Shown in pieces: positions 1 to 64,000 of a stretch of DNA of 64,000 bases. Numbering within the stretch: position 1 is the first letter of the stretch; each line of letters starts with the position of its first letter. The stretch covers positions 124,001 through 188,000 of the forward strand of contig JAAXCW010000001.1 in assembly GCA_013036095.1 (NCBI GenBank), given 5' to 3'. The notes under the pieces were generated by a model. The model was given only the letters and a program-made list of their open reading frames with translations, had not been told where the DNA came from and did no database searches. Source of the DNA: Vulcanimicrobiota bacterium. Its GTDB lineage: Bacteria; Vulcanimicrobiota; Vulcanimicrobiia; Vulcanimicrobiales; Vulcanimicrobiaceae. The translations under genes and the position numbers were made by a program.

Positions 1-409
1 AGATGATGACAGCAACGGCATCGTTCAACAGCGCTTCGCTCTCCACGAGCGTCAGGAGCGAATGCGGCAATTGCAGGCGCCGGAAGATCGCCAGCACCGC
101 CACGGGATCGGTAGCGCTCAGAATAGCGCCAAGCAGCAAGGCGGGAATCCATCCGATGCTGCCGGCGTAGTGAACGCTGACGGCAATGATTGCAGCGGTG
201 CCGATGACACCCGGAACAGTAAGAATAAGGATCGGGCTCCACATGCGTCCCATCGTGCGCGGTTCCAGCCGCCAAGCGCCTTCGTATATGAGAGCCGGAA
301 GAAAAACGTAGAGGGTCGCCGCACCGAATAGACCTGTAAGCCGCCCAGGAAAGATGACGCCCGCGGCGATGCCGGCAATCAAGAGCGCGGCGATGTAACC
401 TAACTGCAT
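1..409 (-). CDS. Na+/H+ antiporter, CPA1/NhaP family (C-terminus cut off by window edge)
   Basis: Reverse translation gives 136 residues of a polytopic membrane protein. It begins MQLGYIAALLIAG and contains the CPA1 hallmark SATDPVAVLAIFRRL followed by LTLVESEALLNDAVAVI. In the family these are the ion-binding Asp region and the following conserved helix, and the protein exchanges cytoplasmic Na+ (or K+) for external protons. The ATG at 409 overlaps the TGA of the upstream radical SAM gene by one base (TGATG), so it is the distal gene of the minus-strand operon. The rest lies outside the window, so the subfamily and the presence of a C-terminal regulatory domain cannot be judged. Confidence 0.88.
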   Translation of the reverse strand, partial: MQLGYIAALLIAGIAAGVIFPGRLTGLFGAATLYVFLPALIYEGAWRLEPRTMGRMWSPILILTVPGVIGTAAIIAVSVHYAGSIGWIPALLLGAILSATDPVAVLAIFRRLQLPHSLLTLVESEALLNDAVAVII

Positions 410-1617
410 CAGTGTGTGTGCGTGAAGTTACCGACCCGAACGCCGGACGCGCGCATTTCTGAGATCGCCTCGCGCATGCCGGTGGGCTCGGTCGGCCGGC
501 CCACCGTATCGAAGTACCACTCCGGGTCGATGTTCAGCGTGCGCGTTTGGATCATATCGACGCTGACCGACCCCAGAAACTCGCGCATCGCCTCCAGCTC
601 CTCGCGATCGTCGGTAATTCCGGGATGCGTTAGCAAGTTGAGCGATACGCGCAGGCCCGCATCGCACGCCATCCGGATCGACGCGAAGACGTCGTCTAGA
701 GCATAGCCAATCGGACGATAGTACGCGGCGTAAACGCGCGGACGAAACGAATTGAGGCTGACGCGAACGGCCTGAAGTCCCGCGTCGATGCAACGCCGCA
801 ACGCCGATGGTAAACTGCCGTTTGTGTTGAGATTGATAACGCCGTTCGAGCGGCTAGCTCGAATCATGGTGATGGCGCGCGCGATCGCGATCGAGCGCAA
901 CAGCGGCTCTCCCTCGCAGCCTTGACCGAACGATACAATGCCATTCGGCACGCGCTCGAGGTGATGCACCGCTATCCTCGCGAGATCGCGTGCGGCCATT
1001 TCCTCGGCGATGCGCAGCTGCGGCGAAGGCACGCCGGTCTCCGGTTCTTGTTCGGAGATGCAGCCAACACAGCGCGCGTTGCAGGCCGGCGATACCGGGA
1101 GCGCCGCTTCGCCGCGCTCCAGAAAGACGTTCTGTGCCGTAAAACAGCTGTACTCGAGCGAACATGTCGCGAGTTGCTGCAGCACGCGGTTCCCGGTACC
1201 GGCGCTAACGCGGCGCTCGACGAGCGCTTCGAGCTCGCCCCGCGCGAAGGTGCGCGGCTGCCAATCTTCCCCCTCGTCGGTGCGCATCGCGGCGACGTGC
1301 AGCGTTTCGTCGATCGCGCAGGCAAACGTGTAGCCGAACAAGGGCAGCGCCGGCGCGCCCGCGTCGCGGTTGTAGGCGGGCAACAGTAACCGCGTATATC
1401 CAGAGGGCAGCATAACGGCCAGCGTCTGGCGTCTACGCTCGACGCCTTTGGTCACGCGCGGGTGACGCGCCGGCAACACCATCGGCACCGTGCCGGGCGG
1501 GGCGGGAACGAGCTCCGCGCGGGCAACTTCGCGAACGAGGCCGCCGTCAGCCAGCGGTTCCACCTTCTTGTCGTAGAATATGCGCCCGGCTTTGTCGCAG
1601 TAAGCGAGGCCGATCAC
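409..1617 (-). CDS. Radical SAM domain protein of unknown substrate
   Basis: A 402-residue protein with the radical SAM [4Fe-4S] motif C-x3-C-x2-C at Cys179/183/186 (CNARCVGC). A TIM-barrel-like half follows, with SFGQGCEGEPLL, NLNTNGSLP and VRVSLNSF segments. Roughly 175 residues precede the motif, unusually long for the superfamily and without a recognised domain. I chose the GTG at 1617 because it overlaps the stop of the acetyltransferase gene (GTGA) and upstream in-frame sequence lies fully inside that gene. Members of this superfamily cleave SAM to a 5'-deoxyadenosyl radical. The substrate is unknown, and the housekeeping context (DapF, GNAT, antiporter) does not identify it. Confidence 0.85.
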   Translation of the reverse strand: MIGLAYCDKAGRIFYDKKVEPLADGGLVREVARAELVPAPPGTVPMVLPARHPRVTKGVERRRQTLAVMLPSGYTRLLLPAYNRDAGAPALPLFGYTFACAIDETLHVAAMRTDEGEDWQPRTFARGELEALVERRVSAGTGNRVLQQLATCSLEYSCFTAQNVFLERGEAALPVSPACNARCVGCISEQEPETGVPSPQLRIAEEMAARDLARIAVHHLERVPNGIVSFGQGCEGEPLLRSIAIARAITMIRASRSNGVINLNTNGSLPSALRRCIDAGLQAVRVSLNSFRPRVYAAYYRPIGYALDDVFASIRMACDAGLRVSLNLLTHPGITDDREELEAMREFLGSVSVDMIQTRTLNIDPEWYFDTVGRPTEPTGMREAISEMRASGVRVGNFTHTH

Positions 1618-2063
1618 AGCGTTTTTTGAAAAACGTACTCGGTCTTCAGCACGTCGTAGCCAAGGCGCGCATAAAACGTATGTGCCCGCTCCCGGACGAT
1701 GTTTGAAAGCAGCCGCAGCGTCGCGCAGCCCTGCTTTCGCGCCCACTCTTCCGCCGCCTCGACGAGCATCTCGCCGATCCCGTGGCCGCGAAACTCGTCC
1801 TCAACGACCAGCCCGTAAATCGCGGCGCGCCGGCTGGCGATCAGCGTATCCTCGCGCGCCACGAATGTCCATCCTACGACGCCCGCGCGCGGGACGACCG
1901 CAACCAAGATCGCGCGATCGTCGCTTACCGAATGAACGACCGCTTCCACGTGCGCGAGTGGAGTTTCGTATCCTAACTGCAGCGCAAGCGCGACGATGCG
2001 CTCGGCGTCGGCGGGCATCGCATCGCGAATCGAGACGGCGAGATCGTTAGACGGCAGCTGCAT
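1614..2063 (-). CDS. GNAT-family N-acetyltransferase
   Basis: A 149-residue single-domain acetyltransferase, the normal GNAT length. The acetyl-CoA pyrophosphate-binding motif A is visible as RGHGIGEMLVEAAEEWA near residues 92-108, preceded by the beta-4 strand AAIYGLVVEDEF. The C-terminal FYARLGYDVLKTEYVF matches the usual motif B end. It transfers an acetyl group from acetyl-CoA to an amine of unknown identity. The ATG at 2063 lies 17 bases inside the 3' end of dapF, and its TGA overlaps the GTG of the radical SAM gene, so the three are translationally coupled. Confidence 0.88.
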   Translation of the reverse strand: MQLPSNDLAVSIRDAMPADAERIVALALQLGYETPLAHVEAVVHSVSDDRAILVAVVPRAGVVGWTFVAREDTLIASRRAAIYGLVVEDEFRGHGIGEMLVEAAEEWARKQGCATLRLLSNIVRERAHTFYARLGYDVLKTEYVFQKTL

Positions 2064-2838
2064 GCAACGCCGCGACGGTTGTATCGAAGACGCGCACGGC
2101 CGGTCCGGTCAGAAACGCCTCACCCGCGCCGTCCCATTCGACAGCAAGCACGCCGCCCGGAACGTGAACGGCAACCGGGCTCTCCGCCAAACCAAAGCGA
2201 AGCGCCGCGGCTGCGCAGGCGGCGGCGCCGGTTCCGCACGCTTGGGTCAATCCGACTCCGCGTTCCCAGTGGCGAACATCCAACCGGCCGCGGTCAACGG
2301 CGACCACAACGTGCACGTTGACGCCGTTTGGGAGTAATTGCTGGAGCTTCGCCGCGGTCTGCTTCAAGTCGATCGCATCGAGCGACTTTTCGAAGATCGC
2401 GACGTGCGGATTTCCGATCTCCACATACGCGGCATTTGCGAAAGGCAGGGCGCGCGGCTCGAAGTGCGGCGTGCCGATCTGCGTGCGAATGGTAAACGTT
2501 TCCCCTTGGCTCATGACCTCGGCTGAAAGTACGCCGGCAGCTGTTTCAATGCGGAAACGATCGCCTTCGCCGGCCTCGCAAAGAAAGCGCGCCGCGCAGC
2601 GCAATCCGTTTCCGCACATCTCCGCTTCGCTGCCGTCAGCGTTGAAGATACGCATGCGCGCATTTGCTTTTTTCGATGGCTCGATGAGGATCAATCCGTC
2701 GGCGCCGACGCCGCCACGGCGATCGCATATCCGGCGCGCAAACGTATGGAGATCGAACGCTTCATCTGCATTGCGCCGGTCGATGACGGCGAAGTCGTTG
2801 AACGCGCCGTGCATCTTGGTCACGGCCACGCCGGACAT
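2047..2838 (-). CDS. dapF: Diaminopimelate epimerase
   Basis: Interconverts LL- and meso-diaminopimelate, the last step supplying meso-DAP for peptidoglycan and lysine. The 263-residue length is typical. Both catalytic cysteines are present: Cys75 in EMCGNGLRC and Cys201 in QACGTGAAAC. The N-terminal half carries the expected HGAFNDFAVID (usually HGxGNDF) and GGVGADGLI segments; the substitution of the usual Gly by Ala-Phe in HGAFNDF is mild. The ATG at 2838 overlaps the stop of hfq by one base (TAATG). Meso-DAP synthesis agrees with a Gram-negative-type envelope. Confidence 0.96.
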   Translation of the reverse strand: MSGVAVTKMHGAFNDFAVIDRRNADEAFDLHTFARRICDRRGGVGADGLILIEPSKKANARMRIFNADGSEAEMCGNGLRCAARFLCEAGEGDRFRIETAAGVLSAEVMSQGETFTIRTQIGTPHFEPRALPFANAAYVEIGNPHVAIFEKSLDAIDLKQTAAKLQQLLPNGVNVHVVVAVDRGRLDVRHWERGVGLTQACGTGAAACAAAALRFGLAESPVAVHVPGGVLAVEWDGAGEAFLTGPAVRVFDTTVAALHAAAV

Positions 2839-3107
2839 TACGAGGGGGTCACCTCTGCGGCCGCTTCGGGCGCGGCCGGGGCCGCCTCGCCCCCGCCGGG
2901 CGTCGAAAACGGACCTTGCGGTGAAATGGTCGACACGGCGTGCTTATAAATCAAATGCGTTTTGCGCTCGTATTCGATCAAGATGGTGAACGGGTCGAAA
3001 CCTTTGACGACTCCGCGCAATTGAAAACCGTTGACCAAATAGATGGTAACGGCAACGCCCTGCCGCCGAACTTCAGCAAGGTAAGTATCCTGAAGGCTAC
3101 CGGGCAT
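2838..3107 (-). CDS. hfq: RNA chaperone Hfq
   Basis: An 89-residue Sm-like protein. Sm1 appears as VAVTIYLVNGFQLRGVVKGFDPFTILIE and Sm2 as the signature YKHAVSTISP, preceded by the N-terminal LQDTYL helix. Hfq forms a hexameric ring that pairs small RNAs with mRNAs. The C-terminal tail is short and Ala/Pro/Glu-rich and probably disordered. It lies 3 bases downstream of miaA, the classical miaA-hfq order, and overlaps dapF. Its presence makes structured mRNA leaders and sRNA regulation plausible in this genome. Confidence 0.95.
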   Translation of the reverse strand: MPGSLQDTYLAEVRRQGVAVTIYLVNGFQLRGVVKGFDPFTILIEYERKTHLIYKHAVSTISPQGPFSTPGGGEAAPAAPEAAAEVTPS

Positions 3108-3110
3108 GAA

Positions 3111-4016
3111 TCACGCTTCAACCCACTGCAGGGTTTCCCTTGCCAGCCGTTCGACGTCCGCGGATAATGCCTGCACGATCTCCGGCTCGCTGCGAAACCA
3201 CGTCGTTTGCCGTTTCGCATAGCGTCTGGTGGCGCGAATCAATAATTCGCGCAGCTCAGCGCGCGTGCTCCATCCTCGCGCGTACGCGATTGCTTGCGGG
3301 TATCCGACTGCCGTTGCAGCGACGGCGCCCTCGCCTACGCGCTCGGCTTCTTCTACGAAGCCGGCCTGCAGCATCGCGTCCGTACGTCCGGCAATCCGCT
3401 CGCGCAGCGCATTTTCGTTAACGGTAAGGAAGACTTTGAGGAACAGGATGCCCGCCGAACGCAGCGACGTAATCCGGCCTTCGCGGTTTCCGGAATGCGG
3501 CGCCAACGCGACTTCCAGCGCTCGTAATACGCGGTAGGAATCTTGAGGGTGAATCGCTCCTGCGCGGGCGCGATCGAGTACGCTCAGCCAGGCATGTAAG
3601 AATTCCGCGTCATGTACGCGCGCCTCGCGCGCGAGCCGTTCGCGGACCGCTTCATCGTATTGCGGAGCTAAGTTCACCGCGCCGGTCAGCGCGCGAACAT
3701 AAAATCCGGTTCCGCCGACGACAATCGCGCGTTTGCCGCGCGCGTGAATCGCTGCAATGACCGCGACTGCGTCCTCGGAGTAACGCGCCGCGGAATAGCG
3801 TTCGGCGGGATCGAGAAATTTGAACAGGTGATGCGGCACTGCTGCAAACTGCTGCGGCGTGGGCGCGGCCGTGCCGATCGGCATCCCGCGATAAATTTGG
3901 CGCGAATCGGCGTTGACGATTTCAGCATCGAACTTCTGCGCGACCTCGATTGCGAGTTCCGTTTTCCCCGACGCGGTCGGTCCGGCGATCACCAGAACGC
4001 CGGATGCCGGACTCAC
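3111..4016 (-). CDS. miaA: tRNA dimethylallyltransferase
   Basis: Adds a dimethylallyl group to N6 of A37 in tRNAs reading UNN codons, from DMAPP. The 301-residue protein starts with the P-loop IAGPTASGKTELA and has the DSRQIYRGMPIGTAAP and GGTGFYVRAL segments of the family. The GTG start at 4016 overlaps the TGA of mutL (GTGA). Together with miaB upstream in the same operon it makes ms2i6A37. DMAPP supply links it to the fni isomerase found later in the window, although the two are not co-transcribed. Confidence 0.95.
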   Translation of the reverse strand: MSPASGVLVIAGPTASGKTELAIEVAQKFDAEIVNADSRQIYRGMPIGTAAPTPQQFAAVPHHLFKFLDPAERYSAARYSEDAVAVIAAIHARGKRAIVVGGTGFYVRALTGAVNLAPQYDEAVRERLAREARVHDAEFLHAWLSVLDRARAGAIHPQDSYRVLRALEVALAPHSGNREGRITSLRSAGILFLKVFLTVNENALRERIAGRTDAMLQAGFVEEAERVGEGAVAATAVGYPQAIAYARGWSTRAELRELLIRATRRYAKRQTTWFRSEPEIVQALSADVERLARETLQWVEA

Positions 4017-5686
4017 CGTTTGAAGAGCCGCGCGATGCCGCCCGGTTCGATGCGGACGATGGCCGGGCGCCCGTGCGGGCAGTGCATCGGATTTTCACAG
4101 ACTTGCAGGCGGTCGAGCAGAGTCGTCATCTCTGAAAGGTCGAGCCGTTCCCCGGCGCGCGTCACGGAATGACATGCCAGCGACGCCCAGACGCGCTCGC
4201 GAACGTCACGCTCTTTCGCGTCGGCGTTCAAGTCATCCAAGAAGCCGGCGACGTCAAACGCGCGCGCGCCGTAACCGGCGGGCGTCGCGATGATTCGGTA
4301 GCTGCGATCTCCGAAATTCTCTATCTCAAGGCCGCCCTCGCGCAACGGTTCGAGTACGCGCTCGAGCGCGGCAACACGATCGCCGCTCAGCTCGAACGTG
4401 AACGGCACCAGCAGCCGTTCGGCCGGCGCGGTTGCCGCGTTAGCGGCCGCGACGATGCGTTCGTAGGCGATGCGCTCGTGCGCCGCATGCTGATCGACCA
4501 GCACGATCGCGCTGCCGTCGGTGGCGAGAATATAGGTGCGGTCGATTTGCGCGAGCACGCGTAGCCCGCTCTGCGCGCCGCCCGACGGATCGTCGGCGGG
4601 GACCCGCTCGAAAAGCGTCTGCAAGTGCGCGAGGCTGGCGTCGATGCTCTCCGGCGCTGCCGATACGGTAACCGCATCGCCGAAGCGCTGCGCGGCGTGA
4701 TTGCGCAGAGTAACGGATATCGCGCGCCTCACCGTGTCCGCCACTTGATGGCCGAAACGCAACCGCACGTCGCTCTTGGTCGGATGGATGTTCGGATCGA
4801 CGTGATCGGACGGCAGCTGTAAGAACAGCACGCCGTACGGCTGCCGTCCAGTCATCGCGAAGGTCGCATAGCCCATGCTCCACGCGCCGGCCAGCAGCGT
4901 GCTGCGCAGCAGTCGTCCGTTCACGAAGAGAATCTGCATGCGCCGGTCCGCGCGATCGTTTCCGGGCGTGCTGATGAAGCCGGAAAGTGATCCGTGCATG
5001 CTGCGCGCGGCCTCGCCGTCGATCGGAATCAACGCTTGTGCGGCCGCCTTTCCAAAGACCATCGCAAGGCGCGCCTTTTCGTTGTCGACTGATGGCATGA
5101 CCCAGACTTCCTTACCGTCGTGGCGGAGCGCAAACGTGACGCGCGGATAGCCGAGCGCGAAGGTCGAGAGCCAGCTCGAAATGCGCGACAGTTCGGACGC
5201 CGGCGATTTCAGATATTCGCGGCGGACCGGGACGTTGCCGAAGAGTTCGCGCGCGCGGACGATCGTCCCGACCGGCGCGGCCGCCTTTTCGATCGGACTG
5301 ACGTCTTCCGCATGCGCCGTGACACGCGCGCCGACGTCGCTTTCGATCCCGCGCGAAAGAATCTCGAGCCGCGAGACTGCAGCGATGCTCGCCAAGCCCT
5401 CGCCGCGGAATCCGAGAGTCGAAATTGATTCGAGATCCGTGGCGCGGATGAGTTTGCTCGTCGCGTGCCGTCGCACGGCCAGCGCCAAGTCAGCGGGCTC
5501 GATGCCGCCACCGTCGTCGGCAACCTCGATCGCCGCAATGCCGCCTTCTTCCAGCGTTACCGTGACGCGCGTCGCCCCGGCATCGACTGAATTCTCGACG
5601 AGCTCTTTCACCACCGAAATCGGCCGTTCAATGATCTCGCCGGCGGCAATCTGTCCGACGGTCTGCGGATCGAGGACGTGGATCAT
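4013..5686 (-). CDS. mutL: DNA mismatch repair protein MutL
   Basis: A 557-residue GHKL ATPase with the family N-terminus IAAGEIIERPISVVKELVENS, then DDGGGI and FRGEGLASIAAVSR. The C-terminal dimerisation domain keeps the nuclease motif DQHA-x2-E-x4-E (DQHAAHERIAYE) and the zinc-site elements ACHSVTRAG and CPHGRP. The protein is therefore probably an active endonuclease of the non-E. coli type that nicks the nascent strand, which agrees with no MutH being visible. The ATG at 5686 was chosen from the conserved MIHVLDPQTVGQIAAGEI start; it lies 4 bases after mutS. Upstream in-frame codons lie inside mutS. Confidence 0.95.
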   Translation of the reverse strand: MIHVLDPQTVGQIAAGEIIERPISVVKELVENSVDAGATRVTVTLEEGGIAAIEVADDGGGIEPADLALAVRRHATSKLIRATDLESISTLGFRGEGLASIAAVSRLEILSRGIESDVGARVTAHAEDVSPIEKAAAPVGTIVRARELFGNVPVRREYLKSPASELSRISSWLSTFALGYPRVTFALRHDGKEVWVMPSVDNEKARLAMVFGKAAAQALIPIDGEAARSMHGSLSGFISTPGNDRADRRMQILFVNGRLLRSTLLAGAWSMGYATFAMTGRQPYGVLFLQLPSDHVDPNIHPTKSDVRLRFGHQVADTVRRAISVTLRNHAAQRFGDAVTVSAAPESIDASLAHLQTLFERVPADDPSGGAQSGLRVLAQIDRTYILATDGSAIVLVDQHAAHERIAYERIVAAANAATAPAERLLVPFTFELSGDRVAALERVLEPLREGGLEIENFGDRSYRIIATPAGYGARAFDVAGFLDDLNADAKERDVRERVWASLACHSVTRAGERLDLSEMTTLLDRLQVCENPMHCPHGRPAIVRIEPGGIARLFKR

Positions 5687-5690
5687 CCCG

Positions 5691-8180
5691 CTACTCGAGG
5701 AAATTGAGCTGCCGCTCGGCGGGAACGATCTTCGGCAATCGCCGGCGCAGCGGTACCTGCTCCTCGACGTCGGCTTTTCCGGAGAGCGCGTCGGCGATCT
5801 CCTGAGCCCGCTCGACAACCGCATCCGGCAAGCCGGCCATGCGCCCTACTTCGATGCCGAACGAACGCGACGTACTGCCCGCGAGCACGCGATGCGAAAA
5901 GACCGGACCGCCGTCGGGGCCGGTTTTCTCGACGGCCGTTACGTGATAGTTCGCAACGAGCTTCCAGTGTCCGGCCAGCGCGACCAGCTCGTGAAAGTGC
6001 GTCGCGAAAAGAACGAGCGGCGCCTGATCCTCCAGGCCGAGCAGAAATTCGCAGATCGCCTGCGCGATCGATAAGCCGTCGATCGTGCCGGTGCCGCGCC
6101 CGACTTCGTCGATCAGCAGCAGACTGTTGCGCGTGCAGCGGCGCAAAATATTCGCCGCTTCAGCCATCTCGATATAAAACGTGGATTGTCCGGAGGCAAG
6201 GTCGTCCCCGGCGCCAATGCGCGTGAAGATCCGGTCGACGATACCGAGGCGCGCGGATTTCGCCGGCACGAACGAGCCGATCTGCGCCATGATCGTCAGC
6301 AAGGCCGCTTGGCGCAAGTAGGTAGACTTGCCGCCCATGTTCGGCCCGGTCAATAAGACGAAGCGGTGCTCGCCTTCGCGCAGATGCAGGTCGTTCGGCA
6401 CGAAGCTGGCGTGCAGAATCGCTTCCATCACCGGATGCCTGCCGTCTTTGAATTCGACGATGCTCTCCTCGACGAACTTCGGCCGTACGTAGCTCCGTTC
6501 GGCCGCGCACTGCGCCAGCGACGCGAGCGCGTCGACTTCGGCCAGCGTTTCGCCGGCCGCCAGCAGATCTTCGATTCGCGCGGCAATCCGGTCAACGAGC
6601 TCGCCGAAGAGTTGCTCTTCGAGCCGCAGCTGCCGCGACTGCGCGGTCGAGATGGCGATCTCGAGTTCCTTGAGCTGCGGCGTCGTGTAGCGCTCTCCGG
6701 TCGTCAGTGTTTGTTTGCGTACATAGTCGGCCGGGACGCTCGAAGCGTGCGCCTTGCCAACTTCGATCGCATATCCGAACGTGCTGACATATTTAACCTT
6801 CAGTGTTTTGATGCCCGTGCGCTCGCGTTCGCGCTCTTCGAGCTCCGAAAGTTTCGCGCGCGCATCGGTCCGCAGGCTCACGCACTCGGTGAGTTCGGTA
6901 TTTGCGGCGGCCCGTATCACGCCGCCGTCCATGAGTTGCGCGGGCGGCTCGTCAACGAGCGTCATATGGAGATCGGCCAGCATCTCTTCGAAGTCGCCCA
7001 TGCGTTCGGCATATAATTTTAAGGCGGGCGGCGTCACCTGGCGCAGCGGGCGCAAGTTTTCTAGCGTACGGCGAAGCGACGCCAAGTCGCGCGGCAGCGC
7101 CCGTTTAAAGCGGACCTTCTGCGAAATGCGTTCGAGATCGAAGCAGCCACGCAGCAACTCTTGCATCGATTCCCGCCGGACGTGCTCGGCGATGAGCGCC
7201 GCCACTGCATCTTGGCGCTTGCCGATGGCTTCGGCGTCGACGAGCGGAGCGAGAATCCAACGCGCCAGCAGTCGCGAGCCCATTGACGTCGCACACTTGT
7301 CGAGAGTCGCCTGCAGTGTGGCTTTCGGATTCGCGCCGAGTGCTTTCACCAGTTCGAGGTTTTTTCGCGTATTCGGATCGAGCGCCAAGAACGTGCGGTA
7401 ACGATAGAAATCGGGCGGGCGCAGCGTGCTCGCCTCGGGCGACTGCGCCGAGCCGGTAACACCCGAACGGCGCACGAATCCCGCGACTGCGTCGAGCGCA
7501 CGGTGCATTGCGAGCGCTTCGTCGACCGAAAATCCCTCGATCGATCGCCGGTCGCGCGTCTCGACCGAACAGAGTGCCGGCGCAGCAACGCGCACTCCCG
7601 AACCTTCGAGCGTTAGGGAAAGATTCGCGCGCAACCCCGGCGGGACGTCCGCCACAATCTCCGCCGGACCGATGCGTCCGATCTCGGCCAGCAACTCTTC
7701 GAACGCAGCTTCTCCAGAAAGCGCGGTCGCAGCGCAGAGACCGGTCGAAACGTCTGCGTAGGCCAGCCCGTACGTGTCGTCGACCGCGGTGATCGCCGCC
7801 AGATAATTGTTTTGCTTGCCATCGAGCAGCTGATCTTCGATCAGCGTGCCGGGCGTGACGATCCGAACGACATCGCGGCGGACCAGCTTGTTGGGCTGCG
7901 GCACTTCGAGTTGCTCGGCAAGTGCAACGATGTAGCGCTGCTGCACGAGGCGCGCTAAGTATTGTGAAAGCGCGTGATGCGGTACGCCGGCCATCGCGAT
8001 GCGCTGCCCGCTGCCGGCTTCTTTTGACGTGAGAGCAATCGAAAGTGCGGGCGCGATCCGTTCTGCGTCCTCACCGTAGGCCTCATAAAAATCACCGACA
8101 CGCGAAAGCAAAATCGCTTCGGGATGACGAGCTTTCATCCCAAAGTACTGCTCGAGCATCGGTGAATACCGCTCGCTCAC
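5691..8180 (-). CDS. mutS: DNA mismatch repair protein MutS
   Basis: Recognises mispairs and recruits MutL. With the GTG at 8180 it has 829 residues and begins with the expected SERYSPMLEQYFGMKARHP. The mismatch-binding segment is VGDFYEAYGEDA (family GDFYExFxxDA), so the Phe-x-Glu wedge is present. The ATPase has Walker A GPNMGGKSTYLR and the DEVGRGTGTIDG signature. An ATG seven codons downstream (8159) is an alternative start. The gene lies 41 bases after miaB and 4 before mutL in one minus-strand operon. Confidence 0.95.
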   Translation of the reverse strand: MSERYSPMLEQYFGMKARHPEAILLSRVGDFYEAYGEDAERIAPALSIALTSKEAGSGQRIAMAGVPHHALSQYLARLVQQRYIVALAEQLEVPQPNKLVRRDVVRIVTPGTLIEDQLLDGKQNNYLAAITAVDDTYGLAYADVSTGLCAATALSGEAAFEELLAEIGRIGPAEIVADVPPGLRANLSLTLEGSGVRVAAPALCSVETRDRRSIEGFSVDEALAMHRALDAVAGFVRRSGVTGSAQSPEASTLRPPDFYRYRTFLALDPNTRKNLELVKALGANPKATLQATLDKCATSMGSRLLARWILAPLVDAEAIGKRQDAVAALIAEHVRRESMQELLRGCFDLERISQKVRFKRALPRDLASLRRTLENLRPLRQVTPPALKLYAERMGDFEEMLADLHMTLVDEPPAQLMDGGVIRAAANTELTECVSLRTDARAKLSELEERERERTGIKTLKVKYVSTFGYAIEVGKAHASSVPADYVRKQTLTTGERYTTPQLKELEIAISTAQSRQLRLEEQLFGELVDRIAARIEDLLAAGETLAEVDALASLAQCAAERSYVRPKFVEESIVEFKDGRHPVMEAILHASFVPNDLHLREGEHRFVLLTGPNMGGKSTYLRQAALLTIMAQIGSFVPAKSARLGIVDRIFTRIGAGDDLASGQSTFYIEMAEAANILRRCTRNSLLLIDEVGRGTGTIDGLSIAQAICEFLLGLEDQAPLVLFATHFHELVALAGHWKLVANYHVTAVEKTGPDGGPVFSHRVLAGSTSRSFGIEVGRMAGLPDAVVERAQEIADALSGKADVEEQVPLRRRLPKIVPAERQLNFLE

Positions 8181-8221
8181 GCTCCGCGCATTTCGGGAGA
8201 CGGGCTGTGGATAACTTGCGA

Positions 8222-9631
8222 CTACGCTGTGAGCAAGCTGATTAATGGAGTTTTGACGGCCGATCCGCGATCGGCAAAGCGGCGCGCCCGCCTCACAACG
8301 GTGCCGCCGCATCCCCACTTGTGGGCCGAATCGATCCGAACGTCGAGCCACGGCTCGCTCGCGTAAAGCCGCTCTTCGTAATCCGGCGGCTGCGGGACGA
8401 TGACCGTCACGTTGTCGAGCGTTTTGGCGGCGAGCTTTGAACGGTCTTTTTTCGAGACTCCTTGCACAAGCGCACGCGCTTCCGTCCTCACTTTCCTCTC
8501 GTGGAAAGCGCAAGCGACGGCGTTTTGCGCCTCGGCGAGCCGCGCGTGGCGCTCACTCGCCACGGCCGGCTCGACCTGCTCCCAGTGCGCTGCCGGCGTG
8601 CCGCGGCGCTTGGAGTAGATGAACATATAGGCGTTAGCAAAGATCCCGCTGCGAACGCAATCCAGTGTTGATTGAAAATCTTGCTCGGTCTCGCCGGGAA
8701 AGCCGACGATGAAATCGGTCGTGATCGCCGCTTGCGGAAAGAATTCGTGAATCCAAGACACTTTTTCCATGTACTGCGAAAACGTGTACTTGCGGTTCAT
8801 GCGGCGCAGCATCGGGTCGCTCGCCGACTGCAGCGGCAAGTGTATGCGCGGGTTGAGCTGCGGAATCTGCGAAAGCTCGCGCAGCATCTCGCGCGTGAAA
8901 TCTTTTGGATGCGGCGAGATGAACGACAGCCGCTCCAAACCAGCAATCCGAGCCACGTGCGAGCAGAGCGCGCCGAAGTCGCCGTCCCCCACCGGATTGA
9001 GGTAAGCGTTGACCGTTTGCCCGACGAGCGCGATCTCGCGGGCCCCTTCGGCTACACGCTGATGCGCTTCGCTGAGGATCTCCGCCATCGGGCGGTGGTC
9101 GAACCGGCCGCGCACATGCGGCACGATGCAAAACGTACAGTAGTAGGAACAGCCGCGCTGCACCGTGACGAATCCCCGTAGCCGCGAAAACGCGCCGGCC
9201 ACGCAATCTGGCGAACCGCCGATCGGGAAACGCAGCGCGCGCTCTTCGGTGAGGTCTGTTTCAGAAAACTCTTCGCGCCAGCGCGTAATGACATCCCCGA
9301 GCTGCGCCAGCTCCGAGGTGCCGAAGATGGCGTCCACGTGCGGCGCGATCCGCCGCATGCGATCGCGATCGTGCTCCGCCAAGCAGCCGGTGACGATCAG
9401 TCTGCGCGCCGGGTCCGCGTCCTTGAGCGATTTGAAGTGGCCCATGCGTCCGTATGCGCGCCGTTCCGCATTGTCGCGAACCGTGCACGTGTTGAGAATA
9501 ACGACGTTGGCGTCTTCTGCCCGATCGGCCACGGCATAGCCGGCCGATGCGGCGCGATCCGCTATATACTGTGAATCGGCCTCGTTCATTTGACAGCCGT
9601 GTGTTTCGATGTAAATGCTCGCCACGGGCAT
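8222..9631 (-). CDS. miaB: tRNA-2-methylthio-N6-dimethylallyladenosine synthase
   Basis: A radical SAM methylthiotransferase converting i6A37 to ms2i6A37. The 469 residues show the N-terminal UPF0004 domain with Cys13 (THGCQMN), the NTCTVRDNA cysteine and the TGCLAE cysteine for the auxiliary cluster. The radical SAM motif is RGCSYYCTFCIVPHVRG, and a C-terminal TRAM-like region follows. It is the first gene of the mismatch-repair/tRNA operon and is divergent from der across 82 bases. No strong Shine-Dalgarno is visible at the ATG. Confidence 0.95.
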   Translation of the reverse strand: MPVASIYIETHGCQMNEADSQYIADRAASAGYAVADRAEDANVVILNTCTVRDNAERRAYGRMGHFKSLKDADPARRLIVTGCLAEHDRDRMRRIAPHVDAIFGTSELAQLGDVITRWREEFSETDLTEERALRFPIGGSPDCVAGAFSRLRGFVTVQRGCSYYCTFCIVPHVRGRFDHRPMAEILSEAHQRVAEGAREIALVGQTVNAYLNPVGDGDFGALCSHVARIAGLERLSFISPHPKDFTREMLRELSQIPQLNPRIHLPLQSASDPMLRRMNRKYTFSQYMEKVSWIHEFFPQAAITTDFIVGFPGETEQDFQSTLDCVRSGIFANAYMFIYSKRRGTPAAHWEQVEPAVASERHARLAEAQNAVACAFHERKVRTEARALVQGVSKKDRSKLAAKTLDNVTVIVPQPPDYEERLYASEPWLDVRIDSAHKWGCGGTVVRRARRFADRGSAVKTPLISLLTA

Positions 9632-9713
9632 CGCCTGTTCGGCAGCGGCCGCGGGAATACCCCGAGTGCGGCGGAACCCTCCGACGGTGCAAACTGACGA
9701 GCGCGAAGGCGCT

Positions 9714-11060
9714 ATGCTTCATCCGGCGACCGTCGCTATCGTCGGGCGGCCGAACGTCGGCAAGAGCGCGCTCTTCAACCGCTTGATCGGGCAGCGCATG
9801 GCGATCGTGGAAGACACGCCCGGCGTGACGCGCGATCGATTGTACGGGTTGTGCGAATGGCGTGGCCGCACGTTCAGTTTGGTCGACACGGCCGGCATGG
9901 ATCCGACCGCTGAAAAAGATCCGGATGCCGCAATCGCGGCGACGCAAAGGCAGGCCGAAGCGGCCGCGCAGGAAGCCGACGTCATTCTCTTTGTCGTCGA
10001 CGCGGCCACTGGGCGCAACCCGGTCGACGACGATGTCGCGAAGATTTTACGCAAGACTCGCCGCCCCGTCATTCTTGCCGCCAACAAAGCCGAGGCGCCG
10101 AGCGCGCACGCAGCCATGTACGCCGAGTTCGCCGCGCTCGGTTTCGGCGAGCCGCTCGCGGTATCGGCGATCCACGGCGAGGGCACCGGAGATTTACTGG
10201 ATCGCGTGGTCGAGCGGTTGCCGCCGGACGCTTCGGCCGAAGACAACTCCGGCGAGCTGGCGATCGCGATCGTCGGGCGGCCGAACGTCGGCAAGAGTTC
10301 GTTGCTGAACGCGCTGATCGGATCGGAACGTTCGGTCGTCTCAGACGTTCCCGGCACGACGCGCGACGCCATCGACTCCATCCTCACTTACCAGGATCGC
10401 CGGCTGCGGCTCATCGATACCGCCGGCCTTCGCAGCAAACCAAAAGCGCACGGCGCGATTGAATATTACGCCGCGCTGCGTTCGCTCGGGGCGATCGCGC
10501 GCTGCGACATCGCCATCCTGCTCTTCGATACAATGCAAGGCATTCTCGCGCAGGAGCGCCGCCTGGCCGGATTGATTCTCGAAGAACGCAAAGGCCTAAT
10601 CCTCGTTGGCAACAAGTGGGACCTCGCGCGCGAGCAAGGCGAGTACAGCCAAAACGAACTGACGACGGTCATTCACGAACAGCTGCCCTTCGCGCGATTC
10701 GCGCCGGTGGCGTTTCTTTCGGCGAAGACGCAGCGCCGGCTCGGAAGCCTGATGCCGGTGGTCACGCACGTCGCGGAGAATTTGGACCGGCACGTGCCGA
10801 CCCCAAAGCTCAACGCTATCGTGCGCGACGCATCGCTCGCGCATCCGCCTCCGGCGCCCGGCGGCAAGCCGGTGAAAATTCTCTACGCTTCACAGCCGGG
10901 CACGCATCCGCCGCTCTTCGTCTTTCATGTCAACGACCCGAAACTCGTGCAGACGTCTTACCGGCGCTTTCTGGAAAATACCATCCGGAAAAACTTCGAT
11001 TTCGAAGGCGTGCCGCTCACGCTACAGTTCCGCGAACGCACCCGGGAGGTTCGGGAATGA
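9714..11060 (+). CDS. der: Ribosome assembly GTPase Der (EngA)
   Basis: A 448-residue tandem GTPase acting in 50S subunit maturation. The first G domain has GRPNVGKSALFN, DTAGMD and NKAE. The second has GRPNVGKSSLLN, DTAGL and NKWD. A KH-like C-terminal domain follows. I took the ATG at 9714, 8 bases after a GAAGG Shine-Dalgarno, rather than the upstream ATG at 9615, which would overlap miaB on the other strand and precede the conserved VAIVGRPNVGK start by about 40 residues. The TGA overlaps the ATG of plsY. Confidence 0.96.
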   Translation: MLHPATVAIVGRPNVGKSALFNRLIGQRMAIVEDTPGVTRDRLYGLCEWRGRTFSLVDTAGMDPTAEKDPDAAIAATQRQAEAAAQEADVILFVVDAATGRNPVDDDVAKILRKTRRPVILAANKAEAPSAHAAMYAEFAALGFGEPLAVSAIHGEGTGDLLDRVVERLPPDASAEDNSGELAIAIVGRPNVGKSSLLNALIGSERSVVSDVPGTTRDAIDSILTYQDRRLRLIDTAGLRSKPKAHGAIEYYAALRSLGAIARCDIAILLFDTMQGILAQERRLAGLILEERKGLILVGNKWDLAREQGEYSQNELTTVIHEQLPFARFAPVAFLSAKTQRRLGSLMPVVTHVAENLDRHVPTPKLNAIVRDASLAHPPPAPGGKPVKILYASQPGTHPPLFVFHVNDPKLVQTSYRRFLENTIRKNFDFEGVPLTLQFRERTREVRE

Positions 11061-11644
11061 CGCTCGTTCTGCTCGCTGTTCTAGCTTTTCTTATCGGCTC
11101 GATTCCGTTCGGCTACATCATCGGCGCGGTGTTTTTCAAAACCGACATCCGGAAGTCGGGCAGCGGGAACATCGGCGCGATGAACGCGATGCGCACGATC
11201 GGCAAGGGGGGCGCCGTCGCGGTACTGTTGCTCGACGCGCTGAAGGGATTTTTCCCGGCGCACTATCTCTTTCAGCGCGATATCGTGCCGCCTTCGGGCG
11301 CCGCGATCGTGGCGGCTTGCGCGGTGCTCGGCCATTGTTTTTCGCCGTGGATGGGCTGGAAGGGCGGCAAAGGCGTGGCAACGTCGTTCGGCGCCATCTT
11401 TGCGTTGTGCTTGCCGGCCGGCGTCGTCGCAGTCGGCGGCTGGGTTGTTGGTGCACTCGCATCGCGCTACTCGTCGGTCGGCTCCATGCTCGGAAGCGTG
11501 CTGGCCGCAGCAGCCCTCTGGTATTTCACGCGCGACCCATGGCTCACGGGCTACGGGATTTTCGCAGCCGCCTTCATTGTATACACGCACCGCGAAAACA
11601 TCGCCCGGCTGCTTGCCGGCCGCGAAAACGCCATCAAGCTGTAG
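11057..11644 (+). CDS. plsY: Glycerol-3-phosphate acyltransferase PlsY
   Basis: An inner-membrane enzyme that acylates sn-glycerol-3-phosphate from acyl-phosphate to make lysophosphatidate, the first step of phospholipid synthesis. The 195 residues hold about five hydrophobic helices and the conserved loops GSGNIGAMNAMRTIG and GHCFSPWMGWKGGKGVAT that bind phosphate and glycerol phosphate. Its ATG overlaps the der stop (ATGA); the der-plsY order is common in many phyla. Confidence 0.95.
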   Translation: MTLVLLAVLAFLIGSIPFGYIIGAVFFKTDIRKSGSGNIGAMNAMRTIGKGGAVAVLLLDALKGFFPAHYLFQRDIVPPSGAAIVAACAVLGHCFSPWMGWKGGKGVATSFGAIFALCLPAGVVAVGGWVVGALASRYSSVGSMLGSVLAAAALWYFTRDPWLTGYGIFAAAFIVYTHRENIARLLAGRENAIKL

Positions 11645-11677
11645 GGCTCGGCAAACCGCGCTGCGTAAGGCCCCGTC

Positions 11678-12235
11678 ATGATCTCTTCAAACGACTTGCG
11701 CAACGGCATCACGATCGTCGTTGAAGGCCAGCTCTGGACCGTCATCGAGTTTCAGCACGTAAAGCCCGGCAAGGGCTCCGCTTTCGTGCGCACGCGGATG
11801 AAGAACGTCAAGACCGGATCCACGGTCGAACGCACCTTTCGCGCGGGCGAAAAGCTCGAACGCGCCACGGTCGACAACCGCGAGATGCAGATGCTCTACA
11901 ACGACTCCGAAGGCTACCACTTCATGGACAAGGAGACGTTCGAAAACGTCACGCTCCAGCGCGACCTCATCGGCGGCCCCGCCGACTTTCTCAAAGACGG
12001 CATGATGGTTGAAGTCCAGTTTCACGACGGCGTGCCGATCGGCTGCGATCTGCCCGCGCACGTCGAGCTGCGCATCGAAACCACCGACCCCGGCTTCAAA
12101 GGCGATACCGCGCAGGGCACCACCAAGCCCGCCACGCTCGAAACCGGCGCCATCGTCAACGTCCCGCTCTTCGTCAATTCCGGCGACGTCATCCGCATCG
12201 ACACGCGGGACCGGCGTTATATCGGCCGCGTGTAG
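11678..12235 (+). CDS. efp: Translation elongation factor P
   Basis: Relieves ribosome stalling at polyproline. The 185 residues comprise the KOW-like domain and two OB domains. The modification-site loop is KPGKGSAFVRT, with a lysine (Lys32) at the tip as in EpmA-type or unmodified factors. The C-terminus DTRDRRYIGRV is typical. An AAGG sequence precedes the ATG. The factor makes sense in a genome whose secreted proteins carry long Pro-rich stretches (44470, 46073). A long inverted repeat begins 7 bases after the stop. Confidence 0.96.
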   Translation: MISSNDLRNGITIVVEGQLWTVIEFQHVKPGKGSAFVRTRMKNVKTGSTVERTFRAGEKLERATVDNREMQMLYNDSEGYHFMDKETFENVTLQRDLIGGPADFLKDGMMVEVQFHDGVPIGCDLPAHVELRIETTDPGFKGDTAQGTTKPATLETGAIVNVPLFVNSGDVIRIDTRDRRYIGRV

Positions 12236-12242
12236 TCGGGTA

Positions 12243-12312
12243 TAGGCGGATACTATGTCGATCTGGTTTCATGAGCATGTTTAAGAAACCAGATCGACAT
12301 AGTATCCGCCTA
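12243..12312. repeat. Long perfect hairpin element 1 (28-bp stem, 14-nt loop)
   Basis: The arms 12243-12270 and 12285-12312 are perfectly complementary over 28 bases, around the 14-base loop ATGAGCATGTTTAA. From the outside, the arm reads TAGGCGGATAC, then TATGTCGAT, CTGG, TTTC. It lies between efp and the TauE-like gene. There is no T-run after it, so it is not a classical intrinsic terminator. It is an inverted relative of element 2 (12343-12412), sharing TATGTCGAT, TTTC and the loop core GCATGTTTAA. Confidence 0.9.
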
Positions 12313-12342
12313 AGCTCTGTCTCCGCGGAGTACGAGGAAGAC

Positions 12343-12412
12343 AGCCGCAGCGTTATGTCGATTTCGTTTCTTAAACATGCACCAGAAACGAAATCGACAT
12401 AATGCTGTGGCT
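12343..12412. repeat. Long hairpin element 2, inverted copy covering the start of the TauE-like gene
   Basis: The arms 12343-12370 and 12385-12412 pair over 28 bases with 26 Watson-Crick matches; the other two are G:U in RNA. Pairing continues about 4 more bases to 12339/12416. The loop TTAAACATGCACCA carries the reverse complement of the element-1 loop core. Inner TATGTCGAT and TTTC are shared with element 1; the intervening TTCG/CGAA replaces CTGG/CCAG with all four pairs kept. The outer 11 bases are unrelated between elements yet self-complementary. The ATG at 12402 lies inside the 3' arm. A 10-base palindrome, CTCCGCGGAG, lies midway at 12321-12330. Confidence 0.9.
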
Positions 12413-13151
12413 GTTTATCATAGGATTTATCGCGAGCGTCTTCGGATCGATGGTCGGTCTGGGAGGCGGGTTCATCATGGTGCCGATACTGCGGCTCATG
12501 TATGGGCTCTCGCCGCCGGTCGCGGCGGGGACGTCGCTGGCGCTGGTGGTTGCGAGCAGTCTGGGTGGGTCGATCGAGAATTTGCTGCAAAAGCGCGTGA
12601 ACGTGCGAACAGGGTGGCTGATCACGGCCGGCGGAATTCCGGGCGGGATCCTCGGCGCGCTCGCCGTCAAACATTCGACCGCGCAGCTCTTCGACTGGCT
12701 CTTTGCCGCGTTCCTGATCGCCGTTTCGGTTGACATCGTCGTCAACCGGCAGAAACGGCTGCACGAACGACGGGACGCCGAGCGAAAGAATCCGGGCGGC
12801 ATGCTCGCGATGGGGCTGGTCGTCGGCTTCGTTTCGAGTTTATTCGGAGTCGGCGGCGGCGTGATCTTGATTCCGTCGCTGCTCTATTTGACGGCGTTGC
12901 CGGCGCACGCGATAACCGCTACGTCGCAGTTCGCGATACTGCTGACGTCGCCCGTGGGACTCATTACGCACGCGTTCCAGAGCGATGTCGCATGGTCGTA
13001 CGCCGCGCCGCTGGCTGCGGGCGGTTTGTTGGGCGGTCCCGTCGGCGCGCGCCTTTCGGCGCGCGTAAAATCGCCCGTTTTGCTGCTGTGCGTTGCGGTT
13101 GCGCTGACGATCGCGGCCATCGCCATGGTCTTCCGTCACATCACCGGGTAG
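12402..13151 (+). CDS. TauE/SafE-family membrane permease
   Basis: A 249-residue polytopic protein. The internal duplication of the family is visible: N-terminal SMVGLGGGFIMVPILRLMYG and central LFGVGGGVILIPSLLYLTALP, each followed by three hydrophobic helices. Known relatives export sulfite, sulfoacetate or related organosulfur anions; the substrate here is unknown. The ATG at 12402 is the only start after the in-frame TAA at 12372, has no visible Shine-Dalgarno, and lies in the 3' arm of hairpin element 2, so translation could be structure-controlled. Confidence 0.85.
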   Translation: MLWLFIIGFIASVFGSMVGLGGGFIMVPILRLMYGLSPPVAAGTSLALVVASSLGGSIENLLQKRVNVRTGWLITAGGIPGGILGALAVKHSTAQLFDWLFAAFLIAVSVDIVVNRQKRLHERRDAERKNPGGMLAMGLVVGFVSSLFGVGGGVILIPSLLYLTALPAHAITATSQFAILLTSPVGLITHAFQSDVAWSYAAPLAAGGLLGGPVGARLSARVKSPVLLLCVAVALTIAAIAMVFRHITG

Positions 13152-13186
13152 GGAGCCCGCCTGCGGACGGGAAGTAGAAGCTACCG

Positions 13187-15058
13187 ATGCAGCAGATCGG
13201 ATCTGTTTCGGGCCGCCCGGGTTCGGTCAGCGATCTCGAGCGGCTCTTTGAAATCACGCGCGACGTCTTGGAGGCGCCTACTTTGGACGCCGCGCTTACG
13301 TCGCTTGCCCGCGGCGTGCAAGAATTGTTCGGCTGGCGCTTCGTTTCGATGGTTGCCGCCGAGGAACCCAACGGCGATCTGCGCCGCCGCGTCATGCTCG
13401 GATACCCCGAAGAGATCGTCAAAGAGCGCCTGCACGAGAACGTCGATCGCGAAGCGTTTTCCGCGATGCTCGGCCACGCGGTGCGGTTTTTTGACGACTG
13501 CTACTTCTTCCCGGCCGAGCGCGACGCGGAATGGGAGCGTTCTATCTACACCGGGTTTAATCCCAACGAAACCAAACGGCAATATCCCAATCAATGGCAG
13601 GAACGGGATGCTCTCGTTCTGACGCTGCACGATCGCGACGGCGTGATGATCGGATATATGTCGCCCGACGGGCCGCTCAACGGAGAGATTCCGGCCGTCC
13701 AGACGCTGCGCGCGATGCAAGTTTTCGTGAACCTCATGGGACTGGCGCTGGTGAATGCGCGTTCGCAGAGCCGGCTGCAGTACGAAGCGACGCACGATTC
13801 GCTGACGGCGCTTCCAAACCGCACGGTTTTTTCGCTGCAGCTCGCGCGCAAACTCGAGGCCGTGCACCGCGGCGAAGGCGAACCGCACAGCGTGCTCTAT
13901 CTCGATCTCGACGAATTCAAAGCGATCAACGACACACTCGGACACCTTGCCGGCGACGACGTGCTCAAAGAAACGGCGCAGCGCTTGCGCATGATTGTGG
14001 ACGAACGTTCGCTGGTCGCGCGGATGGCCGGCGATAAATTCGCCGTTCTCGTTCCCGGAACGTCGACTCCAGCCGTGCAGAGCGTGCTCGACACGATCCA
14101 CGAAACGCTTCGCCGGCCCTACCCGATGGCCGGGCGCACGCTGGCGATGACCGCGAGCATCGGTGTGGTCTCGGTCGATCAAGGCTACACATCTATCGCG
14201 GAAGTGTTGCGCGATGCCGAAACCGCGATGTATCGCGCGAAGAGTCAAGGCCGCGATCGCCATGCGATCTTTACGCCGACGATGCATGAAGAGGCACTTC
14301 AGCGCCTCTCTTTACGCCTCGATCTGCGCGCGGCGATCGAAGAGCGGCAGCTTGTGGTCATGTATCAGCCGATAGTGATGTTGGATACGCGGCGCGTCGA
14401 GTGCGTCGAAGCGCTGTTGCGATGGAATCATCCCGAACAAGGCTACCTCGCGCCCGCGGCATTTCTGCCGCTCGCCGAAGAACTCGGGTTAATGGAGCCG
14501 GTCGGACGCTTCGTGCTCGATACTACGTGCCGCGATCTCGCGCGCTGGCATCAGGCCGGCTATTCGACTCTGGGACTGAACGTCAATCTTTCGGTGCAAG
14601 AGGTGCTGCAGCCGAATCTTCCTGATTTTCTGCGGAAGTTGATCCGCACATACTCGATCGACCCAAAGATGCTCACACTTGAAATTACGGAGACATCGAT
14701 CCTGCAAAGCGAACACCGCGCCGCGGGAATTCTCGAAACGCTGAAAGCCGTCGGTGTCGACCTGTGCATCGACGATTTCGGCACCGGCTATTCGTCACTC
14801 CAGTACATTACGTCGCTCCCGATCGATTCGTTTAAGGTCGATCAAAGTTTCATCGCCGCGCTCGACGAACCGAAAGGCGAGCAGATCGTTCGCCTACTCG
14901 TTGGATTGGGCGAGGCCTGCGGATTGCGCGTCACGGCGGAAGGTATCGAAACGCAAGCGCAAGCGGAGACGCTGTTGTCGCTAGGATGCAAATCCGGACA
15001 AGGCATCTACTTTCATGCACCGGTTCCAGCCCAAGATATCTCCATACTGCTTCGATAA
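13187..15058 (+). CDS. GGDEF-EAL protein with N-terminal sensor region and degenerate GGDEF site
   Basis: A 623-residue cytoplasmic protein. Residues 1-195 form a GAF-like sensor region. A GGDEF domain spans about 200-370, with active-site loop ARMAGDKFAVLV (AGDKF at 281-285 instead of GGDEF). An EAL domain runs from about 375 to the end, with VEALLRW (EAL at 408-410), LEITETS, CIDDFGTGYSSL and FKVDQSF intact. The likely net activity is c-di-GMP hydrolysis, with the GGDEF part acting as a GTP- or ligand-binding regulator. It stands alone after the TauE-like gene, and no effector is encoded nearby. Confidence 0.92.
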   Translation: MQQIGSVSGRPGSVSDLERLFEITRDVLEAPTLDAALTSLARGVQELFGWRFVSMVAAEEPNGDLRRRVMLGYPEEIVKERLHENVDREAFSAMLGHAVRFFDDCYFFPAERDAEWERSIYTGFNPNETKRQYPNQWQERDALVLTLHDRDGVMIGYMSPDGPLNGEIPAVQTLRAMQVFVNLMGLALVNARSQSRLQYEATHDSLTALPNRTVFSLQLARKLEAVHRGEGEPHSVLYLDLDEFKAINDTLGHLAGDDVLKETAQRLRMIVDERSLVARMAGDKFAVLVPGTSTPAVQSVLDTIHETLRRPYPMAGRTLAMTASIGVVSVDQGYTSIAEVLRDAETAMYRAKSQGRDRHAIFTPTMHEEALQRLSLRLDLRAAIEERQLVVMYQPIVMLDTRRVECVEALLRWNHPEQGYLAPAAFLPLAEELGLMEPVGRFVLDTTCRDLARWHQAGYSTLGLNVNLSVQEVLQPNLPDFLRKLIRTYSIDPKMLTLEITETSILQSEHRAAGILETLKAVGVDLCIDDFGTGYSSLQYITSLPIDSFKVDQSFIAALDEPKGEQIVRLLVGLGEACGLRVTAEGIETQAQAETLLSLGCKSGQGIYFHAPVPAQDISILLR

Positions 15059-15089
15059 AAGAACGGCCGGCGCGGGTACAATTCCGGCG

Positions 15090-15296
15090 ATGATCGTCGC
15101 CAAAACCGCCGGGGCCACCTGGAAACTTGGGCCGCCCTGCGCGACCGTCGAATACGGCACCGTAGACGACCACTATTCGCAGCGCTGGTCGTGGGCCTGC
15201 GGCTGCAGCGGCGAATTGATCGGATCCGAACTCATCGAGCTCTTCTGCTGTCCGCAGCATTCCGTTGCAGGCACGACAAGCGTCGAGCGGTTTTAG
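15090..15296 (+). CDS. Small Cys-rich hypothetical protein
   Basis: A 68-residue ORF starting MIVAKTAGATWKL and ending TTSVERF. Its cysteines cluster as PPC, ACGC and FCCPQH, an arrangement that could bind zinc or a cluster. It lies 31 bases after the GGDEF-EAL gene, on the same strand, and its 3' end overlaps the convergent hpnG gene by 4 bases. No Shine-Dalgarno is evident. I do not recognise a family. The composition (Trp, Cys, His) is unlike a random antisense ORF in this GC-rich genome, which is the main reason to keep it. Confidence 0.45.
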   Translation: MIVAKTAGATWKLGPPCATVEYGTVDDHYSQRWSWACGCSGELIGSELIELFCCPQHSVAGTTSVERF

Positions 15297-15889
15297 GCCA
15301 GCGCGTCCGCTACGATGCGGGCCGCCAACGCCGCGCAACGCGGCGCTTCGCGCGCGAGAAACGGAATATCGAACCACGCATCCGGCCGGAAAATAACTAG
15401 GGCGGGATTTTCCCACGCCGCCGAAAACTCGTGCACCGGCGTGTCGAGGATAACGCGAACGCATGCAATGCGCGGCGACTGCAGCAGTCCCGTCTCCATG
15501 TCGGCGCCGGCATAACCTTGTTGCGCCCAGCGCATCCGTTGGGGACCGCGCACGATCCGTGCCGTCGTCAGCAGCGGCGCATCGACCGGTTCGCATCCGG
15601 CCGCGCGAGCGGCACGCACGAGCCAGGCAAAAAGTTCCGGGTCGCACGTCAACATCGTTCCGTCGGGTCGTCGAACCTCGCGCGGAATCAATACCGTTCC
15701 GGTCGGCAAATCATCGCGCAATCCGCCGGCTAAACCGCAGCTGATCGTTATCGGACCAGGATCGCCGCGCAAGCCGCGCAGCGCGATTCCCGACTGGACG
15801 ACGCGCGCGCGACTTCCGAGCGCGGCCCTGGCTGCGCGCGCTTCGATTCCGGTCGCCGCCACGACCGTGATGCGATCAGCAGTAGCCAT
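15293..15889 (-). CDS. hpnG: Hopanoid-associated nucleosidase/phosphorylase (HpnG-like)
   Basis: A 198-residue member of the nucleoside phosphorylase fold. VVAATGIEARAARAAL is at the N-terminus, SCGLAGGL is the phosphate/ribose loop, and GADMETG holds the Met-Glu pair that binds ribose hydroxyls in MTA/SAH nucleosidases. In hopanoid loci HpnG removes adenine from adenosylhopane to give a ribosylhopane (phosphate). Its start overlaps the end of hpnA by 14 bases and it is the last gene of the operon, which makes this role likely; family alone would not settle it. Confidence 0.75.
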   Translation of the reverse strand: MATADRITVVAATGIEARAARAALGSRARVVQSGIALRGLRGDPGPITISCGLAGGLRDDLPTGTVLIPREVRRPDGTMLTCDPELFAWLVRAARAAGCEPVDAPLLTTARIVRGPQRMRWAQQGYAGADMETGLLQSPRIACVRVILDTPVHEFSAAWENPALVIFRPDAWFDIPFLAREAPRCAALAARIVADALA

Positions 15890-16928
15890 GCGCGCGATAC
15901 CAGTGGACCGCGCGCTCGAGCGCGCTCGTAACGGAACCGGGTTGGAAATCTAACTCGCGCCGGGCTTTGGCGTTGTCCGCAAACATCAGAGCGCGCGACA
16001 TACGCACGCCTTCTACCGGTACAAATGGCCGGGTACGCGTTAAACGCGCTCGTAGTTCGTCGACGTGCGCGATTGCGAGCGCGAGCCAAGCCGGCGCGCG
16101 CCACGCCGGGATTTTCTTGCCGGTCACTGCCGAGAGCAACGCCCACACCTCGTCGAGAGTAAGATTGTCGCCACCTAAAATGAAACGCTCTCCGGTTCGC
16201 CCGCGTTGCAGCGCGGTCACGTGCGCGCGCGCGACGTCCTCGACGGGCACCAGATTCATTCCGCCGCGCGGCGGTTTCGCGAAGATCTTTCCTTTCGCAT
16301 ACTCGAGGACGAGCTGGCCGGTGGGAGTGGGCTTGACGTCGCCGGGGCCGACCGGCGCGGTCGGCAGCAACACCACCACCGGAACGCGCGCGGCAAACGC
16401 GGCGCGTTCTTGTTCGACTTTCGAGTGGTGATAGCCCCAACCGCCGGCTTGCGCGTAATCTTCTTCGGTACGCGGCGTGCCGTCACGCGCGGCTCCGAGC
16501 GTCGCGGAACTTGAGGTAAGGACCGCGCGTTCCACGCCCGCCACGCGCGCTGCCTCGAATAAGCCCGCCGTTCCGCGAACGTTGACGTCGTGCAACGCTC
16601 GGCGGTCGGCCGGCGCGAAAGAGTACAATGCGGCGCAATGCATGAGATACCGGCAGCCCTCGAGCGCGCGCGCGAAATCCCCGACACGGCGAAGGTCGCC
16701 CTCAACGATCTCCACCCGCCCAGTGTCATGGTGACCGGTAATGTCATCGTGATCCGTAATGTCATCCTGAGCGGTGTTGTCATCCTGAGTAGCGTTCGCC
16801 CTTGGCGAACGCGTCGTCGAAGGACGCGTGAGAGCCCGCACGCTGTAACCCGCGTTTAGCAGTTCTCGTAAAACGTGCGAGCCGACGAAGCCGGTCGCAC
16901 CGGTCAGGAAAACGCGGTCAGTGGGCAA
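15876..16928 (-). CDS. hpnA: Hopanoid-associated NAD-dependent sugar epimerase (HpnA-like) with repeat-derived insert
   Basis: A 350-residue extended SDR protein. The NAD-binding motif is VFLTGATGFVGSHVL, with YHHSKVEQE as the active-site Tyr-x3-Lys and VPVEDVARAH downstream. An in-frame insert after ALTRPSTTRSPRANA reads as six-residue repeats (AQDDIT-, DHDDIT-like) before the usual VEIVEGDL strand. It is translated from a copy of the GTCATCCTGAG interspersed repeat (16724-16825). The start appears to be the TTG at 16928, 11 bases inside hpnH; no ATG or GTG fits. HpnA is found in hopanoid operons, but its reaction is not firmly established. Confidence 0.88.
   Translation of the reverse strand: MPTDRVFLTGATGFVGSHVLRELLNAGYSVRALTRPSTTRSPRANATQDDNTAQDDITDHDDITGHHDTGRVEIVEGDLRRVGDFARALEGCRYLMHCAALYSFAPADRRALHDVNVRGTAGLFEAARVAGVERAVLTSSSATLGAARDGTPRTEEDYAQAGGWGYHHSKVEQERAAFAARVPVVVLLPTAPVGPGDVKPTPTGQLVLEYAKGKIFAKPPRGGMNLVPVEDVARAHVTALQRGRTGERFILGGDNLTLDEVWALLSAVTGKKIPAWRAPAWLALAIAHVDELRARLTRTRPFVPVEGVRMSRALMFADNAKARRELDFQPGSVTSALERAVHWYRAHGYC
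16724..16825. repeat. Interspersed palindromic repeat, family 1, copy inside hpnA
   Basis: Four tandem units begin TGTCAT at 16724, 16742, 16760 and 16778, spaced exactly 18 bases. The last continues TGTCATCCTGAG, then the perfect hairpin GCGTTCGCC-CTT-GGCGAACGC (16792-16812), then GTCGTCGAAGGACGC. The same architecture recurs at 25856, 45928 and 58987. An 18-base period equals six codons, so the hpnA frame is kept. Confidence 0.85.
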
Positions 16929-17925
16929 GCGCCGCGCGAATGCTCTCCTTGACCGAACCGGTGGTCCGTACCACGGCGGTCGGCTCGTAGCCGCAGTGCG
17001 CCATGCAATTCGCGCACTTCGGATTCTTGCCGCGGCCGTAGAGCGACCAATCCGTCTCTTCGATCAACTCTTTGTAGGTTTGCGCGTATGGCGCGTCCGA
17101 CATCAAATAGCACGGCCGCTGCCAGCCCAGGATGGAGTATGACGGAATGCCCCACGGCGTGCATTCCATATCGAACTTACCTTCGAGAAAGTCCAAATAG
17201 AGCGGGCTGTGATTCAAGCGCCACTTCTTGCGCTTTCCGCCGGCGAACGCTTCCTTGAAGATCGCGCGCGTGCGGTCCACGCCCAGGAAATGCTCTTGAT
17301 CGGGCGCTTTTTCATAGGCATAGCCGGGTGAAATCTGCATCGCGTCGACTTTGAGCTCGTCGTTGAGGTAATCGAGTACGCCGCGGATCGCCGTCGCGTC
17401 GTCCGGATCGAAAAACGTCGTGTTGGTGCCGACACGGAAGCCTTTCTCCTGCGCCACCTTGATCGCGGCAACGGCCTTATCGAAGGTTCCGTCACGGCAG
17501 ACCACTTCATCGTGCCGCTCGCGCATGCCGTCCAAGTGGATCATCCACGTGAAGTACGGAGAAGGCTTGAATTGATCGATCTTCTTCTCGAGAAGCAGCG
17601 CGTTCGTGCAGACGATCACCACTTTCTTGCGTCGCACCAATTCGTCTACGAGTTCCGGAAGTTGTTCGTAGACCAGCGGCTCGCCGCCGGCGATGGAGAT
17701 CACCGGCGCGCCGCACTCTTCGATCGCAGTCAGACATTGTTCGAGGCTCAGCCGTTTGCGCAGCGTTTCGGCCGGATGTTGAATCTTTCCGCAGCCCGCA
17801 CATGCCAAATTGCACTGATAGAGCGGCTCGAGTTCCATCACCAGCGCGTACTTTTTCACGCCCTTCAGCTTCTTGCTGAGGACGTATTTGGCGATGGCGG
17901 CTTTTTGCGCAAACGGTGTGCTCAC
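16918..17925 (-). CDS. hpnH: Adenosyl-hopene transferase HpnH (radical SAM)
   Basis: Adds the 5'-deoxyadenosyl radical to diploptene to form adenosylhopane, the entry to C35 hopanoids. The 335 residues carry CNLACAGCGKI with cluster cysteines 38, 42 and 45, then SIAGGEPL and WMIHLDGMRERHD. The C-terminal CANCMAHCGYE cysteines are typical of HpnH. The GTG at 17925 overlaps the stop of shc (GTGA) and gives the usual short N-terminus. Its presence implies extended-side-chain hopanoids, not only diploptene. Confidence 0.95.
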   Translation of the reverse strand: MSTPFAQKAAIAKYVLSKKLKGVKKYALVMELEPLYQCNLACAGCGKIQHPAETLRKRLSLEQCLTAIEECGAPVISIAGGEPLVYEQLPELVDELVRRKKVVIVCTNALLLEKKIDQFKPSPYFTWMIHLDGMRERHDEVVCRDGTFDKAVAAIKVAQEKGFRVGTNTTFFDPDDATAIRGVLDYLNDELKVDAMQISPGYAYEKAPDQEHFLGVDRTRAIFKEAFAGGKRKKWRLNHSPLYLDFLEGKFDMECTPWGIPSYSILGWQRPCYLMSDAPYAQTYKELIEETDWSLYGRGKNPKCANCMAHCGYEPTAVVRTTGSVKESIRAALAH

Positions 17926-19811
17926 GAAACGGTTAAGTGCTGGCTTCCCGCCGATATTCCCCCCTCGGCACGCCGGAACGGGCGATCCATCGCCAGCGCC
18001 ATAGCCGGGAAGAGATGACGGTACATGTGGTAGTTCAGATAAAAGTCGCGCGGAAAGCCGGTGCCGGTGAAATGCGGCTCGTCCCAAGTTCCGTCGGCCC
18101 GTTGTCTCTCGCGCAGGAAGCGCAGGCCTCGCTGCGCGCCGGGATGCTCGCCTAAACCGGCCCACTGCAAAGTCATGATCGCCCAAGCCGTCTGCGAGGG
18201 CGTGCTGGTGCCGATCCCCGCGAACGACTCGTCGGCGTATGAATGGCAGCTCTCGCCCCAGCCGCCGTCGCTGTTTTGCATGGCGATCGTCCACCCGGTT
18301 GCGCGCTCGACCATGTCGCGCCCGGCATGCAGCTGCGCGAGCGCCGATACGACGCACCAGGTTCCGTAGATGTGATTGACGCCCCACCGCCCGAACCAAT
18401 GTCCGCGCGGCTTCTGCGTTTCACGCAAGTACTTCAATCCGCTCGCGACGTACGGATCGCGTTCGTCTCGCCCAAGCAGTGCAAGCATCTCCAGCACGTG
18501 CGCAGTCACGTCCTCAGTCGGCGGATCGATCATCGCGCCAAAATCTGAGAACGGCATGCGGTAGAGCATTTCGCTCGTATTGTCGCGATCGAATGCGGCC
18601 CAGGCGCCGTTGCTCGAACGCATTGCCAGCGTCCAGCGCACCGCGCGTTCGATCGAAGCGCGCACGGCTTCGCCCGCTCCGCCTTCCAGCAGCGAGCAGA
18701 CGATGACGGCCGTATCGTCAATATCGGGATAGATGTCGTTGTCGAATTCGAAAGCCCAGCCGCCGCACGGCTCGCCTTTGCAGCGCACTTGCCAATCGCC
18801 GGGCGCATCCGCGGGAATCTGCTCGGCCAACATCCAAGCGACGGCGCGGCGCATGGCCGGATGATCGGCGCGCAAGCCGGCTTGATAGAGCGCGCGAATC
18901 GCCCACGCGGTATCCCAGACCGGCGACATGCAAGCTTGAAAGCGCCATCCGCTTTGATCGCTGAATGCAAAGCGCTCCATTCCATGCAAGCCTTTGCGCA
19001 TCACGGGATGGTCGAGCGCGTAGCCTTCAATATTCAGGGCGATCAGCGAATAGACCCACGGCGGCTGGATGCCGCCCCAGCTCCCGTCGGCTTCTTGACG
19101 CTGAACGACCCAGTCGATCATCTTCGCACACGCCGCATCGCGGCCGGGCCTATACGGAAGCCGCTCGTACATCTTGAGCAGTTGGTCCACCCACCACAAC
19201 CAACCCGAACCCGGAACGCGATGCATTCGCGTTTGCGTACCTTTATTGACGATCTCGCTCACGCCGACGCCGAGTTCGTGGCGCGGACGTCGCGCGATGA
19301 CGACGCAAAGCGGTGCCACGGTTCCGCGCGCCCAGCATGAAAAGTCGTACAGATTGAACGGCATCGACGGCGGAAAGTAGACGATCTCCGGCGGCATGGT
19401 CGGTATTCCGTCCCACGGATACTCGCCGAAAAGAGCCATCCAAATCTTCGTGAAGACGCGCGCCTCGGCCAATCCACCGAGTCGGCGTATCACCGCGAGC
19501 GCGCGCGTCATCTCGGGGCGTGCTGCATCCACACCGAGCACTTTGAGCGCCACGTAAGCTTCGATCGTCGTGCTAAGATCGGCCGGCCCCTCGTAATAGA
19601 GCGCCCACGATCCGTCCTCGCGCTGATGGTTTAGGATATGGCGGGTCGCGCCGTCGTGAACGCCATCGATCGGGACGCCGAGGAAACGCAGCAGCAACAC
19701 GTGCTCGGCGGTCATCGTCACGTTCGTCTCGAGCTCGTCCGTCCACCACCCGGCCGGGGACTGCCGCTCCAGCAACCAGTTGACCGACGCGGTTAAAGCT
19801 TTGTCGTCCAT
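17922..19811 (-). CDS. shc: Squalene-hopene cyclase
   Basis: Cyclises squalene to hopene/diplopterol at the membrane. The 629 residues show several QW-type repeats (QREDGSWAL, QEADGSWGG, QNSDGGWGE, QRADGTWDE) and the protonating DxDD motif as PDIDDTAV (Asp363/365/366). The ATG at 19811 gives MDDKALTASVNWLLERQSPAGWW, the normal N-terminus, and overlaps hpnE by 19 bases. It sits between the squalene-forming genes hpnC/D/E and hpnH, so the operon order follows the pathway. Confidence 0.96.
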   Translation of the reverse strand: MDDKALTASVNWLLERQSPAGWWTDELETNVTMTAEHVLLLRFLGVPIDGVHDGATRHILNHQREDGSWALYYEGPADLSTTIEAYVALKVLGVDAARPEMTRALAVIRRLGGLAEARVFTKIWMALFGEYPWDGIPTMPPEIVYFPPSMPFNLYDFSCWARGTVAPLCVVIARRPRHELGVGVSEIVNKGTQTRMHRVPGSGWLWWVDQLLKMYERLPYRPGRDAACAKMIDWVVQRQEADGSWGGIQPPWVYSLIALNIEGYALDHPVMRKGLHGMERFAFSDQSGWRFQACMSPVWDTAWAIRALYQAGLRADHPAMRRAVAWMLAEQIPADAPGDWQVRCKGEPCGGWAFEFDNDIYPDIDDTAVIVCSLLEGGAGEAVRASIERAVRWTLAMRSSNGAWAAFDRDNTSEMLYRMPFSDFGAMIDPPTEDVTAHVLEMLALLGRDERDPYVASGLKYLRETQKPRGHWFGRWGVNHIYGTWCVVSALAQLHAGRDMVERATGWTIAMQNSDGGWGESCHSYADESFAGIGTSTPSQTAWAIMTLQWAGLGEHPGAQRGLRFLRERQRADGTWDEPHFTGTGFPRDFYLNYHMYRHLFPAMALAMDRPFRRAEGGISAGSQHLTVS

Positions 19812-21073
19812 GCGTTTTGTTCGAGGAGAGCGCGCGCGGCTTCGCGGCCGCTGCGCACCGCCGACTCCATAGTATCCGGCCAGCCCGTCGCCGTCCACGA
19901 TCCCGCGATCGTCACGCGCGAATCGAGCGTACGGGCCGCCGGGCGCACCGTGCCGGGCCGTGCGTTGTACGTCCCCTCGGGGTTACGCGTGACCGCGCCG
20001 CGCACCAGCTGCGCGTCGCGCAGCTCCGGAAGGGCCGCCGAGACTTCACGCCACATCGCGCCGACGACATCGCCGGTCGGCGTCGAAACCAACGCACCGG
20101 CCGCGCTCAAACTGCAGCACAAGTAGCCGTCGCCTTTTTGAAAGATCCATTGCACCGGCGAATCGAGCAGCGCGCAAAAGTCGAAGTCCAACCGTCCGCG
20201 GTCGTGCCACAGGTGCACGTCGACGATCGCACTCGTTTCGTACTTGTCAAGATCCGTTACGCCGAAGCGGTTCGGCTCTCCGAGAACGCGCTGCAGCGCG
20301 CGCGGCGGCAGCGCTAGGACGATCGCATCGAAAACGTCGTCTTGTGAGTCCGCAGTGCGCAGCCGCACGCCGCCGTCGTAGGTTTCCATTGCGGCCACGG
20401 CCGTCCCGCGCCGGACCGAAGCGAGATCGCGCGCCGCGGCTTCCATAATCTGTGCCAGCGGCACCTTCGAATAGCCGAAACGTGCGGCGCCGCGATCGCC
20501 GAGAAAGGCCGTCCGGATCACGAACGCCGCTTCCGCGGCGCTCATGGCTTCCAGCGGCGCGTTCAGCGCCGGCACCATGAACGGATCCCAAAACGCGCGG
20601 AGCGTTTCGTCGCCTTGGCCGTGTTGCCGCAGCCAGTGCGCAAAATTCCCTTGCGGCGCCTTCTCGCGCGACAGCGCGATCAGCGCGCGCGTGAGTTGTA
20701 ATTTTCGACGAAAGTTCAGATGCCGGTACGCGATTATGGATGCGAGCAGGTGCCAAGGAGCCGGCAGGTTTGCGGCTCTGAGCTCGCTGCGCACACCGTG
20801 CGAGTATACGGTGACGTCGAAGCGATCTTGGAGATAGAGCGCGTCCGCCATTCCGGCGCGCTCCACGAAGCCGGTGAATTCCGTGCAGCATGCCAAATAG
20901 ACGTGCTGGCCGTTGTCGACGGTGTGGCCGTCGATCTCAAACGACGTCGCGCGGCCGCCCAACAGCCGGCTTCGTTCGAAGAGGTGCACTTCGCATCCGG
21001 CGCCCGTTAAGTCGAGGGCTGCAGCCAGTCCGGCGAGACCGCCGCCCGCTACCGCTATCCGGGGCGCAGCCAC
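19793..21073 (-). CDS. hpnE: Hydroxysqualene dehydroxylase HpnE
   Basis: An FAD-dependent amine-oxidase-like enzyme that reduces hydroxysqualene to squalene, the third step of the HpnCDE route. The 426 residues begin with the dinucleotide-binding fold IAVAGGGLAGLAAAL. GGRATSFEIDGHTVDNGQHV follows, and the C-terminal IAGSWTATGWPDTMESAVRSG matches the family. The GTG at 21073, giving a VAAPRIAVAGGG start, overlaps hpnD by 19 bases. Much longer in-frame upstream sequence lies inside hpnD and is not coding in this frame. Confidence 0.94.
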   Translation of the reverse strand: MAAPRIAVAGGGLAGLAAALDLTGAGCEVHLFERSRLLGGRATSFEIDGHTVDNGQHVYLACCTEFTGFVERAGMADALYLQDRFDVTVYSHGVRSELRAANLPAPWHLLASIIAYRHLNFRRKLQLTRALIALSREKAPQGNFAHWLRQHGQGDETLRAFWDPFMVPALNAPLEAMSAAEAAFVIRTAFLGDRGAARFGYSKVPLAQIMEAAARDLASVRRGTAVAAMETYDGGVRLRTADSQDDVFDAIVLALPPRALQRVLGEPNRFGVTDLDKYETSAIVDVHLWHDRGRLDFDFCALLDSPVQWIFQKGDGYLCCSLSAAGALVSTPTGDVVGAMWREVSAALPELRDAQLVRGAVTRNPEGTYNARPGTVRPAARTLDSRVTIAGSWTATGWPDTMESAVRSGREAARALLEQNAWTTKL

Positions 21074-21915
21074 GACGCGACCACGACGCGCAGCTTCTCT
21101 CCGTTCGAGAGCGCCGCACGTCCGCGCAGCGGCAACTGCGGATCGCGTTCGATCTTTTCCAAGATCCGCTCGTAGATGCCGGCCATCGTTTGCACGCAGG
21201 CTGCAGGGCGACGCGGAATATATTGAAGCACCTGATACCCGCTCTCGAAAAGCGCGCGCGTTCGCTGCGTTTCGAAGTTGACCAGATGCTCCCAGCCCGC
21301 GCCGGGGTTCCCCTCGAGTAACGCCTGTTCTGACACGCCGAAGCGCGCGAGATCTTCTTGCGGCAGATACACGCGCCCCATCGCAGCATCTTCCCGTACA
21401 TCGCGCATGATGTTGGTCAATTGCAACGCCAGCCCGAGGTCGTCGGCGCGATCCAGCGCCTGCGAATCGTCGAAGCCGAAAATGCGCACGCACATCCGGC
21501 CGACAATCGAAGCCACGAGTTTGCAGTATTCGTGCAGCTCGGGCCATGTCGCGTAACGCGTCTTGGTGCAATCCATCTCGACGCCGTCGATCAGAGCGAG
21601 CAACTCCGCTTGCGGTATACCGTACCGTTCGACGGCGCGCGATAGCACGTGCATCACCGGATCGCCCTCCGGAGAATGCTCCGAACGTGTTACGCGATCG
21701 CGCTGTGCGGAGAGCCTCTGCGGAATCAAATCCGGCCGCGGCGCGCTATCGACTTCGTCGTCCACTTGGCGCGCGAAATCATACAGCGCATAGATCGATA
21801 TTCGCTGCTCGTGCGGCAGCGAAATGAATCCCCAGTAAAAATTCTTGGCCTCGCGGCGCGCCATCTCACGGCAGAAACGTTCGGCTTCTTGGTCGACCCA
21901 GAGCGGGCTCAGCAT
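21055..21915 (-). CDS. hpnD: Presqualene diphosphate synthase HpnD
   Basis: Condenses two farnesyl diphosphates to presqualene diphosphate. The 286 residues include the two Asp-rich motifs of the squalene/phytoene synthase fold, ARQVDDEVD and DDLGLALQLTNIMRDVRED, and YLPQEDL. The ATG at 21915 follows a strong Shine-Dalgarno (GGGAAAAGGGG) that lies inside the end of hpnC, with a 7-base overlap. It is paired with hpnC and hpnE, giving the three-enzyme squalene route found in many bacteria instead of a single squalene synthase. Confidence 0.95.
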   Translation of the reverse strand: MLSPLWVDQEAERFCREMARREAKNFYWGFISLPHEQRISIYALYDFARQVDDEVDSAPRPDLIPQRLSAQRDRVTRSEHSPEGDPVMHVLSRAVERYGIPQAELLALIDGVEMDCTKTRYATWPELHEYCKLVASIVGRMCVRIFGFDDSQALDRADDLGLALQLTNIMRDVREDAAMGRVYLPQEDLARFGVSEQALLEGNPGAGWEHLVNFETQRTRALFESGYQVLQYIPRRPAACVQTMAGIYERILEKIERDPQLPLRGRAALSNGEKLRVVVASWLRPG

Positions 21916-22733
21916 CCCCTTTTCCCGTTGCGGCGGGCCAAAGCAAGAGCCGCCCGAATCAATAGCGCCACTTTCGTGGCCTTCGATACCGACGGCCGCG
22001 TTACATCCGTACGAAAACCGCTCTCTTCGATACGATCGCAAATCGCCAGGCCGCCCAAACGGTACAATGACAGCTGCAGCCGCAGCACTCCGCGTGTCAT
22101 CCGTTCCAGCGCCTCGCCCGATGCGAGCAGCGAACGGGCGCGCTCGACCAGCGCCTGAATTGCGCCGCGCGTGCCGCGCAGATCGCTGTCTTCGCGCAAG
22201 AGATACGATCGGCCGATCTTCGCATCGCGGCTGACGTCTTGAGCGTGATTGGCAAGTTGCAGTCCGATGCAGACGTCGTCAGAGAGCTTAAGCGCCGCGG
22301 CTCCGTCGATTCCAAAGATTTTCAGCACCACGCGGCCGACCGGTGCCGCCGACAGCATGCAATATGCGCGCAGCTCCGGCCACGTCGAATATGAGAACAC
22401 GGTTTGGTCTTGCACGTTGGCAGCGATCAGATCGAGAAAAGGCTGCGCTTCTAGAGCATGTTTGGCGACCGTTTCGTGTAACGCGATCAGTACCGGATGG
22501 ACGGGCGCCGCTCCGGAAAAAAGCGCTTCCGTTTCGGTGCGCCATTGCCGCAAGTGCTCGAGCGCCGCTTCGCGCGACGAACTTTCGTCGCCAAGATCAT
22601 CGGTCGTCCGGCAAAATGCATAGAACCGCATGAGGTCGGTGCGCAGCGGTGCCGGCACGAACCGCGATGCGACCGAAAAATTTTCATAATGGCGCGCTGC
22701 TAAATCGCGGCAGTACACATCGGCCTGCATCAT
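21909..22733 (-). CDS. hpnC: Hydroxysqualene synthase HpnC
   Basis: Converts presqualene diphosphate to hydroxysqualene. It is a 274-residue squalene/phytoene-synthase-fold protein, recognisable by FYAFCRTTDDLGDE and DDVCIGLQLANHAQDVSRD, with the second motif less acidic than in HpnD, as expected for HpnC. The N-terminus ARHYENFSVASRFVP is typical. Its ATG overlaps the stop of fni (ATGA), so isoprenoid isomerase and squalene synthesis are translationally coupled. Confidence 0.94.
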   Translation of the reverse strand: MMQADVYCRDLAARHYENFSVASRFVPAPLRTDLMRFYAFCRTTDDLGDESSSREAALEHLRQWRTETEALFSGAAPVHPVLIALHETVAKHALEAQPFLDLIAANVQDQTVFSYSTWPELRAYCMLSAAPVGRVVLKIFGIDGAAALKLSDDVCIGLQLANHAQDVSRDAKIGRSYLLREDSDLRGTRGAIQALVERARSLLASGEALERMTRGVLRLQLSLYRLGGLAICDRIEESGFRTDVTRPSVSKATKVALLIRAALALARRNGKRGC

Positions 22734-23782
22734 GGGTGCTGGTCCGGTCTCAGCAGCCGTTTGGTTTCGCGCAAATCCGCGATCGTTCGCTCGCCCAGCG
22801 CGAACATGGCGATGCGCAATACTTCGCGGAGTTCGCGTGCGAGATCGTTTGCGGCTGCCTCTCCGGCATCGGCTGCGCGCAAAAATGGACCGGCGATCCC
22901 TACCGCGTCTGCGCCTAACGCGAGTGCCTTGACCGTGTCGATACCGCTGCTGATGCCTCCGCTGGCGATCAGCACGCCGTCAGGTTCGGCCGCACGCGCC
23001 GCGCGCAGACATTCAGCCGTGGGAATTCCCCACTCCACAAACGATCCGGCGACGCGCGCCCGCCACGGTTCTTCGATGCGGTGCTTCTCCACTTCGCTCC
23101 ACGACGTTCCGCCCGCGCCGGCGAGATCGATTGCCGCGACGCCCGCGTCGAAAAGGTCGCGCACCGTGTCGGCCGCGATTCCCCATCCGACTTCTTTCAC
23201 GATGACCGGAGCATTCAGCTGCTTACATAACGTTTCGATTTTTGCGAGCAGTCCGCGAAAACACGTGTCGCCGCCGGTCTGCACGGCTTCTTGAATTGCG
23301 TTGAGATGCAAGACGAGCGCGTCGGCTTGCAGCATGTCAAGCAGTCTCCGGCAATCATCGGCGCCGTAGCCCTTATTTAATTGAATGGCGCCGAGGTTTG
23401 CAAGCAGCAAAACGTCGGGAGCCTGCGCGCGAACCGCAAACGTATCGAGCAAGCCGGGCTCTTCGAGCAATGCCCGCGCCGACCCGAGTCCCATCGCAAA
23501 CCCATGTTCCTGAGCAACCGCTGCCAGAGTCTGATTGATTCGTCGCGCTTCTTGGGTGCCGCCCGTCATGCACGAAATGAGAAACGGCGCGCCGAGTTTT
23601 CGTTCGAAAAGCCTAGCGGACGTATCGACGTCTGCGAGATCGATTCCGGGAAGCGCACGATTGACGAAACGGTACTCGTCAAAACCGCTTCCGGGGCCTT
23701 GACCCGCTACATCTTGCTCGAGGTTTATGCGCACGTGGTCCGCCTTGCGAGCGACCGTCCCTTGCGCCGCCGTCTCCGCCAT
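22730..23782 (-). CDS. fni: Isopentenyl-diphosphate delta-isomerase, type II (FMN)
   Basis: Interconverts IPP and DMAPP using reduced FMN. The 350 residues include RKADHVRINLE, PFLISCMTGGT, the conserved LHLNAIQEAVQ (substrate-loop N-x2-Q), PVIVKEVGWGI and ASGGISSG with GADAVGIAGPFLRA for FMN phosphate. The ATG at 23782 follows a GAAGGAAGG Shine-Dalgarno by 8 bases. It heads the minus-strand hopanoid operon and is divergent from hpnK across only 42 bases, so both arms probably share a compact promoter region. Confidence 0.95.
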   Translation of the reverse strand: MAETAAQGTVARKADHVRINLEQDVAGQGPGSGFDEYRFVNRALPGIDLADVDTSARLFERKLGAPFLISCMTGGTQEARRINQTLAAVAQEHGFAMGLGSARALLEEPGLLDTFAVRAQAPDVLLLANLGAIQLNKGYGADDCRRLLDMLQADALVLHLNAIQEAVQTGGDTCFRGLLAKIETLCKQLNAPVIVKEVGWGIAADTVRDLFDAGVAAIDLAGAGGTSWSEVEKHRIEEPWRARVAGSFVEWGIPTAECLRAARAAEPDGVLIASGGISSGIDTVKALALGADAVGIAGPFLRAADAGEAAANDLARELREVLRIAMFALGERTIADLRETKRLLRPDQHP

Positions 23783-23824
23783 CGTTTCAGCCTTCCTTCG
23801 ATGGTCGCGCGAGTTCCTTGGGGA

Positions 23825-24697
23825 ATGAAAGCGGTGGTGCGCCGCCTGATTGTGACCGCGGACGATTTCGGATTGGCCGTTCAGGTGAACGAAGCCGTGG
23901 AGCAAGCGCATGTGCATGGAATCCTTTCGACCGCCAGCCTCATGGTCGCCGCTCCGCAGACCGCCGACGCCGTTATGCGCGCTCATCGCCTGCCGGGCTT
24001 GCGCGTCGGTTTGCACGTCGTGCTCGTAAACGGGCGGCCTGCGCTTCCGCCAGCACGCGTTCCCGGTCTCGTCGACGCGCGGGGGCGCTTTTCCAGCAAC
24101 CTCTTCGAAGCCGGCGTGCAATATTTTTTCAAGCCCGGCATCCGCGCACAGCTCGAAGCGGAGATTCGCGAGCAATTCCGTCTCTTTGCCGAGACCGAAC
24201 TCGCGCTCGATCATGCAAACGCGCAGAACCACATGCACGTGCATCCGACAATTCTTTCGCTCATCATGAAGGTCGGACGCGATTTCGGATTGCGCGCGAT
24301 CCGCGTTCCCTACGAACCGTTCGGCCCCGCTTGGCGCGCGACGCGGACGCATTTCCGCGCGCGTTGGATGCAAAGCGCGTCGCTGGCACCTTGGATGGCG
24401 CTGATGAAACGGCGCGTGCGCGCCGCGGGATTTGCGGCCAACGACTACGTCTTCGGCATGATCGACACCGGCCACATGAACGCAGTGCTGATCGAGAAAT
24501 ACATTGCGGCCCTTCCGCCCGGAGTTTCGGAGATCTATTCGCACCCCGCGACCGCTCGATTCGATTCGGCGGATCCACCGGACGCCGATTACGGCGGCGA
24601 GTTCGCGGCGCTGATCGATCCGCGCGTGTTGGAGCGGTTGCGCGGTTCAGATGTACGATTGGTGACGTTTTCGGAGTTGGCGCATAATGGCGTTTAA
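23825..24697 (+). CDS. hpnK: Hopanoid-associated deacetylase HpnK (YdjC/ChbG-like)
   Basis: A 290-residue YdjC-fold hydrolase. LIVTADDFGLAVQVNEAVEQAH gives the metal-binding Asp-Asp, GLHVVLV is the next motif, and NHMHVHPTI carries further histidines. In characterised hopanoid pathways HpnK deacetylates the N-acetylglucosaminyl group added by HpnI. The ATG at 23825 gives the family start MKxxVRRLIVTADDFG; an in-frame ATG at 23801 is possible. The last 11 bases overlap hpnI. Confidence 0.9.
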   Translation: MKAVVRRLIVTADDFGLAVQVNEAVEQAHVHGILSTASLMVAAPQTADAVMRAHRLPGLRVGLHVVLVNGRPALPPARVPGLVDARGRFSSNLFEAGVQYFFKPGIRAQLEAEIREQFRLFAETELALDHANAQNHMHVHPTILSLIMKVGRDFGLRAIRVPYEPFGPAWRATRTHFRARWMQSASLAPWMALMKRRVRAAGFAANDYVFGMIDTGHMNAVLIEKYIAALPPGVSEIYSHPATARFDSADPPDADYGGEFAALIDPRVLERLRGSDVRLVTFSELAHNGV

Positions 24698-25835
24698 AGT
24701 GCGCGACGCTGTAGCGCTTGCCGGATACGCGCTGACGGCGGCCGGATTAGCGTACGCTGCGACCGAGATCCTTGGAATGCGCCGTTTTCGCAATAGGCCG
24801 GCGCGACCCGTGCAATCGCGACCGCCGGTGACGATTCTTAAACCGCTGCACGGCGGCGAACCGGAGTTGTACGAGAACCTGCGCTCCTTCTGCAAGCAGT
24901 CGTATCCGCGTTATCAGGTCGTCTTCGGGTCGCGCGACCCATACGATCCGGCGCTCGCTGTCGCCCGGCGGCTGGTGCGCGAGTTTCCGGAGGTCGATCT
25001 TTGCGTGGTCGCGGGCGGCCCTGCGCCGCACTCGGCAAATCCGAAAGTCGAAAACCTGCAATCCATGATCGGCCAAGCCAAACACGGCCTGCTCGCCATC
25101 ATCGACAGCGACATTCGGGTCGGACCCGATTATCTGAGTGCAGTCGCCGGCGCATTTACTGATCCGAAGGTAGGCGCGGCGACGTGTTTATATGCCGGCG
25201 TTCCTACAGGTGTCACGATAACCGAGCTCGGCGCGGCGGTCGTGAACGAACATTTCATGCCGTCGGTTCTGGTAGCGCTGATGATCGAGCCGCTTACATA
25301 CTGTTTCGGCGCAACAATGGCGGTTCGGCGCGACGTGCTTGATGCCGTCGGCGGCCTAGCGGCGCTCGGCGAATACATCGCCGACGATTTCATGCTCGGA
25401 AAACTCGTTACCGAGGCGGGCTTTAACGTCGCACTTTGTCCGTACGTTGTGCGCATGACCATCGCAGATGCCGATCTTAAAGCGCTCTGGCTGCATCACC
25501 TGCGTTGGCAGCGCACTGTATTCGCCGCGCGTCCCCGCGGTTTTGCGGGGTCTCTTGTAACCTATACCGTGCCGCTCGCCGCAATTTCCGCAGTTCTTTC
25601 TCGGAGCCCGTTAGCAGGGGCGATGCTGGCGGCGGCCGTCGCTCTCCGAGTCATGGTTCACGAAGAAGCACGGAAAACGTTCGCACCTGAAGTCGAGCTA
25701 TCGCCCTGGCTTATTCCGGTCGCGGACGCATTTGCGTCTGCGACGTGGCTCGCCGCCTTTTTCACAAAGGACGTAAGCTGGCGCGACGAGCGCTTTATCA
25801 TCGACGCAGACGGCAAGCTGTCGGATGCACGCTGA
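24687..25835 (+). CDS. hpnI: Hopanoid glycosyltransferase HpnI (GT2, ceramide-glucosyltransferase-like)
   Basis: A 382-residue membrane glycosyltransferase: an N-terminal helix, then PPVTILKPLHGGEPELYENL, the acidic IIDSDIRVGPDYL (DxD-like) and the acceptor motif HHLRWQRT (Q/R-x-x-R-W class), with C-terminal hydrophobic helices. HpnI transfers N-acetylglucosamine to bacteriohopanetetrol. With hpnK it forms the headgroup module. HpnJ, which would make the cyclitol ether, and HpnO are not in the window. Confidence 0.9.
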   Translation: MAFKVRDAVALAGYALTAAGLAYAATEILGMRRFRNRPARPVQSRPPVTILKPLHGGEPELYENLRSFCKQSYPRYQVVFGSRDPYDPALAVARRLVREFPEVDLCVVAGGPAPHSANPKVENLQSMIGQAKHGLLAIIDSDIRVGPDYLSAVAGAFTDPKVGAATCLYAGVPTGVTITELGAAVVNEHFMPSVLVALMIEPLTYCFGATMAVRRDVLDAVGGLAALGEYIADDFMLGKLVTEAGFNVALCPYVVRMTIADADLKALWLHHLRWQRTVFAARPRGFAGSLVTYTVPLAAISAVLSRSPLAGAMLAAAVALRVMVHEEARKTFAPEVELSPWLIPVADAFASATWLAAFFTKDVSWRDERFIIDADGKLSDAR

Positions 25836-25855
25836 GAGGGGCGCCATTACCCTCT

Positions 25856-25880
25856 GTCATCCTGAGCGGGGAGGCCCGCT
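25856..25880. repeat. Interspersed palindromic repeat, family 1, partial copy
   Basis: GTCATCCTGAGCGGGGAGGCCCGCT lies in the gap after hpnI (25836-25913). The core GTCATCCTGAG is followed by the hairpin AGCGGG-GAGG-CCCGCT, but the closing GTCGAAGGACG half is missing. Just upstream, AGAGGG (25835-25840) pairs with CCCTCT (25850-25855), a weak stem without a T-run. Confidence 0.6.
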
Positions 25881-25913
25881 AAGAACCGGCGCTCAACTGC
25901 CGATTCACGATAT

Positions 25914-26081
25914 ATGGAAGCGGATCGCGAGTCTGTCGCCCTCGAAGCCGAAGGCTCGTATTATCGCGATTGGGCGCAGGATTTATTCAGCCGCGAGCAG
26001 CTCGCAGCCGGCACCTACAACGAACATGATTGGCAGGCGACTCGCGATGCCTGCAAGATCGTTCTGATCACTAACAACTAG
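25914..26081 (+). CDS. Small hypothetical protein or gene remnant, 55 aa
   Basis: An ATG-to-TAG ORF beginning MEADRESVALEAEGSYYRDW and ending CKIVLITNN, placed between hpnI and the convergent fumC with its stop 3 bases from that of fumC. The composition (Tyr, Trp, acidic) looks protein-like, but no Shine-Dalgarno is seen and no family is recognised. It may be the truncated end of a larger gene damaged near the adjacent repeat at 25856. Confidence 0.35.
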   Translation: MEADRESVALEAEGSYYRDWAQDLFSREQLAAGTYNEHDWQATRDACKIVLITNN

Positions 26082-26084
26082 CCG

Positions 26085-27485
26085 CTACTTCGGTTTCGTC
26101 ATTTCGTGCGGCACGACATATTTGTCGAAATCCTCCGCGCTCACGTGCCCTAAGCTTACCGCAGCCTCTTTGAGAGTCGTTTTGTGATAGTGCGCGTGTT
26201 TGGCGATCTCGGCGGCTTTGTCGTAGCCGATTTTCGGCGCTAACGCGGTCACGGTCATCAGCGAGTCGTGCAGATACTTCGCGATCGTCTCCTCGTTGGC
26301 GGTCAGCCCTTCCACGGCATGTTCGCGGAACATCGTGCACGTGTCGCGCAGCAGCGTGCACGAGTGCAAGAAATTGTAGATCATCACCGGGTTGAAGACG
26401 TTGAGTTCGAAGTTGCCCTGCGAAGCACCGAAACTGATCGCGAGGTCGTTGCCATAAACCTGTGCGACGACCATCGTCATCGCTTCGGACTGCGTCGGGT
26501 TGACCTTTCCCGGCATGATCGACGAGCCGGGCTCGTTCTCGGGAAGCGTCAGCTCGCCGATGCCGGCGCGCGGTCCCGAGGCCAGCCAGCGAATATCGTT
26601 GGCGATCTTCATTAAAGCTGCACCCAGTGTCTTGAGCGCGCCCGACGCGAAGACGAAGTCGTCGTGCGAGGCCAGCGCGGTAAATTTATTCGGGTGCGAG
26701 CGGAAGGGCAGTCCGGTCAGCTCGGCGATCTTCTTGGCTACGCGTTCGCCGAACTCGGGATGCGCGTTAAGCCCGGTTCCAACGGCCGTACCCCCAATCG
26801 CTAAATCGTAGAGCGGATCGAGCGCCGCCTTGCAGGCCGCCATCGCGCGGTCGAGCTGCGTCACGTAGCCGGAAAACTCTTGACCGAGCGTTATCGGCGT
26901 CGCGTCCTGCAAGTGGGTCCGCCCCACTTTGACGATGCCCATCCATTCTTTTGACTTGGCGTCCAGCGCATCGCGCAGCTTTTTAATAGCGGGCAGCATC
27001 CCCGACATAGCTTCTGCCGCCGCCATATGCATCGCGGTCGGGAACGTATCGTTGGACGATTGCGACATGTTGACGTCGTCGTTCGGATGCACGGGCTTCT
27101 TGCTGCCCATCTCGCCGCCGGAGATCTCAATTGCACGGTTGGAGATCACCTCGTTGACGTTCATGTTGGTCTGCGTACCCGAACCGGTTTGCCAAACGCG
27201 CAGCGGGAAATGGTCTTCGAGCTTGCCGGCAATCACTTCGTCGGCCGCCTCTACGATGAGTTTGGCTTTCTCGTCCGCGAGTTTGCCGAGATCACGATTG
27301 ACTAGCGCCGCGGCCTTTTTCAGCGTCGCCATCGCACGGATGACCTGGCGCGGCATGACGTCGCGCGGCGACTCGCCGTCGCCAATATCGAAGTGGACGA
27401 GCGAGCGGGCGGACTGGGCGCCGTAGTATTTGTCGCTGGGGACCTGGATTTGGCCCATGGAGTCGGACTCGGTGCGTGTCTTCAC
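26085..27485 (-). CDS. fumC: Fumarate hydratase, class II
   Basis: Catalyses fumarate/malate interconversion in the TCA cycle as an oxygen-stable, cofactor-free tetramer. The 466 residues contain the fumarase/aspartase signature [15 protein letters not shown], the B-site [14 protein letters not shown] and [21 protein letters not shown]. The GTG at 27485 ([11 protein letters not shown]...) has a TAAGGG a few bases upstream; the ATG nine codons later is an alternative. It appears monocistronic. Confidence 0.97.
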
Positions 27486-27544
27486 GCCCTTATCTTCTCG
27501 CTTGGGCCCAGGGTTCTGCCCCTATAAAGGTCGGAGGGCGCTCT

Positions 27545-27793
27545 TTACCCGTGCGAGACGAAGCGCCCAACGAGCGGCAACAAAATGGAAACAATCACGA
27601 GCCCCGTGAGCCAGATAAATTTGCGGTCCATATTGGCCTGCAAAGAATCCATTCGCGCCAACAGCATATCGCGGGTCGAGTCGATTCTGGGCTCGAGGGC
27701 CGCTAGACGCAGATCGATGCCGTTCAGCCGGTCACTTATCTGCTCGTAAGCCTCCTTCCAGGCGGGCCATGCGAATTTCCATGGGTTGTGCAC
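27545..27793 (-). CDS. Small coiled-coil membrane-anchored protein, copy 1 (frameshifted N-terminus)
   Basis: 82 residues: AYEQISDRLNGIDLRLAALEPRID is a coiled-coil-like stretch, then DRKFIWLTGLVIVSILLPLVGRF is a C-terminal membrane helix. It is a tandem paralog of 27808-28026. The DNA of the two is nearly identical over about 70 bases at the start, but this copy has one extra base (AAGGAGGC against AAGGGGC). The MEIRMARLEG start of copy 2 is therefore out of frame here, and the ORF opens from a different ATG as MHNPWKFAWPAWK. The function is unknown. Confidence 0.55.
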   Translation of the reverse strand: MHNPWKFAWPAWKEAYEQISDRLNGIDLRLAALEPRIDSTRDMLLARMDSLQANMDRKFIWLTGLVIVSILLPLVGRFVSHG

Positions 27794-27807
27794 TCAAAAT
27801 ATGGGCC

Positions 27808-28026
27808 CTAGCCGTGCGGCGCGAAACGCTGGACGAGCGGCAACAAAATAGACACAAGTACCAGTCCGATCACCCAAAGAAATTTATGGTCCATGGCGGC
27901 GAAGCGCTGGTCCATTCGCGTTTCGATAGAACCGAGCCGAATATCAATGCTGTTCAGCCGGTCACTTATCTGCTCGTAGGCCCCTTCCAGGCGGGCCATG
28001 CGAATTTCCATGGGTTGTGCCGTCAT
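27808..28026 (-). CDS. Small coiled-coil membrane-anchored protein, copy 2
   Basis: 72 residues from the ATG at 28026, which follows GAGGAGAG by a few bases. MTAQPMEIRMARLEGAYEQISDRLNSIDIRLGSIETRMDQ forms a heptad-like amphipathic region, then HKFLWVIGLVLVSILLPLVQRF is a single membrane helix at the C-terminus. The layout resembles small tail-anchored or hemolysin-XhlA-like proteins, but I cannot assign a family. It is the intact member of a tandem duplication. Confidence 0.6.
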   Translation of the reverse strand: MTAQPMEIRMARLEGAYEQISDRLNSIDIRLGSIETRMDQRFAAMDHKFLWVIGLVLVSILLPLVQRFAPHG

Positions 28027-28076
28027 GTCTCTCCTCATACGTACTCTATCACGCGTTCCCGAAGTTGTCGCTAGGT

Positions 28077-28619
28077 CTAACGCTGAGATTTAAACGCCGC
28101 GCGGGGAACCGTCATGCCGAGCTCGCGCGTTTCGGTGACTTCAAGGAGTGTCAGCGGAAAACGCGGATCGTAGCCCTGCTTGCTGCAGCGGCCGCAGCTC
28201 ATGGCCGCGCGGGGCAAGCGACGGCGTAAAATTTCGAGCGCGCACTGCTCGCAGCGCAGTATATAGCGCTTCGCTGATTCGTTGAGCGGCTTCATGTTGC
28301 CGAGATCGTGATAGATCGACGTCAGCCCGCACTCTGCCATCTTCTTTCGAAACTCCGCGCCATGCCCGGTATCACCCGTGCGGTCATACAGCCAGGCGTG
28401 GATCATCTCGTGCAGCAGCGTTTCGCGTAGCGCTTCGGGGTGCTCGCGAAAATGTTTGACCGACAGCTCGATCAGCACCGGCCTGGTACTGTACGTAATG
28501 CGTCCGGCGGAGTTCGAAAAACGTGCGTTGTAGCGAATGCGGCAGACCGGCGTTTCGCCGTTGAAATAATAGTTGTTCAATTCGGCGAAAAGTAGTTGAA
28601 GCTCGGTTTCCGTCGGCAC
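28077..28619 (-). CDS. SprT-like zinc metallopeptidase
   Basis: A 180-residue SprT-fold protein. The zinc site is LLHEMIHAW (HExxH at His70-Glu71-His74), with His86 in GDTGHGAEFRKKM as the likely third ligand. A C-terminal zinc ribbon has CxxC pairs at Cys123/126 and Cys142/145. The relatives SPRTN and SprT act on DNA-protein crosslinks or have unknown targets. The only usable start is the GTG at 28619; upstream in-frame sequence belongs to the divergent TPR gene region. Confidence 0.85.
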   Translation of the reverse strand: MPTETELQLLFAELNNYYFNGETPVCRIRYNARFSNSAGRITYSTRPVLIELSVKHFREHPEALRETLLHEMIHAWLYDRTGDTGHGAEFRKKMAECGLTSIYHDLGNMKPLNESAKRYILRCEQCALEILRRRLPRAAMSCGRCSKQGYDPRFPLTLLEVTETRELGMTVPRAAFKSQR

Positions 28620-28655
28620 GAAGAGTTTGTTCGCCGTTCGTCCAACCGTTTCTTG

Positions 28656-29093
28656 GTGATTGCCGCTCCCAAGCGCGGGCTGCCGCCGCGCATCTATCTT
28701 CCCATCGTCATCGTTATCGCGGTGCTTTTCCTTGGGGCCATCGGATGGCTGCTGAAGCAAGGCTTTGCTACGGGCGGATCGGTTTTCGGCACCGGCACGG
28801 GCGTCGCCGCGCAAGCACCGGCGGCAAACGAGACCGCTGGACCGCCCGCTGTCAACGTCGAGGGCGGTCCTCCCGCAACCGTTCGCGTGCAGCTGCAAGA
28901 ATTACGCGCCCGCATCGCGCGTTCGCCCAAAGACGACGTGACGCTGACGCAACTGGGCGATCTCTACCTCGCGGTCGAAAAATATAGCGACGCGATCCCA
29001 TACTACGTTCGGGCGCTTGCAGCGAATCCGCACAACGTCGCCGCGCGCGAGGGCTTGAGCGAAGCGCGCGCCGGGCTGAAAGAGGCCCAGTGA
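28656..29093 (+). CDS. Membrane-anchored TPR protein
   Basis: 145 residues from the GTG at 28656 (a TTG at 28653 is equally possible). A short basic N-terminus precedes the membrane helix IYLPIVIVIAVLFLGAIGWLL. An Ala/Gly/Pro-rich linker follows, then LTQLGDLYLAVEKYSDAIPYYVRALAANPHNVAAREGL, which is one clear TPR unit plus a partial one. It probably acts as a scaffold. Its TGA overlaps the ATG of the first M55 peptidase by one base, so the three genes form an operon, divergent from the SprT-like gene. Confidence 0.75.
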   Translation: MIAAPKRGLPPRIYLPIVIVIAVLFLGAIGWLLKQGFATGGSVFGTGTGVAAQAPAANETAGPPAVNVEGGPPATVRVQLQELRARIARSPKDDVTLTQLGDLYLAVEKYSDAIPYYVRALAANPHNVAAREGLSEARAGLKEAQ

Positions 29094-29926
29094 TGCGCCT
29101 TTACATCTCGTGCGACATGGAAGGGACGGCCGGCGTCTGCAGCTGGATGCAATGCGATCCGTCCAACACACACGAGTATCCGATCTACCGCCGCTACATG
29201 TCGCAGGAAGTGCGCGCGGCGATCGATGGCGCGCGAAAAGGCGGCGCCGGCGAGATTGTCGTGAACGACTCACATTGGGATATGCGAAACCTCCTGTGGG
29301 ACGAGCTGCCCGCCGACGTACGCGTCATTTCGGGTGGCCGCAAGCCGCTTTCGATGACGCAGGGCTTGGGAAAAGGCTTCGACGGCGCCATGTTTACCGG
29401 CTATCACGCTAAGGCCGGCGATCGGAACGGCGTGCTCGCGCACACGTACACGGGTGAAACGATCTATAGCGTGCGCGTCAACGGAATCGACTGCAGCGAA
29501 GCGCTGCTCAATGCCGCTATGGCCGGTTACTACGGCATACCGCTGCTGCTCGTCACCGGCGATCGCGTCGTCGTAGAGCATGTCACTCAACACATGCCGT
29601 GGGTGACCGGTGTGATCGTCAAGGAAGGCATCGGCCATTACGCCGCCGACTCGATGACGCAGCAAGCCGCATGCGCCGCGATCCGCGACGCAGCCGCGCA
29701 GGCCGTAAAAGGTGCGTCGAAGGCCAAGCCGTTTACGTTCGACCCGCCGCTGACGCTCGAGATCGACACGACGCATGCCGAGCAAGCCGACTTCATCGAA
29801 CTGATGCCCGGCTATCAGCGCACCGCCGGCCGGACCGTACGATTCCAAGCCCGCGAATACCCCGAGATCTTCCGAGCGTTCATCGCGGCCTTTCGGCTCG
29901 GCGGCGCCGCAAACGTGCGCGCATGA
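29093..29926 (+). CDS. M55-family D-aminopeptidase (DppA-like), first copy
   Basis: A 277-residue DppA-fold zinc peptidase. The metal and catalytic residues line up with B. subtilis DppA: Asp8 and Glu10 (CDMEGTAG), His61 (VNDSHWD), His105 (TGYHA), His117 (AHTYTG) and Glu136 (CSEALLN). Characterised members release D-Ala from D-Ala-D-Ala or D-Ala-Gly-Gly peptides, consistent with turnover of peptidoglycan fragments. The ATG at 29093 was preferred to the GTG one codon upstream. The stop overlaps the next copy (ATGA). Confidence 0.9.
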   Translation: MRLYISCDMEGTAGVCSWMQCDPSNTHEYPIYRRYMSQEVRAAIDGARKGGAGEIVVNDSHWDMRNLLWDELPADVRVISGGRKPLSMTQGLGKGFDGAMFTGYHAKAGDRNGVLAHTYTGETIYSVRVNGIDCSEALLNAAMAGYYGIPLLLVTGDRVVVEHVTQHMPWVTGVIVKEGIGHYAADSMTQQAACAAIRDAAAQAVKGASKAKPFTFDPPLTLEIDTTHAEQADFIELMPGYQRTAGRTVRFQAREYPEIFRAFIAAFRLGGAANVRA

Positions 29927-30759
29927 AGATCTACATCTCCGCCGACATGGAAGGTACGGCGGGCGTCTGCTCCTGGGATCAGGTCGACGCGCGAAATTAC
30001 ACGCCCGACTACTATATCTATCAAAAGATCATGACCGCCGAAGTCTGCGCCGCAGTCGAAGGCGCGCGCAGGGGCGGCGCGCGCGAATTTACGATCAACG
30101 ATTCGCACGGTCCGATGCGCAATCTGTTGCTCGACGAACTGCCGGAGAATGCCCGCGTCATCTTCGGAAACCGCAAACCGTTTTCGATGAACCAAGGCCT
30201 GAACGGCGAATTCGACGGTGTCTTCTTCACCGGTTATCACGGCGCAATCGGTGAACCCAACGCCACACTTTGCCACACCTATACGCCCTCGGTCGTTTAC
30301 GACGTGCGCCTCAACGGTATGCGCTGCAGCGAAGCCACGCTCAATGCCGCGCTCGCCGGGCACTGCGGCGTTCCGGTTCTGTTGATCACCGGCGACCGCT
30401 CGACGATCGAAAGTGCGAAGGCGCAGATGCCTTGGATTACCGGCGTCGTCGTAAAAGAGAGCATCGGCAACTACGCCGTCGACTCACTGTCGCCGCAAGC
30501 TGCGCAAGACGCCATTCGCGACGGCGCCGCACAAGCGATGCGCTCGATCAAAGACGCGCGCCCGTTTATGGTCGAGCCGCCGATCGTGCTCGAGATCGAC
30601 CTTGCGCGAATCGAACAAGCCGACTGGGTCGCGCTGATTCCACAGTTCGAGCGAACGGCGCCCCGCACCGTGCGGTTTACGAGCGACGATTATCCAACGG
30701 TCTTCAAAGCGTTCGTTGCCGCGTTTAGAATGGGCGCCGTCGCCGACGCGCGGGTCTAA
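29923..30759 (+). CDS. M55-family D-aminopeptidase (DppA-like), second copy
   Basis: A 278-residue tandem paralog of the preceding gene, keeping the same set: Asp8/Glu10 (ADMEGTAG), His62 (INDSHGP), His106 (TGYHG), His118 (CHTYTP) and Glu137 (CSEATLN). The two share the overall plan but differ strongly in the substrate-facing segments (SNTHEYPIY against RNYTPDYYIY). They may therefore form a hetero-oligomer or have different specificity. Both are translationally coupled behind the TPR protein. Confidence 0.9.
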   Translation: MKIYISADMEGTAGVCSWDQVDARNYTPDYYIYQKIMTAEVCAAVEGARRGGAREFTINDSHGPMRNLLLDELPENARVIFGNRKPFSMNQGLNGEFDGVFFTGYHGAIGEPNATLCHTYTPSVVYDVRLNGMRCSEATLNAALAGHCGVPVLLITGDRSTIESAKAQMPWITGVVVKESIGNYAVDSLSPQAAQDAIRDGAAQAMRSIKDARPFMVEPPIVLEIDLARIEQADWVALIPQFERTAPRTVRFTSDDYPTVFKAFVAAFRMGAVADARV

Positions 30760-30762
30760 TAG

Positions 30763-31014
30763 CTAGGAAGCGGCGAGATCCAACATCGCTGGAAACACCA
30801 AATCGTTATTCTCAGCGTATTTACGGGCCTGCGAGAGCGTCTCGGAATCGAGCCCCAGCACCTCAATGCCGATAATGCCGCCTTCGGAATCTAAGTCGGC
30901 CGCTACAGTTCCTTCTTCCCACACGTCGCGCGTCTCGGCGACTTTGTTGTCGGAATAGGTCACATAACCGGCTTTTACTTCTAGGTCTACTTCAACTGCG
31001 ATGGGTTTCATCAT
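30763..31014 (-). CDS. DUF2283-family protein, partner of the DUF4258 gene
   Basis: 83 residues: MMKPIAVEVDLEVKAGYVTYSDNKV, then ADLDSEGGIIGIEVLGL, the conserved D-x-x-G-x-I-x-G-I-E core of DUF2283. The ATG at 31014 overlaps the TGA of the DUF4258 gene (ATGA). Such two-gene pairs are widespread and behave like toxin-antitoxin-type modules in gene neighbourhoods, with this protein in the antitoxin-like position; I know of no activity that proves this here. Confidence 0.7.
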   Translation of the reverse strand: MMKPIAVEVDLEVKAGYVTYSDNKVAETRDVWEEGTVAADLDSEGGIIGIEVLGLDSETLSQARKYAENNDLVFPAMLDLAAS

Positions 31015-31244
31015 GATGCATCTCCGGGTTTGCGCCAGTCCGCCCATGCGACCGTTATTACCACCGCATTTGCGGACACTGTTACTCGAATCCGATAGCC
31101 GCTGATCGGCCCTTGCCCATACAAGTTCTTGGTCCCGGCGCTCCCGCGAGAAATCTTACGCGGCCAACCGACGACTACCTCTGCATCAGATTGAGGGATG
31201 CCCCGGCGGCGCATCTGTTTGATTACATGCTTGCTGAATCGCAC
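31011..31244 (-). CDS. DUF4258-family protein, possibly toxin-like
   Basis: 77 residues starting MRFSKHVIKQMRRRGIPQSDAEVVV and ending VVITVAWADWRKP. The H-x3-Q/R-M-x-x-R-G-I opening is the DUF4258 signature, a small fold related in shape to RelE/BrnT-type ribonucleases. It is coupled to the DUF2283 gene downstream. The role as a toxin is inference from family neighbourhoods. Confidence 0.65.
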   Translation of the reverse strand: MRFSKHVIKQMRRRGIPQSDAEVVVGWPRKISRGSAGTKNLYGQGPISGYRIRVTVSANAVVITVAWADWRKPGDAS

Positions 31245-31281
31245 GCATAGATATCACGACGAGCGATCCTTTTGGCAAGGG

Positions 31282-32679
31282 CTAGCGCGCTGCTGTTTTG
31301 GACGCACCTATCGCGGCCGCAATCTCGACGACGTCGTTTTCATCCAACGATAGCTGGCCCATCGCGCGATCGTACACGGCGATGGTTTCTTCGCTCTTGC
31401 TGCCGGCTGCGCGCTCTTCGCGCAGGCGTTTGATTTCGTCGGTCACACGATGCGCGAGTTCGTCGGAGGGCTCGACACCCTGGGCGGAAAGCTGCGCAGC
31501 GTGCTTGCGCAGCGTATCTTTGACGAGCGCCACGCCGGAATGTTTGCCGAAGATCCAGGTAATTTCGCCGCCGACCAAACCCGCCGGAACGGCTTCGTAC
31601 ATACGCCGGTCGATCAGCATCGCCTGCGTGTGGATGCCCGACTCGTGCGCGAAAACTTTCGATCCGACGATCGGCTCGTGCTGCTGCATCGGCACGCCGC
31701 TCATGCGTTCCATGAAACGCGCGAGCTCCCGCAGCTTGTCGTATTTGAATCCCGGGATCTCGATGCCATACAAGACGTTGAGCGCGGTCACGAACTCGTG
31801 GAGTTTCACATTGCCGGCGCGTTCGCCGTACCCGTTGGCGGTCACCGAAACGACTTTGAAACCGCACGAAACCGCTGTTATCGCGTTGATCGTGCCCAAC
31901 CCATAGTCGTTGTGGAAATGGCAGACCATCGGCAAGCCCGGCGGCATCGCATCGACGATGCGCGAGCAGTACCAGCGCGCCGCCTCCGGGGTTAAACAGC
32001 CGACCGTATCCGGCCACGCGGGGCGGTCGCCGCCGGCTTCCAAGCTGCGCGTGAAATAGCGAATGAAGTAATCGACGTCGCCGCGGCTGCCGTCTTCCGC
32101 GCCGAATTCGATGCTCGTCACGCCGCGGCTGCGCGCGTAACGAATCGCGTCGCACTGCATTTTGATGTTCGCTTCGCGGTAAAATTCGAGCGGAAGGTCG
32201 AGCCACTCGCGTTCGTCGCGGCCTTCCAACTTAAGTAGCGTCTTGCCGATCTTGTATTTGAGATGCAGATCGCTGCCGCTCGTAAAGATGAAGAACGTCA
32301 CTTCCGACGGCGAAACGCCCACTTCTTCCAACGTCTTCGCGGTGACGTCGATATCTTTGGGATTGCTGCGGCACATGACGACGATTTCGACGTTGCCGAG
32401 CTCGTCGCGGCGCTTCGACTCCATCACGAGCTGCAGCGTCTTGCGATCGCCGGCCGATGCGGCCGGGAACCCGACGCTCATGATGTGCACGCCGATCGCG
32501 GCCAGCTGCTTGGCGATGTCGCGTTTCTGTTCGGGCGTGTAGCAGACGCCCGGCATTTGCTCGCCGTCGCGCAGCGTTTCGTCGTAGATCCGGATTTCGG
32601 CCGGATCGGGGAACTTCAGATCCTTGGTGAATTCGCGCGGGTCGCGTATGAGCTGCCCGATCGGCTCCTTCAATTCCAC
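31282..32679 (-). CDS. 2-isopropylmalate/homocitrate synthase family enzyme (DRE-TIM)
   Basis: A 465-residue Claisen-condensing enzyme. The DRE-TIM signature is IYDETLRDGEQMPGV, the metal-binding histidines lie in CHFHNDYGLG, and FGKHSGVALVKDTL is near the end of the catalytic part. It lacks the roughly 130-residue LeuA allosteric domain; the C-terminal 85 residues are short and helical. It condenses acetyl-CoA with an alpha-keto acid, but sequence alone does not separate isopropylmalate, homocitrate, citramalate or another product. The GTG at 32679 lies 3 bases after ndh. Confidence 0.85.
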   Translation of the reverse strand: MELKEPIGQLIRDPREFTKDLKFPDPAEIRIYDETLRDGEQMPGVCYTPEQKRDIAKQLAAIGVHIMSVGFPAASAGDRKTLQLVMESKRRDELGNVEIVVMCRSNPKDIDVTAKTLEEVGVSPSEVTFFIFTSGSDLHLKYKIGKTLLKLEGRDEREWLDLPLEFYREANIKMQCDAIRYARSRGVTSIEFGAEDGSRGDVDYFIRYFTRSLEAGGDRPAWPDTVGCLTPEAARWYCSRIVDAMPPGLPMVCHFHNDYGLGTINAITAVSCGFKVVSVTANGYGERAGNVKLHEFVTALNVLYGIEIPGFKYDKLRELARFMERMSGVPMQQHEPIVGSKVFAHESGIHTQAMLIDRRMYEAVPAGLVGGEITWIFGKHSGVALVKDTLRKHAAQLSAQGVEPSDELAHRVTDEIKRLREERAAGSKSEETIAVYDRAMGQLSLDENDVVEIAAAIGASKTAAR

Positions 32680-32682
32680 TTT

Positions 32683-33996
32683 TTACGGGTTCTCGTCGCG
32701 CGGGAGAAGCCCCGCGTCGGCAGCCGCGCTCGACTGCGCGCGCCGCGTGTAGACGCGCAGTTCGGAGATGTCGCGCGGGAAGAGCAGTTCGAGCGTCCAG
32801 TCGAATGCGACGCGCAGCTTGCGGTCCAAGCCGGGCAAGCGTGCCAGATAGTACGTTCGCCAGAGAAACCAGGCGAGAAAACCGGTCAGCACCCGATCGC
32901 CCGGCAACTGCGCGACCGCCTTGCGCGCTCCCAGCGACGCCATCATGCCGAGCGATGTGTAATGGAATGCGCGCGTTACTTTTCCGCGCATCGCGGCGAC
33001 CAAATTCTCCGCCAGCACCGGCGCTTCACGAATAGCGTGCTGTGCCGTCGGCGGATAGAACGTGCCCGTGCCGTCGGGAACCGCGGCGCAATCGCCGCAT
33101 GCCCACATCCCCGGAAAGCCCGCTACGCTCAGGTTGGCATCGACCAGAATCGCACCGTTTTTCGCGTGCGGCAGCGCTTCCGTTCCGGCGATCACCCGCG
33201 GTTTGATGCCCGCGCTCCACACGATCGTGCGCGTTTCGATCCGCCTGCCGCTGATCAGTTCGATCCCTTCGTCGTCGGCGCCGCGCACGCCGTCGCCGGT
33301 CACCACTTCGACGCCGCGCTTGCGCAAGAAATTCTCGGCGTACGATCCCATGCGCGGCGGAAGGCCGGGCAGCAGCGTCGCTCCGCCTTCGATCAGGACG
33401 ATGCGCACGTCTCCAGGCCGGACGTTCGGATAGAATCGCTCGACGTTGCGAAAGAGCTCCGCCATCTCGCCCGTGGTTTCAACGCCGGTGAAGCCGCCGC
33501 CGACCACAACCAGCGTCAGTAGTTTCTTGCGTTCGCTTTCGCCGGCGTCATCGGCCAGCTCGAGCAGCCAAATAAAACGGTTGCGCAAAATTGCCGCATC
33601 TTCCAACGTCTTCAGCGCGAAGACACGCTCCGCGATCCCCGGCAGTCCAAACGTCGAGGTTGACGCGCCGGTCGTCATCACGAGCTGATCGTAGCCGATG
33701 CGTTCCGTAACACCGGTCAAGGTGTGCGCGTAAGAAACCTCGCGTTTAGCTATATCGACGCCGGTGACGTCGGCGAGAATGAAATGCGTGCGCCGCACTT
33801 GCGCGCGGATCGGCGTCACGATGTCGCGTGTTCCGAGCGCGCCGGAGCTCACTTCGGGCAACATCGGCGTGAAGAGCGAGAAATTCTCGCGGCTGATCAG
33901 CGTGAGTTGGGCATCCACCGGACGCAAGATGCGCTCCAAACGCTGCGCTACTCCGATCGCGGCGAAACCACCGCCCAAAATAACGATCCGCGTCAC
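32683..33996 (-). CDS. ndh: Type II NADH:quinone oxidoreductase (NDH-2)
   Basis: A single-subunit, non-proton-pumping, FAD-dependent dehydrogenase at the inner face of the membrane. The 437 residues have FAD motif IVILGGGFAAIGVAQRL, NADH motif LTLVVVGGGFTGVETTGEMAEL, the FAD-closing WACGDCAAVP, and the quinone-site AQHAIREAPVLAENL (family AxQ). The C-terminal hydrophobic/amphipathic region FLAWFLWRTYYLARLPG gives membrane attachment. It starts at the GTG at 33996 and is divergent from the M50 protease. Confidence 0.92.
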   Translation of the reverse strand: MTRIVILGGGFAAIGVAQRLERILRPVDAQLTLISRENFSLFTPMLPEVSSGALGTRDIVTPIRAQVRRTHFILADVTGVDIAKREVSYAHTLTGVTERIGYDQLVMTTGASTSTFGLPGIAERVFALKTLEDAAILRNRFIWLLELADDAGESERKKLLTLVVVGGGFTGVETTGEMAELFRNVERFYPNVRPGDVRIVLIEGGATLLPGLPPRMGSYAENFLRKRGVEVVTGDGVRGADDEGIELISGRRIETRTIVWSAGIKPRVIAGTEALPHAKNGAILVDANLSVAGFPGMWACGDCAAVPDGTGTFYPPTAQHAIREAPVLAENLVAAMRGKVTRAFHYTSLGMMASLGARKAVAQLPGDRVLTGFLAWFLWRTYYLARLPGLDRKLRVAFDWTLELLFPRDISELRVYTRRAQSSAAADAGLLPRDENP

Positions 33997-34047
33997 ACCG
34001 CTCTCTTCCGCTAAGAACTTGCGTTGTCATCGTAGAAGGACCCTGTT

Positions 34048-34947
34048 GTGCACGACGACAACGGGAAAAAGCCGCCGAAAAATCCTTGGGCCTCGGGGTT
34101 TAGCGCCGAGCGGCCGGAGAACCGCGCGTACGACGTTGACTACGTTTCGCCCGACGCCAAGAAAGCACGCGCCAAAAAAACCGCTGAGGGCATAGGCGCG
34201 GCCGGGCTCGGCCTCGGCGCCATTCTGCTGAAATTCAAATCGCTGCTGCTCGTCCTATTCAGCTTCCCGAAGCTCTTTTTGATTTTGAAGTTCGGCGGAT
34301 CGATGTTTCTCTCGATTTGGCTCTATGGACTTTTCTGGGGCTGGAAATTTGCCCTGGTCTTTGTGCTGATGATTCTCGCCCACGAACTTGGGCACTACTT
34401 CACGATCCGCAACTATGGATTGCCCGCCCGCTTACCGATGTTCATTCCGTTTATCGGAGCGTACACCGTCGGCGGCGTTCCCGAGTCGCTCGAACATGAC
34501 GCCTATATAGCCCTGGCCGGCCCGCTCACGGGTTTAGGCGTAGCCATCATTTGTTACGTTTTTGCTTTGGAAACGCATCAAGCGTTTTGGTATATGGCCG
34601 CCTATATCGGAGCGTTCCTGAACCTCTTTAACATGATTCCGACCATGCCGTTTGACGGAGGCCGCATCGCGGGCGCGCTCTCTCCCGTGCTGTGGGTGGT
34701 TGGATTCGTTGCGTTTTTGGGCCTCGCGCTAACGACGCATATCTCGCTCTTCTTCGTCATCCTGTTTGCCGCGCTCGCATTGCCCAGCGCGATCGCAGGA
34801 TGGCGCGGTTATCGAGATCCGCGCTTCGCGACGATGACGGCGGCGGGCAGAGTTCGCGTTGGCGCCTGGTATCTCGCGACGCTGTTCGCGCTCTTCTATC
34901 TCATGACAATGACGCACACCGCCGGAATGCCATCGACCCACGCGTAA
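34048..34947 (+). CDS. M50-family membrane zinc metalloprotease
   Basis: A 299-residue polytopic site-2-protease-type enzyme. VLMILAHELGHYFTIRNYG carries HExxH in the membrane, and NLFNMIPTMPFDGGRI is the second motif, N-x(2)-P-x(2)-PFDGG, with the third zinc ligand Asp. No PDZ domain is present. A soluble N-terminal region of about 50 residues precedes the first helix. It starts with a GTG behind AAGGA. It may cleave membrane-bound regulators, but no partner is encoded nearby. Confidence 0.88.
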   Translation: MHDDNGKKPPKNPWASGFSAERPENRAYDVDYVSPDAKKARAKKTAEGIGAAGLGLGAILLKFKSLLLVLFSFPKLFLILKFGGSMFLSIWLYGLFWGWKFALVFVLMILAHELGHYFTIRNYGLPARLPMFIPFIGAYTVGGVPESLEHDAYIALAGPLTGLGVAIICYVFALETHQAFWYMAAYIGAFLNLFNMIPTMPFDGGRIAGALSPVLWVVGFVAFLGLALTTHISLFFVILFAALALPSAIAGWRGYRDPRFATMTAAGRVRVGAWYLATLFALFYLMTMTHTAGMPSTHA

Positions 34948-34961
34948 CGCGCTGGGCGGCG

Positions 34962-36356
34962 CTGGCCATTGCAGTAGTTGCAGCGAGCGCGGCGCTGACG
35001 ATTGCGCGGCCGCATCGCGCGCCCGGCCCGTCGTTGCGGGATTTCGTGGCCTATTATTCGGCCGGCGCGACGTGGATGCACGGCGGCGATCCGTACGGGA
35101 CCGACATCTGGCAAACCGAACGAACGCTGCCCGGAGTCAGTCCTAAGCGGTACGAGTTTTTACCGTTCGTCGGGCCGCCGGCAACGCTGCCTTTGTGGGC
35201 AGCCTTTGCGCGGCTTCCATATCCCACGGCAGCGATGGTTTGGCGAGCCGTACTGTGGTTGTCGATTATGGTGATGGTGTGCGGCGCGCTACAGCTGGGT
35301 GGATTACCGCGATCGCCATTCAACGTTGTAGCACTCGCGCTCGCGGCACTCGGATTCGGAGCGGTCACCAACGCGTTTGCATTAGGCCAGATCGCGTTAC
35401 CGGTAGCCGCCGCGATCGTCGTTGCATACGCCGCCACGAGATTTGGCGGGAAAGTCCTTGCCGCAACGGCCGCGTTTGCGCAGCCGAATCTTGCGTTATC
35501 GCTCGCCGGAGAGTTTCGCCATAAGCGTACTGCACTTACCGTTATCGCGGCCGTCGCCTTATTCGCGCTGCTGTGCGCCGGCATAAGCGTAAACGGCGTC
35601 TTCGCCTATGCGCTGGTGCTCCTGGCGCATGGAGCCGCCGAACAATTCTCCGCGATACAACTCACGCCGGCGGCCATCGCGTATGGTTTCGGTGCACACG
35701 CCGGCACGGCAATCGCGATCGGCGGCCTAGCCGCGATCGCCGCAACGCTCTTCTGGTTGCGCGCGATGGTAAAATGCGACGACCGCCCGACGCTGTTCGT
35801 CATATCGTGCGCGTTCGTGCCGTTCGGCTCAGCATTTTTTCACCAGCACGACTTGGTCATCGTCTTCGTTCCGGCGGTCGCGTTCGCTCTGCGAACGCCC
35901 GCCGCGTCGCTTCCCCTTGTCATGACCGCCGCTTTGCTCTGTGCGACCAATTGGGTCGGGCTCGCGCAGAATCCCGAAGCGACGGTCCAAACTTTTTTGC
36001 TGACCGTTACCTTTGGGATGGCCCTGCTCGCGCTGCGCGGTGACATCGGGTATCGGACGCTGGCAGCGCCGGTTATCGTCTGGCTGCTTATCGTCGCCGC
36101 GGGAATCTTCGCGCGAACCCACCTCATGCCGGTTTGGCCTGATGCAATGGCGTCACCACCGCCGGACGTTGCCGGCGTCACGGCGGCCGCCGCGTGGCAT
36201 GCCGAGCAAGTCGCAACGGGACTCTTCGCGCGCGACGCGTTCTGGGCGCTGCTTCGCTGCGCATCGCTCGCGGGCTGCGCGCTACTCGCTTATGCGGCGT
36301 GGATCAGTTCGAAATGTCCTGTGGATTCCAGAACATCATCTGCGGTCCCGGATTGA
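34962..36356 (+). CDS. GT87-like (DUF2029) polytopic membrane glycosyltransferase, start unresolved
   Basis: About 460 residues with some ten hydrophobic helices. The early loop RDFVAYYSAGATWMHGGDPY is typical of the GT87/DUF2029 mannosyltransferase-like family, followed by PFVGPPATLPLWAAFA and FFHQHDLVIVFVPAVAF. These enzymes use polyprenyl-phosphate sugars. Coding similarity clearly starts near 34940 with a first helix WAALAIAVVAAS, but no ATG/GTG/TTG in this frame lies between 34800 and the TTG at 35034. I placed the start at an in-frame CTG. The 3' end overlaps the convergent binding-protein gene by 53 bases. Confidence 0.7.
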   Translation: MAIAVVAASAALTIARPHRAPGPSLRDFVAYYSAGATWMHGGDPYGTDIWQTERTLPGVSPKRYEFLPFVGPPATLPLWAAFARLPYPTAAMVWRAVLWLSIMVMVCGALQLGGLPRSPFNVVALALAALGFGAVTNAFALGQIALPVAAAIVVAYAATRFGGKVLAATAAFAQPNLALSLAGEFRHKRTALTVIAAVALFALLCAGISVNGVFAYALVLLAHGAAEQFSAIQLTPAAIAYGFGAHAGTAIAIGGLAAIAATLFWLRAMVKCDDRPTLFVISCAFVPFGSAFFHQHDLVIVFVPAVAFALRTPAASLPLVMTAALLCATNWVGLAQNPEATVQTFLLTVTFGMALLALRGDIGYRTLAAPVIVWLLIVAAGIFARTHLMPVWPDAMASPPPDVAGVTAAAAWHAEQVATGLFARDAFWALLRCASLAGCALLAYAAWISSKCPVDSRTSSAVPD

Positions 36357-37938
36357 TGCCGGTGAAATCGTCATTGAACGTCACGTGATCGGTCCGCTGG
36401 CTCAGCACGATGAACGGAACGTCGCGCGCCATGAGTTCTTGCATGAGGATATAATCAGCGCGCCGGCGCGCGGGCTCGTAATGCAGCAGCGCATCTTGTA
36501 ACGCCCGGTCGACGTCACGGTTGCAGTAAGCCATATAGTTCTGTCCGAGCGGCGAGATGCGCGAGCAAGCCACGAGGTTCGTGAGATCCGGATCGGGTGC
36601 GACCGTCCACGCGAACGACGCAAGGTCGTAGTGCCTGGTGGCAGCGATACCCCCGGCAGCATATGACGCAAAGAGCCGGTTAGTCTGATAGCGCGTGTAA
36701 TCCAAACCCACGCCGATCGCCTTAAACCATTGTTGGATCATGAGCACGCGCTCATCGAGCCCGGGATTGCCGGTATTGCCGGCAAAGTCAAAGCGTAGCG
36801 TAGCGCCGCTTTTGTGGCGCAGCCCGTCCGTACCGAGCTTCCAACCGTCCCGATCCAATTGCGCAGCGGCGGCTTTTAGATCGAACGAATAGCACGGCGC
36901 GTTCGAGTCATAGGCCCAGCTCAAATGTGAGATCGGCGTGCAGGCGAGATAGCCCGCCTGGTGATCGACCTTCCGCCACATCAAATGCACGTCGATCGCG
37001 CGCGCCAGAGCTTGGCGCACTTGCGGGTCCGCGAGCATCGGATTCTTGAGGTTGAAGTCGATGTGGCCGTAGGTCGTGACGTCGTGCGCGATGGTGCGCG
37101 TCTCCGGTGTAGCCTCGACCGATTGATACTGGAACGTCGGGACGCGTACGTAGGCGTCGATCGCGTGCGACTGAAGCGCCACGAATACGGAATTTGCGTC
37201 CGGAATGATTTTGAAGACGATCCGCTTCAGTTTCGGAGCGCCGCCCCACCAGCGCGGAAACGCTTCCATCACCACATCGTTTCCGCGGGCCCACCGCACG
37301 TACCTAAACGGCCCGAGGCCGACGGGGAGCGAGTTATAAGCGTTGCGGTTAACGTCTACGCCATCGAGCAAATGCTTAGGCAGAATGGCCGGATTTCCGA
37401 CCGGCGTGAAATAGTGATTGATGAATGCGGCGTACGGTTTCTTCAGCCGGAAAATCGCGGTGTAGGGATCCGGTGTATCGACGCGCGTGACGAGGTCCCA
37501 GCCTTCGCGGGTCAGCACGTTCGTGCGCGGATCGAGGATGGTCTTCACGGTGAATGCGACATCGGCGGAGGTAAACGGTTTTCCGTCGTGCCAGAGCACA
37601 CCGTGACGCAAGCGGAACGTCAGCGATTTTCCATCGGCCGAGATCAATCCGTTCGCTTTGGTCGGCACCTTTAGGCAGAGCGAGGGTATCGTATTGCCCT
37701 TGTCGTCGAACAAAAAGAAATAGCCCATCGTAAAAGACGAGAGGTCGTTGACGAGCGTCTCCGTAGAGAGCAGCGGATTGAGGTTGTCGATATCTTCGCC
37801 ATCCGCCCAGCGGAATGTACCAGGAATGGTCCAGGCATGCCGCTGATGTCCGCTCGCGTTTTTGCCGGCCATATTTCCGCCGCATGATGCGAGCGCGGCG
37901 CCCGCGAGGAGCGCCGCACAAACCCGGGCCGCGCTCAC
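36304..37938 (-). CDS. ABC-transporter family 5 solute-binding lipoprotein, copy 1
   Basis: 544 residues from the GTG at 37938, one base after the previous stop; a GGAGG lies 12 bases upstream, and a TTG at 37968 is the alternative. The signal peptide MSAARVCAALLAGAALASC ends in lipobox L-A-S-C (Cys19). The mature part is an SBP family 5 protein (LTFRLRHGVLWHDGKPFTSADV, VRQALARAID), the class that binds oligopeptides, nickel, haem or opines. No permease or ATPase gene is adjacent. Confidence 0.88.
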   Translation of the reverse strand: MSAARVCAALLAGAALASCGGNMAGKNASGHQRHAWTIPGTFRWADGEDIDNLNPLLSTETLVNDLSSFTMGYFFLFDDKGNTIPSLCLKVPTKANGLISADGKSLTFRLRHGVLWHDGKPFTSADVAFTVKTILDPRTNVLTREGWDLVTRVDTPDPYTAIFRLKKPYAAFINHYFTPVGNPAILPKHLLDGVDVNRNAYNSLPVGLGPFRYVRWARGNDVVMEAFPRWWGGAPKLKRIVFKIIPDANSVFVALQSHAIDAYVRVPTFQYQSVEATPETRTIAHDVTTYGHIDFNLKNPMLADPQVRQALARAIDVHLMWRKVDHQAGYLACTPISHLSWAYDSNAPCYSFDLKAAAAQLDRDGWKLGTDGLRHKSGATLRFDFAGNTGNPGLDERVLMIQQWFKAIGVGLDYTRYQTNRLFASYAAGGIAATRHYDLASFAWTVAPDPDLTNLVACSRISPLGQNYMAYCNRDVDRALQDALLHYEPARRRADYILMQELMARDVPFIVLSQRTDHVTFNDDFTGINPGPQMMFWNPQDISN

Positions 37939-37939
37939 G

Positions 37940-39634
37940 CTAAATATCGACCTCCATGAAGTCGTCAAACTGCGTAACGCCGTTCGGACGGAAGTTGTGA
38001 AGATCGCGGTTGACGACGTAGATATCTTCGCGCGCGTTCGTGACGATCGTCGGCACGTCCGCGGCGAGCTGCTCCATCATGATCGCATCGTCTTTGTTCC
38101 GTCCGGCCTGGTCGTATTGCGTATAAAGATCGAGCATTGCCTGGTTCGCCTTCTGATTGCACCAACGCATATCGTTCTGGCCGGCCGGCGGGAACGAATT
38201 GCAACCATAGATGGTTGAAAAGTCGCCGATCGGGTCCAATCCCCAAGCAAAAATGATGATGTCCCATTTTCCGCCGTACACGATTCCGCCGGATTCCACC
38301 GGCTCGAATAACATGGGAGCCGGGTAATGCTTGACGAGGAATGACACGCCGATTTGTTTCCACCAGCTGCGAATCAGTTCGATCTGTAGATCCGTATCCG
38401 GTGTTCCAGTCGCTGTGACGAATTCGAGGTTGTCGAGTCTAACGCCGTTCTTCGCACGAATTCCATCGGCTCCGCGCACCCAGCCGTTCTTATCCAACAG
38501 CGCATTGGCTTGCGCGATGTCGAAGGGCGTCATTTTAATATTTGCATCGAAATAGGGCGCAGTATGCGATGCCGGCTCTTCCTGAAGATAGCCGACATCG
38601 TGCGCGATTTTGTGACGAATTGTCGCCCGATCGAGTGCTAGCCGCAGCGCCTGCCGAACAATCGGATCTGCCACCTTCGGCCGCACGATATTGAAATCCA
38701 TATGGTTGAACGTATAAGCGGGCTGCCTGACGATCGTGAAACCCGGAATGGCCTGGGCACGTGCAAGGTAGTTGCCCGGCACGGGATACCACAAATCTAG
38801 CGCTTTGGCTTGCAGCTCCGTCAGGATCGTATTTCGGTCCTGAATAATCTTAAACACGATTTTCTGGAGTTTTGGAGCGCCTCTAAAATAGAGAGGATTT
38901 GGCACCATGACGACTTGCGAAGCCCGGTCCCAGCGCTGATATTTGAACGGTCCTATTCCTATAGGCAGCGCATTGTAAGGCGCCGTGTTAATGTTCGGCA
39001 GACCGCTAAGTAGATGCTTCGGCAGAACGCACGGGTTGGCGCCGGCACTCGAGAAGAACGTTTCGACAAACGGCGAGTACGGTTTGCTCAAGTGATAGAC
39101 GACCGTGTACTTATCGGGTTCGTCAGCTTTGAGGATGCGGTCCCAACCTAGGCGGCTGACTTCGTTATTCGCTTTGTTCAGCACGACTTGCGTCGAAAAG
39201 ACGACATCGTCCGCGTTGAACGGAACACCATCGGACCACTTCACACCTTTTCTGAGGTGATACGTAATCGTCAGGCCGTCCTTGCTAACGCCGCCATTTT
39301 GTTTGCTCGGGACTGCGACCGCTAATTCAGGAATCGCATTATTATGCTGGTCCCATTTTATCAGCCAAGCCATCGTCAGCGAAGCCATCAGGCCGAGCGT
39401 CGTCTGTTGAGCGAGGTGAGGATTCAGCGACGAAATATCTTCGCCCGTCGCATACCGCAACACGTGCGGCTGCGTAAACGAATTCACGCGGCTCGTTACC
39501 GGACCGCTGACGGTCTCCGCCGCACCGTTGCTCGGGATGGCCGTCGTCGTGCTCTGCCCGCCGGTCGTCGTTGTTTTGGAACATCCCGCAAGCACAAAAA
39601 CCGCGGCAAGCGTGACGGCGAAAATGCGTTTCAT
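37940..39634 (-). CDS. ABC-transporter family 5 solute-binding lipoprotein, copy 2
   Basis: 564 residues. The signal peptide MKRIFAVTLAAVFVLAGC has lipobox L-A-G-C (Cys18), then a Thr/Ser-rich linker, then the family 5 fold (LTITYHLRKGVKWSDGVPFNADDV, VRQALRLALDRA, GWVRGADGIRAKNGVRL). A GGAG precedes the ATG, which overlaps the stop of the AhbA/B-like gene (ATGA). It is a diverged tandem paralog of the following gene. The ligand cannot be predicted from sequence. Confidence 0.9.
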   Translation of the reverse strand: MKRIFAVTLAAVFVLAGCSKTTTTGGQSTTTAIPSNGAAETVSGPVTSRVNSFTQPHVLRYATGEDISSLNPHLAQQTTLGLMASLTMAWLIKWDQHNNAIPELAVAVPSKQNGGVSKDGLTITYHLRKGVKWSDGVPFNADDVVFSTQVVLNKANNEVSRLGWDRILKADEPDKYTVVYHLSKPYSPFVETFFSSAGANPCVLPKHLLSGLPNINTAPYNALPIGIGPFKYQRWDRASQVVMVPNPLYFRGAPKLQKIVFKIIQDRNTILTELQAKALDLWYPVPGNYLARAQAIPGFTIVRQPAYTFNHMDFNIVRPKVADPIVRQALRLALDRATIRHKIAHDVGYLQEEPASHTAPYFDANIKMTPFDIAQANALLDKNGWVRGADGIRAKNGVRLDNLEFVTATGTPDTDLQIELIRSWWKQIGVSFLVKHYPAPMLFEPVESGGIVYGGKWDIIIFAWGLDPIGDFSTIYGCNSFPPAGQNDMRWCNQKANQAMLDLYTQYDQAGRNKDDAIMMEQLAADVPTIVTNAREDIYVVNRDLHNFRPNGVTQFDDFMEVDI

Positions 39635-40764
39635 CCAGGCTCCTCTCTCATGGCGTCGGGATCGAGTCCGTGCTTTTTGCAGAACTCGCGGTACGCAAGC
39701 GGCGATATCTCGGACGGCTTGATTTCGCTTCGTCCTCCCCAGAAGACATTGGTATACCCGAAGTCGATGCCGGCTTCCCGCAGGTGAGTGTCGATGGCCG
39801 CCTTGTGCGCGAGCACGACGTCCTTATCGAGCCCGTGCGCCACCGCCATAACGTTGACGTTGTGAAATTCCTCGCCGCCCTCGCGCCAATACGCGTGCGT
39901 GACGATGTGGTGCCGCCCGACCTCGCGGCCGGCGTCGAGTTCCCGCCCCTTGGGGACCGCCCAATGAAAGAGCGCGTTATAACGCGTCACGCGCTCGTCG
40001 CCCGCGGTCTTCTTGACGTGTTCGAGAAATGTTGAGAATCTGCCGATCACGCCGCGCTTGTTTAATCCTCGCGCAGCTTCGTAGAATTCTTGCAGATCAA
40101 TTCCCGCTTCCGACGCGCGTTCGCGCCAGAGATCGCGCACGATCTCCTCGAGCGCGAATTCTCGTTTGAGCGCCGTCAGCACGCGCCATTCGCGGTCGCC
40201 GAGTTCGACGATCGTCGTGTCGATTGGTTCGGCCGGAACCTCTGCGCGGCTGCCGATCTCGATGCCACGCCGTCGTACGTGTCCGACACCCAGAGCGAAG
40301 AGCTTCATGGCCGGCATGAGACGGAAATGATCCGCGCCCACTTGCCGTTGCAAGAACTCCGCATGTTTACGCAGCGAATATCCTTGCGGAACTTTGAGCG
40401 TGGTCCACAAGCGATACGACGCGCCGGGCGTCGCCGGATCGGCGGTGCGGATGACCACATGTCCGGAAAACGGATCGTCGCGGAACATGTAATCGAATGC
40501 CGCGTCGAGTTTTTCGGGAGAAACGCGCCAAGCGACGAGCGCGCCCTGCGCGAGGCTCGTCGCGAGCAGCGTCTGCCGCACGCGCCGGATCGTTCCCGCG
40601 CGCAGCATCGCCGCGATGCGCTCGATCACCGTTTCAACGGGCACGCCGCTGCGCGCGGCTATCTCACCAAACGGATCTTCCTGAAAGCCGGCCAGCCGGT
40701 CTTCGGAGATGGCAAGAATCTGCGCATTGACCGGATCGCTAACCGCCGCCGAAACCGTCTCCGT
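39631..40764 (-). CDS. Two-domain AhbA/AhbB-like (Lrp/AsnC-fold) protein, probable ACG start
   Basis: Two AsnC-like modules in one chain. The N-terminal winged helix reads FGEIAARSGVPVETVIERI and MLRAGTIRRV. The second module has LTALKREFALEEIV, then HAYWREGGEEFHNVNVMAVAHG, matching the H-x-Y...N-x-M-x-x-x-HG motif of siroheme decarboxylase (AhbA/AhbB, NirDL). The first canonical start, the GTG at 40644, would delete half of the winged helix. In-frame coding continues to an ACG at 40764, placed 6 bases after a perfect AAGGAG. It heads an operon with the two binding lipoproteins. Confidence 0.7.
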   Translation of the reverse strand, partial: TETVSAAVSDPVNAQILAISEDRLAGFQEDPFGEIAARSGVPVETVIERIAAMLRAGTIRRVRQTLLATSLAQGALVAWRVSPEKLDAAFDYMFRDDPFSGHVVIRTADPATPGASYRLWTTLKVPQGYSLRKHAEFLQRQVGADHFRLMPAMKLFALGVGHVRRRGIEIGSRAEVPAEPIDTTIVELGDREWRVLTALKREFALEEIVRDLWRERASEAGIDLQEFYEAARGLNKRGVIGRFSTFLEHVKKTAGDERVTRYNALFHWAVPKGRELDAGREVGRHHIVTHAYWREGGEEFHNVNVMAVAHGLDKDVVLAHKAAIDTHLREAGIDFGYTNVFWGGRSEIKPSEISPLAYREFCKKHGLDPDAMREEPG

Positions 40765-40791
40765 GTTTTTCTCCTTAGCCTGTCAAGCCAA

Positions 40792-40844
40792 GCATGGTGC
40801 CGCCCGAGCGGTTAACCATGCCTAAAGCGAGGGTGGCACCATGC
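40792..40844. repeat. Interspersed palindromic repeat, family 2, copy 1
   Basis: Core GCCCGAGCGGTTAACC-ATGCCTAAAGCGAG, flanked by perfect inverted arms GCATGGTGCC (40792-40801) and GGCACCATGC (40835-40844). It lies upstream of the AhbA/B-like gene, in the 40777-40911 gap shared with the 3' end of the TolC-like gene. Related cores occur at 40847 and 43756. Confidence 0.75.
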
Positions 40845-40846
40845 AA

Positions 40847-40876
40847 GCGTAAGCGATTAACCGGACTCAAAGCGAG
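40847..40876. repeat. Interspersed palindromic repeat, family 2, copy 2 (diverged)
   Basis: GCGTAAGCGATTAACC followed by GGACTCAAAGCGAG, directly behind copy 1 and in the same orientation. The AGCG-x-TTAACC and CAAAGCGAG blocks are kept; flanking arms are poorly paired (GCACCATGCAAG against CTTATGATGC). Confidence 0.6.
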
Positions 40877-40911
40877 GGCCTTATGATGCACCGCATCAGC
40901 ATCATAACGAG

Positions 40912-42303
40912 CTACAAGGTCGAAGCGCCCAAGTCATTCTCTCCAAGTGCGAACAGATACGTTTGCTCGGCTTGGCGGAGCGCGTAGACGGCGTTGAGTT
41001 CGTCGGTTTCAGCCTGCGTCAGCCCGACTTGGGCGTTCAGCAGCAGCGGCAGTGTGGTCACACCGGCGCGGTATTGCGCCTGCGTGGCGCGCAAGATCTC
41101 TTGCGCCTTCGAAAGTTCGGCCTGAGCTTGACCTACCGCCGCTTGCGCCGAGATAAGCCCAACCAATGCCTGGCGCACGTTGAGCTCGACGGTCAGTTTG
41201 CTTTCATCCAGCTGGCTGTTCGCGATGTCGGCCTGCGTTTGGGCTTGCGCGATTTGGACGCGCGTCACGCCCTGATCGAAGATGGGAATGCTCAGCGTGA
41301 CGCCGGCGCTTCCGCCGGTGCGAAAATCGGTTCCAGTCGCGGTCGTCGAGTTCGTTCCGTAGGCCGCGTTGCCGGTTAGCGTCGGTAATAGGCCGGCGCG
41401 CTGTGCGCGTACGTTATATGCCGCCGCTTGCGCGGTGTACTGCGCCGCCAAGTAGTCGGGCCGCTCCAAGAACGCGCGCGCAACCGCTTGATCGTAATCC
41501 ACTTTTTGCTGCGTCAAGAGCGAAGCCGCCGGATTCGCCGGCGTGTCGTTAACGGGCATGACCAGCGCGCTGGCGTCGAGCCCGAGTTGATTTGCGAATG
41601 CCGCCAGTGCGGAGAGCTGGTTGCCTTGCGCGCGCACGAGCGCGACGCGGGCTTGCGCCGTCGGCAATTGCGCTGTCGCCAGATCGACGCGCGATGCCGT
41701 TCCCGCGCGCAGCTGCGCAGTCACGAGACTCTCCTGCACTTCGTTTTGATGCACGACCTGCACGGCCAGCTGCGTCGCGGACTCCGCTTGCAGCGCGTTA
41801 TAGTACGCCTGCGCGACGTTGAATGCAAGCGTCTGCAGCGATCGCTGATATGTTCCGGCGCCCGCCAGTTGGCCGGACTGCGCTTGGCGGATCTGACTGA
41901 TGACTTTTCCGCCGTCTAAGATAAACTGCCTCAGCGTCGCGTTTAGGCCTTCGCTCGTGAATCCGCCGCCGATCGCTCCCGAGTTACCGCCGCGTGCCCC
42001 GAACGATCGCGTGACGCTGGCCGTACCTGCGAGATTGGGATAGAGTCCGGTGCGCGCGAGATCGACCGAGAGCTGCGTCAAACGGTAATCCGATCGGGCG
42101 ATGGCCAGAACCGGCGAACGCGCCGCCGCAATCGCAATCGATTGCGCCAGCGTAACGGAAACCGGGACCCCGGGCTGCGCGCGCTGCACGGCCGCACCGG
42201 GGGCTGGGGTGCCATAAGCGGGATACGGTAATGCTTGCGGCGTGGCCGCGGGAATGGGCGTCGGCGTCGCCAGAACGACGGCCGCTAGAATGAACGCGTG
42301 CAT
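40912..42303 (-). CDS. TolC-family outer membrane efflux protein
   Basis: 463 residues with a signal peptide (MHAFILAAVVLATPTPIPA). The two-fold repeated helical-barrel pattern shows Gln/Ala-rich coiled coils, for example IAQAQTQADIANSQLDESKL and ELNVRQALVGLISAQAAVGQAQAEL. It forms the trimeric outer-membrane exit duct of a tripartite pump. The ATG at 42303 is 3 bases after the adaptor gene. No inner-membrane pump (RND, ABC or MFS) is adjacent. Confidence 0.92.
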   Translation of the reverse strand: MHAFILAAVVLATPTPIPAATPQALPYPAYGTPAPGAAVQRAQPGVPVSVTLAQSIAIAAARSPVLAIARSDYRLTQLSVDLARTGLYPNLAGTASVTRSFGARGGNSGAIGGGFTSEGLNATLRQFILDGGKVISQIRQAQSGQLAGAGTYQRSLQTLAFNVAQAYYNALQAESATQLAVQVVHQNEVQESLVTAQLRAGTASRVDLATAQLPTAQARVALVRAQGNQLSALAAFANQLGLDASALVMPVNDTPANPAASLLTQQKVDYDQAVARAFLERPDYLAAQYTAQAAAYNVRAQRAGLLPTLTGNAAYGTNSTTATGTDFRTGGSAGVTLSIPIFDQGVTRVQIAQAQTQADIANSQLDESKLTVELNVRQALVGLISAQAAVGQAQAELSKAQEILRATQAQYRAGVTTLPLLLNAQVGLTQAETDELNAVYALRQAEQTYLFALGENDLGASTL

Positions 42304-42306
42304 CGT

Positions 42307-43605
42307 TTACTGCGTCCGCTTACGGTGAGTTCGTCCGGCTGCCGGCGGCTTTGCGCCTCCGGCGGCACCCGGCTGCGCACCGCCCACGCCGGTCGTGCCG
42401 TACGCTACCAAACTGCCGTCTTGCAAAGCGTCGGGACGTGTCGTGATGACGGTCGTTCCGGCGGTGATCAAGGGGCTGCGCACTTCACTCAGCGTGTCGG
42501 TTTGTAGCCCGACTTGGACGGGCACTTCTTTTGCTTTCTTGTCGGCGCCAACCACGAACACGGCAGTGCCGCGGTCGGATTGCGCGACGGCCTGCCGCGG
42601 TACGACGATCGCGTTGTCGTGACGCGCCTGCTGCACCGTCACGCTTACGAGCATTCCGCCGCGCAGCGTGTTGCCCGGATTGACTTGCCGGATGCGCGCC
42701 TGGTACGACAGCGTGCCTTGCGTCGGCACCGCATTCACCGCGTTGATGCGCGCGGTGAAACGCTGGCCGCCCGCGCCCGTCGTGAACGTAACAGGCGTGC
42801 CGGCATGGACATAGGGCAAATCTTCGTCGGGAACGTTCACGTTAATCCACACAGTATCGATTTTGCTCACGCGCAGCGCCGGTGTTCCAGGACTCGCCAT
42901 CGCGCCCGGATCGAGCAGACGAGCCGTGACGACGCCGTCGAACGGCGCGTAAAGCGCGGTCTGGCCGATCTCCGTCTGCAGCGTATTGGCCTGCGCTTGC
43001 GCCGACTGCACCGCCGCGCGATCAGCGGCTGCGTTCGAACTCGATACACCCGTCGACTTCTGATTCGCAACCGCGGATTCGTATTGCGTTTGCGCTGCAA
43101 TATATGACGAGCGCGCCTGCACGAGTTGCGACTGCGAAACATAACCCTGTTTAAAGAGCTGCTGATCCTGATTGTAGGTCAACTGCGCGTTATCGAGCGC
43201 GGCTTTGGCCGAACGCGCGGCGTCCGATGTCTGCGACGACACGATCGGCACGTTCATTGCCGAAGATTGCGCGCGCGCCGAAGCCTGCGAGATCAGCGCC
43301 TCGTCTTGCGCGAGTTGCGCGCGCAGTGTCGAATCGTCGATCCGAGCCAGCAGCTCGCCGGCGCTGACGCGATCGCCCTGATTCACGTAGACTGCCGAAA
43401 CCGGTCCGGATTGCTGGAACGACAGCGTCGAATCTTCCAACGGCGAGACTTGGCCGTCCAAATTGATGTAGGTCGCGATCGTGCGGCGCTGCGCTTGCGA
43501 GACGTCGACGTCCAGAGCCGTCGGTCCGCGTTTCTGCTGACCGCCGCCGCCGCACGCGGCCAGTATGAGGACCATAGCGAAAATCGTGAGGCTTTTTGCT
43601 TTCAT
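42307..43605 (-). CDS. Periplasmic adaptor lipoprotein (HlyD/MFP family)
   Basis: 432 residues: signal peptide MKAKSLTIFAMVLILAAC with lipobox Cys18, then a lipoyl half-motif GPVSAVYVNQGDRVSAGELLARID. A long Gln/Ala coiled-coil hairpin occupies roughly residues 95-200, and LYAPFDGVVTARLLDPGAMASPG completes the lipoyl domain. Beta-barrel and membrane-proximal domains follow, and the tail is Gly/Pro-rich and basic. It bridges an inner-membrane transporter to the TolC-like protein encoded next. Confidence 0.92.
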   Translation of the reverse strand: MKAKSLTIFAMVLILAACGGGGQQKRGPTALDVDVSQAQRRTIATYINLDGQVSPLEDSTLSFQQSGPVSAVYVNQGDRVSAGELLARIDDSTLRAQLAQDEALISQASARAQSSAMNVPIVSSQTSDAARSAKAALDNAQLTYNQDQQLFKQGYVSQSQLVQARSSYIAAQTQYESAVANQKSTGVSSSNAAADRAAVQSAQAQANTLQTEIGQTALYAPFDGVVTARLLDPGAMASPGTPALRVSKIDTVWINVNVPDEDLPYVHAGTPVTFTTGAGGQRFTARINAVNAVPTQGTLSYQARIRQVNPGNTLRGGMLVSVTVQQARHDNAIVVPRQAVAQSDRGTAVFVVGADKKAKEVPVQVGLQTDTLSEVRSPLITAGTTVITTRPDALQDGSLVAYGTTGVGGAQPGAAGGAKPPAAGRTHRKRTQ

Positions 43606-43746
43606 TCTTCTTTTTATACGGAGATCGTAGTGGTTTGATTCAAGTAGTACGTATCGGACCTTAAAACCGTCTGCCCTTCCTCCCGTTGCCTATCAGGCCT
43701 CCACCTACGTTTGTCCCCACCCCCTATCACACGGAGGCTAGGCGAG

Positions 43747-43797
43747 CCGGTTGCTGCCCGAGCGATTAACCTGGCCCAAAGCGAGTGCAGTAACCGG
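43747..43797. repeat. Interspersed palindromic repeat, family 2, copy 3
   Basis: Core GCCCGAGCGATTAACC-TGGCCCAAAGCGAG (43756-43785), flanked by arms CCGGTTGCTGC (43747-43757) and GCAGTAACCGG (43787-43797), 10 of 11 paired. Complementarity continues outward in patches (CACACG...AGGCT with AGCCT...CGTGTG) to about 43734-43818. It fills most of the 228-base gap between the adaptor gene and the thioesterase gene; I see nothing else firm in that gap. Confidence 0.75.
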
Positions 43798-43833
43798 GGA
43801 GCCTGAGCCTTCGTGTGGTACAACATCTTCGCC

Positions 43834-44229
43834 ATGGGCGCCAAACTCGAGATCGGCCGCACGTACAGCAGGCAGAGCCGCGTCGAAGAGTGGATGACCG
43901 CAGAAAAAGCGGGCAACAAAGGCGTAGACGCCCTTTCGACCCCGACACTCGTTCAGCTGGTCGAAGAAGCCGCGATGGCGTGTGTCGCCCCCACGCTCGC
44001 CGAGGGCCAGGTGAGTCTGGCCACCCACATCGACCTCGAACATAAGTCGCCGGTGCCGGTCGGGTTCATCTTGAGGACCGAGGTCGAGGTCGTGCTGGTA
44101 GACGGCCCACGGGTCAGTTTCGCGGTCCGGGTCTTCGACGAACAGGAGGCCGTGGCCGAGGGAACCCACGAGCGTTACGTGATGGATCGAACAAAATTCC
44201 GCTCAAAGCTTGAAGAGAAGCTCACTTAA
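43834..44229 (+). CDS. Hotdog-fold thioesterase, fluoroacetyl-CoA thioesterase (FlK)-like
   Basis: 131 residues. After a short strand, STPTLVQLVEEAAMACVAPTL matches the FlK-type helix with Thr and Glu of the active site, and ATHIDLEHKSPVPVG carries the His and following Pro-Val-Gly. The family hydrolyses small acyl-CoAs; real substrates are usually unknown. The ATG at 43834 gives the expected MGAKLEIG start; a GTG seven codons upstream lies in a repeat arm. The gene stands alone. Confidence 0.75.
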   Translation: MGAKLEIGRTYSRQSRVEEWMTAEKAGNKGVDALSTPTLVQLVEEAAMACVAPTLAEGQVSLATHIDLEHKSPVPVGFILRTEVEVVLVDGPRVSFAVRVFDEQEAVAEGTHERYVMDRTKFRSKLEEKLT

Positions 44230-44280
44230 CGCTACCTTTATAAACGATGGGACCGGGCCCTGGGCGGGCTGGGCGGCAAA

Positions 44281-44464
44281 GGTAGCCGTGCAGCAAGCCC
44301 GTACTCGCTTATACTGAAGGGGGGGCAACCCGGCTCCCTGAAACGATTAGCTTTGCTTGTCCTTGGGTATCCCTGCGACGAAACCCACGCTTGGTTCGCG
44401 GCAGGAGGTACGGATAAGTCCGTGCCAGCCCAGGCAAACCGAGCTCCTCATTCTAGCTAGGAGG
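44281..44464 (+). promoter_or_regulatory. Long structured leader, candidate riboswitch (possibly c-di-AMP ydaO/yuaA-like)
   Basis: The 240 bases before the stalk-domain gene form an unusually ordered leader. It contains CGCTTATACTGAAGG, then GGGGGCAACCCGGCTCCCTGAAACG, TTGGGTATCCC, GCAGGAGGTACGGATAAGTCCGTGCC (hairpin ACGGA-TAAG-TCCGT) and AGCCCAGGC. At the end, CTCCT (44444-44448) can pair with the Shine-Dalgarno AGGAG (44459-44463). The G-rich CAACCC/CTGAA blocks and the GGTATCCC block recall c-di-AMP riboswitches, but I cannot align it with confidence; another class or a protein-binding leader is possible. A TATAAA at 44239-44244 could be its -10. Confidence 0.4.
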
Positions 44465-44469
44465 AAAAC

Positions 44470-45849
44470 TTGAAACGACTGAGCACCGGAGTCCTCGCCG
44501 CGTTGTTAACGGCCGGCTTGGGACTTAGCGCGGTGGCAGCTCCGTCGCAGCCTGGATCGCATGGAAACTTAGGAACCAACGTGGTCGCACAGGCTAGCCC
44601 GGCTCCGCCGCCGATGAACTTCGGTTCCCCGCCGTCCGGCCAAATTCCGATTCTCTATAACGATCATCACGTTTACGCAAAACCGGACGAGCTCAAACAG
44701 GGCCGCGTACTGGCAGCGCTAGTGCGTGGTGGTACCATTCTCATTCCATTACGTTCGATGTTCGAGCAAATGGGCGCAACGGTCGCATACGACCCTGCTT
44801 CTAAAACGGTCGACGTCACCAAGCCCGGCTCGGACGTAAAAGTGACCGTCGGCAAACCCGAGGTCGTGATCAATGGCGAAACGCGTCCACTCGACGTGCC
44901 GCCCGAGATCTACCAAGGACACGTCGTCGTTCCGGTCCGCGTCATATCTGAAGGTATGGGCGCTTACGTGCAATGGGTTCCGGACAAACGTCTGGTTGTA
45001 GTCCGCTACATACCGCCGACGCCGCCTCCGACCCCGGTTCCGGCCACGCCGGCGCCGTCGCCCGTACCCACACCGACACCTGTGCCGCCGCCGTACATGG
45101 ACCACTTCATCGCCGGTGACTACATCATTTCGCCGAAGGTGTACAACGAGTTCAGCCCGGGCAACACCGGTACGAACACGCAAGGTGGTTTCTCGTATCG
45201 TCTACACGGCGCATGGGAGTTCAATCTCCTCAACCTGCCGTGGATGATCGAAGGCGACTACCGGCAATTCAACTATCCGCACAATCAGGGCGTCAACACG
45301 ACGGCTGCTAACGCCTTCCAAGTCTGCGACGGCCTTGGCGGACACGCGGCACCCGGAGACACGGGTTGCGTGACCACGATCGGCAGACAATCCGCAACCT
45401 TCATTCCGGCATTCATCGCTCGCGAATACACGGGCGATGCGCGTGTGGGCCTCAAGGTTATGGATCCGCGCATCTACATCGGCATCGGTTACCTGTGGAA
45501 ATCCAGTAATTACGGATATCCGCACCTTGGTAACTTTGGCGTCGGTTTAGAGAAACTGCCTGACCTCAACGAAGGCTTCACGTGGTACGGCAGCTTCTAC
45601 TACTATCCGAACGTGCAAGGCAACGGCACGACGTGTATCGCGGCGAACGGCTGCGTACCGCCTGGCGTACCCTTCACGCTCGCGTACAACGTCTATCGCT
45701 GGGATATCGGCGGTGCGTTTACGTTCGGACCGAACGTTCCGGTCTTCATCGAGTTCGGCTTCCTTGGAAGCAACGGCAAGAACAAGACCAACGCCCCGAG
45801 CGACTACAGCTACACCGGCGCATACGGTGGGCTAGGTCTGAAGTTCTAA
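44470..45849 (+). CDS. Secreted stalk-domain (copper amine oxidase N-like) protein with C-terminal barrel-like domain
   Basis: 459 residues from a TTG behind AGGAGG. A signal peptide ends near AVAA. Residues about 60-175 are the stalk fold (ILIPLRSMFEQMGATVAYDP, VVVPVRVISEGMGAYVQW). A Pro/Thr-rich linker (PTPPPTPVPATPAPSP) follows. The C-terminal 240 residues alternate aromatic and polar strands and end GLGLKF, a terminal Phe as in outer-membrane barrels. A cell-envelope structural or porin-like role is inferred. Expression is probably governed by the leader at 44281, and the gene ends in a strong terminator. Confidence 0.8.
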   Translation: MKRLSTGVLAALLTAGLGLSAVAAPSQPGSHGNLGTNVVAQASPAPPPMNFGSPPSGQIPILYNDHHVYAKPDELKQGRVLAALVRGGTILIPLRSMFEQMGATVAYDPASKTVDVTKPGSDVKVTVGKPEVVINGETRPLDVPPEIYQGHVVVPVRVISEGMGAYVQWVPDKRLVVVRYIPPTPPPTPVPATPAPSPVPTPTPVPPPYMDHFIAGDYIISPKVYNEFSPGNTGTNTQGGFSYRLHGAWEFNLLNLPWMIEGDYRQFNYPHNQGVNTTAANAFQVCDGLGGHAAPGDTGCVTTIGRQSATFIPAFIAREYTGDARVGLKVMDPRIYIGIGYLWKSSNYGYPHLGNFGVGLEKLPDLNEGFTWYGSFYYYPNVQGNGTTCIAANGCVPPGVPFTLAYNVYRWDIGGAFTFGPNVPVFIEFGFLGSNGKNKTNAPSDYSYTGAYGGLGLKF

Positions 45850-45873
45850 TCTCGTAAGAGATCTAGAAGAGAA

Positions 45874-45905
45874 AGAGCCCCGGCGACAGCCGGGGCTCTT
45901 TTGTT
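45874..45905 (+). terminator. Rho-independent terminator
   Basis: AAGAGCCCCGGC (45874-45885), loop GACA, GCCGGGGCTCTT (45890-45901), then TTTGTT. It is a perfect 12-base GC-rich stem with a T-rich tail, 24 bases after the stalk-domain gene. Confidence 0.93.
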
Positions 45906-45927
45906 AGGCGCTCGGTCTAACTTGGTG

Positions 45928-46015
45928 TCATCCTGAACTCGTCATCCTGAACTTGTCATCCTGAGCCTGTCATCCTGAGTAGAGTTCGCACTGCGAACTC
46001 GTTGTCGAAGGACGA
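45928..46015. repeat. Interspersed palindromic repeat, family 1, copy with four 14-base tandem units
   Basis: Units begin GTCATCCTGA at 45928, 45942, 45956 and 45970, spaced 14 bases. The last continues GTCATCCTGAGTA, then hairpin GAGTTCGCA-C-TGCGAACTC (45983-46001), then GTTGTCGAAGGACG. It lies between the terminator at 45874 and the 3' end of the gene at 46073. CGAAAAAAC and GTTTTTTTCG just after it form a weak A/T stem. Confidence 0.85.
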
Positions 46016-46072
46016 AAAAAACATGGACGTTTTTTTCGAGCGGTTGCCGGACGCCCCAGCGCATACGAAGTG

Positions 46073-46972
46073 TCAACGTTTCCTTATAGATAGGCGGAGT
46101 GGCGTGGGAGCCGGTGATGGCGTTAGCGACGGATGTACCGACCGTAACGGCGTCGGTGTGAGCAAACCCGTCGGCAACGGTACGGGCGAACCGTGCGCGG
46201 TCGGTAGGCCGCTCGGCAGTGCGGTCGGCAGTGCGCTCGGTCCTATAGTCGGAATCGGCGTTGGCGACGGCGTCGGCGGAATCGGCGTATAGCACGGAAC
46301 CGGCAGAACTTCTACGATCGGCTGTCCCGGAGCCGGACTCGGCGTTGCTGCAGGAAGGGGCGAAGGCGACGGACTCGGCGTCGGCGGCGGACGGCGGCCG
46401 CCCGGCGACTGCGTCGGCACGGGCGACGGGCACGGCTGCGGCTCCATGAAATAGTGCTCGGTAAATCCGATGAGATCTTTCTTGATCAGTTTCCCGTAAT
46501 AGCTCGAGGGAAAGCGCTGTTCGATAATGTGCAGATACTGCCAGGCTTTGGTCTGGCCGGGCTGCGTCCAGACTTTTCGGTACATCGCGTACGCCAGGAA
46601 ATAGGAACGGGCGAGCTGAGGGTCTTTCGGATAACGGTTGGCCCACCCGCGCAACGCGTCTTCAGCGAAATCGACCTGTGAAATGATGTGTGAATCGGTC
46701 GTGTATGCGCCGGCGCGGATGGACTCGTCGCGGAACGTGTTGTTGATTCCCAGATAGCTCAATTTGAGCCGCCCGAAATACTCGTCTCCCGGCGCGGAGA
46801 CTTTCATCATGTCGAGCTGGTGCTGCCGGAATTTCGAAACCGCCGGTGGCTTTGGCCCTTGACGGGCCGGTTTCGCCGGCGGTTTCGATGTCGGCGCCGC
46901 TGCTACGGAGCCGAGAATGCAAGCTGCCGCTGTGGCAGCTAAAAGAGATGTTGTGGTGGAGCGTCTCTTCAT
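46073..46972 (-). CDS. Secreted protein of unknown family with Pro-rich C-terminal half
   Basis: 299 residues. A signal peptide (MKRRSTTTSLLAATAAACILGSVAAAP) is followed by a helical domain: PGDEYFGRLKLSYLGINNTFRDE, then ALRGWANRYPKDPQLARSYFLAYAMYRKVW. The last 130 residues are Pro/Ser/Thr-rich repeats (TPSPSPSPLP, PTALPSGLPT) ending LRLSIRKR. It is a paralog of the adjacent 46989-47450 product, which lacks the Pro-rich part. The tail suggests wall- or membrane-spanning spacing. I recognise no known domain. The ATG at 46972 follows the paralog's stop by 16 bases. Confidence 0.75.
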   Translation of the reverse strand: MKRRSTTTSLLAATAAACILGSVAAAPTSKPPAKPARQGPKPPAVSKFRQHQLDMMKVSAPGDEYFGRLKLSYLGINNTFRDESIRAGAYTTDSHIISQVDFAEDALRGWANRYPKDPQLARSYFLAYAMYRKVWTQPGQTKAWQYLHIIEQRFPSSYYGKLIKKDLIGFTEHYFMEPQPCPSPVPTQSPGGRRPPPTPSPSPSPLPAATPSPAPGQPIVEVLPVPCYTPIPPTPSPTPIPTIGPSALPTALPSGLPTAHGSPVPLPTGLLTPTPLRSVHPSLTPSPAPTPLRLSIRKR

Positions 46973-46988
46973 CACCCGTCAGGTTCGC

Positions 46989-47450
46989 TTACTTCAGAGC
47001 GCTTCCCACCTCGGTTTGCGCGACGTTGCAGAACGGCGAGCTGTGATAGCGGCTGACCAGCCAGTGCAGCGCGCTCACGGCCTTGACGTGCCCGCCGGCG
47101 GTATGGATCTTCGCGTACACGTGCGTCAGTTGATAGACGCTGCGTGCGAGCCACGGGTCGGCCGGATACTTGGCTTCCCAATCGCGGATCGCGTTTTCAA
47201 CGAAAAGCGCGGTTCCTAACGCGCTGGCCCCAGCGTCCGGGGAATAGGTCAAACGCTGGTCGAGGTCGCGCAGTTCGTTGCGGATGCCGAGAATGCTCAT
47301 CTTCAAACGGCCGAAATATTCGTCGGCCGGTGCGACTCGCGACGTAAATCTAGCCATCGCTATATGCGTGGCCGAAAATGCGGGCTGCGGCGCGGTAAAC
47401 GCCAACAGCGAAAAGGCTGTTAGGATAAACAGAAAGCGATGTAAGCGCAT
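46989..47450 (-). CDS. Secreted protein of unknown family, short paralog
   Basis: 153 residues from the ATG at 47450, 8 bases after AAGGAG. The signal peptide is MRLHRFLFILTAFSLLAFTAPQPAFS. The mature part, PADEYFGRLKMSILGIRNELRDL then AIRDWEAKYPADPWLARSVYQLTHVYAKI, matches the helical domain of the downstream paralog over about 110 residues. The shared DEYFGRLK-x-S-x-LGI-x-N motif defines the pair. The function is unknown; secretion and an all-alpha fold are inferred. Confidence 0.75.
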   Translation of the reverse strand: MRLHRFLFILTAFSLLAFTAPQPAFSATHIAMARFTSRVAPADEYFGRLKMSILGIRNELRDLDQRLTYSPDAGASALGTALFVENAIRDWEAKYPADPWLARSVYQLTHVYAKIHTAGGHVKAVSALHWLVSRYHSSPFCNVAQTEVGSALK

Positions 47451-47575
47451 AGCGCCGCTCCTTTTTTCTCTCCCCAACCATGCTTCGGCCGCAGTTCGTC
47501 TGCCTATTAGCCGCTTACGTTCCTCTCCAAGCGAACAGGAAGGGTGGCCACGGCTGCAAACACCCTTGCTGCACC

Positions 47576-48838
47576 ATGAATCGCCGTCGAATGACGATCT
47601 CAGCGATCCAACTCTTAGCTCACGATCGCGCTTCGCTGCCGCGGGCGTGGCCGCCAATCGCGCAGCGCATTACCGACGCGGCGAAGGCGGGTGCGCAGCT
47701 CGTCGTGCTGCCGGAGGGAACGCTTCCGGCTTACGTGCTCGGGCGGCGGCCGTTTGGCGGAGCGGAGATCGCGGAGGCACTGGCCGATTGCGGCAATTTG
47801 GCGCGCGGCTTCAAGATCGTGCTCGTCGTCGGCGCGGCGCGCGAACACGAAGGCCGCGTGTACAATAGCGCGATCGTCTTCGATGCTGACGGCGAGATTG
47901 CGGGCAGCGCCGACAAGCATTTCCTCTGGCACTTCGACCGCCAATGGTTCGCACCGGCCGAGCAGCTTCAGCCGGTTCGGACGTCGCTGGGCAACCTGGG
48001 CGTTCTGATCTGCGCAGACGGCCGGATTCCTACGATCGCTCGGACGCTGGTCGATCGCGGCGCCGAGATGTTGGTGATGCCGACGGCTTGGGTGACCAGC
48101 GGTCGTGACCCCGGCAATTTGGAGAACATTCAAGCCGATCTGCTGGCACGAGTGCGCGCACGTGAAAACGGCGTTCCGTTCATTGCCGCCAATAAGTGCG
48201 GCGTCGAGTTGCAGTGCGTCGCATATTGCGGGAAGAGCCAGATCGTTTCCGCCGACGGGACCGTCGCGGCAATGGCCGGCGAAACGGAGCCCGCGATCGT
48301 TTCTGCCGAGGTCGAGGTTGGCGGAGCGCAGCCGCTGCGCGCAAGCGAAGTCCGCGTGCCTTCGAGTGCCGCGCGAAACGAACGCTCGATGCGGCTGGCG
48401 CTTTCGGTTGATGAATCTTTTGCGGGCAATCGCGAGCTGCTGGGCATTTTGGAAGCTGACGCGATGCTCACTCCGGCAACCGCCGCCGGACACGCCGTTT
48501 GCGTTTCAGACGACGTCGTCCGCGACCCGGGAGGCCTCTCGGAGTACAGGCTTGCGGGCGTCGACTTGGCCGCGTGGACGACGCACAGCGACGACGGTTG
48601 GCAAATGAGTTTCGCGCGAGCTCGCGCGATCGAACTGCACATGTACCTCGTCGTGTTCGATCTGAAGGCCGGACGAGCATATGCCGTCGATCCGGATGGC
48701 CAGATCGTTTGCGGCACGTTTGATAAGTACAAAGTCGCGAGTTTTACATTTGACCCCGCGCGAACTTCTCAAACGCTCGTCGCTCCCGGAACCGACGTCC
48801 TCGCCGGACTCGAACGCGCGCATGCTCACGCGCGTTAG
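47576..48838 (+). CDS. Carbon-nitrogen hydrolase (nitrilase superfamily) with a second, degenerate half-domain
   Basis: 420 residues. Catalytic Glu47 (VVLPEGTLP), Lys114 (SADKHFLWHF) and Cys146 (VLICADGR) are intact. Family members hydrolyse amides or nitriles through a thioester. After about residue 270 a further 150 residues continue (LAAWTTHSDDGWQMSFARARAIELHMYLVVFD, AYAVDPDGQIVCGTF). This resembles the C-terminal half of another nitrilase domain without a catalytic Cys. An ATG at 47591 is an alternative start. The 3' end overlaps the beta-propeller gene by 17 bases. Confidence 0.82.
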   Translation: MNRRRMTISAIQLLAHDRASLPRAWPPIAQRITDAAKAGAQLVVLPEGTLPAYVLGRRPFGGAEIAEALADCGNLARGFKIVLVVGAAREHEGRVYNSAIVFDADGEIAGSADKHFLWHFDRQWFAPAEQLQPVRTSLGNLGVLICADGRIPTIARTLVDRGAEMLVMPTAWVTSGRDPGNLENIQADLLARVRARENGVPFIAANKCGVELQCVAYCGKSQIVSADGTVAAMAGETEPAIVSAEVEVGGAQPLRASEVRVPSSAARNERSMRLALSVDESFAGNRELLGILEADAMLTPATAAGHAVCVSDDVVRDPGGLSEYRLAGVDLAAWTTHSDDGWQMSFARARAIELHMYLVVFDLKAGRAYAVDPDGQIVCGTFDKYKVASFTFDPARTSQTLVAPGTDVLAGLERAHAHAR

Positions 48839-50033
48839 CGCGATCGCTTTTCTCTTTCTGCTCGGAACGGCACCGCACCGCGCGCCGCAAACGACCGGTA
48901 CGTTCCGGCTGCACGTACCCGCCGGGTCATATTTTTCCGGCAGCCGCGTGCATATTTCCGCAGAGGGTGTGAGCGGCCCGTATACCCTCGCTATCTTGGG
49001 GCCGGGGAAAATCGATCGCGATACATTTATCGCGCCGCAAATGAAGCAGGCCACGTGGAGCACGATCGTCGGCGCATCTTCGTCCGCCGTCGCGTTTGCG
49101 GCGATCCGCACCGTTCCGCCACCCACCTCCGAGCATCTCATCGCGGTTGCAACGTACCGCGGCGGCATCGCGCTCCACGACGAGCGCACGTTCGCAACGC
49201 TTGGAAATTTCGCCATCGCGGGGGCGCCGGCCGACGTGGCCTTTCTTCCGAACGGCTCCATCGTAACGGCCGACACGGATGGCGACACCCTGACGCGCAT
49301 CGACCGCACTCCGTGGAGTATCTCGAATATTTCCGGAGTGGAGAACGGGAATGAAATTGCGGTCGACGCCGGCGGCAACATCTTCGTGAGCGACCGCGAC
49401 GTGCAAGGCCAAGGCGCGCTTACCCGCATCACGCCGGCCGGAACGGTGACGCGCGTCACGACCGGTGTCACGGCCGAAGGCCTCGCGTTGGATTCGGCCC
49501 GGCATACCGCATACGTCAGCAACGTTAATGATAATTCGATCGCCGCCGTAGATACGCAATCGATGCGTGTGCTGCAAAAAATTCCGGCGGTGGAGCGTCC
49601 GTTCGGCATCGCGCTCGACGAACGCGGGCGCCGGCTTTTTGTCGTCTCCAACGCCAGCCCGTCGATGACGCCCGGCGGCGGCTTTGTCGCGGCGATCGCT
49701 TTGAATGGCCCATCGCCACACGTGGTCATGCGCAGCCCGCACCTAAAGTTTCCGGTCGGCGCGGCGTTCGATCCGCGAACGAATCGCGTCTTCGTCACCG
49801 ACGAAGCGGCCGACGTCGTCTACGTATTGCACGCGGCGACGCTGCGCCCGGCTATCGCGCCGCTGCAAACGTGCTCGACGCCCTGGCGGCCGCGCATTTC
49901 GGGCGATCGCCTCTACATTCCGTGCGCGCGCGAAGATCGCGTGGACGTCTTTTCGCTGGTAACGCTAAAGCGCGTGCGCGGCGCGCCCTTTCCAACGAGC
50001 GGATACCCGCTCAGCGTCGCAACGTGGCATTAA
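48822..50033 (+). CDS. Secreted YncE/NHL-like beta-propeller protein
   Basis: 403 residues with a signal peptide (MLTRVSAIAFLFLLGTAP). A short beta domain is followed by propeller blades such as LAGAPADVAFLPNGSIVTADTDGDTLTRID, GNEIAVDAGGNIFVSDRD, AEGLALDSARHTAYVSNVNDNSIAAVD and RPFGIALDERGRRLFVVSN. It is likely periplasmic or extracellular, for ligand or surface binding; no catalytic motif is visible. It is coupled on both sides to the nitrilase-like and glycosidase genes. Confidence 0.8.
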   Translation: MLTRVSAIAFLFLLGTAPHRAPQTTGTFRLHVPAGSYFSGSRVHISAEGVSGPYTLAILGPGKIDRDTFIAPQMKQATWSTIVGASSSAVAFAAIRTVPPPTSEHLIAVATYRGGIALHDERTFATLGNFAIAGAPADVAFLPNGSIVTADTDGDTLTRIDRTPWSISNISGVENGNEIAVDAGGNIFVSDRDVQGQGALTRITPAGTVTRVTTGVTAEGLALDSARHTAYVSNVNDNSIAAVDTQSMRVLQKIPAVERPFGIALDERGRRLFVVSNASPSMTPGGGFVAAIALNGPSPHVVMRSPHLKFPVGAAFDPRTNRVFVTDEAADVVYVLHAATLRPAIAPLQTCSTPWRPRISGDRLYIPCAREDRVDVFSLVTLKRVRGAPFPTSGYPLSVATWH

Positions 50034-52132
50034 TTGCGGCGGTCGCGCTGGCCGCGCTCTTACCGCATGCGCCGCATCCCGCGGAGCCTTTTCCGCGCAT
50101 CTTGACCGATGCCGAAACGATCAGTGAAGTCGCTCCGGGCGTAGCTTATGGTGACTACGAAATGCTGACCGCCGACGGTCCGCTCTCCGTCCATGTCGTC
50201 GCCATCGACCTCGCGGAGCCGACGGTTCGCCTGGGGGCGATGCTCGCGCAAGACCACCTGGTTTCGCAAGGCGAAACGGTTTCGTCGATGGCACGGCGCA
50301 GCGGCGCGGTCGCCGGCGTCAACGGCGACTACTTCGACATCAACCAAACCAATGAGCCGCTCAACATTCTCGTGCAGAACGGACGCTTGGAACGCATGCC
50401 TTCGCAGCGCTGGGCGGTTGCCATCGACGGCAAGAAAACTCCGCGCTTCGCCGAGTTTTCGATCGCAGCCGCCGCCCAAATCGGGACGACGAGCGTGCCG
50501 CTTCGCGCGATCAACGAATGGCCACCAGGCCACGTCGTGCTCATGACGCCGGAGTTCGGGGCGTTACGCCCTGCGGCCAACGTCACCGAGGTGCATCTGC
50601 AGCCCGTCGGCGGCGTGCCACCATTTGCGACGTATCGCGTTACCGGCATCGCGGATAACTCCGTGGCGCAGCCCGCGGGCTATTACTTGTCGATCGGTCC
50701 GACCGCCTACGGAACATTTCCGCTCCCAAATCCGGGCGACGCGATCGCGATAACCTCCAACGCGGATGCGGCGTTGGCCGGCGTGGAAACGGCGATCGGC
50801 GGCGGTCCGCTGCTCGTGCGGGGCGGCCGCTGGTATACCGATCCCGATGGCCCCTCGGGCGGCGAGTTTGCAACGCACGTACCGGCCTCGGGAGTTGCAG
50901 CAACAAGCGACGGACGTCTGCTCTTCTTCCAGATTGACGGCCGGCAGCCGGATCGTTCGATCGGCGTGTTGCAAACACAACTCGCCGCGCTCATGATCGC
51001 GTTCGGCGCGGATACCGGTATGGAGTTCGACGGCGGCGGAAGCTCGACGATCGTGGCGCGTTTACCGGGAAATCCGAGCGCCGGCGTTCTGAACGCTCCG
51101 TCCGACGGAACCGAACGCAGCGTTGCAGACGGTTTCTTCGTCTATAGCGATGCGCCGAACGGGCCGCCGGCGCGCGTCATCGCGTGGCCACAAACCGTTC
51201 GCGCATTTCCCGGTGCGAATGTCACGCTGCGCTTCGCGACAATCGATCGCGCAGACCGTCCCGTTTCAGATGCGAACGCCACGCGCGTCGTCGTCAGGCC
51301 GGGAAACTTGGGAAGATTCGCGGACGGTCAATTCAAAGCCGGAAGCCGCGCCGGCAGCGGCGTGTTGCAAGTGCGGCGCGGAACGATGAGATTGAACGTT
51401 CCGGTGACCGTAACGACCCAGATCGCGCGCACGCGAATCGTACCGCTCGACCCGGTTCTCACACCCGGCGGCAACGTCCGGCTGTCGATCCTCGCCTTCG
51501 ATCGCGAAGGCTTTCCGATTGCATTGCCGCCCGCGCTTCCTTGGCGCGCGCAAAACGGCGCGATCGACGATTCGGGAAATTTCCGCGCCGGTAAAACCGA
51601 CGCAACCATAACCTTACAACTCGGATCCTACCTCGCGACGGAGCGCGTCATGGTCGGGGAACACGAAGAGCCTCTCTCACTTGCCTCAGCCGTGTTTGCC
51701 ACCGCGCCGCGAGGCAACCCCGGGCAACTCGTGCCCGACCCGGATCCCGCATGCAAAGAATGCCTGATTCTACGCTACGATTTCACCGGAGCCGAACGGG
51801 CCGCGTACGCCGACGCATCGATTCCCTTACCGCAGCGCGCGCTCGCCATCAGCGCGGAGATCAACGGCGACGGAAACGGCGAAGTGCTGCGCATCGCGGT
51901 CAACAATGCGATCAACGAGCGCTTTATGTATACGATCGCACACATCGACTGGCACGGCTGGCGGCGCGTGCAATTCCGCTTTCCATCCGAGCTGCCGCAG
52001 CCGCTCACGTTCAAGGCCATCTACGCGATCAATCGAGTCGGCTCGGAAAATCCGGTAACCACCGCCGGCGCGGTCGGCATCCGCAAGGTGCGGCTAACGC
52101 TGGCAGGCGGCTCCGAACAGCCCCCCAAATAG
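50024..52132 (+). CDS. Secreted phosphodiester glycosidase (NAGPA/DUF2233 family)
   Basis: 702 residues from the GTG at 50024, 10 bases inside the propeller gene. Signal peptide is MALIAAVALAALLPHAPHPA. The catalytic domain (to about residue 370) has AGVNGDYFDINQTNEPLNILVQNG and the hallmark MEFDGGGSSTIVARLPG. Ig-like segments and a C-terminal beta-rich domain (DFTGAERAAYADASIPL...) follow. Characterised relatives remove N-acetylglucosamine from a phosphodiester, including exopolysaccharide-linked sugars. An envelope-glycan role is inferred. Confidence 0.85.
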   Translation: MALIAAVALAALLPHAPHPAEPFPRILTDAETISEVAPGVAYGDYEMLTADGPLSVHVVAIDLAEPTVRLGAMLAQDHLVSQGETVSSMARRSGAVAGVNGDYFDINQTNEPLNILVQNGRLERMPSQRWAVAIDGKKTPRFAEFSIAAAAQIGTTSVPLRAINEWPPGHVVLMTPEFGALRPAANVTEVHLQPVGGVPPFATYRVTGIADNSVAQPAGYYLSIGPTAYGTFPLPNPGDAIAITSNADAALAGVETAIGGGPLLVRGGRWYTDPDGPSGGEFATHVPASGVAATSDGRLLFFQIDGRQPDRSIGVLQTQLAALMIAFGADTGMEFDGGGSSTIVARLPGNPSAGVLNAPSDGTERSVADGFFVYSDAPNGPPARVIAWPQTVRAFPGANVTLRFATIDRADRPVSDANATRVVVRPGNLGRFADGQFKAGSRAGSGVLQVRRGTMRLNVPVTVTTQIARTRIVPLDPVLTPGGNVRLSILAFDREGFPIALPPALPWRAQNGAIDDSGNFRAGKTDATITLQLGSYLATERVMVGEHEEPLSLASAVFATAPRGNPGQLVPDPDPACKECLILRYDFTGAERAAYADASIPLPQRALAISAEINGDGNGEVLRIAVNNAINERFMYTIAHIDWHGWRRVQFRFPSELPQPLTFKAIYAINRVGSENPVTTAGAVGIRKVRLTLAGGSEQPPK

Positions 52133-52141
52133 CGCGAACGC

Positions 52142-53593
52142 ATGAGTTTTGACGATCTGGCCGCACGCGCGCTCGATACTGCCTCTAAGCGGGGCGCCGA
52201 GTACGCGGACCTGCGGTTCGAGGTCGTCCGCGCCGAACGGATCGAAACGCGCAACGGCGTCGTGGCCACGCTTTCGGACGCCACCAGTCGCGGATACGGC
52301 ATGCGCGCGCTCGTCGGCGGCGCTTGGGGCTTTGCGGCCTCGTCCGATCTCACGTCAGCCGGCATCGATGCAACGGCCGCACGCGCGGTCGAAATCGCAA
52401 AAGCCGGAGCCGCGATCGCGCGGCACCGCTTCGGCGCCGCACCCCCGCGCGCGTACGTCGACTCGTTCGCAACGCCGATCGTGCGAGATCCCGATGAAAT
52501 TCCGCTCGGCGATCGCGTTGCACTATTGCTCGGGGCTGAAAAGGCATTGCACGTTTCGCCAAAGATCAGCGTCGGGCGCGCATGGATCGATCTCTGGCGA
52601 ACCGACAAGACGTTTTACAGCACGCTCGGTTCGCGCATCGAACAATCGATACGGCAAACAGGCAGCGGACTTGAAGCGCTTGCGGTCGGCGAAGGCGAAG
52701 TGCAGTCGCGCACGTTCCCCGGCGATATCGGACTCTATAAATCGGGCGGCTGGGAGATCATCGAAGAGGCGCAGCTCGTGCAAAACGCGCAACGCATCGG
52801 TGAGGAAGCGCAATCGCTGCTGAGCGCCGAGCAATGTCCTAGCGGAACGCGCGACATCATTTTGGGCGGCTCGCAGGTCTCGCTGCAGATTCACGAATCG
52901 TGCGGACACCCGGCCGAACTCGATCGCGTCATGGGCTGGGAAGCGAACTTCTCCGGCGTAAGCTTTCTGGAGATCGCACAACTCGACAAACTCCGTTACG
53001 GCTCGGATATCGTCACCATCTGCATCGATAACACGCTCCCGCAAGGGATGGCGACCGTCGGTTACGACGATGAAGGCACGAAAAGCACGTACTGCGACAT
53101 CATTCGCAACGGCATGCTCGTGGGTTATGAAATGAGCAACGACACTGCACGCGCGATCGGCCGCGAAAGCAACGCCTGCGTGCGCGCGCAGAGTTGGGAA
53201 TTCGTCCCGATGATCCGGATGTGCAATCTGAATCTGCTGCCGGGCGACGTTCCTTTCGACGGTCTTTTTGAAGACGTTAAAGACGGCATCTATATGGAGA
53301 GCAACCGCTCGTGGTCGATCGACGATCACCGCTTGAACTTTCAATTCGGCTGCGAAATCGCGTGGGAGGTCAAGAATGGCAAGCGCGGCAAGCTGTTGAA
53401 AAATCCGACCTACGCCGGCATGACGCCGCGATTCTGGAACTCGTGCGATGCGATCGCCGATGAAAAATCGTGGGTGGCGTGGGGTACACCAAATTGCGGA
53501 AAAGGCGAGCCCATGCAGACCGGGCGCACGGCGCAATGCGCTTCTCCCGCGCGCTTTCGCAACGTGCAAGTTGGCGTAGGCTACGGTGGATAG
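52142..53593 (+). CDS. tldD: TldD-type metalloprotease subunit
   Basis: 483 residues. The zinc motif HESCGH (His251-Glu252...His256) sits in SLQIHESCGHPAELDRVMGWEANFSG, and the C-terminal domain has MNRSWSIDDHR-type and WGTPNCGKGEPMQTG segments. With TldE it forms a heterodimeric protease that degrades unfolded peptides and matures peptide natural products. The start is 9 bases after the glycosidase gene, and its 3' end overlaps tldE by 8 bases. Confidence 0.92.
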   Translation: MSFDDLAARALDTASKRGAEYADLRFEVVRAERIETRNGVVATLSDATSRGYGMRALVGGAWGFAASSDLTSAGIDATAARAVEIAKAGAAIARHRFGAAPPRAYVDSFATPIVRDPDEIPLGDRVALLLGAEKALHVSPKISVGRAWIDLWRTDKTFYSTLGSRIEQSIRQTGSGLEALAVGEGEVQSRTFPGDIGLYKSGGWEIIEEAQLVQNAQRIGEEAQSLLSAEQCPSGTRDIILGGSQVSLQIHESCGHPAELDRVMGWEANFSGVSFLEIAQLDKLRYGSDIVTICIDNTLPQGMATVGYDDEGTKSTYCDIIRNGMLVGYEMSNDTARAIGRESNACVRAQSWEFVPMIRMCNLNLLPGDVPFDGLFEDVKDGIYMESNRSWSIDDHRLNFQFGCEIAWEVKNGKRGKLLKNPTYAGMTPRFWNSCDAIADEKSWVAWGTPNCGKGEPMQTGRTAQCASPARFRNVQVGVGYGG

Positions 53594-54917
53594 CAAACAG
53601 CGCGAAGCGCTCGCCGAACGCGTCCTGGGCTTCTCCGCGGCCGACCAAACCGAGGTCACGATCGGAACCGAATCCGCCGATCTCACGCGTTTTACGCACG
53701 AAGAGATACATCAAAACGTCGCGCGCGCCGATACCGGCGTCAGCGTACGAGCGATAGTCGGGCTCCGCACCGGGACCGCCGCGACGAACCTGCTCGATGA
53801 AGAATCGCTGCGCGCCACGGTGGACCGCGCGCTTGCGATCGCCCACTTGGCGCCCGAGGATCCCGAGCTTGCGCCTTTGCCCTCGGGCGGTCCGACTCAG
53901 GCACCCGAAGGCGCTTACGTGAAAGCGACGGCCGATGCGTCGCCCCAACTGCGCGCCGGTATGGCCGACGCCATCTTCAAAGTCGCCGAATCGAACGAAT
54001 TCTGGTGTGCCGGTTTTGCGCGCACCCAAAGCGCCGGCTTCACGATTGCGAATTCCAACGGCATCCGCGCGTCGTTCGACGGCACCGACAGCGGCATCAA
54101 CGTCAAGATGAGCGCGCCCGATTCGACCGGATACGGCCAAGCCTATTCGCCCGACGCCTCCACACTGAACGCGCGCCGCGTCGCGGAAACCGCCGCGGGC
54201 AAAGCCAAAAACTCCGCGCAGCCGCAAGGCGTCGAACCGGGCGAGTGGACCGTCATTATGGAGCCGGCGGCGTTCGGCGAGTTTTTCACGTATCTGGCAT
54301 CGCATTTTTCGGCGCAGGCCGTTGACGAGGGTTCGTCGTTCTTGAGCGACGGGCTCGGCAAGCACTACTTTGGCGAAAACCTCACGGTCTCCGACGATTA
54401 TGCACATCCGCTCGCGCCCTCGATGCCGTTTGATTTCGAGGGCCAGCCGAAAAAACGGCTGACGCTCGTCGAAGCCGGCGTTGCAAAAACGTTCGTAACC
54501 GACAGCTATTGGGCCAAAAAACTCAATCGTGAGAATACTGGGCATGCGTTGCCGGCGCCCAACGCCTACGGCCCGCAGGCGATCGACCTCATTGTGAAGC
54601 CCGGAGCGAAATCCACCGAACAACTGATCGCCGAGACGAAACGCGGCCTGCTCATCAGCCGCTTCTGGTACATCCGAACGGTCGATCAGAAAAAGGCGAT
54701 CGTTACGGGCATGACGCGCGACGGCACGTTCCTGATCGAAAACGGAAAAGTTGGCGGCGGCGTGCGCAACATGCGCTTTAATCAGAGCATTATCGCCGCG
54801 TTAGGGAAATGCGAGTTTTCGAACGCGCCGCAGCGCACGGGCGACTACTGGTTTTCGCTTGTCGTGCCGGCTGCAAAAATTGAAGGCTTCACGTTTTCGA
54901 GCGGAACGCAGTTCTAG
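53586..54917 (+). CDS. tldE: TldE/PmbA-type metalloprotease subunit
   Basis: 443 residues from a GTG inside the end of tldD. It is the non-catalytic partner: TEVTIGTESADLTRFTHEEIHQNV at the N-terminus, PAAFGEFFTYLASHFSAQAVDEGSSFLSDGLG where TldD has its zinc site (no HExxxH), and a C-terminal IENGKVGGGVRNMRFNQSI. TldD/E pairs are co-translated as here. The 3' end overlaps the convergent gene at 54889 by 29 bases. Confidence 0.92.
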   Translation: MDSKQREALAERVLGFSAADQTEVTIGTESADLTRFTHEEIHQNVARADTGVSVRAIVGLRTGTAATNLLDEESLRATVDRALAIAHLAPEDPELAPLPSGGPTQAPEGAYVKATADASPQLRAGMADAIFKVAESNEFWCAGFARTQSAGFTIANSNGIRASFDGTDSGINVKMSAPDSTGYGQAYSPDASTLNARRVAETAAGKAKNSAQPQGVEPGEWTVIMEPAAFGEFFTYLASHFSAQAVDEGSSFLSDGLGKHYFGENLTVSDDYAHPLAPSMPFDFEGQPKKRLTLVEAGVAKTFVTDSYWAKKLNRENTGHALPAPNAYGPQAIDLIVKPGAKSTEQLIAETKRGLLISRFWYIRTVDQKKAIVTGMTRDGTFLIENGKVGGGVRNMRFNQSIIAALGKCEFSNAPQRTGDYWFSLVVPAAKIEGFTFSSGTQF

Positions 54918-55767
54918 CCGCACCCGCCAACACTATGAGCAAGCCCCCGATGAGCGCGGGGAGATACGGCGCCGAGGCAACCGTAACGCCGGGATAAGTG
55001 CCGGCAGTTGCGCCGAGAATCAATCCGCCAATTTTTCTCTGCGAGCCCGACGGCACGATGCCGATTCCCGCGGGCACCGGATGGTCGTTGCGATCGGCGA
55101 CGGCAAATAACACCGCAGGTCCCCCGTTCGCCGGCGACTGCGCTCCCAAGCGCGAAGCTTGTTGCGCATCGAACAGCACGGCTTTCACCGTTCGCCGTTC
55201 GGCCGGCACGGCGAAGGTGTCGTATCGAACCCTCATTCCGCCGATGACCGTCGATTGCTGCATCGCGAGGACCGGCGACAAGAACGTTCCGTTCGTCGGT
55301 TGCGTGATCGTCAAGCGCCCGGCGGCGTCGGCGGCTGTAATCCAGACCGAAACGCGCGGGGTCTGCCACATGATGAGACTGCCCCAGTAGCGCCGGTGCG
55401 CTCCGATTGAAACGAGCGACGAACCGCTGCGCAGCGAAACCGTGACCAACCGCGGATCGACGTCCGGTTGCGCGAGCGGAAAAACAAATGCCGATCCGAT
55501 TTGATCGTCGGTGACGGTCGCGCCCGGTGATCCGACGACGGTATGCGTGTCCGATCCCATGAGGCCGGCGGCGACGCCCGAGAGCACAACGACCGCGGCG
55601 CCGAAAAGCGCTATCGGATTCCTACGGCGTTGAAAAGCGGCCGCGACGATCGCTACAACGTTCAGCGCGTTGTACCAGCCTGAATGGAAAAGCGCGTCGC
55701 CGGGAAAGGCGTCTTGCGCGACCGTCATGCCGGCGGCCGCCGTAATCAAGAGCCAGAAGACGATCAA
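54889..55767 (-). CDS. Membrane protein next to TlpA-like thioredoxin, possibly a reduced ResB/Ccs1-like protein
   Basis: 292 residues with helices at the N-terminus (IVFWLLITAAAGM; WYNALNVVAIVAA; LFGAAVVVLSGVAAGLM), a periplasmic beta-rich region of about 170 residues, and a C-terminal helix (LPALIGGLLIVLAGAA). The layout LFHSGWYNAL, then a soluble domain containing GGMRVRYDTFAVPAERRTVKAVLFD, then a last helix, recalls ResB/Ccs1 of cytochrome c maturation, but at about half the usual length and without clear haem histidines. It starts with a TTG overlapping the tlpA-like stop (TTGA). Assignment is tentative. Confidence 0.5.
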   Translation of the reverse strand: MIVFWLLITAAAGMTVAQDAFPGDALFHSGWYNALNVVAIVAAAFQRRRNPIALFGAAVVVLSGVAAGLMGSDTHTVVGSPGATVTDDQIGSAFVFPLAQPDVDPRLVTVSLRSGSSLVSIGAHRRYWGSLIMWQTPRVSVWITAADAAGRLTITQPTNGTFLSPVLAMQQSTVIGGMRVRYDTFAVPAERRTVKAVLFDAQQASRLGAQSPANGGPAVLFAVADRNDHPVPAGIGIVPSGSQRKIGGLILGATAGTYPGVTVASAPYLPALIGGLLIVLAGAARTAFRSKT

Positions 55768-56288
55768 TGTTGCGCGCGAATAAGCGGTGCGACGGCGGCT
55801 TTCATTTGCGCGTAGGTCAGTGGACCGTCGAACCCGGGCGGCACGGGCACGCCCGAACGGTCGATGACGACAGTGGTCGGTAAGCCGAGCGCGATGTACG
55901 TGCGCCCGTACTGCTGCTGGGAATCCAGCCAGATCGGATACTTGATGTGGAGCGACTGCGCGAACGACGCGGCGCGCTGGCGCGATTCACCTTGATTGAT
56001 GCCGATCACGACCAAACCGCGGCTGCGGTACGTTTCGTAGAGCTTTTCGAAATCCGGCATTTCCGAGCGGCACGGCGGGCACCACGTCGCCCAAAGATTC
56101 ATGACGATGACTTTGCCGCGATAGGCCGCGAGCGTCTGGCTCGTTCCGTCAGTCGAGGGCACCGCAAAGCTGGGCGCCGTCTTTCCTGCCGATGCAAGTT
56201 GCGTCGCGCCGGCAGCGGCGCTGGGAAAGTATTGTTTGAGGACCACGGCGGCAACGAGGGCGCCGCCCATGGCAAGAAGCCATTTCAC
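55764..56288 (-). CDS. TlpA/ResA-like membrane-anchored thiol-disulfide oxidoreductase
   Basis: 174 residues from the GTG at 56288. The N-terminal signal anchor is KWLLAMGGALVAAVVL, then APSFAVPSTDGTSQTLAAYRGKVIVMNLWATWCPPCRSEMP with the redox pair Cys70/Cys73 (WCPPC), and cis-Pro LGLPTTVVID. The periplasmic thioredoxin fold keeps cytochrome c apoproteins or other substrates reduced. It is paired with the ResB-like gene downstream and divergent from folD. Confidence 0.88.
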   Translation of the reverse strand: MKWLLAMGGALVAAVVLKQYFPSAAAGATQLASAGKTAPSFAVPSTDGTSQTLAAYRGKVIVMNLWATWCPPCRSEMPDFEKLYETYRSRGLVVIGINQGESRQRAASFAQSLHIKYPIWLDSQQQYGRTYIALGLPTTVVIDRSGVPVPPGFDGPLTYAQMKAAVAPLIRAQH

Positions 56289-56346
56289 GTTTGCATTCGT
56301 GCTACTATCCCAGGTGAGGTTCCTTCCGCAAACGAAAGCGCGAGCC

Positions 56347-57216
56347 GTGCCGGCACGCATATTAGACGGCCGTTCTATCGCCAACGAGCTGCGCGAAGAA
56401 CTGATTGCCGAAAACACGCGACTGCAATCCAGCGGCATTCATCCGCGCCTGGTTGTCGTGCTGGTCGGCGAAAACGAATCCTCGGTTGCTTACGTGCGCA
56501 ATCTCGAAAAAACGGGAGAGCGCGTCGGAGTTTCCGTGCACGTCGACGAGCTGCCCGAAAACGCCGCCGCCCACGCGGTTCGCGAGCGGCTCGAAACGTG
56601 GGCGGCCGATCCAACCGTACATGGCGTCATGCTGCAGCAGCCGCTGCCGGCGCATCTTTCGATCCGCGCGATCGCCGATTCGATTCCGATTCATAAGGAC
56701 GTCGACGGCACGCATCCCACCAATCAAGGGCACCTCGCGTTCGGCAGCGGCGCCGAATTCGTGCCCGCAACGCCGGCGGCGGTGATGCTGCTGCTCGAGC
56801 GGAGTCCGCACTGGCCGCTGAGCGGTTTGCACGCCGTGATGATCGGACGGTCGGTCGTCGTCGGCGCGCCCGTTGCGATGCTGATGCTCGCCCAAAATGC
56901 GACGGTAACGATCCTGCACAAAGAATCGTCGGGACTTCAGCCGTACGCGCGCATGGCGGACGTGCTGATTGTTGCGACCGGCGTTCCCAATCTCGTTCGC
57001 GGTTCCGACATTAAGCCGGGAGCGACGGTTATCGACGTCGGGACGACGCTGGTCGCCGGAGAACTCAAAGGTGACGTCGACTTCGATTCTGCGGTCGAAG
57101 TGGCAGGCGCCATTACGCCTGTTCCCGGCGGGGTCGGCCCGGTGACGAACGTTGCGCTGCTGCGCAACGTGATCCAAGCGGCCGCCCGCGCGGGGAAGCT
57201 TCAGCCGCGCGACTAA
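56347..57216 (+). CDS. folD: Bifunctional methylenetetrahydrofolate dehydrogenase/cyclohydrolase
   Basis: 289 residues from the GTG at 56347. VGENESSVAYVRNLEKTGERVG carries the catalytic Tyr and Lys, VMLQQPLPAHL and DVDGTHPTN follow, and the NADP loop is VMIGRSVVVGAPVAMLM. PVPGGVGPVTNVAL is the C-terminal signature. It interconverts 5,10-methylene- and 10-formyl-THF for one-carbon supply. The region back to 56236 is open but would overlap the divergent tlpA-like gene. Confidence 0.95.
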   Translation: MPARILDGRSIANELREELIAENTRLQSSGIHPRLVVVLVGENESSVAYVRNLEKTGERVGVSVHVDELPENAAAHAVRERLETWAADPTVHGVMLQQPLPAHLSIRAIADSIPIHKDVDGTHPTNQGHLAFGSGAEFVPATPAAVMLLLERSPHWPLSGLHAVMIGRSVVVGAPVAMLMLAQNATVTILHKESSGLQPYARMADVLIVATGVPNLVRGSDIKPGATVIDVGTTLVAGELKGDVDFDSAVEVAGAITPVPGGVGPVTNVALLRNVIQAAARAGKLQPRD

Positions 57217-57225
57217 GCGTTCGAT

Positions 57226-57771
57226 ATGGACCGCGAGCTACTTTTCGAAATCGAACAAAAAGCCAAACAAGACGGTATCGCTACCGTGCCCGAGGCCGTT
57301 GGACGGCTGCTCTCGGTTTTGACAAGCGCCATGCAAGCCAACCGCATTCTCGAAATCGGCACCGGTTATGGTTATGCAACCGTGCAAATGGCGCTCGCGC
57401 AACCGCCGGCGGGGAAAATTTGGACGTTCGACCCCTATATCGAGCGCACGGAAATTGCGCGGAAATTTTTCGATCGGGCGGGCGTTGGCGATCGCATCGA
57501 GATCGTCAACCAACCCGCCCTCGAAGTGTTGCATATTTTTCCGCAGCGAAATCTCGACATCGCGTTCGTGGACGCACCGCGCCGCGACTACGCCGAGTAC
57601 CTGAAGCAATGCCTGCACGTGCTGAAGCTCTCGGGCCTGGTCATCCTGAACGGACTGACGGCCGACGACGAAACGGACGCATTCAATCGCGCCTTCTTAA
57701 AACACGCGCAGCTTGAAGCGACGATACTGCCAATCGGCAGCGGCTTAGGCATCGGCGCTCGTAAGGCGTGA
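57226..57771 (+). CDS. SAM-dependent O-methyltransferase (family 3-like)
   Basis: 181 residues: ILEIGTGYGYATVQMAL is the SAM-binding loop, WTFDPYIERTEIARKFFDRAG follows, and LDIAFVDAPRRDYAEYL is the acidic motif used for metal and catalysis in catechol-type O-methyltransferases. The acceptor is unknown. It follows folD by 9 bases and is coupled to the flavin reductase (GTGA). Confidence 0.85.
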   Translation: MDRELLFEIEQKAKQDGIATVPEAVGRLLSVLTSAMQANRILEIGTGYGYATVQMALAQPPAGKIWTFDPYIERTEIARKFFDRAGVGDRIEIVNQPALEVLHIFPQRNLDIAFVDAPRRDYAEYLKQCLHVLKLSGLVILNGLTADDETDAFNRAFLKHAQLEATILPIGSGLGIGARKA

Positions 57772-58262
57772 GCAATTCCACGGTAACGCCGGACGCGTTC
57801 AAGGCGGCGATGCGCCATTTTCCAACCGGCGTAACGGTCGTCACCAGCGTGCGCGAAAGACAGCCGCGCGGCCTTACCGTCAGTTCGTTTGCCAGCGTTT
57901 CGGTCGACCCGCCGCTCGTGCTGATATGCATTAACCGCGAGGCGCGGAGCTATCTCTACATCTCGGAATCGAAGATCTTTTGCGTCAATATTTTGTCCGG
58001 AGACCAAGGGGAGCTCGCCAAACGCTTTGCCAGCAAGATGCGCGATAACCAATTCGAAGGCGTCGCATTCGAGACCGGACGGACAGGGGCGGCGATTCTT
58101 TCCGGCGTCGTCGCCCATTTGGAATGCGATGTGGCCGAAGAGCATCACGCCGGCACGCACAGCGTCTTTATCGGCCGCGTGGTATCGTGTGCATCGCGTG
58201 CCGGTTCGCCCCTCGGATACTACAACGGCGCGTTTCACGATTTCGGAATTCGTATCGATTGA
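57768..58262 (+). CDS. Flavin reductase-like protein
   Basis: 164 residues with the flavin reductase split-barrel pattern. FPTGVTVVTSVRERQPRGLTVSSFASVSVDPPLVLICINRE binds FMN, FCVNILSGDQGELAKRFASK follows, and the C-terminal half ends PLGYYNGAFHDFG. It reduces free FMN/FAD with NAD(P)H for a partner oxygenase that is not encoded here. The GTG start overlaps the methyltransferase stop, and its TGA overlaps the TTG of the next gene. Confidence 0.88.
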   Translation: MSNSTVTPDAFKAAMRHFPTGVTVVTSVRERQPRGLTVSSFASVSVDPPLVLICINREARSYLYISESKIFCVNILSGDQGELAKRFASKMRDNQFEGVAFETGRTGAAILSGVVAHLECDVAEEHHAGTHSVFIGRVVSCASRAGSPLGYYNGAFHDFGIRID

Positions 58263-58897
58263 CCGTCGAGACGTTCCCGGTCGGTCCGCTCGCATGCAAC
58301 TGCACGATTCTCTGCGACGATAAGACGAAGGACGCGATCGTCATTGACGGCGGAGACGGCGTGTCCGACGTGATCAAGCGCCTGGAGCTGCTAGGTGCAC
58401 GCGCCAAGTATCTCGTGCATACGCACGCGCACATCGATCATATCGGCGATCTCGGAACGCTTCGCGAACGCACGGGCGCGCAAGGCCTGCTGCACCCGGC
58501 CGATCTGCCGCTCTATCACACCCTCGGCATGCAGGCACGCTGGATCGGCGAGTATGCCGCTCCGCGAATCGTCGAGCTCGATGGCGAGCTTCAAGACGGC
58601 GATCGCATCCGCGCCGGCGGCGTCGAAATCGTTGTGCTGCACACGCCCGGCCATACGCCGGGCAGCGTCTGTTTTGCCTTTGCGGACGGCAGTACCCAAA
58701 CGATTCTCTCCGGCGATACGCTCTTCGCAGGCGCCATCGGCCGTTGGGATTTGGGCGGAACGTCGATGGAAGACATCGTCGAGAGCATTCAGCAAAAGCT
58801 GCTGCCGTTCGACGATGAGACGCGCGTGATTCCCGGCCACGGTCCGTTTACGACGATCGGGGAGGAGCGCAACACAAATCCCTACCTACAGTTGTAA
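58259..58897 (+). CDS. Metallo-beta-lactamase-fold hydrolase (glyoxalase II-like)
   Basis: 212 residues from a TTG (TTGA overlap). The metal motif THAHIDHIGD is at residues 55-64 (T-H-x-H-x-D-H), then LHTPGHTPGSVCF, SGDTLFAGAIGRWDLGG and VIPGHGPFTTIGEE. The set fits the YcbL/glyoxalase II-like group acting on thioesters; the substrate is uncertain. It is the last gene of the folD-headed run. Confidence 0.9.
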   Translation: MTVETFPVGPLACNCTILCDDKTKDAIVIDGGDGVSDVIKRLELLGARAKYLVHTHAHIDHIGDLGTLRERTGAQGLLHPADLPLYHTLGMQARWIGEYAAPRIVELDGELQDGDRIRAGGVEIVVLHTPGHTPGSVCFAFADGSTQTILSGDTLFAGAIGRWDLGGTSMEDIVESIQQKLLPFDDETRVIPGHGPFTTIGEERNTNPYLQL

Positions 58898-58898
58898 G

Positions 58899-58975
58899 GC
58901 GTGGTGTTAAGAAACGTGGGCTGTAGGGCGCTGTGTTAAGAGGCTGGGCTGCAGTGCTGTGTTAAGAAGGTGGGC
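58899..58975 (+). repeat. Degenerate tandem repeat, three units
   Basis: Units of about 26-29 bases: GCGTGGTGTTAAGAAACGTGG..., GCGCTGTGTTAAGAGGCTGG... and GCTGTGTTAAGAAGGTGGGC.... Each carries GTGTTAAGA followed by a G-rich stretch. It fills the gap after the metallo-hydrolase gene, directly before the family-1 repeat at 58987. Confidence 0.7.
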
Positions 58976-58986
58976 GAAAAAATGGT

Positions 58987-59038
58987 GTCATCCTGAGCCG
59001 CCGTTCATCCGCTAAGGATGAACGTGTGTCGAAGGACG
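58987..59038. repeat. Interspersed palindromic repeat, family 1, copy upstream of thpR
   Basis: GTCATCCTGAGC, then hairpin CGTTCATCC-GCTAA-GGATGAACG (59002-59024), then GTCGAAGGACG (59028-59038). It ends 21 bases before the thpR start; the sequence that follows (CTTGTCGAGGCCCGC) supplies the apparent GAGG Shine-Dalgarno. Confidence 0.85.
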
Positions 59039-59059
59039 GCCGAGCTTGTCGAGGCCCGC

Positions 59060-59611
59060 ATGAAGCGTCTTAAGCTCTTCGCCGGCATCGATCTCACGCC
59101 AACGGTGCGAGCGAAATGTAGCGGCGTGATCGAACGCTCACGCGTCTCCGGCCTTGACGCTCGGTTCGAAGCGCCCGAAAAACTGCACATTACGCTGGCC
59201 TTCCTCGGCTGGGTCGATCCCGATGCGATAGAACCGGTGCGCGACGCGCTCGCACGCGCGGCGCAAAGCGTGCATGCTTTCGAACTGACCCTGGACAAGC
59301 TCGGCGCCTTCCCGCACGAGCGGAAAGCGCGCGTTATTTGGATCGGCGCGAGCAAACAAGGCGCGAAGTTCCGCGATCTGTCGCGAACCTTGCGCGCCGC
59401 TTATGAAGAGCTCGGCTTTCATTTCGAGAAAGAAACCATCGCGCATGTTACGATCGCTCGCGTAAAAGGCCCAAGCGTGCATCTTCCGAGCCTCGATATA
59501 AAGTCGATGACACTCCCCGTGCGCAACCTCGCGCTGTTCGAATCGATCCCCGCAAGCGGGACCACCCGCTACGAGGTTCGCGCCCAGTACCCGCTGAAGG
59601 CCCGGCCATGA
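59060..59611 (+). CDS. thpR: RNA 2',3'-cyclic phosphodiesterase (2H, ThpR-like)
   Basis: 183 residues with both 2H catalytic motifs: HIT at 43-45 (KLHITLAFLG) and HVT at 129-131 (AHVTIARVKG). Known members hydrolyse RNA 2',3'-cyclic phosphates to 2'-phosphates and can ligate tRNA halves in vitro. The ATG at 59060 is chosen for the MKRLKLFAGIDL start; the in-frame ATG at 59018 lies in the family-1 repeat. The stop overlaps the next gene (ATGA). Confidence 0.88.
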   Translation: MKRLKLFAGIDLTPTVRAKCSGVIERSRVSGLDARFEAPEKLHITLAFLGWVDPDAIEPVRDALARAAQSVHAFELTLDKLGAFPHERKARVIWIGASKQGAKFRDLSRTLRAAYEELGFHFEKETIAHVTIARVKGPSVHLPSLDIKSMTLPVRNLALFESIPASGTTRYEVRAQYPLKARP

Positions 59612-60477
59612 CGCGGGTCGGCATATTTTTCGTTGCTGTCGTGGCACTTTCTCTGGCGACGGGCGTGGCCGCCCGAGCAATGGCCGAGTTTTGTCCAGCC
59701 AGACTTGCGGTGCGGCCGATCGACGATGCGCCGGTAACGGGTTCGCGACTCTATGGTTTCGATCTCATCGCGCAAGGACCGCGCTCTGTTACGGCAATGT
59801 TGGCGTTGGATACCGACGCGGGCTGGTTCACCGCAACGGTCCCGCCTGTCATCATTGGAGAAAAAGACCGGCATTACACTAGCCCGTGGGCAGACTTCGT
59901 GCGACGCGACTGGGTGTCGCCGAAAATGTACTTGCGATTCCCCGTCGCCTTAAAACTTAAGCATGCGTGGGTTTACACAGCCCAAGCGTCGGGCGATGAT
60001 TTCGGCTGGGCTGCGAAAGGGCAGGTTACGTGTGCGCCAAGTCCCGATGCAGCCGTGCCGCCTAACTTTGCGGAGCGACCGCCGATACTCGACCCAAAAG
60101 ACTCAGACCGCCTCAGCGATTCGCCGCCGGCGGACGCCAGGCCGATCGTACCGGTGACGTCTGCTCCGCTCGGGCAAACGAACTGCGGTCAGCCTTTTTC
60201 CGACGGCACCGTGACCAGCCAGGCCACACCGGATTATCCAAGTGTGATGAGCGTGCGCGCGCCGGACGGGCATGCGACCGGAACTTCCGTCATTCAAGTA
60301 GCGATAAATCCAAACGGCACATTGAGCGACGCCTGGATTTGGGGAACCTCCGGATTCAGCGCGCTCGACAACGCCGCTTTAGACGCGGCCAAACGCTCGG
60401 CTTACCGCGGTGCGATGGCCTACTGCGAGCCCGTTCCTAGTATGTATTTTCTTAAAGTGACGTTTTCGCCGAACTAG
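59608..60477 (+). CDS. Secreted protein with TonB-like C-terminal domain
   Basis: 289 residues. The N-terminus MTRVGIFFVAVVALSLATGVA is a signal peptide or anchor. A beta-rich domain covers about residues 25-145, followed by a Pro/Ser linker. A C-terminal TonB_C-like module VIQVAINPNGTLSDAWIWGTSGFSALDNAALDAAKRSAYRGAM runs to the end, with paired cysteines (NCGQPF, YCEPVP). Energy transduction is unproven, since ExbB/D are absent here. It is convergent with the cupin gene, their stops sharing CTAG. Confidence 0.72.
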   Translation: MTRVGIFFVAVVALSLATGVAARAMAEFCPARLAVRPIDDAPVTGSRLYGFDLIAQGPRSVTAMLALDTDAGWFTATVPPVIIGEKDRHYTSPWADFVRRDWVSPKMYLRFPVALKLKHAWVYTAQASGDDFGWAAKGQVTCAPSPDAAVPPNFAERPPILDPKDSDRLSDSPPADARPIVPVTSAPLGQTNCGQPFSDGTVTSQATPDYPSVMSVRAPDGHATGTSVIQVAINPNGTLSDAWIWGTSGFSALDNAALDAAKRSAYRGAMAYCEPVPSMYFLKVTFSPN

Positions 60478-60845
60478 TCGCCTGTCGGTATAACACCACG
60501 CTGCTCGACCATGAGAACAACAGTGCGTTCCGGCGCGCGCGTGCGGTGCATAACGCTTTTCGGAACGGTGTAGCCCTGATGCTGTTTGAGCGTGTGCGTT
60601 TCTTTGTGGTCGATATCTAACAGCAGCTCGCCCTCGAGCACGAAGAAGAACTCGTCTTGTTCGTCGTGCTTGTGCCAGTGGAACTCGCCGTGAAAAACGC
60701 CGAGGCGTACAACCGCATCGTTAACCGTCGTGAGCGTTTGATTGAACCAGGGAACCGTGCACGCATTCGCTTCGGCACCGGCGTCGATCAGCGTGGAAGA
60801 GCCGAACTTATCGTCCAGATGGATCTCGTACTTGCCGGCGCTCAC
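60474..60845 (-). CDS. Small cupin-domain protein
   Basis: 123 residues from the GTG at 60845. The cupin motif GEFHWHKHDEQDEFFFVLEGEL gives metal ligands His56/His58 (or His60) and Glu65; the second motif is HQGYTVPKSVMHRTRAPERTVV. It is a single-domain cupin, likely metal-binding, with unknown substrate. It lies 5 bases after the NifU-like gene in the sufR operon, so a role in metal or redox sensing is possible but unproven. Confidence 0.8.
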   Translation of the reverse strand: MSAGKYEIHLDDKFGSSTLIDAGAEANACTVPWFNQTLTTVNDAVVRLGVFHGEFHWHKHDEQDEFFFVLEGELLLDIDHKETHTLKQHQGYTVPKSVMHRTRAPERTVVLMVEQRGVIPTGD

Positions 60846-60850
60846 CGCGT

Positions 60851-61345
60851 TTAGTGCAGTTTGATGAGGAGTTTGCCGTTGTCCGACGGCGGCGGCGGTT
60901 CGGGAACCGTCTCCGCGACCGGTTGAACCGGCCGATCGGGTGCGGGCATCGCGCTGTAATCCGGAACCGCGCCCGACGCTACTTTCTGTTTGTAGTCGTC
61001 GATGGCGACGTGGAGCGCCTCGAGCGCTCGCTGCGGATAATCTTTCTTCTTCTCGGGATAGCCGTCGAGCGCGCTCTCGACGTCGGCTTCCTTTAATGCG
61101 GCGGCTTCTTCGATCGTCTTGCCCTTGGCGAGATCGACCACGATGCTGCACGTCGCCGTGCCGAATCCGCAGCCCGTTGTGAAATACGACATATCCTCAA
61201 TGACGGCTCCCGGGCCGACCTTGAGAAAAAAGTTGTACATGTCGCCGCACGAGTCGCTGAAATACTCACCGCTCGCGGTCGGATTCTCCATGGTGCGAAA
61301 CCCGGTGCGGTCTTCGACCAGCTTTTGAAATTTTGGAAAGTTCAT
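60851..61345 (-). CDS. NifU/IscU-like scaffold protein, variant cysteine set
   Basis: 164 residues. SDSCGDMYNFFLKV (Cys33) and FTTGCGFGTATCSIVV (Cys59, Cys66) match the first two Cys regions of IscU/NifU-N scaffolds. The third canonical Cys, in the PVKxHCSxLA helix, is not there (RALEALHVAIDDYK), while Cys66 is extra. A Pro-rich C-terminal tail follows. It probably binds a nascent [2Fe-2S] cluster or acts as a sulfur acceptor. Its ATG overlaps the sufR stop (ATGA). Confidence 0.8.
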   Translation of the reverse strand: MNFPKFQKLVEDRTGFRTMENPTASGEYFSDSCGDMYNFFLKVGPGAVIEDMSYFTTGCGFGTATCSIVVDLAKGKTIEEAAALKEADVESALDGYPEKKKDYPQRALEALHVAIDDYKQKVASGAVPDYSAMPAPDRPVQPVAETVPEPPPPSDNGKLLIKLH

Positions 61346-61968
61346 GCCTTCAGCTCAAACTTGCATTCGGTGCCGCCGGTTGCAAGGGACTCGGTTTGCA
61401 CGTGGGTGCCGCCGATCGTCTCTCCCAGGACTTGGTGGATCACCGAGCAGACCTCCGGATTGTCTTTAGCAACCGCCGAGTAGGGGCAGTTGTGCTCGTG
61501 GAGTTCAAATCCGCCCTCGATTAAATTGTAGTCGGCGACGACGCCGCCTTCGCGCAGCACTTCCGTCAGCTGCCCGAGCCGGCCCGCGGTATCCGTAGCC
61601 GTCACCCGCGCACGCGCTTTGGCGACCGTGCGCTTGGAAATGCCTTCGAAGAGCGCGGCGACGCCCGTTTCTCCATGCTGCGCCCGCACCTCGCGTAAAA
61701 CCGCGCCGAGCATCTTGTCGTAATGCTGCGGAAAGAGCTTCTCGCCGTCTTTGGTCAGCGAAAACTCGTGGGTGGGTTTGGTGGGGCCGCGGCGTACCGA
61801 CTGCTCGACCACCAACCCGTCTCGTTCCAGTACCACCAGTTGCTGCCGGATGGCATTGGGAGAGAGTCCGAAGACATTGGCCAGGTCCACGGCGGAGGCG
61901 GATTTGCGCCTGCGGAGTTCTTCAACGATGCGTCCGCGAGGCGTTTGGAAGAAGCGATCGGCCTGCAT
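61342..61968 (-). CDS. sufR: SufR-like Fe-S-sensing transcriptional repressor
   Basis: 208 residues. The winged-helix N-terminus is GRIVEELRRRKSASAVDLANVFGLSPNAIRQQLVVLERDGLV. The C-terminal sensor has Cys161 (HNCPYS), Cys174 (EVCSVIH) and Cys202 (GTECKF), with His189 between. The C-x12-C...C arrangement is that of SufR, which holds an Fe-S cluster and represses suf genes when loaded. The ATG at 61968 gives MQADRFFQTPRG. It is divergent from sufC, the expected layout. Confidence 0.88.
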   Translation of the reverse strand: MQADRFFQTPRGRIVEELRRRKSASAVDLANVFGLSPNAIRQQLVVLERDGLVVEQSVRRGPTKPTHEFSLTKDGEKLFPQHYDKMLGAVLREVRAQHGETGVAALFEGISKRTVAKARARVTATDTAGRLGQLTEVLREGGVVADYNLIEGGFELHEHNCPYSAVAKDNPEVCSVIHQVLGETIGGTHVQTESLATGGTECKFELKA

Positions 61969-62002
61969 AATCTGCTCGAATGCTAGCACGAAATACGCAG
62001 AT

Positions 62003-62022
62003 AGTCCAGGTTTTCCTTGACT
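62003..62022. promoter_or_regulatory. Probable SufR operator (inverted repeat on the sufC -35)
   Basis: AGTCCAGG-TTTT-CCTTGACT, with 7 of 8 arm positions complementary. The right arm contains the -35 box of the sufC promoter, so a dimer bound here would block RNA polymerase. Its position between divergent sufR and sufC supports autoregulation plus suf control. Confidence 0.5.
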
Positions 62023-62045
62023 TTCTATACCCCGGTCCGTAGGAT
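62017..62045 (+). promoter_or_regulatory. Sigma-70-type promoter of the suf operon
   Basis: TTGACT (62017-62022), a 17-base spacer, and TAGGAT (62040-62045): near-consensus boxes at ideal spacing, 45 bases before the sufC GTG. A GCGGC-TTAG-GCCGC stem lies between the -10 and the Shine-Dalgarno GGAGGAG. Confidence 0.72.
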
Positions 62046-62090
62046 TGGAGAGGCGGCTTAGGCCGCTTTCCATCGCCGGAGGAGCAAAGC

Positions 62091-62861
62091 GTGTCCGAAC
62101 GGGGCCTACGTATCCAACAGCTGCGCGCTAGTGCGGGCGGCACCCAGATTCTCAAGGGTATAGACCTCTCGGTTGAAGCCGGGCGCGTTCACGCATTGAT
62201 GGGTCCCAACGGCAGCGGTAAATCGACGCTCGCGTTTTCGCTCACGGGCCACCCGGGCTTTAAGGTAGAGAGCGGTTCCGTCACGCTTGACGGCGCCGAC
62301 GTGCTCGCCATGCCGCCCGACAAACGGGCGAAGGCCGGCCTCTTCCTCTCCTTTCAATACCCGGCCGCGATCCCGGGTGTGAAAGTCGCGAACTTTTTGT
62401 TTGCGGCACGACAGGCGCTGCACCCCGGCGACCTCCCGCCCGCGAAATTCCGCGCGCTGCTTTTAGAGAAAATGGATCTGCTCGACATGGATCCGAGTTT
62501 CATGGGCCGCTATCTCAACGACGGTTTTTCAGGCGGCGAGAAAAAGCGGCTCGAGATGCTGCAGCTCGCGATGCTTGCGCCGAAGTATGCGATTTTGGAC
62601 GAAACCGACTCCGGACTCGACGTCGACGCGCTGCGCGCGGTCGGCGAATCGGTTAACGCCATGCGCGCGAGCGAAGCTGGAAAAGATACGGGTTTCCTCA
62701 TCATCACGCACTACCCGCGCATTCTGCAGTACGTCAAACCAGACGTCGTGCACATCATGATCGACGGACGCATCGTGAAAGAAGGCGACGCCGAACTCGC
62801 CCAGCGCATCGAACGCGAAGGCTACGACAAGATCCGCGAGGAGACGGCGCAGATTGCCTAG
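62091..62861 (+). CDS. sufC: Fe-S cluster assembly ATPase SufC
   Basis: A 256-residue ABC ATPase with Walker A GPNGSGKST (residues 38-46), signature FSGGEKKRLEMLQLA and Walker B YAILDETDSGLDVDAL. The SufC-specific FQYPAAIPGVKVANF loop is present. It works with SufB/SufD in cytosolic cluster assembly. The GTG follows GGAGGAG by 6 bases. It is first in the plus-strand suf operon. Confidence 0.96.
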   Translation: MSERGLRIQQLRASAGGTQILKGIDLSVEAGRVHALMGPNGSGKSTLAFSLTGHPGFKVESGSVTLDGADVLAMPPDKRAKAGLFLSFQYPAAIPGVKVANFLFAARQALHPGDLPPAKFRALLLEKMDLLDMDPSFMGRYLNDGFSGGEKKRLEMLQLAMLAPKYAILDETDSGLDVDALRAVGESVNAMRASEAGKDTGFLIITHYPRILQYVKPDVVHIMIDGRIVKEGDAELAQRIEREGYDKIREETAQIA

Positions 62862-63963
62862 CGCGACCCTCGACAAAGCGCTCGACCTGCGATCGGGACG
62901 CGAACGCCCGGGACAATTTTGGAAGATCGATCTCGACGCGATCGACTTCTCCACGCTTAAAGCAGCGCCGCCTTCCGATCCGCAGATCGTCGCTCCGTCC
63001 AAGCCCGGCTTGATCGCCTGTGGCCTCGATGCAGCAAAACGCGATCACGCGGAGATCTTCAACCGCGCCTTCGGCAGCGTCTCGGGTTCGCTCAACGATA
63101 AATTCGCGGCGCTCTCGGCCGCGCTCTGCAATACGGGCGCCTTCGTCTACATACCCCCGGATCAGGCCGTCGACGATCCGATTGAAATTACATACACCAC
63201 GAAAAACGGCGCGCTCTTCCCGCATACGCTGGTCGTGGTCGATCGCGGCGCGCGCTGCACAATTATCGAACGCATCGAGGGTGACTCCGCCGACGCCGTC
63301 TGCGGCATCGCGGAGATCGTCGCCGCCGAAGGCGCGTCGGTCACCTACGCCGCCGAACAGAATCTGCCGCTCGAGTCGCAGGCTTTTTTCACGCGCGCAG
63401 CCTCTCCCGGCAAAGATGCTTCCGTGACGTGGTGCATCGCGGAGGTTGGCGCGGGGCTGTCGGTAAGCCGCATCGACGTGCTCGTCGACCATCCCGGCGT
63501 AGACGCGCACCTCAACGGCTTTTTCTTTCCGCGCCAGGACCAGCACGTCGACATGGTCTCGACGATTCGCCATAACGTTGGAGAATCACAGTCGCAAACG
63601 CTTATTAAGTCCGCAGCAACCGGCCGCGGCCAAGCGCGCTACCTCGGAAATATTCGCATCGCACCGCATGCGCAAGGCACCGAAGCATCCCTGCGCGACG
63701 ATGCGCTCCTACTCTCGCCGCGCGCGCACATCGACTCCGTGCCGGCGCTCGAAATCGGTGCCAACGACGTCAAAGCGTTTCACGGCGCGACCATCGGTGC
63801 ACTCGACGAAAATTTGATCTTTTACATGGAAAGCCGCGGCATCGAACGCGAAGCTGCCGAGAAGATGATCGCGCTCGGATTCTTCGAGCCGGTCGTCGAG
63901 CGTTTTCCGACTGCCGCCATGCGCGACAGACTGCGGGCAGCGCTGGAAGCGAAGATCGCGTGA
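62854..63963 (+). CDS. sufD: Fe-S cluster assembly protein SufD (SufB/D family)
   Basis: 369 residues from a TTG 8 bases inside sufC. A beta-helix core (PHTLVVVDRGARCTIIERIEG, GQARYLGNIRIAPHAQGTEA) is followed by the family end HIDSVPALEIGANDVKAFHGATIGALDENLIFYMESRGI. It has an N-terminal region and length closer to SufD than to SufB (about 470 residues with CxxCxxxC). The conserved His in AFHGAT is present. No SufB is seen in the window, so either it lies elsewhere or this protein serves both roles. Confidence 0.88.
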   Translation: MPSATLDKALDLRSGRERPGQFWKIDLDAIDFSTLKAAPPSDPQIVAPSKPGLIACGLDAAKRDHAEIFNRAFGSVSGSLNDKFAALSAALCNTGAFVYIPPDQAVDDPIEITYTTKNGALFPHTLVVVDRGARCTIIERIEGDSADAVCGIAEIVAAEGASVTYAAEQNLPLESQAFFTRAASPGKDASVTWCIAEVGAGLSVSRIDVLVDHPGVDAHLNGFFFPRQDQHVDMVSTIRHNVGESQSQTLIKSAATGRGQARYLGNIRIAPHAQGTEASLRDDALLLSPRAHIDSVPALEIGANDVKAFHGATIGALDENLIFYMESRGIEREAAEKMIALGFFEPVVERFPTAAMRDRLRAALEAKIA

Positions 63964-64000
63964 GCGTCGCAATCGCGGATCCCAAGGTTCGCCGCATCAT
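63960..64000 (+). CDS. Start of next suf gene, probably cysteine desulfurase SufS (truncated by window edge)
   Basis: The GTG at 63960 overlaps the sufD stop (GTGA) and opens MSVAIADPKVRRII to the window end. Position after sufC-sufD and the DxxKVRxxI-like beginning fit SufS, which supplies sulfur, but 13 residues cannot prove it. Confidence 0.4.
   Translation, partial: MSVAIADPKVRRI

Follow-up and report, generated by a model that had tools for sequence, protein, structure and literature searches.

Two long hairpins stand in a single spacer between two genes of an Eremiobacterota genome: efp, hairpin A, hairpin B and a TauE/SafE permease gene follow one another within the window, the stretch of 64,000 nucleotides that was analysed. 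The original prediction took the conserved loop and the covarying stems of the pair as an indication of selection on a folded RNA or on a hairpin DNA substrate, such as a REP/BIME-like mobile element. Here we describe a family of palindromes with a near-constant loop and stems that stay paired, found among the genomes searched in a single genus and mostly placed directly after genes. We follow its copies through descent at orthologous sites, flips and losses that leave remnants, and describe a strand bias in the stability of the folded units.

Two hairpins between efp and the TauE/SafE gene

The features of the locus are the following.

11678 to 12235, + strand: efp (elongation factor P; Pfam PF08207, PF01132, PF09285), upstream of hairpin A
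12243 to 12312, + strand: hairpin A, class I, with its motif in the sense of efp, starting 7 nt past the efp stop codon
12339 to 12416, - strand: hairpin B, class I, with its motif on the - strand and its core loop at 12372 to 12383
12402 to 13151, + strand: TauE/SafE permease gene (ORF; Pfam PF01925), with its ATG at 12402 within the right arm of hairpin B

Hairpin A has a perfect stem of 28 bp and a loop of 14 nt (ATGAGCATGTTTAA), and its core loop is 12272-12283 (TGAGCATGTTTA). Its span agrees with the original prediction. Hairpin B, placed there at 12343-12412, is longer and covers 12341-12414 (31 positions, 94% complementary) or 12339-12416 (33 positions), depending on the scan. The two hairpins do share TATGTCGAT and TTTC, and GCATGTTTAA, in opposite orientation, and the change of CTGG/CCAG in one to TTCG/CGAA in the other, with pairing kept, is present in the sequence as described. 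The outer arms are indeed different yet paired. The two G:U pairs attributed to hairpin B are found on the + strand only (as G:T), and turn into A.C mismatches when the GCATGTTTAA strand is read.

The right arm of hairpin B (12384-12416) contains the start codon and the first codons of the TauE/SafE gene. The left arm is a reverse copy of these codons and tracks their changes across genomes, with mismatches. The folding energy of 12225-12430 is -124.4 kcal/mol, compared with a mean of -53.3 for shuffled sequences (n=200; z = -15.7), and none of the 200 shuffles folded as well. Rfam gave no match in the window at gathering score, and membership in a known RNA family was rejected on this basis. 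Below that score there were six matches in four other loci, with two microRNA models over the hairpin at dnaK and one over a class II hairpin (see below).

A hairpin family in one genus among the genomes searched

A motif-free census of hairpins was made over 464 kb, made up of the window and a further 20 stretches, each of 20 kb, from the same genome; these stretches were neither random nor blind, one of them (L024) being already known to contain two such hairpins. Thirteen hairpins scored 14 or more. The six that scored 18 or more were hairpins A and B, three with the same loop (at most 2 mismatches) and one with a related core, here called class II. The real loop pattern gave six matches, whereas 20 permuted patterns gave 0-5 matches each (10 in sum, with 5 for one pattern). 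The shuffled folding, the census and the permuted patterns together led us to reject a chance origin.

Ten copies found by BLAST or the census can be aligned gap-free on a core near GGNGYATGTTTA, and their stems differ between sites. This class I core is near-constant, asymmetric and 11-12 nt long (GGNGYATGTTTA, or TAAACATRCNCC on the opposite strand), often with TTCGCT after it. It is one base shorter in five copies of a 40-row alignment. The arms measure about 20-33 bp, or more where they run into the flanks, and the units 54 nt and more.

A covariance model built from the ten copies (R1) finds copies in seven of 60 genomes, which are exactly the seven of the Eremiobacterota genus. The weakest of its 46 rows are a mixture of class I and class II. 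A second model (R2), built from forty copies found with R1, gives 42 distinct strong places (E of 1e-6 or better, by our own count) in all seven genus genomes; 40 of these are training rows of R2 itself, which added two. Hairpins A and B each score 60.6 bits with R2 and are both among its training rows. Eight strong places are in the genome of the window (G000), and 2, 5, 3, 12, 9 and 3 in G001 to G006. The searches beyond the genus found no copies in 53 genomes with R1 at E 0.1, in 39 genomes across the family with R2 at E 0.5, or in 110 genomes across the class with R2 at E 0.01, where the three genome sets overlap and strict filters let only part of the candidates be scored.

The original prediction forecast that more copies would turn up, with the loop constant and the arms variable but paired, and the covariance-model search bore this out; neither outcome that the prediction named as refuting, a lack of further copies or copies without pairing, occurred. 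Carriage by phages or plasmids was rejected. Plasmids gave no match to the patterns, and viral contigs none to the class II pattern and a single one to the class I pattern, where R2 aligned only model positions 20-35 (bits 16). Judging by titles and abstract openings, the family is undescribed in the literature searched, most subscription papers lying outside that search. The observation of a constant-loop palindrome family is real and informative.

Position relative to genes

Of the 42 strong places, 32 come directly after the stop codon of a gene or the end of a tRNA and have their motif in the same sense as that gene, as judged from ORF scans, flanks, tRNA finding and Pfam. The sense copies follow dnaK and groEL (5 each), DUF1761 (4), pntB, rpoZ, glnA and tRNA genes (3 each), uvrB and efp (2 each), and a STAS gene and the gene convergent to pntB (1 each). 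The tRNA is tRNA-Leu in two genomes, and the third was left without a name by ARAGORN. The names of orthologues rest on similar C-terminal tails with one Pfam-tested example each, and grpE, TolC-like and thioesterase-like are names given by eye. The dnaK site, looked at in all genomes but G003, carries a copy in six of the seven. The gap between the stop codon and the 54-nt core is mostly 3-15 nt, and in two copies the stop codon falls within the first bases of the stem. Six copies are reversed: four are copies of hairpin B ahead of TauE, each in a different genome, and the other two stand at dnaK in G005 and at rpoZ in G002. Four of the 42 strong places have no assigned gene.

Inverted pairs occur between efp and TauE (G000, G004), between groEL and DUF1761 (G000, G003, G004, G005), and between pntB and its convergent gene (G004). 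The inverted pair described in the original prediction is not the unit, because many copies stand singly. Just past the groEL hairpin in L111 (G004) and L109 (G000), a further element that seems to have lost its interior, or the right end of one, can be seen by eye.

The position of the copies could point to a host 3'-UTR RNA element, in which a host protein would bind the loop of the sense hairpin and protect or process the 3' ends of mRNAs and tRNA transcripts. The 32 sense positions past gene ends fit this explanation, as do the host genes, which are mostly housekeeping genes, and the separate terminator-like hairpin that follows the groEL copy of G000. Vertical descent with pairing maintained, described below, is also in its favor. 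The failure to find copies in other genera of the class speaks against it, and the mismatches in the stems bear on it further.

Hairpins placed after stop codons are also what intrinsic transcription terminators would look like. Of 46 copies, only one has a T-rich run (6 of 8) near the end of the stem on its motif strand and two have one on the opposite strand, and the dnaK copy of G000 lies 14 nt ahead of the next ORF on the same strand. With the T run missing, the terminator explanation was rejected as barely credible.

Inheritance, movement and loss of copies

For 26 of 34 site-assigned copies the closest copy is that at the same site in another genome, with one more tied. Most copies are therefore inherited, and spread is rare. 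Likenesses across sites also exist. The groEL copy of G006 and the STAS-gene copy of G002 are 96% identical, the groEL and DUF1761 copies of G005 are each closest to the exchanged site in relatives, and those of G003 resemble each other; we count the likeness between G006 and G002 and those of the G005 copies in favor of mobility. Hairpin A is closest to hairpin B of the same genome.

Copies are also missing at some sites, where they can leave remnants. By eye, G006 retains just the outer arms of hairpin B, and G002 has half an arm at efp and a right end at groEL. The efp-TauE locus of G001 has no hairpin, efp itself was not found in G003, and in the Eremiobacteria record L092 the efp-TauE spacer is 18 nt long and without hairpin. 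The glnA copy is absent from four of the seven genus genomes, and the loop from all 16 glnA loci outside the genus. On sequence comparison, copies are for the most part passed on vertically, sometimes appear at new sites and are lost by internal deletion.

Some palindromes have grown. By eye, flank sequence has become part of the palindrome in the dnaK copy of G005, in the pntB copies and in the DUF1761 copy of G004, an outcome expected of replication template switching. This raises the possibility that the palindromes are functionless and are kept perfect by template switching alone, one arm being recopied from the other while the unit extends and flips. The extension into flanks, the left arm of hairpin B that follows the codon changes of TauE, and the occurrence of flips all agree with such an origin. 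The excerpts of PMC8604942 and PMC8794818 used here describe how this mechanism homogenises arms and inverts spacers, and the genus family is like the template-switch-maintained inverted repeats described there in arm homogenisation, arm extension and spacer flips. Unlike the genus family, those repeats have no common core described for them in the same excerpts (PMC8794818, PMC8604942).

Stems that change and stay paired

In the 40-row alignment 87.1% of cells are paired compared with 52.2% in shuffles, a count inflated because R1 and R2 both reward pairing when choosing copies. Copies in G002, G004 and G005 that were first found by sequence alone also pair. The covariation score is 0.836 against 0.213 in shuffles, with none of 500 shuffles as high, and it falls to 0.20 or less when the partner is shifted by 1-3 columns. 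Two of the five covariation measures were not clearly above shuffles (both-side changes, 54 of 500; further pair types, 92 of 500). In pairwise comparisons of copies at the same site, which are non-independent, both sides of the pair had changed in 225 cells that stayed Watson-Crick and in 54 others, one side had changed in 140, and 688 cells were unchanged. Divergence of the stem exceeds that of the loop at all nine sites, strongly at dnaK (0.36 vs 0.09) and weakly at pntB (0.13 vs 0.11). Columns 5, 7 and 11 of the alignment hold 14, 11 and 19 exceptions (non-Watson-Crick or wobble-free), respectively, and the stems are therefore imperfect.

A correction also concerns the step from covariation to selection in the original prediction. 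Covariation alone is no proof of selection on RNA, because replication template switching can mimic the pattern (as described in the excerpts of PMC8794818 and PMC8604942) and because the sense strand has almost no G:U pairs. The family serves as a warning that a hairpin of a bacterium can covary strongly without being a functional sense RNA.

Mismatches differ between the strands

Counted on the GGNGYATGTTTA strand, the pairs that depart from Watson-Crick are A.C (53), T.C/C.T (29), C.C (9) and G.T (9), followed by the rarer G.G (8), A.A (5), T.T (2) and G.A (2). G:U pairs make up 9 of the 729 standard pairs of this strand. Part of the bias sits in the conserved columns 5, 7 and 11, and with columns 5 and 7 left out there are still 32 A.C against 8 G.T. 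Seen from the opposite strand, the two most frequent kinds are wobble pairs and purine-purine mismatches. The models allow G:U pairs on the motif strand, and the search was therefore tilted against this result.

When the arms are folded with a neutral loop, the opposite strand is the more stable in 42 of 46 copies under RNA parameters (less stable in 2, equal in 2) and likewise in 42 of 46 under DNA parameters (less stable in 3, equal in 1), counts that include class II rows and overstate the certainty because copies share ancestry. Means of site groups favor the opposite strand in 22 of 23 groups, where dnaK and rpoZ each supply two groups, one sense and one flipped. The bias stays with the motif in each of the six flipped copies, and is therefore tied to it and not to the host gene. 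We take the strand bias as the best hint, short of proof, that recognition acts on the folded opposite strand, whether as DNA or as RNA.

These findings weigh on the alternatives. Nine G:U among 729 pairs against 53 A.C on the motif strand is the reverse of what selection on a sense RNA would leave, and the six flipped copies retain the bias; we consider a host 3'-UTR RNA element unlikely as the main explanation. Template switching alone leaves the core common to unrelated sites unexplained, and so too the strand-wise mismatch bias and the position after stop codons. Moreover, the flipped dnaK and rpoZ copies keep A in the 5' arm opposite C in the 3' arm, which a simple spacer inversion would not carry over. 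The evidence speaks against template switching as the whole explanation, which we regard as quite improbable, and we retain it as a contributing process. The functional molecule might instead be an RNA from the opposite strand, a small or antisense RNA, since that strand folds better and carries the wobble pairs. Against this, no promoter was seen by eye in the flanks, the RNA would be antisense to the host gene at 32 places, and no Rfam family corresponds to it. This possibility is very doubtful.

Comparison with REP elements and other palindromes

REP-type palindromes are usually defined by a tag together with a stem, and the GTAG types are associated with a RAYT transposase. In the genus family the stem varies, the loop is nearly fixed, and a tag and a Y1 transposase were not found. 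In the excerpt of PMC3733652 used here, REP elements are dispersed palindromes, mostly downstream of genes and either single or in inverted pairs. The units are 20-40 bp with stems of 5-13 bp and an unpaired tetranucleotide of the GTAG or CGTC type at one end of the stem; the CGTC REPs have no dedicated transposase according to this excerpt. The genus family is similar to the elements described there in dispersal, place after genes, occurrence singly or in inverted pairs, and asymmetry, and it is like the CGTC REPs in lacking a dedicated transposase, as far as the Y1 search shows. The description "mostly downstream of coding regions" applies to it, given that 32 of its 42 strong places follow a stop codon or the end of a tRNA.

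The differences from the REP elements of that excerpt (PMC3733652) are equally clear. Stems of about 20-33 bp and units of 54 nt and more contrast with REP stems of 5-13 bp, and the most constant part is the loop, not the stem or foot. The small number of strong places, 2-12 per genome, is a further difference. The tags GTAG, GGAG, CGTC, TGTC and CCTC were found in none of 36 copies (those of the 46 with R1 bits of at least 36) within 6 nt of the 54-nt core on both sides and strands, the distance being taken from the core and not from the true end of longer stems. The recombinase search was limited to one family, the Y1 transposase PF01797, which was found in none of the seven genus genomes (drafts, one of them 56% complete) and in 5 of 14 named genomes as control. 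Classical REP membership was rejected, given the lack of a tag beside the core, the far longer stems and the Y1 transposase not found. The suggestion of a REP/BIME-like element thus survives as to the way of working, and fails as to the REP tags and the Y1 transposase.

REPIN and BIME elements are inverted pairs of palindromic units. Some sites of the genus family are alike in having two inverted units, but these pairs follow gene ends without any repeated composite unit seen. The stem-loop origins used by HUH nickases have a constant loop and a variable but paired stem. The genus family shares both features with them, but it is chromosomal, has several copies per genome, and a nickase for it is only hypothetical. 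By eye, the family is flanked by GCTY before and TTCGCT after, which do not form an inverted box pair like R'' and R' of an integron attC site.

According to the excerpt of PMC8266576 used here, TnpAREP (RAYT) recognises only one of the folded strands, by means of the loop and of mismatches in the stem. By analogy with that excerpt (PMC8266576), the loop, the recurring mismatches and the strand bias of the genus family suggest TnpAREP-like recognition. In such a transferred model recognition would act on the strand opposite the motif, folded as a single strand, and a putative enzyme or binding protein that reads the loop and the stem irregularities would have spread the unit. The arms could change while remaining paired through replication template switching combined with selection for the fold, and some copies may now serve as 3'-UTR hairpins of their host genes.

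We favor, with about even confidence, a genus-restricted family of REP-like palindromic elements that are read as strand-specific hairpins. The same core with different stems at unrelated sites counts for this reading, along with the restriction to the genus, the kept pairing, the strand bias, the likenesses across sites and the efp-TauE spacers of G001 and L092 that carry no hairpin. The sense preference after stop codons counts against it, as it also fits a host role in the transcript, and so do the rare spread, the few strong places and the fact that no enzyme was found in the search for the Y1 family. More tentatively, and as a possibility that we would not presume, the family might represent a loop-defined genomic hairpin element, in which a putative non-Y1 enzyme recognises the folded strand opposite GGNGYATGTTTA and delivers units past stop codons in a preferred orientation, the stems being rewritable if paired. 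The seven related genomes offer common sites with rewritten, flipped, shortened or lost units. Two questions can be tested directly there: by what means palindromes that lack a known transposase spread, and in what way stems that remain paired can change their sequence when the sense strand has hardly any G:U.

Class II hairpins and other repeats in the window

The class II core is longer than the class I core, and two class II hairpins lie within the window.

40792 to 40844, - strand: class II hairpin with a 14-position outer stem around the core TCGCTTTAGGCATGGTTAACCGCTC
43747 to 43797, - strand: weaker class II hairpin with a 13-position mismatched outer stem (score 8) and the core TCGCTTTGGGCCAGGTTAATCGCTC

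The first is 67 nt downstream of a TolC-like ORF (40912-42303, - strand; named by eye), and class II copies also follow a similar ORF in G005 (L079) and G002 (L149). The pattern TCGCTTNGGNGCATGTTTAATCGCTC, with at most 3 mismatches, occurs at 11 places in five of the seven genus genomes, and its reversed control at none. Ten of the 11 places have an ungapped outer stem, L143 being without one. A looser class II pattern was matched four times across the 464 kb. The arms are paired at three of these places, two of which lie in the window; two permuted patterns gave no match in the same 464 kb.

More letters resembling the class II core stand beside the matched ones in L141 (G001) and L143 (G003), as small clusters. 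The copy at 43747 appears to share its gene with L143. Direct repeats of a TCATCCTGA motif are present at 45926-45978 of the window and at L036:9765-9853. This motif is also seen in an imperfect hairpin elsewhere in the genome, with no sign of kinship to the palindrome family. At 27546-28025 of the window there are direct repeats of 48-86 nt with 74-92% identity and a spacing of about 230-263, which suggests a duplicated short stretch or gene.
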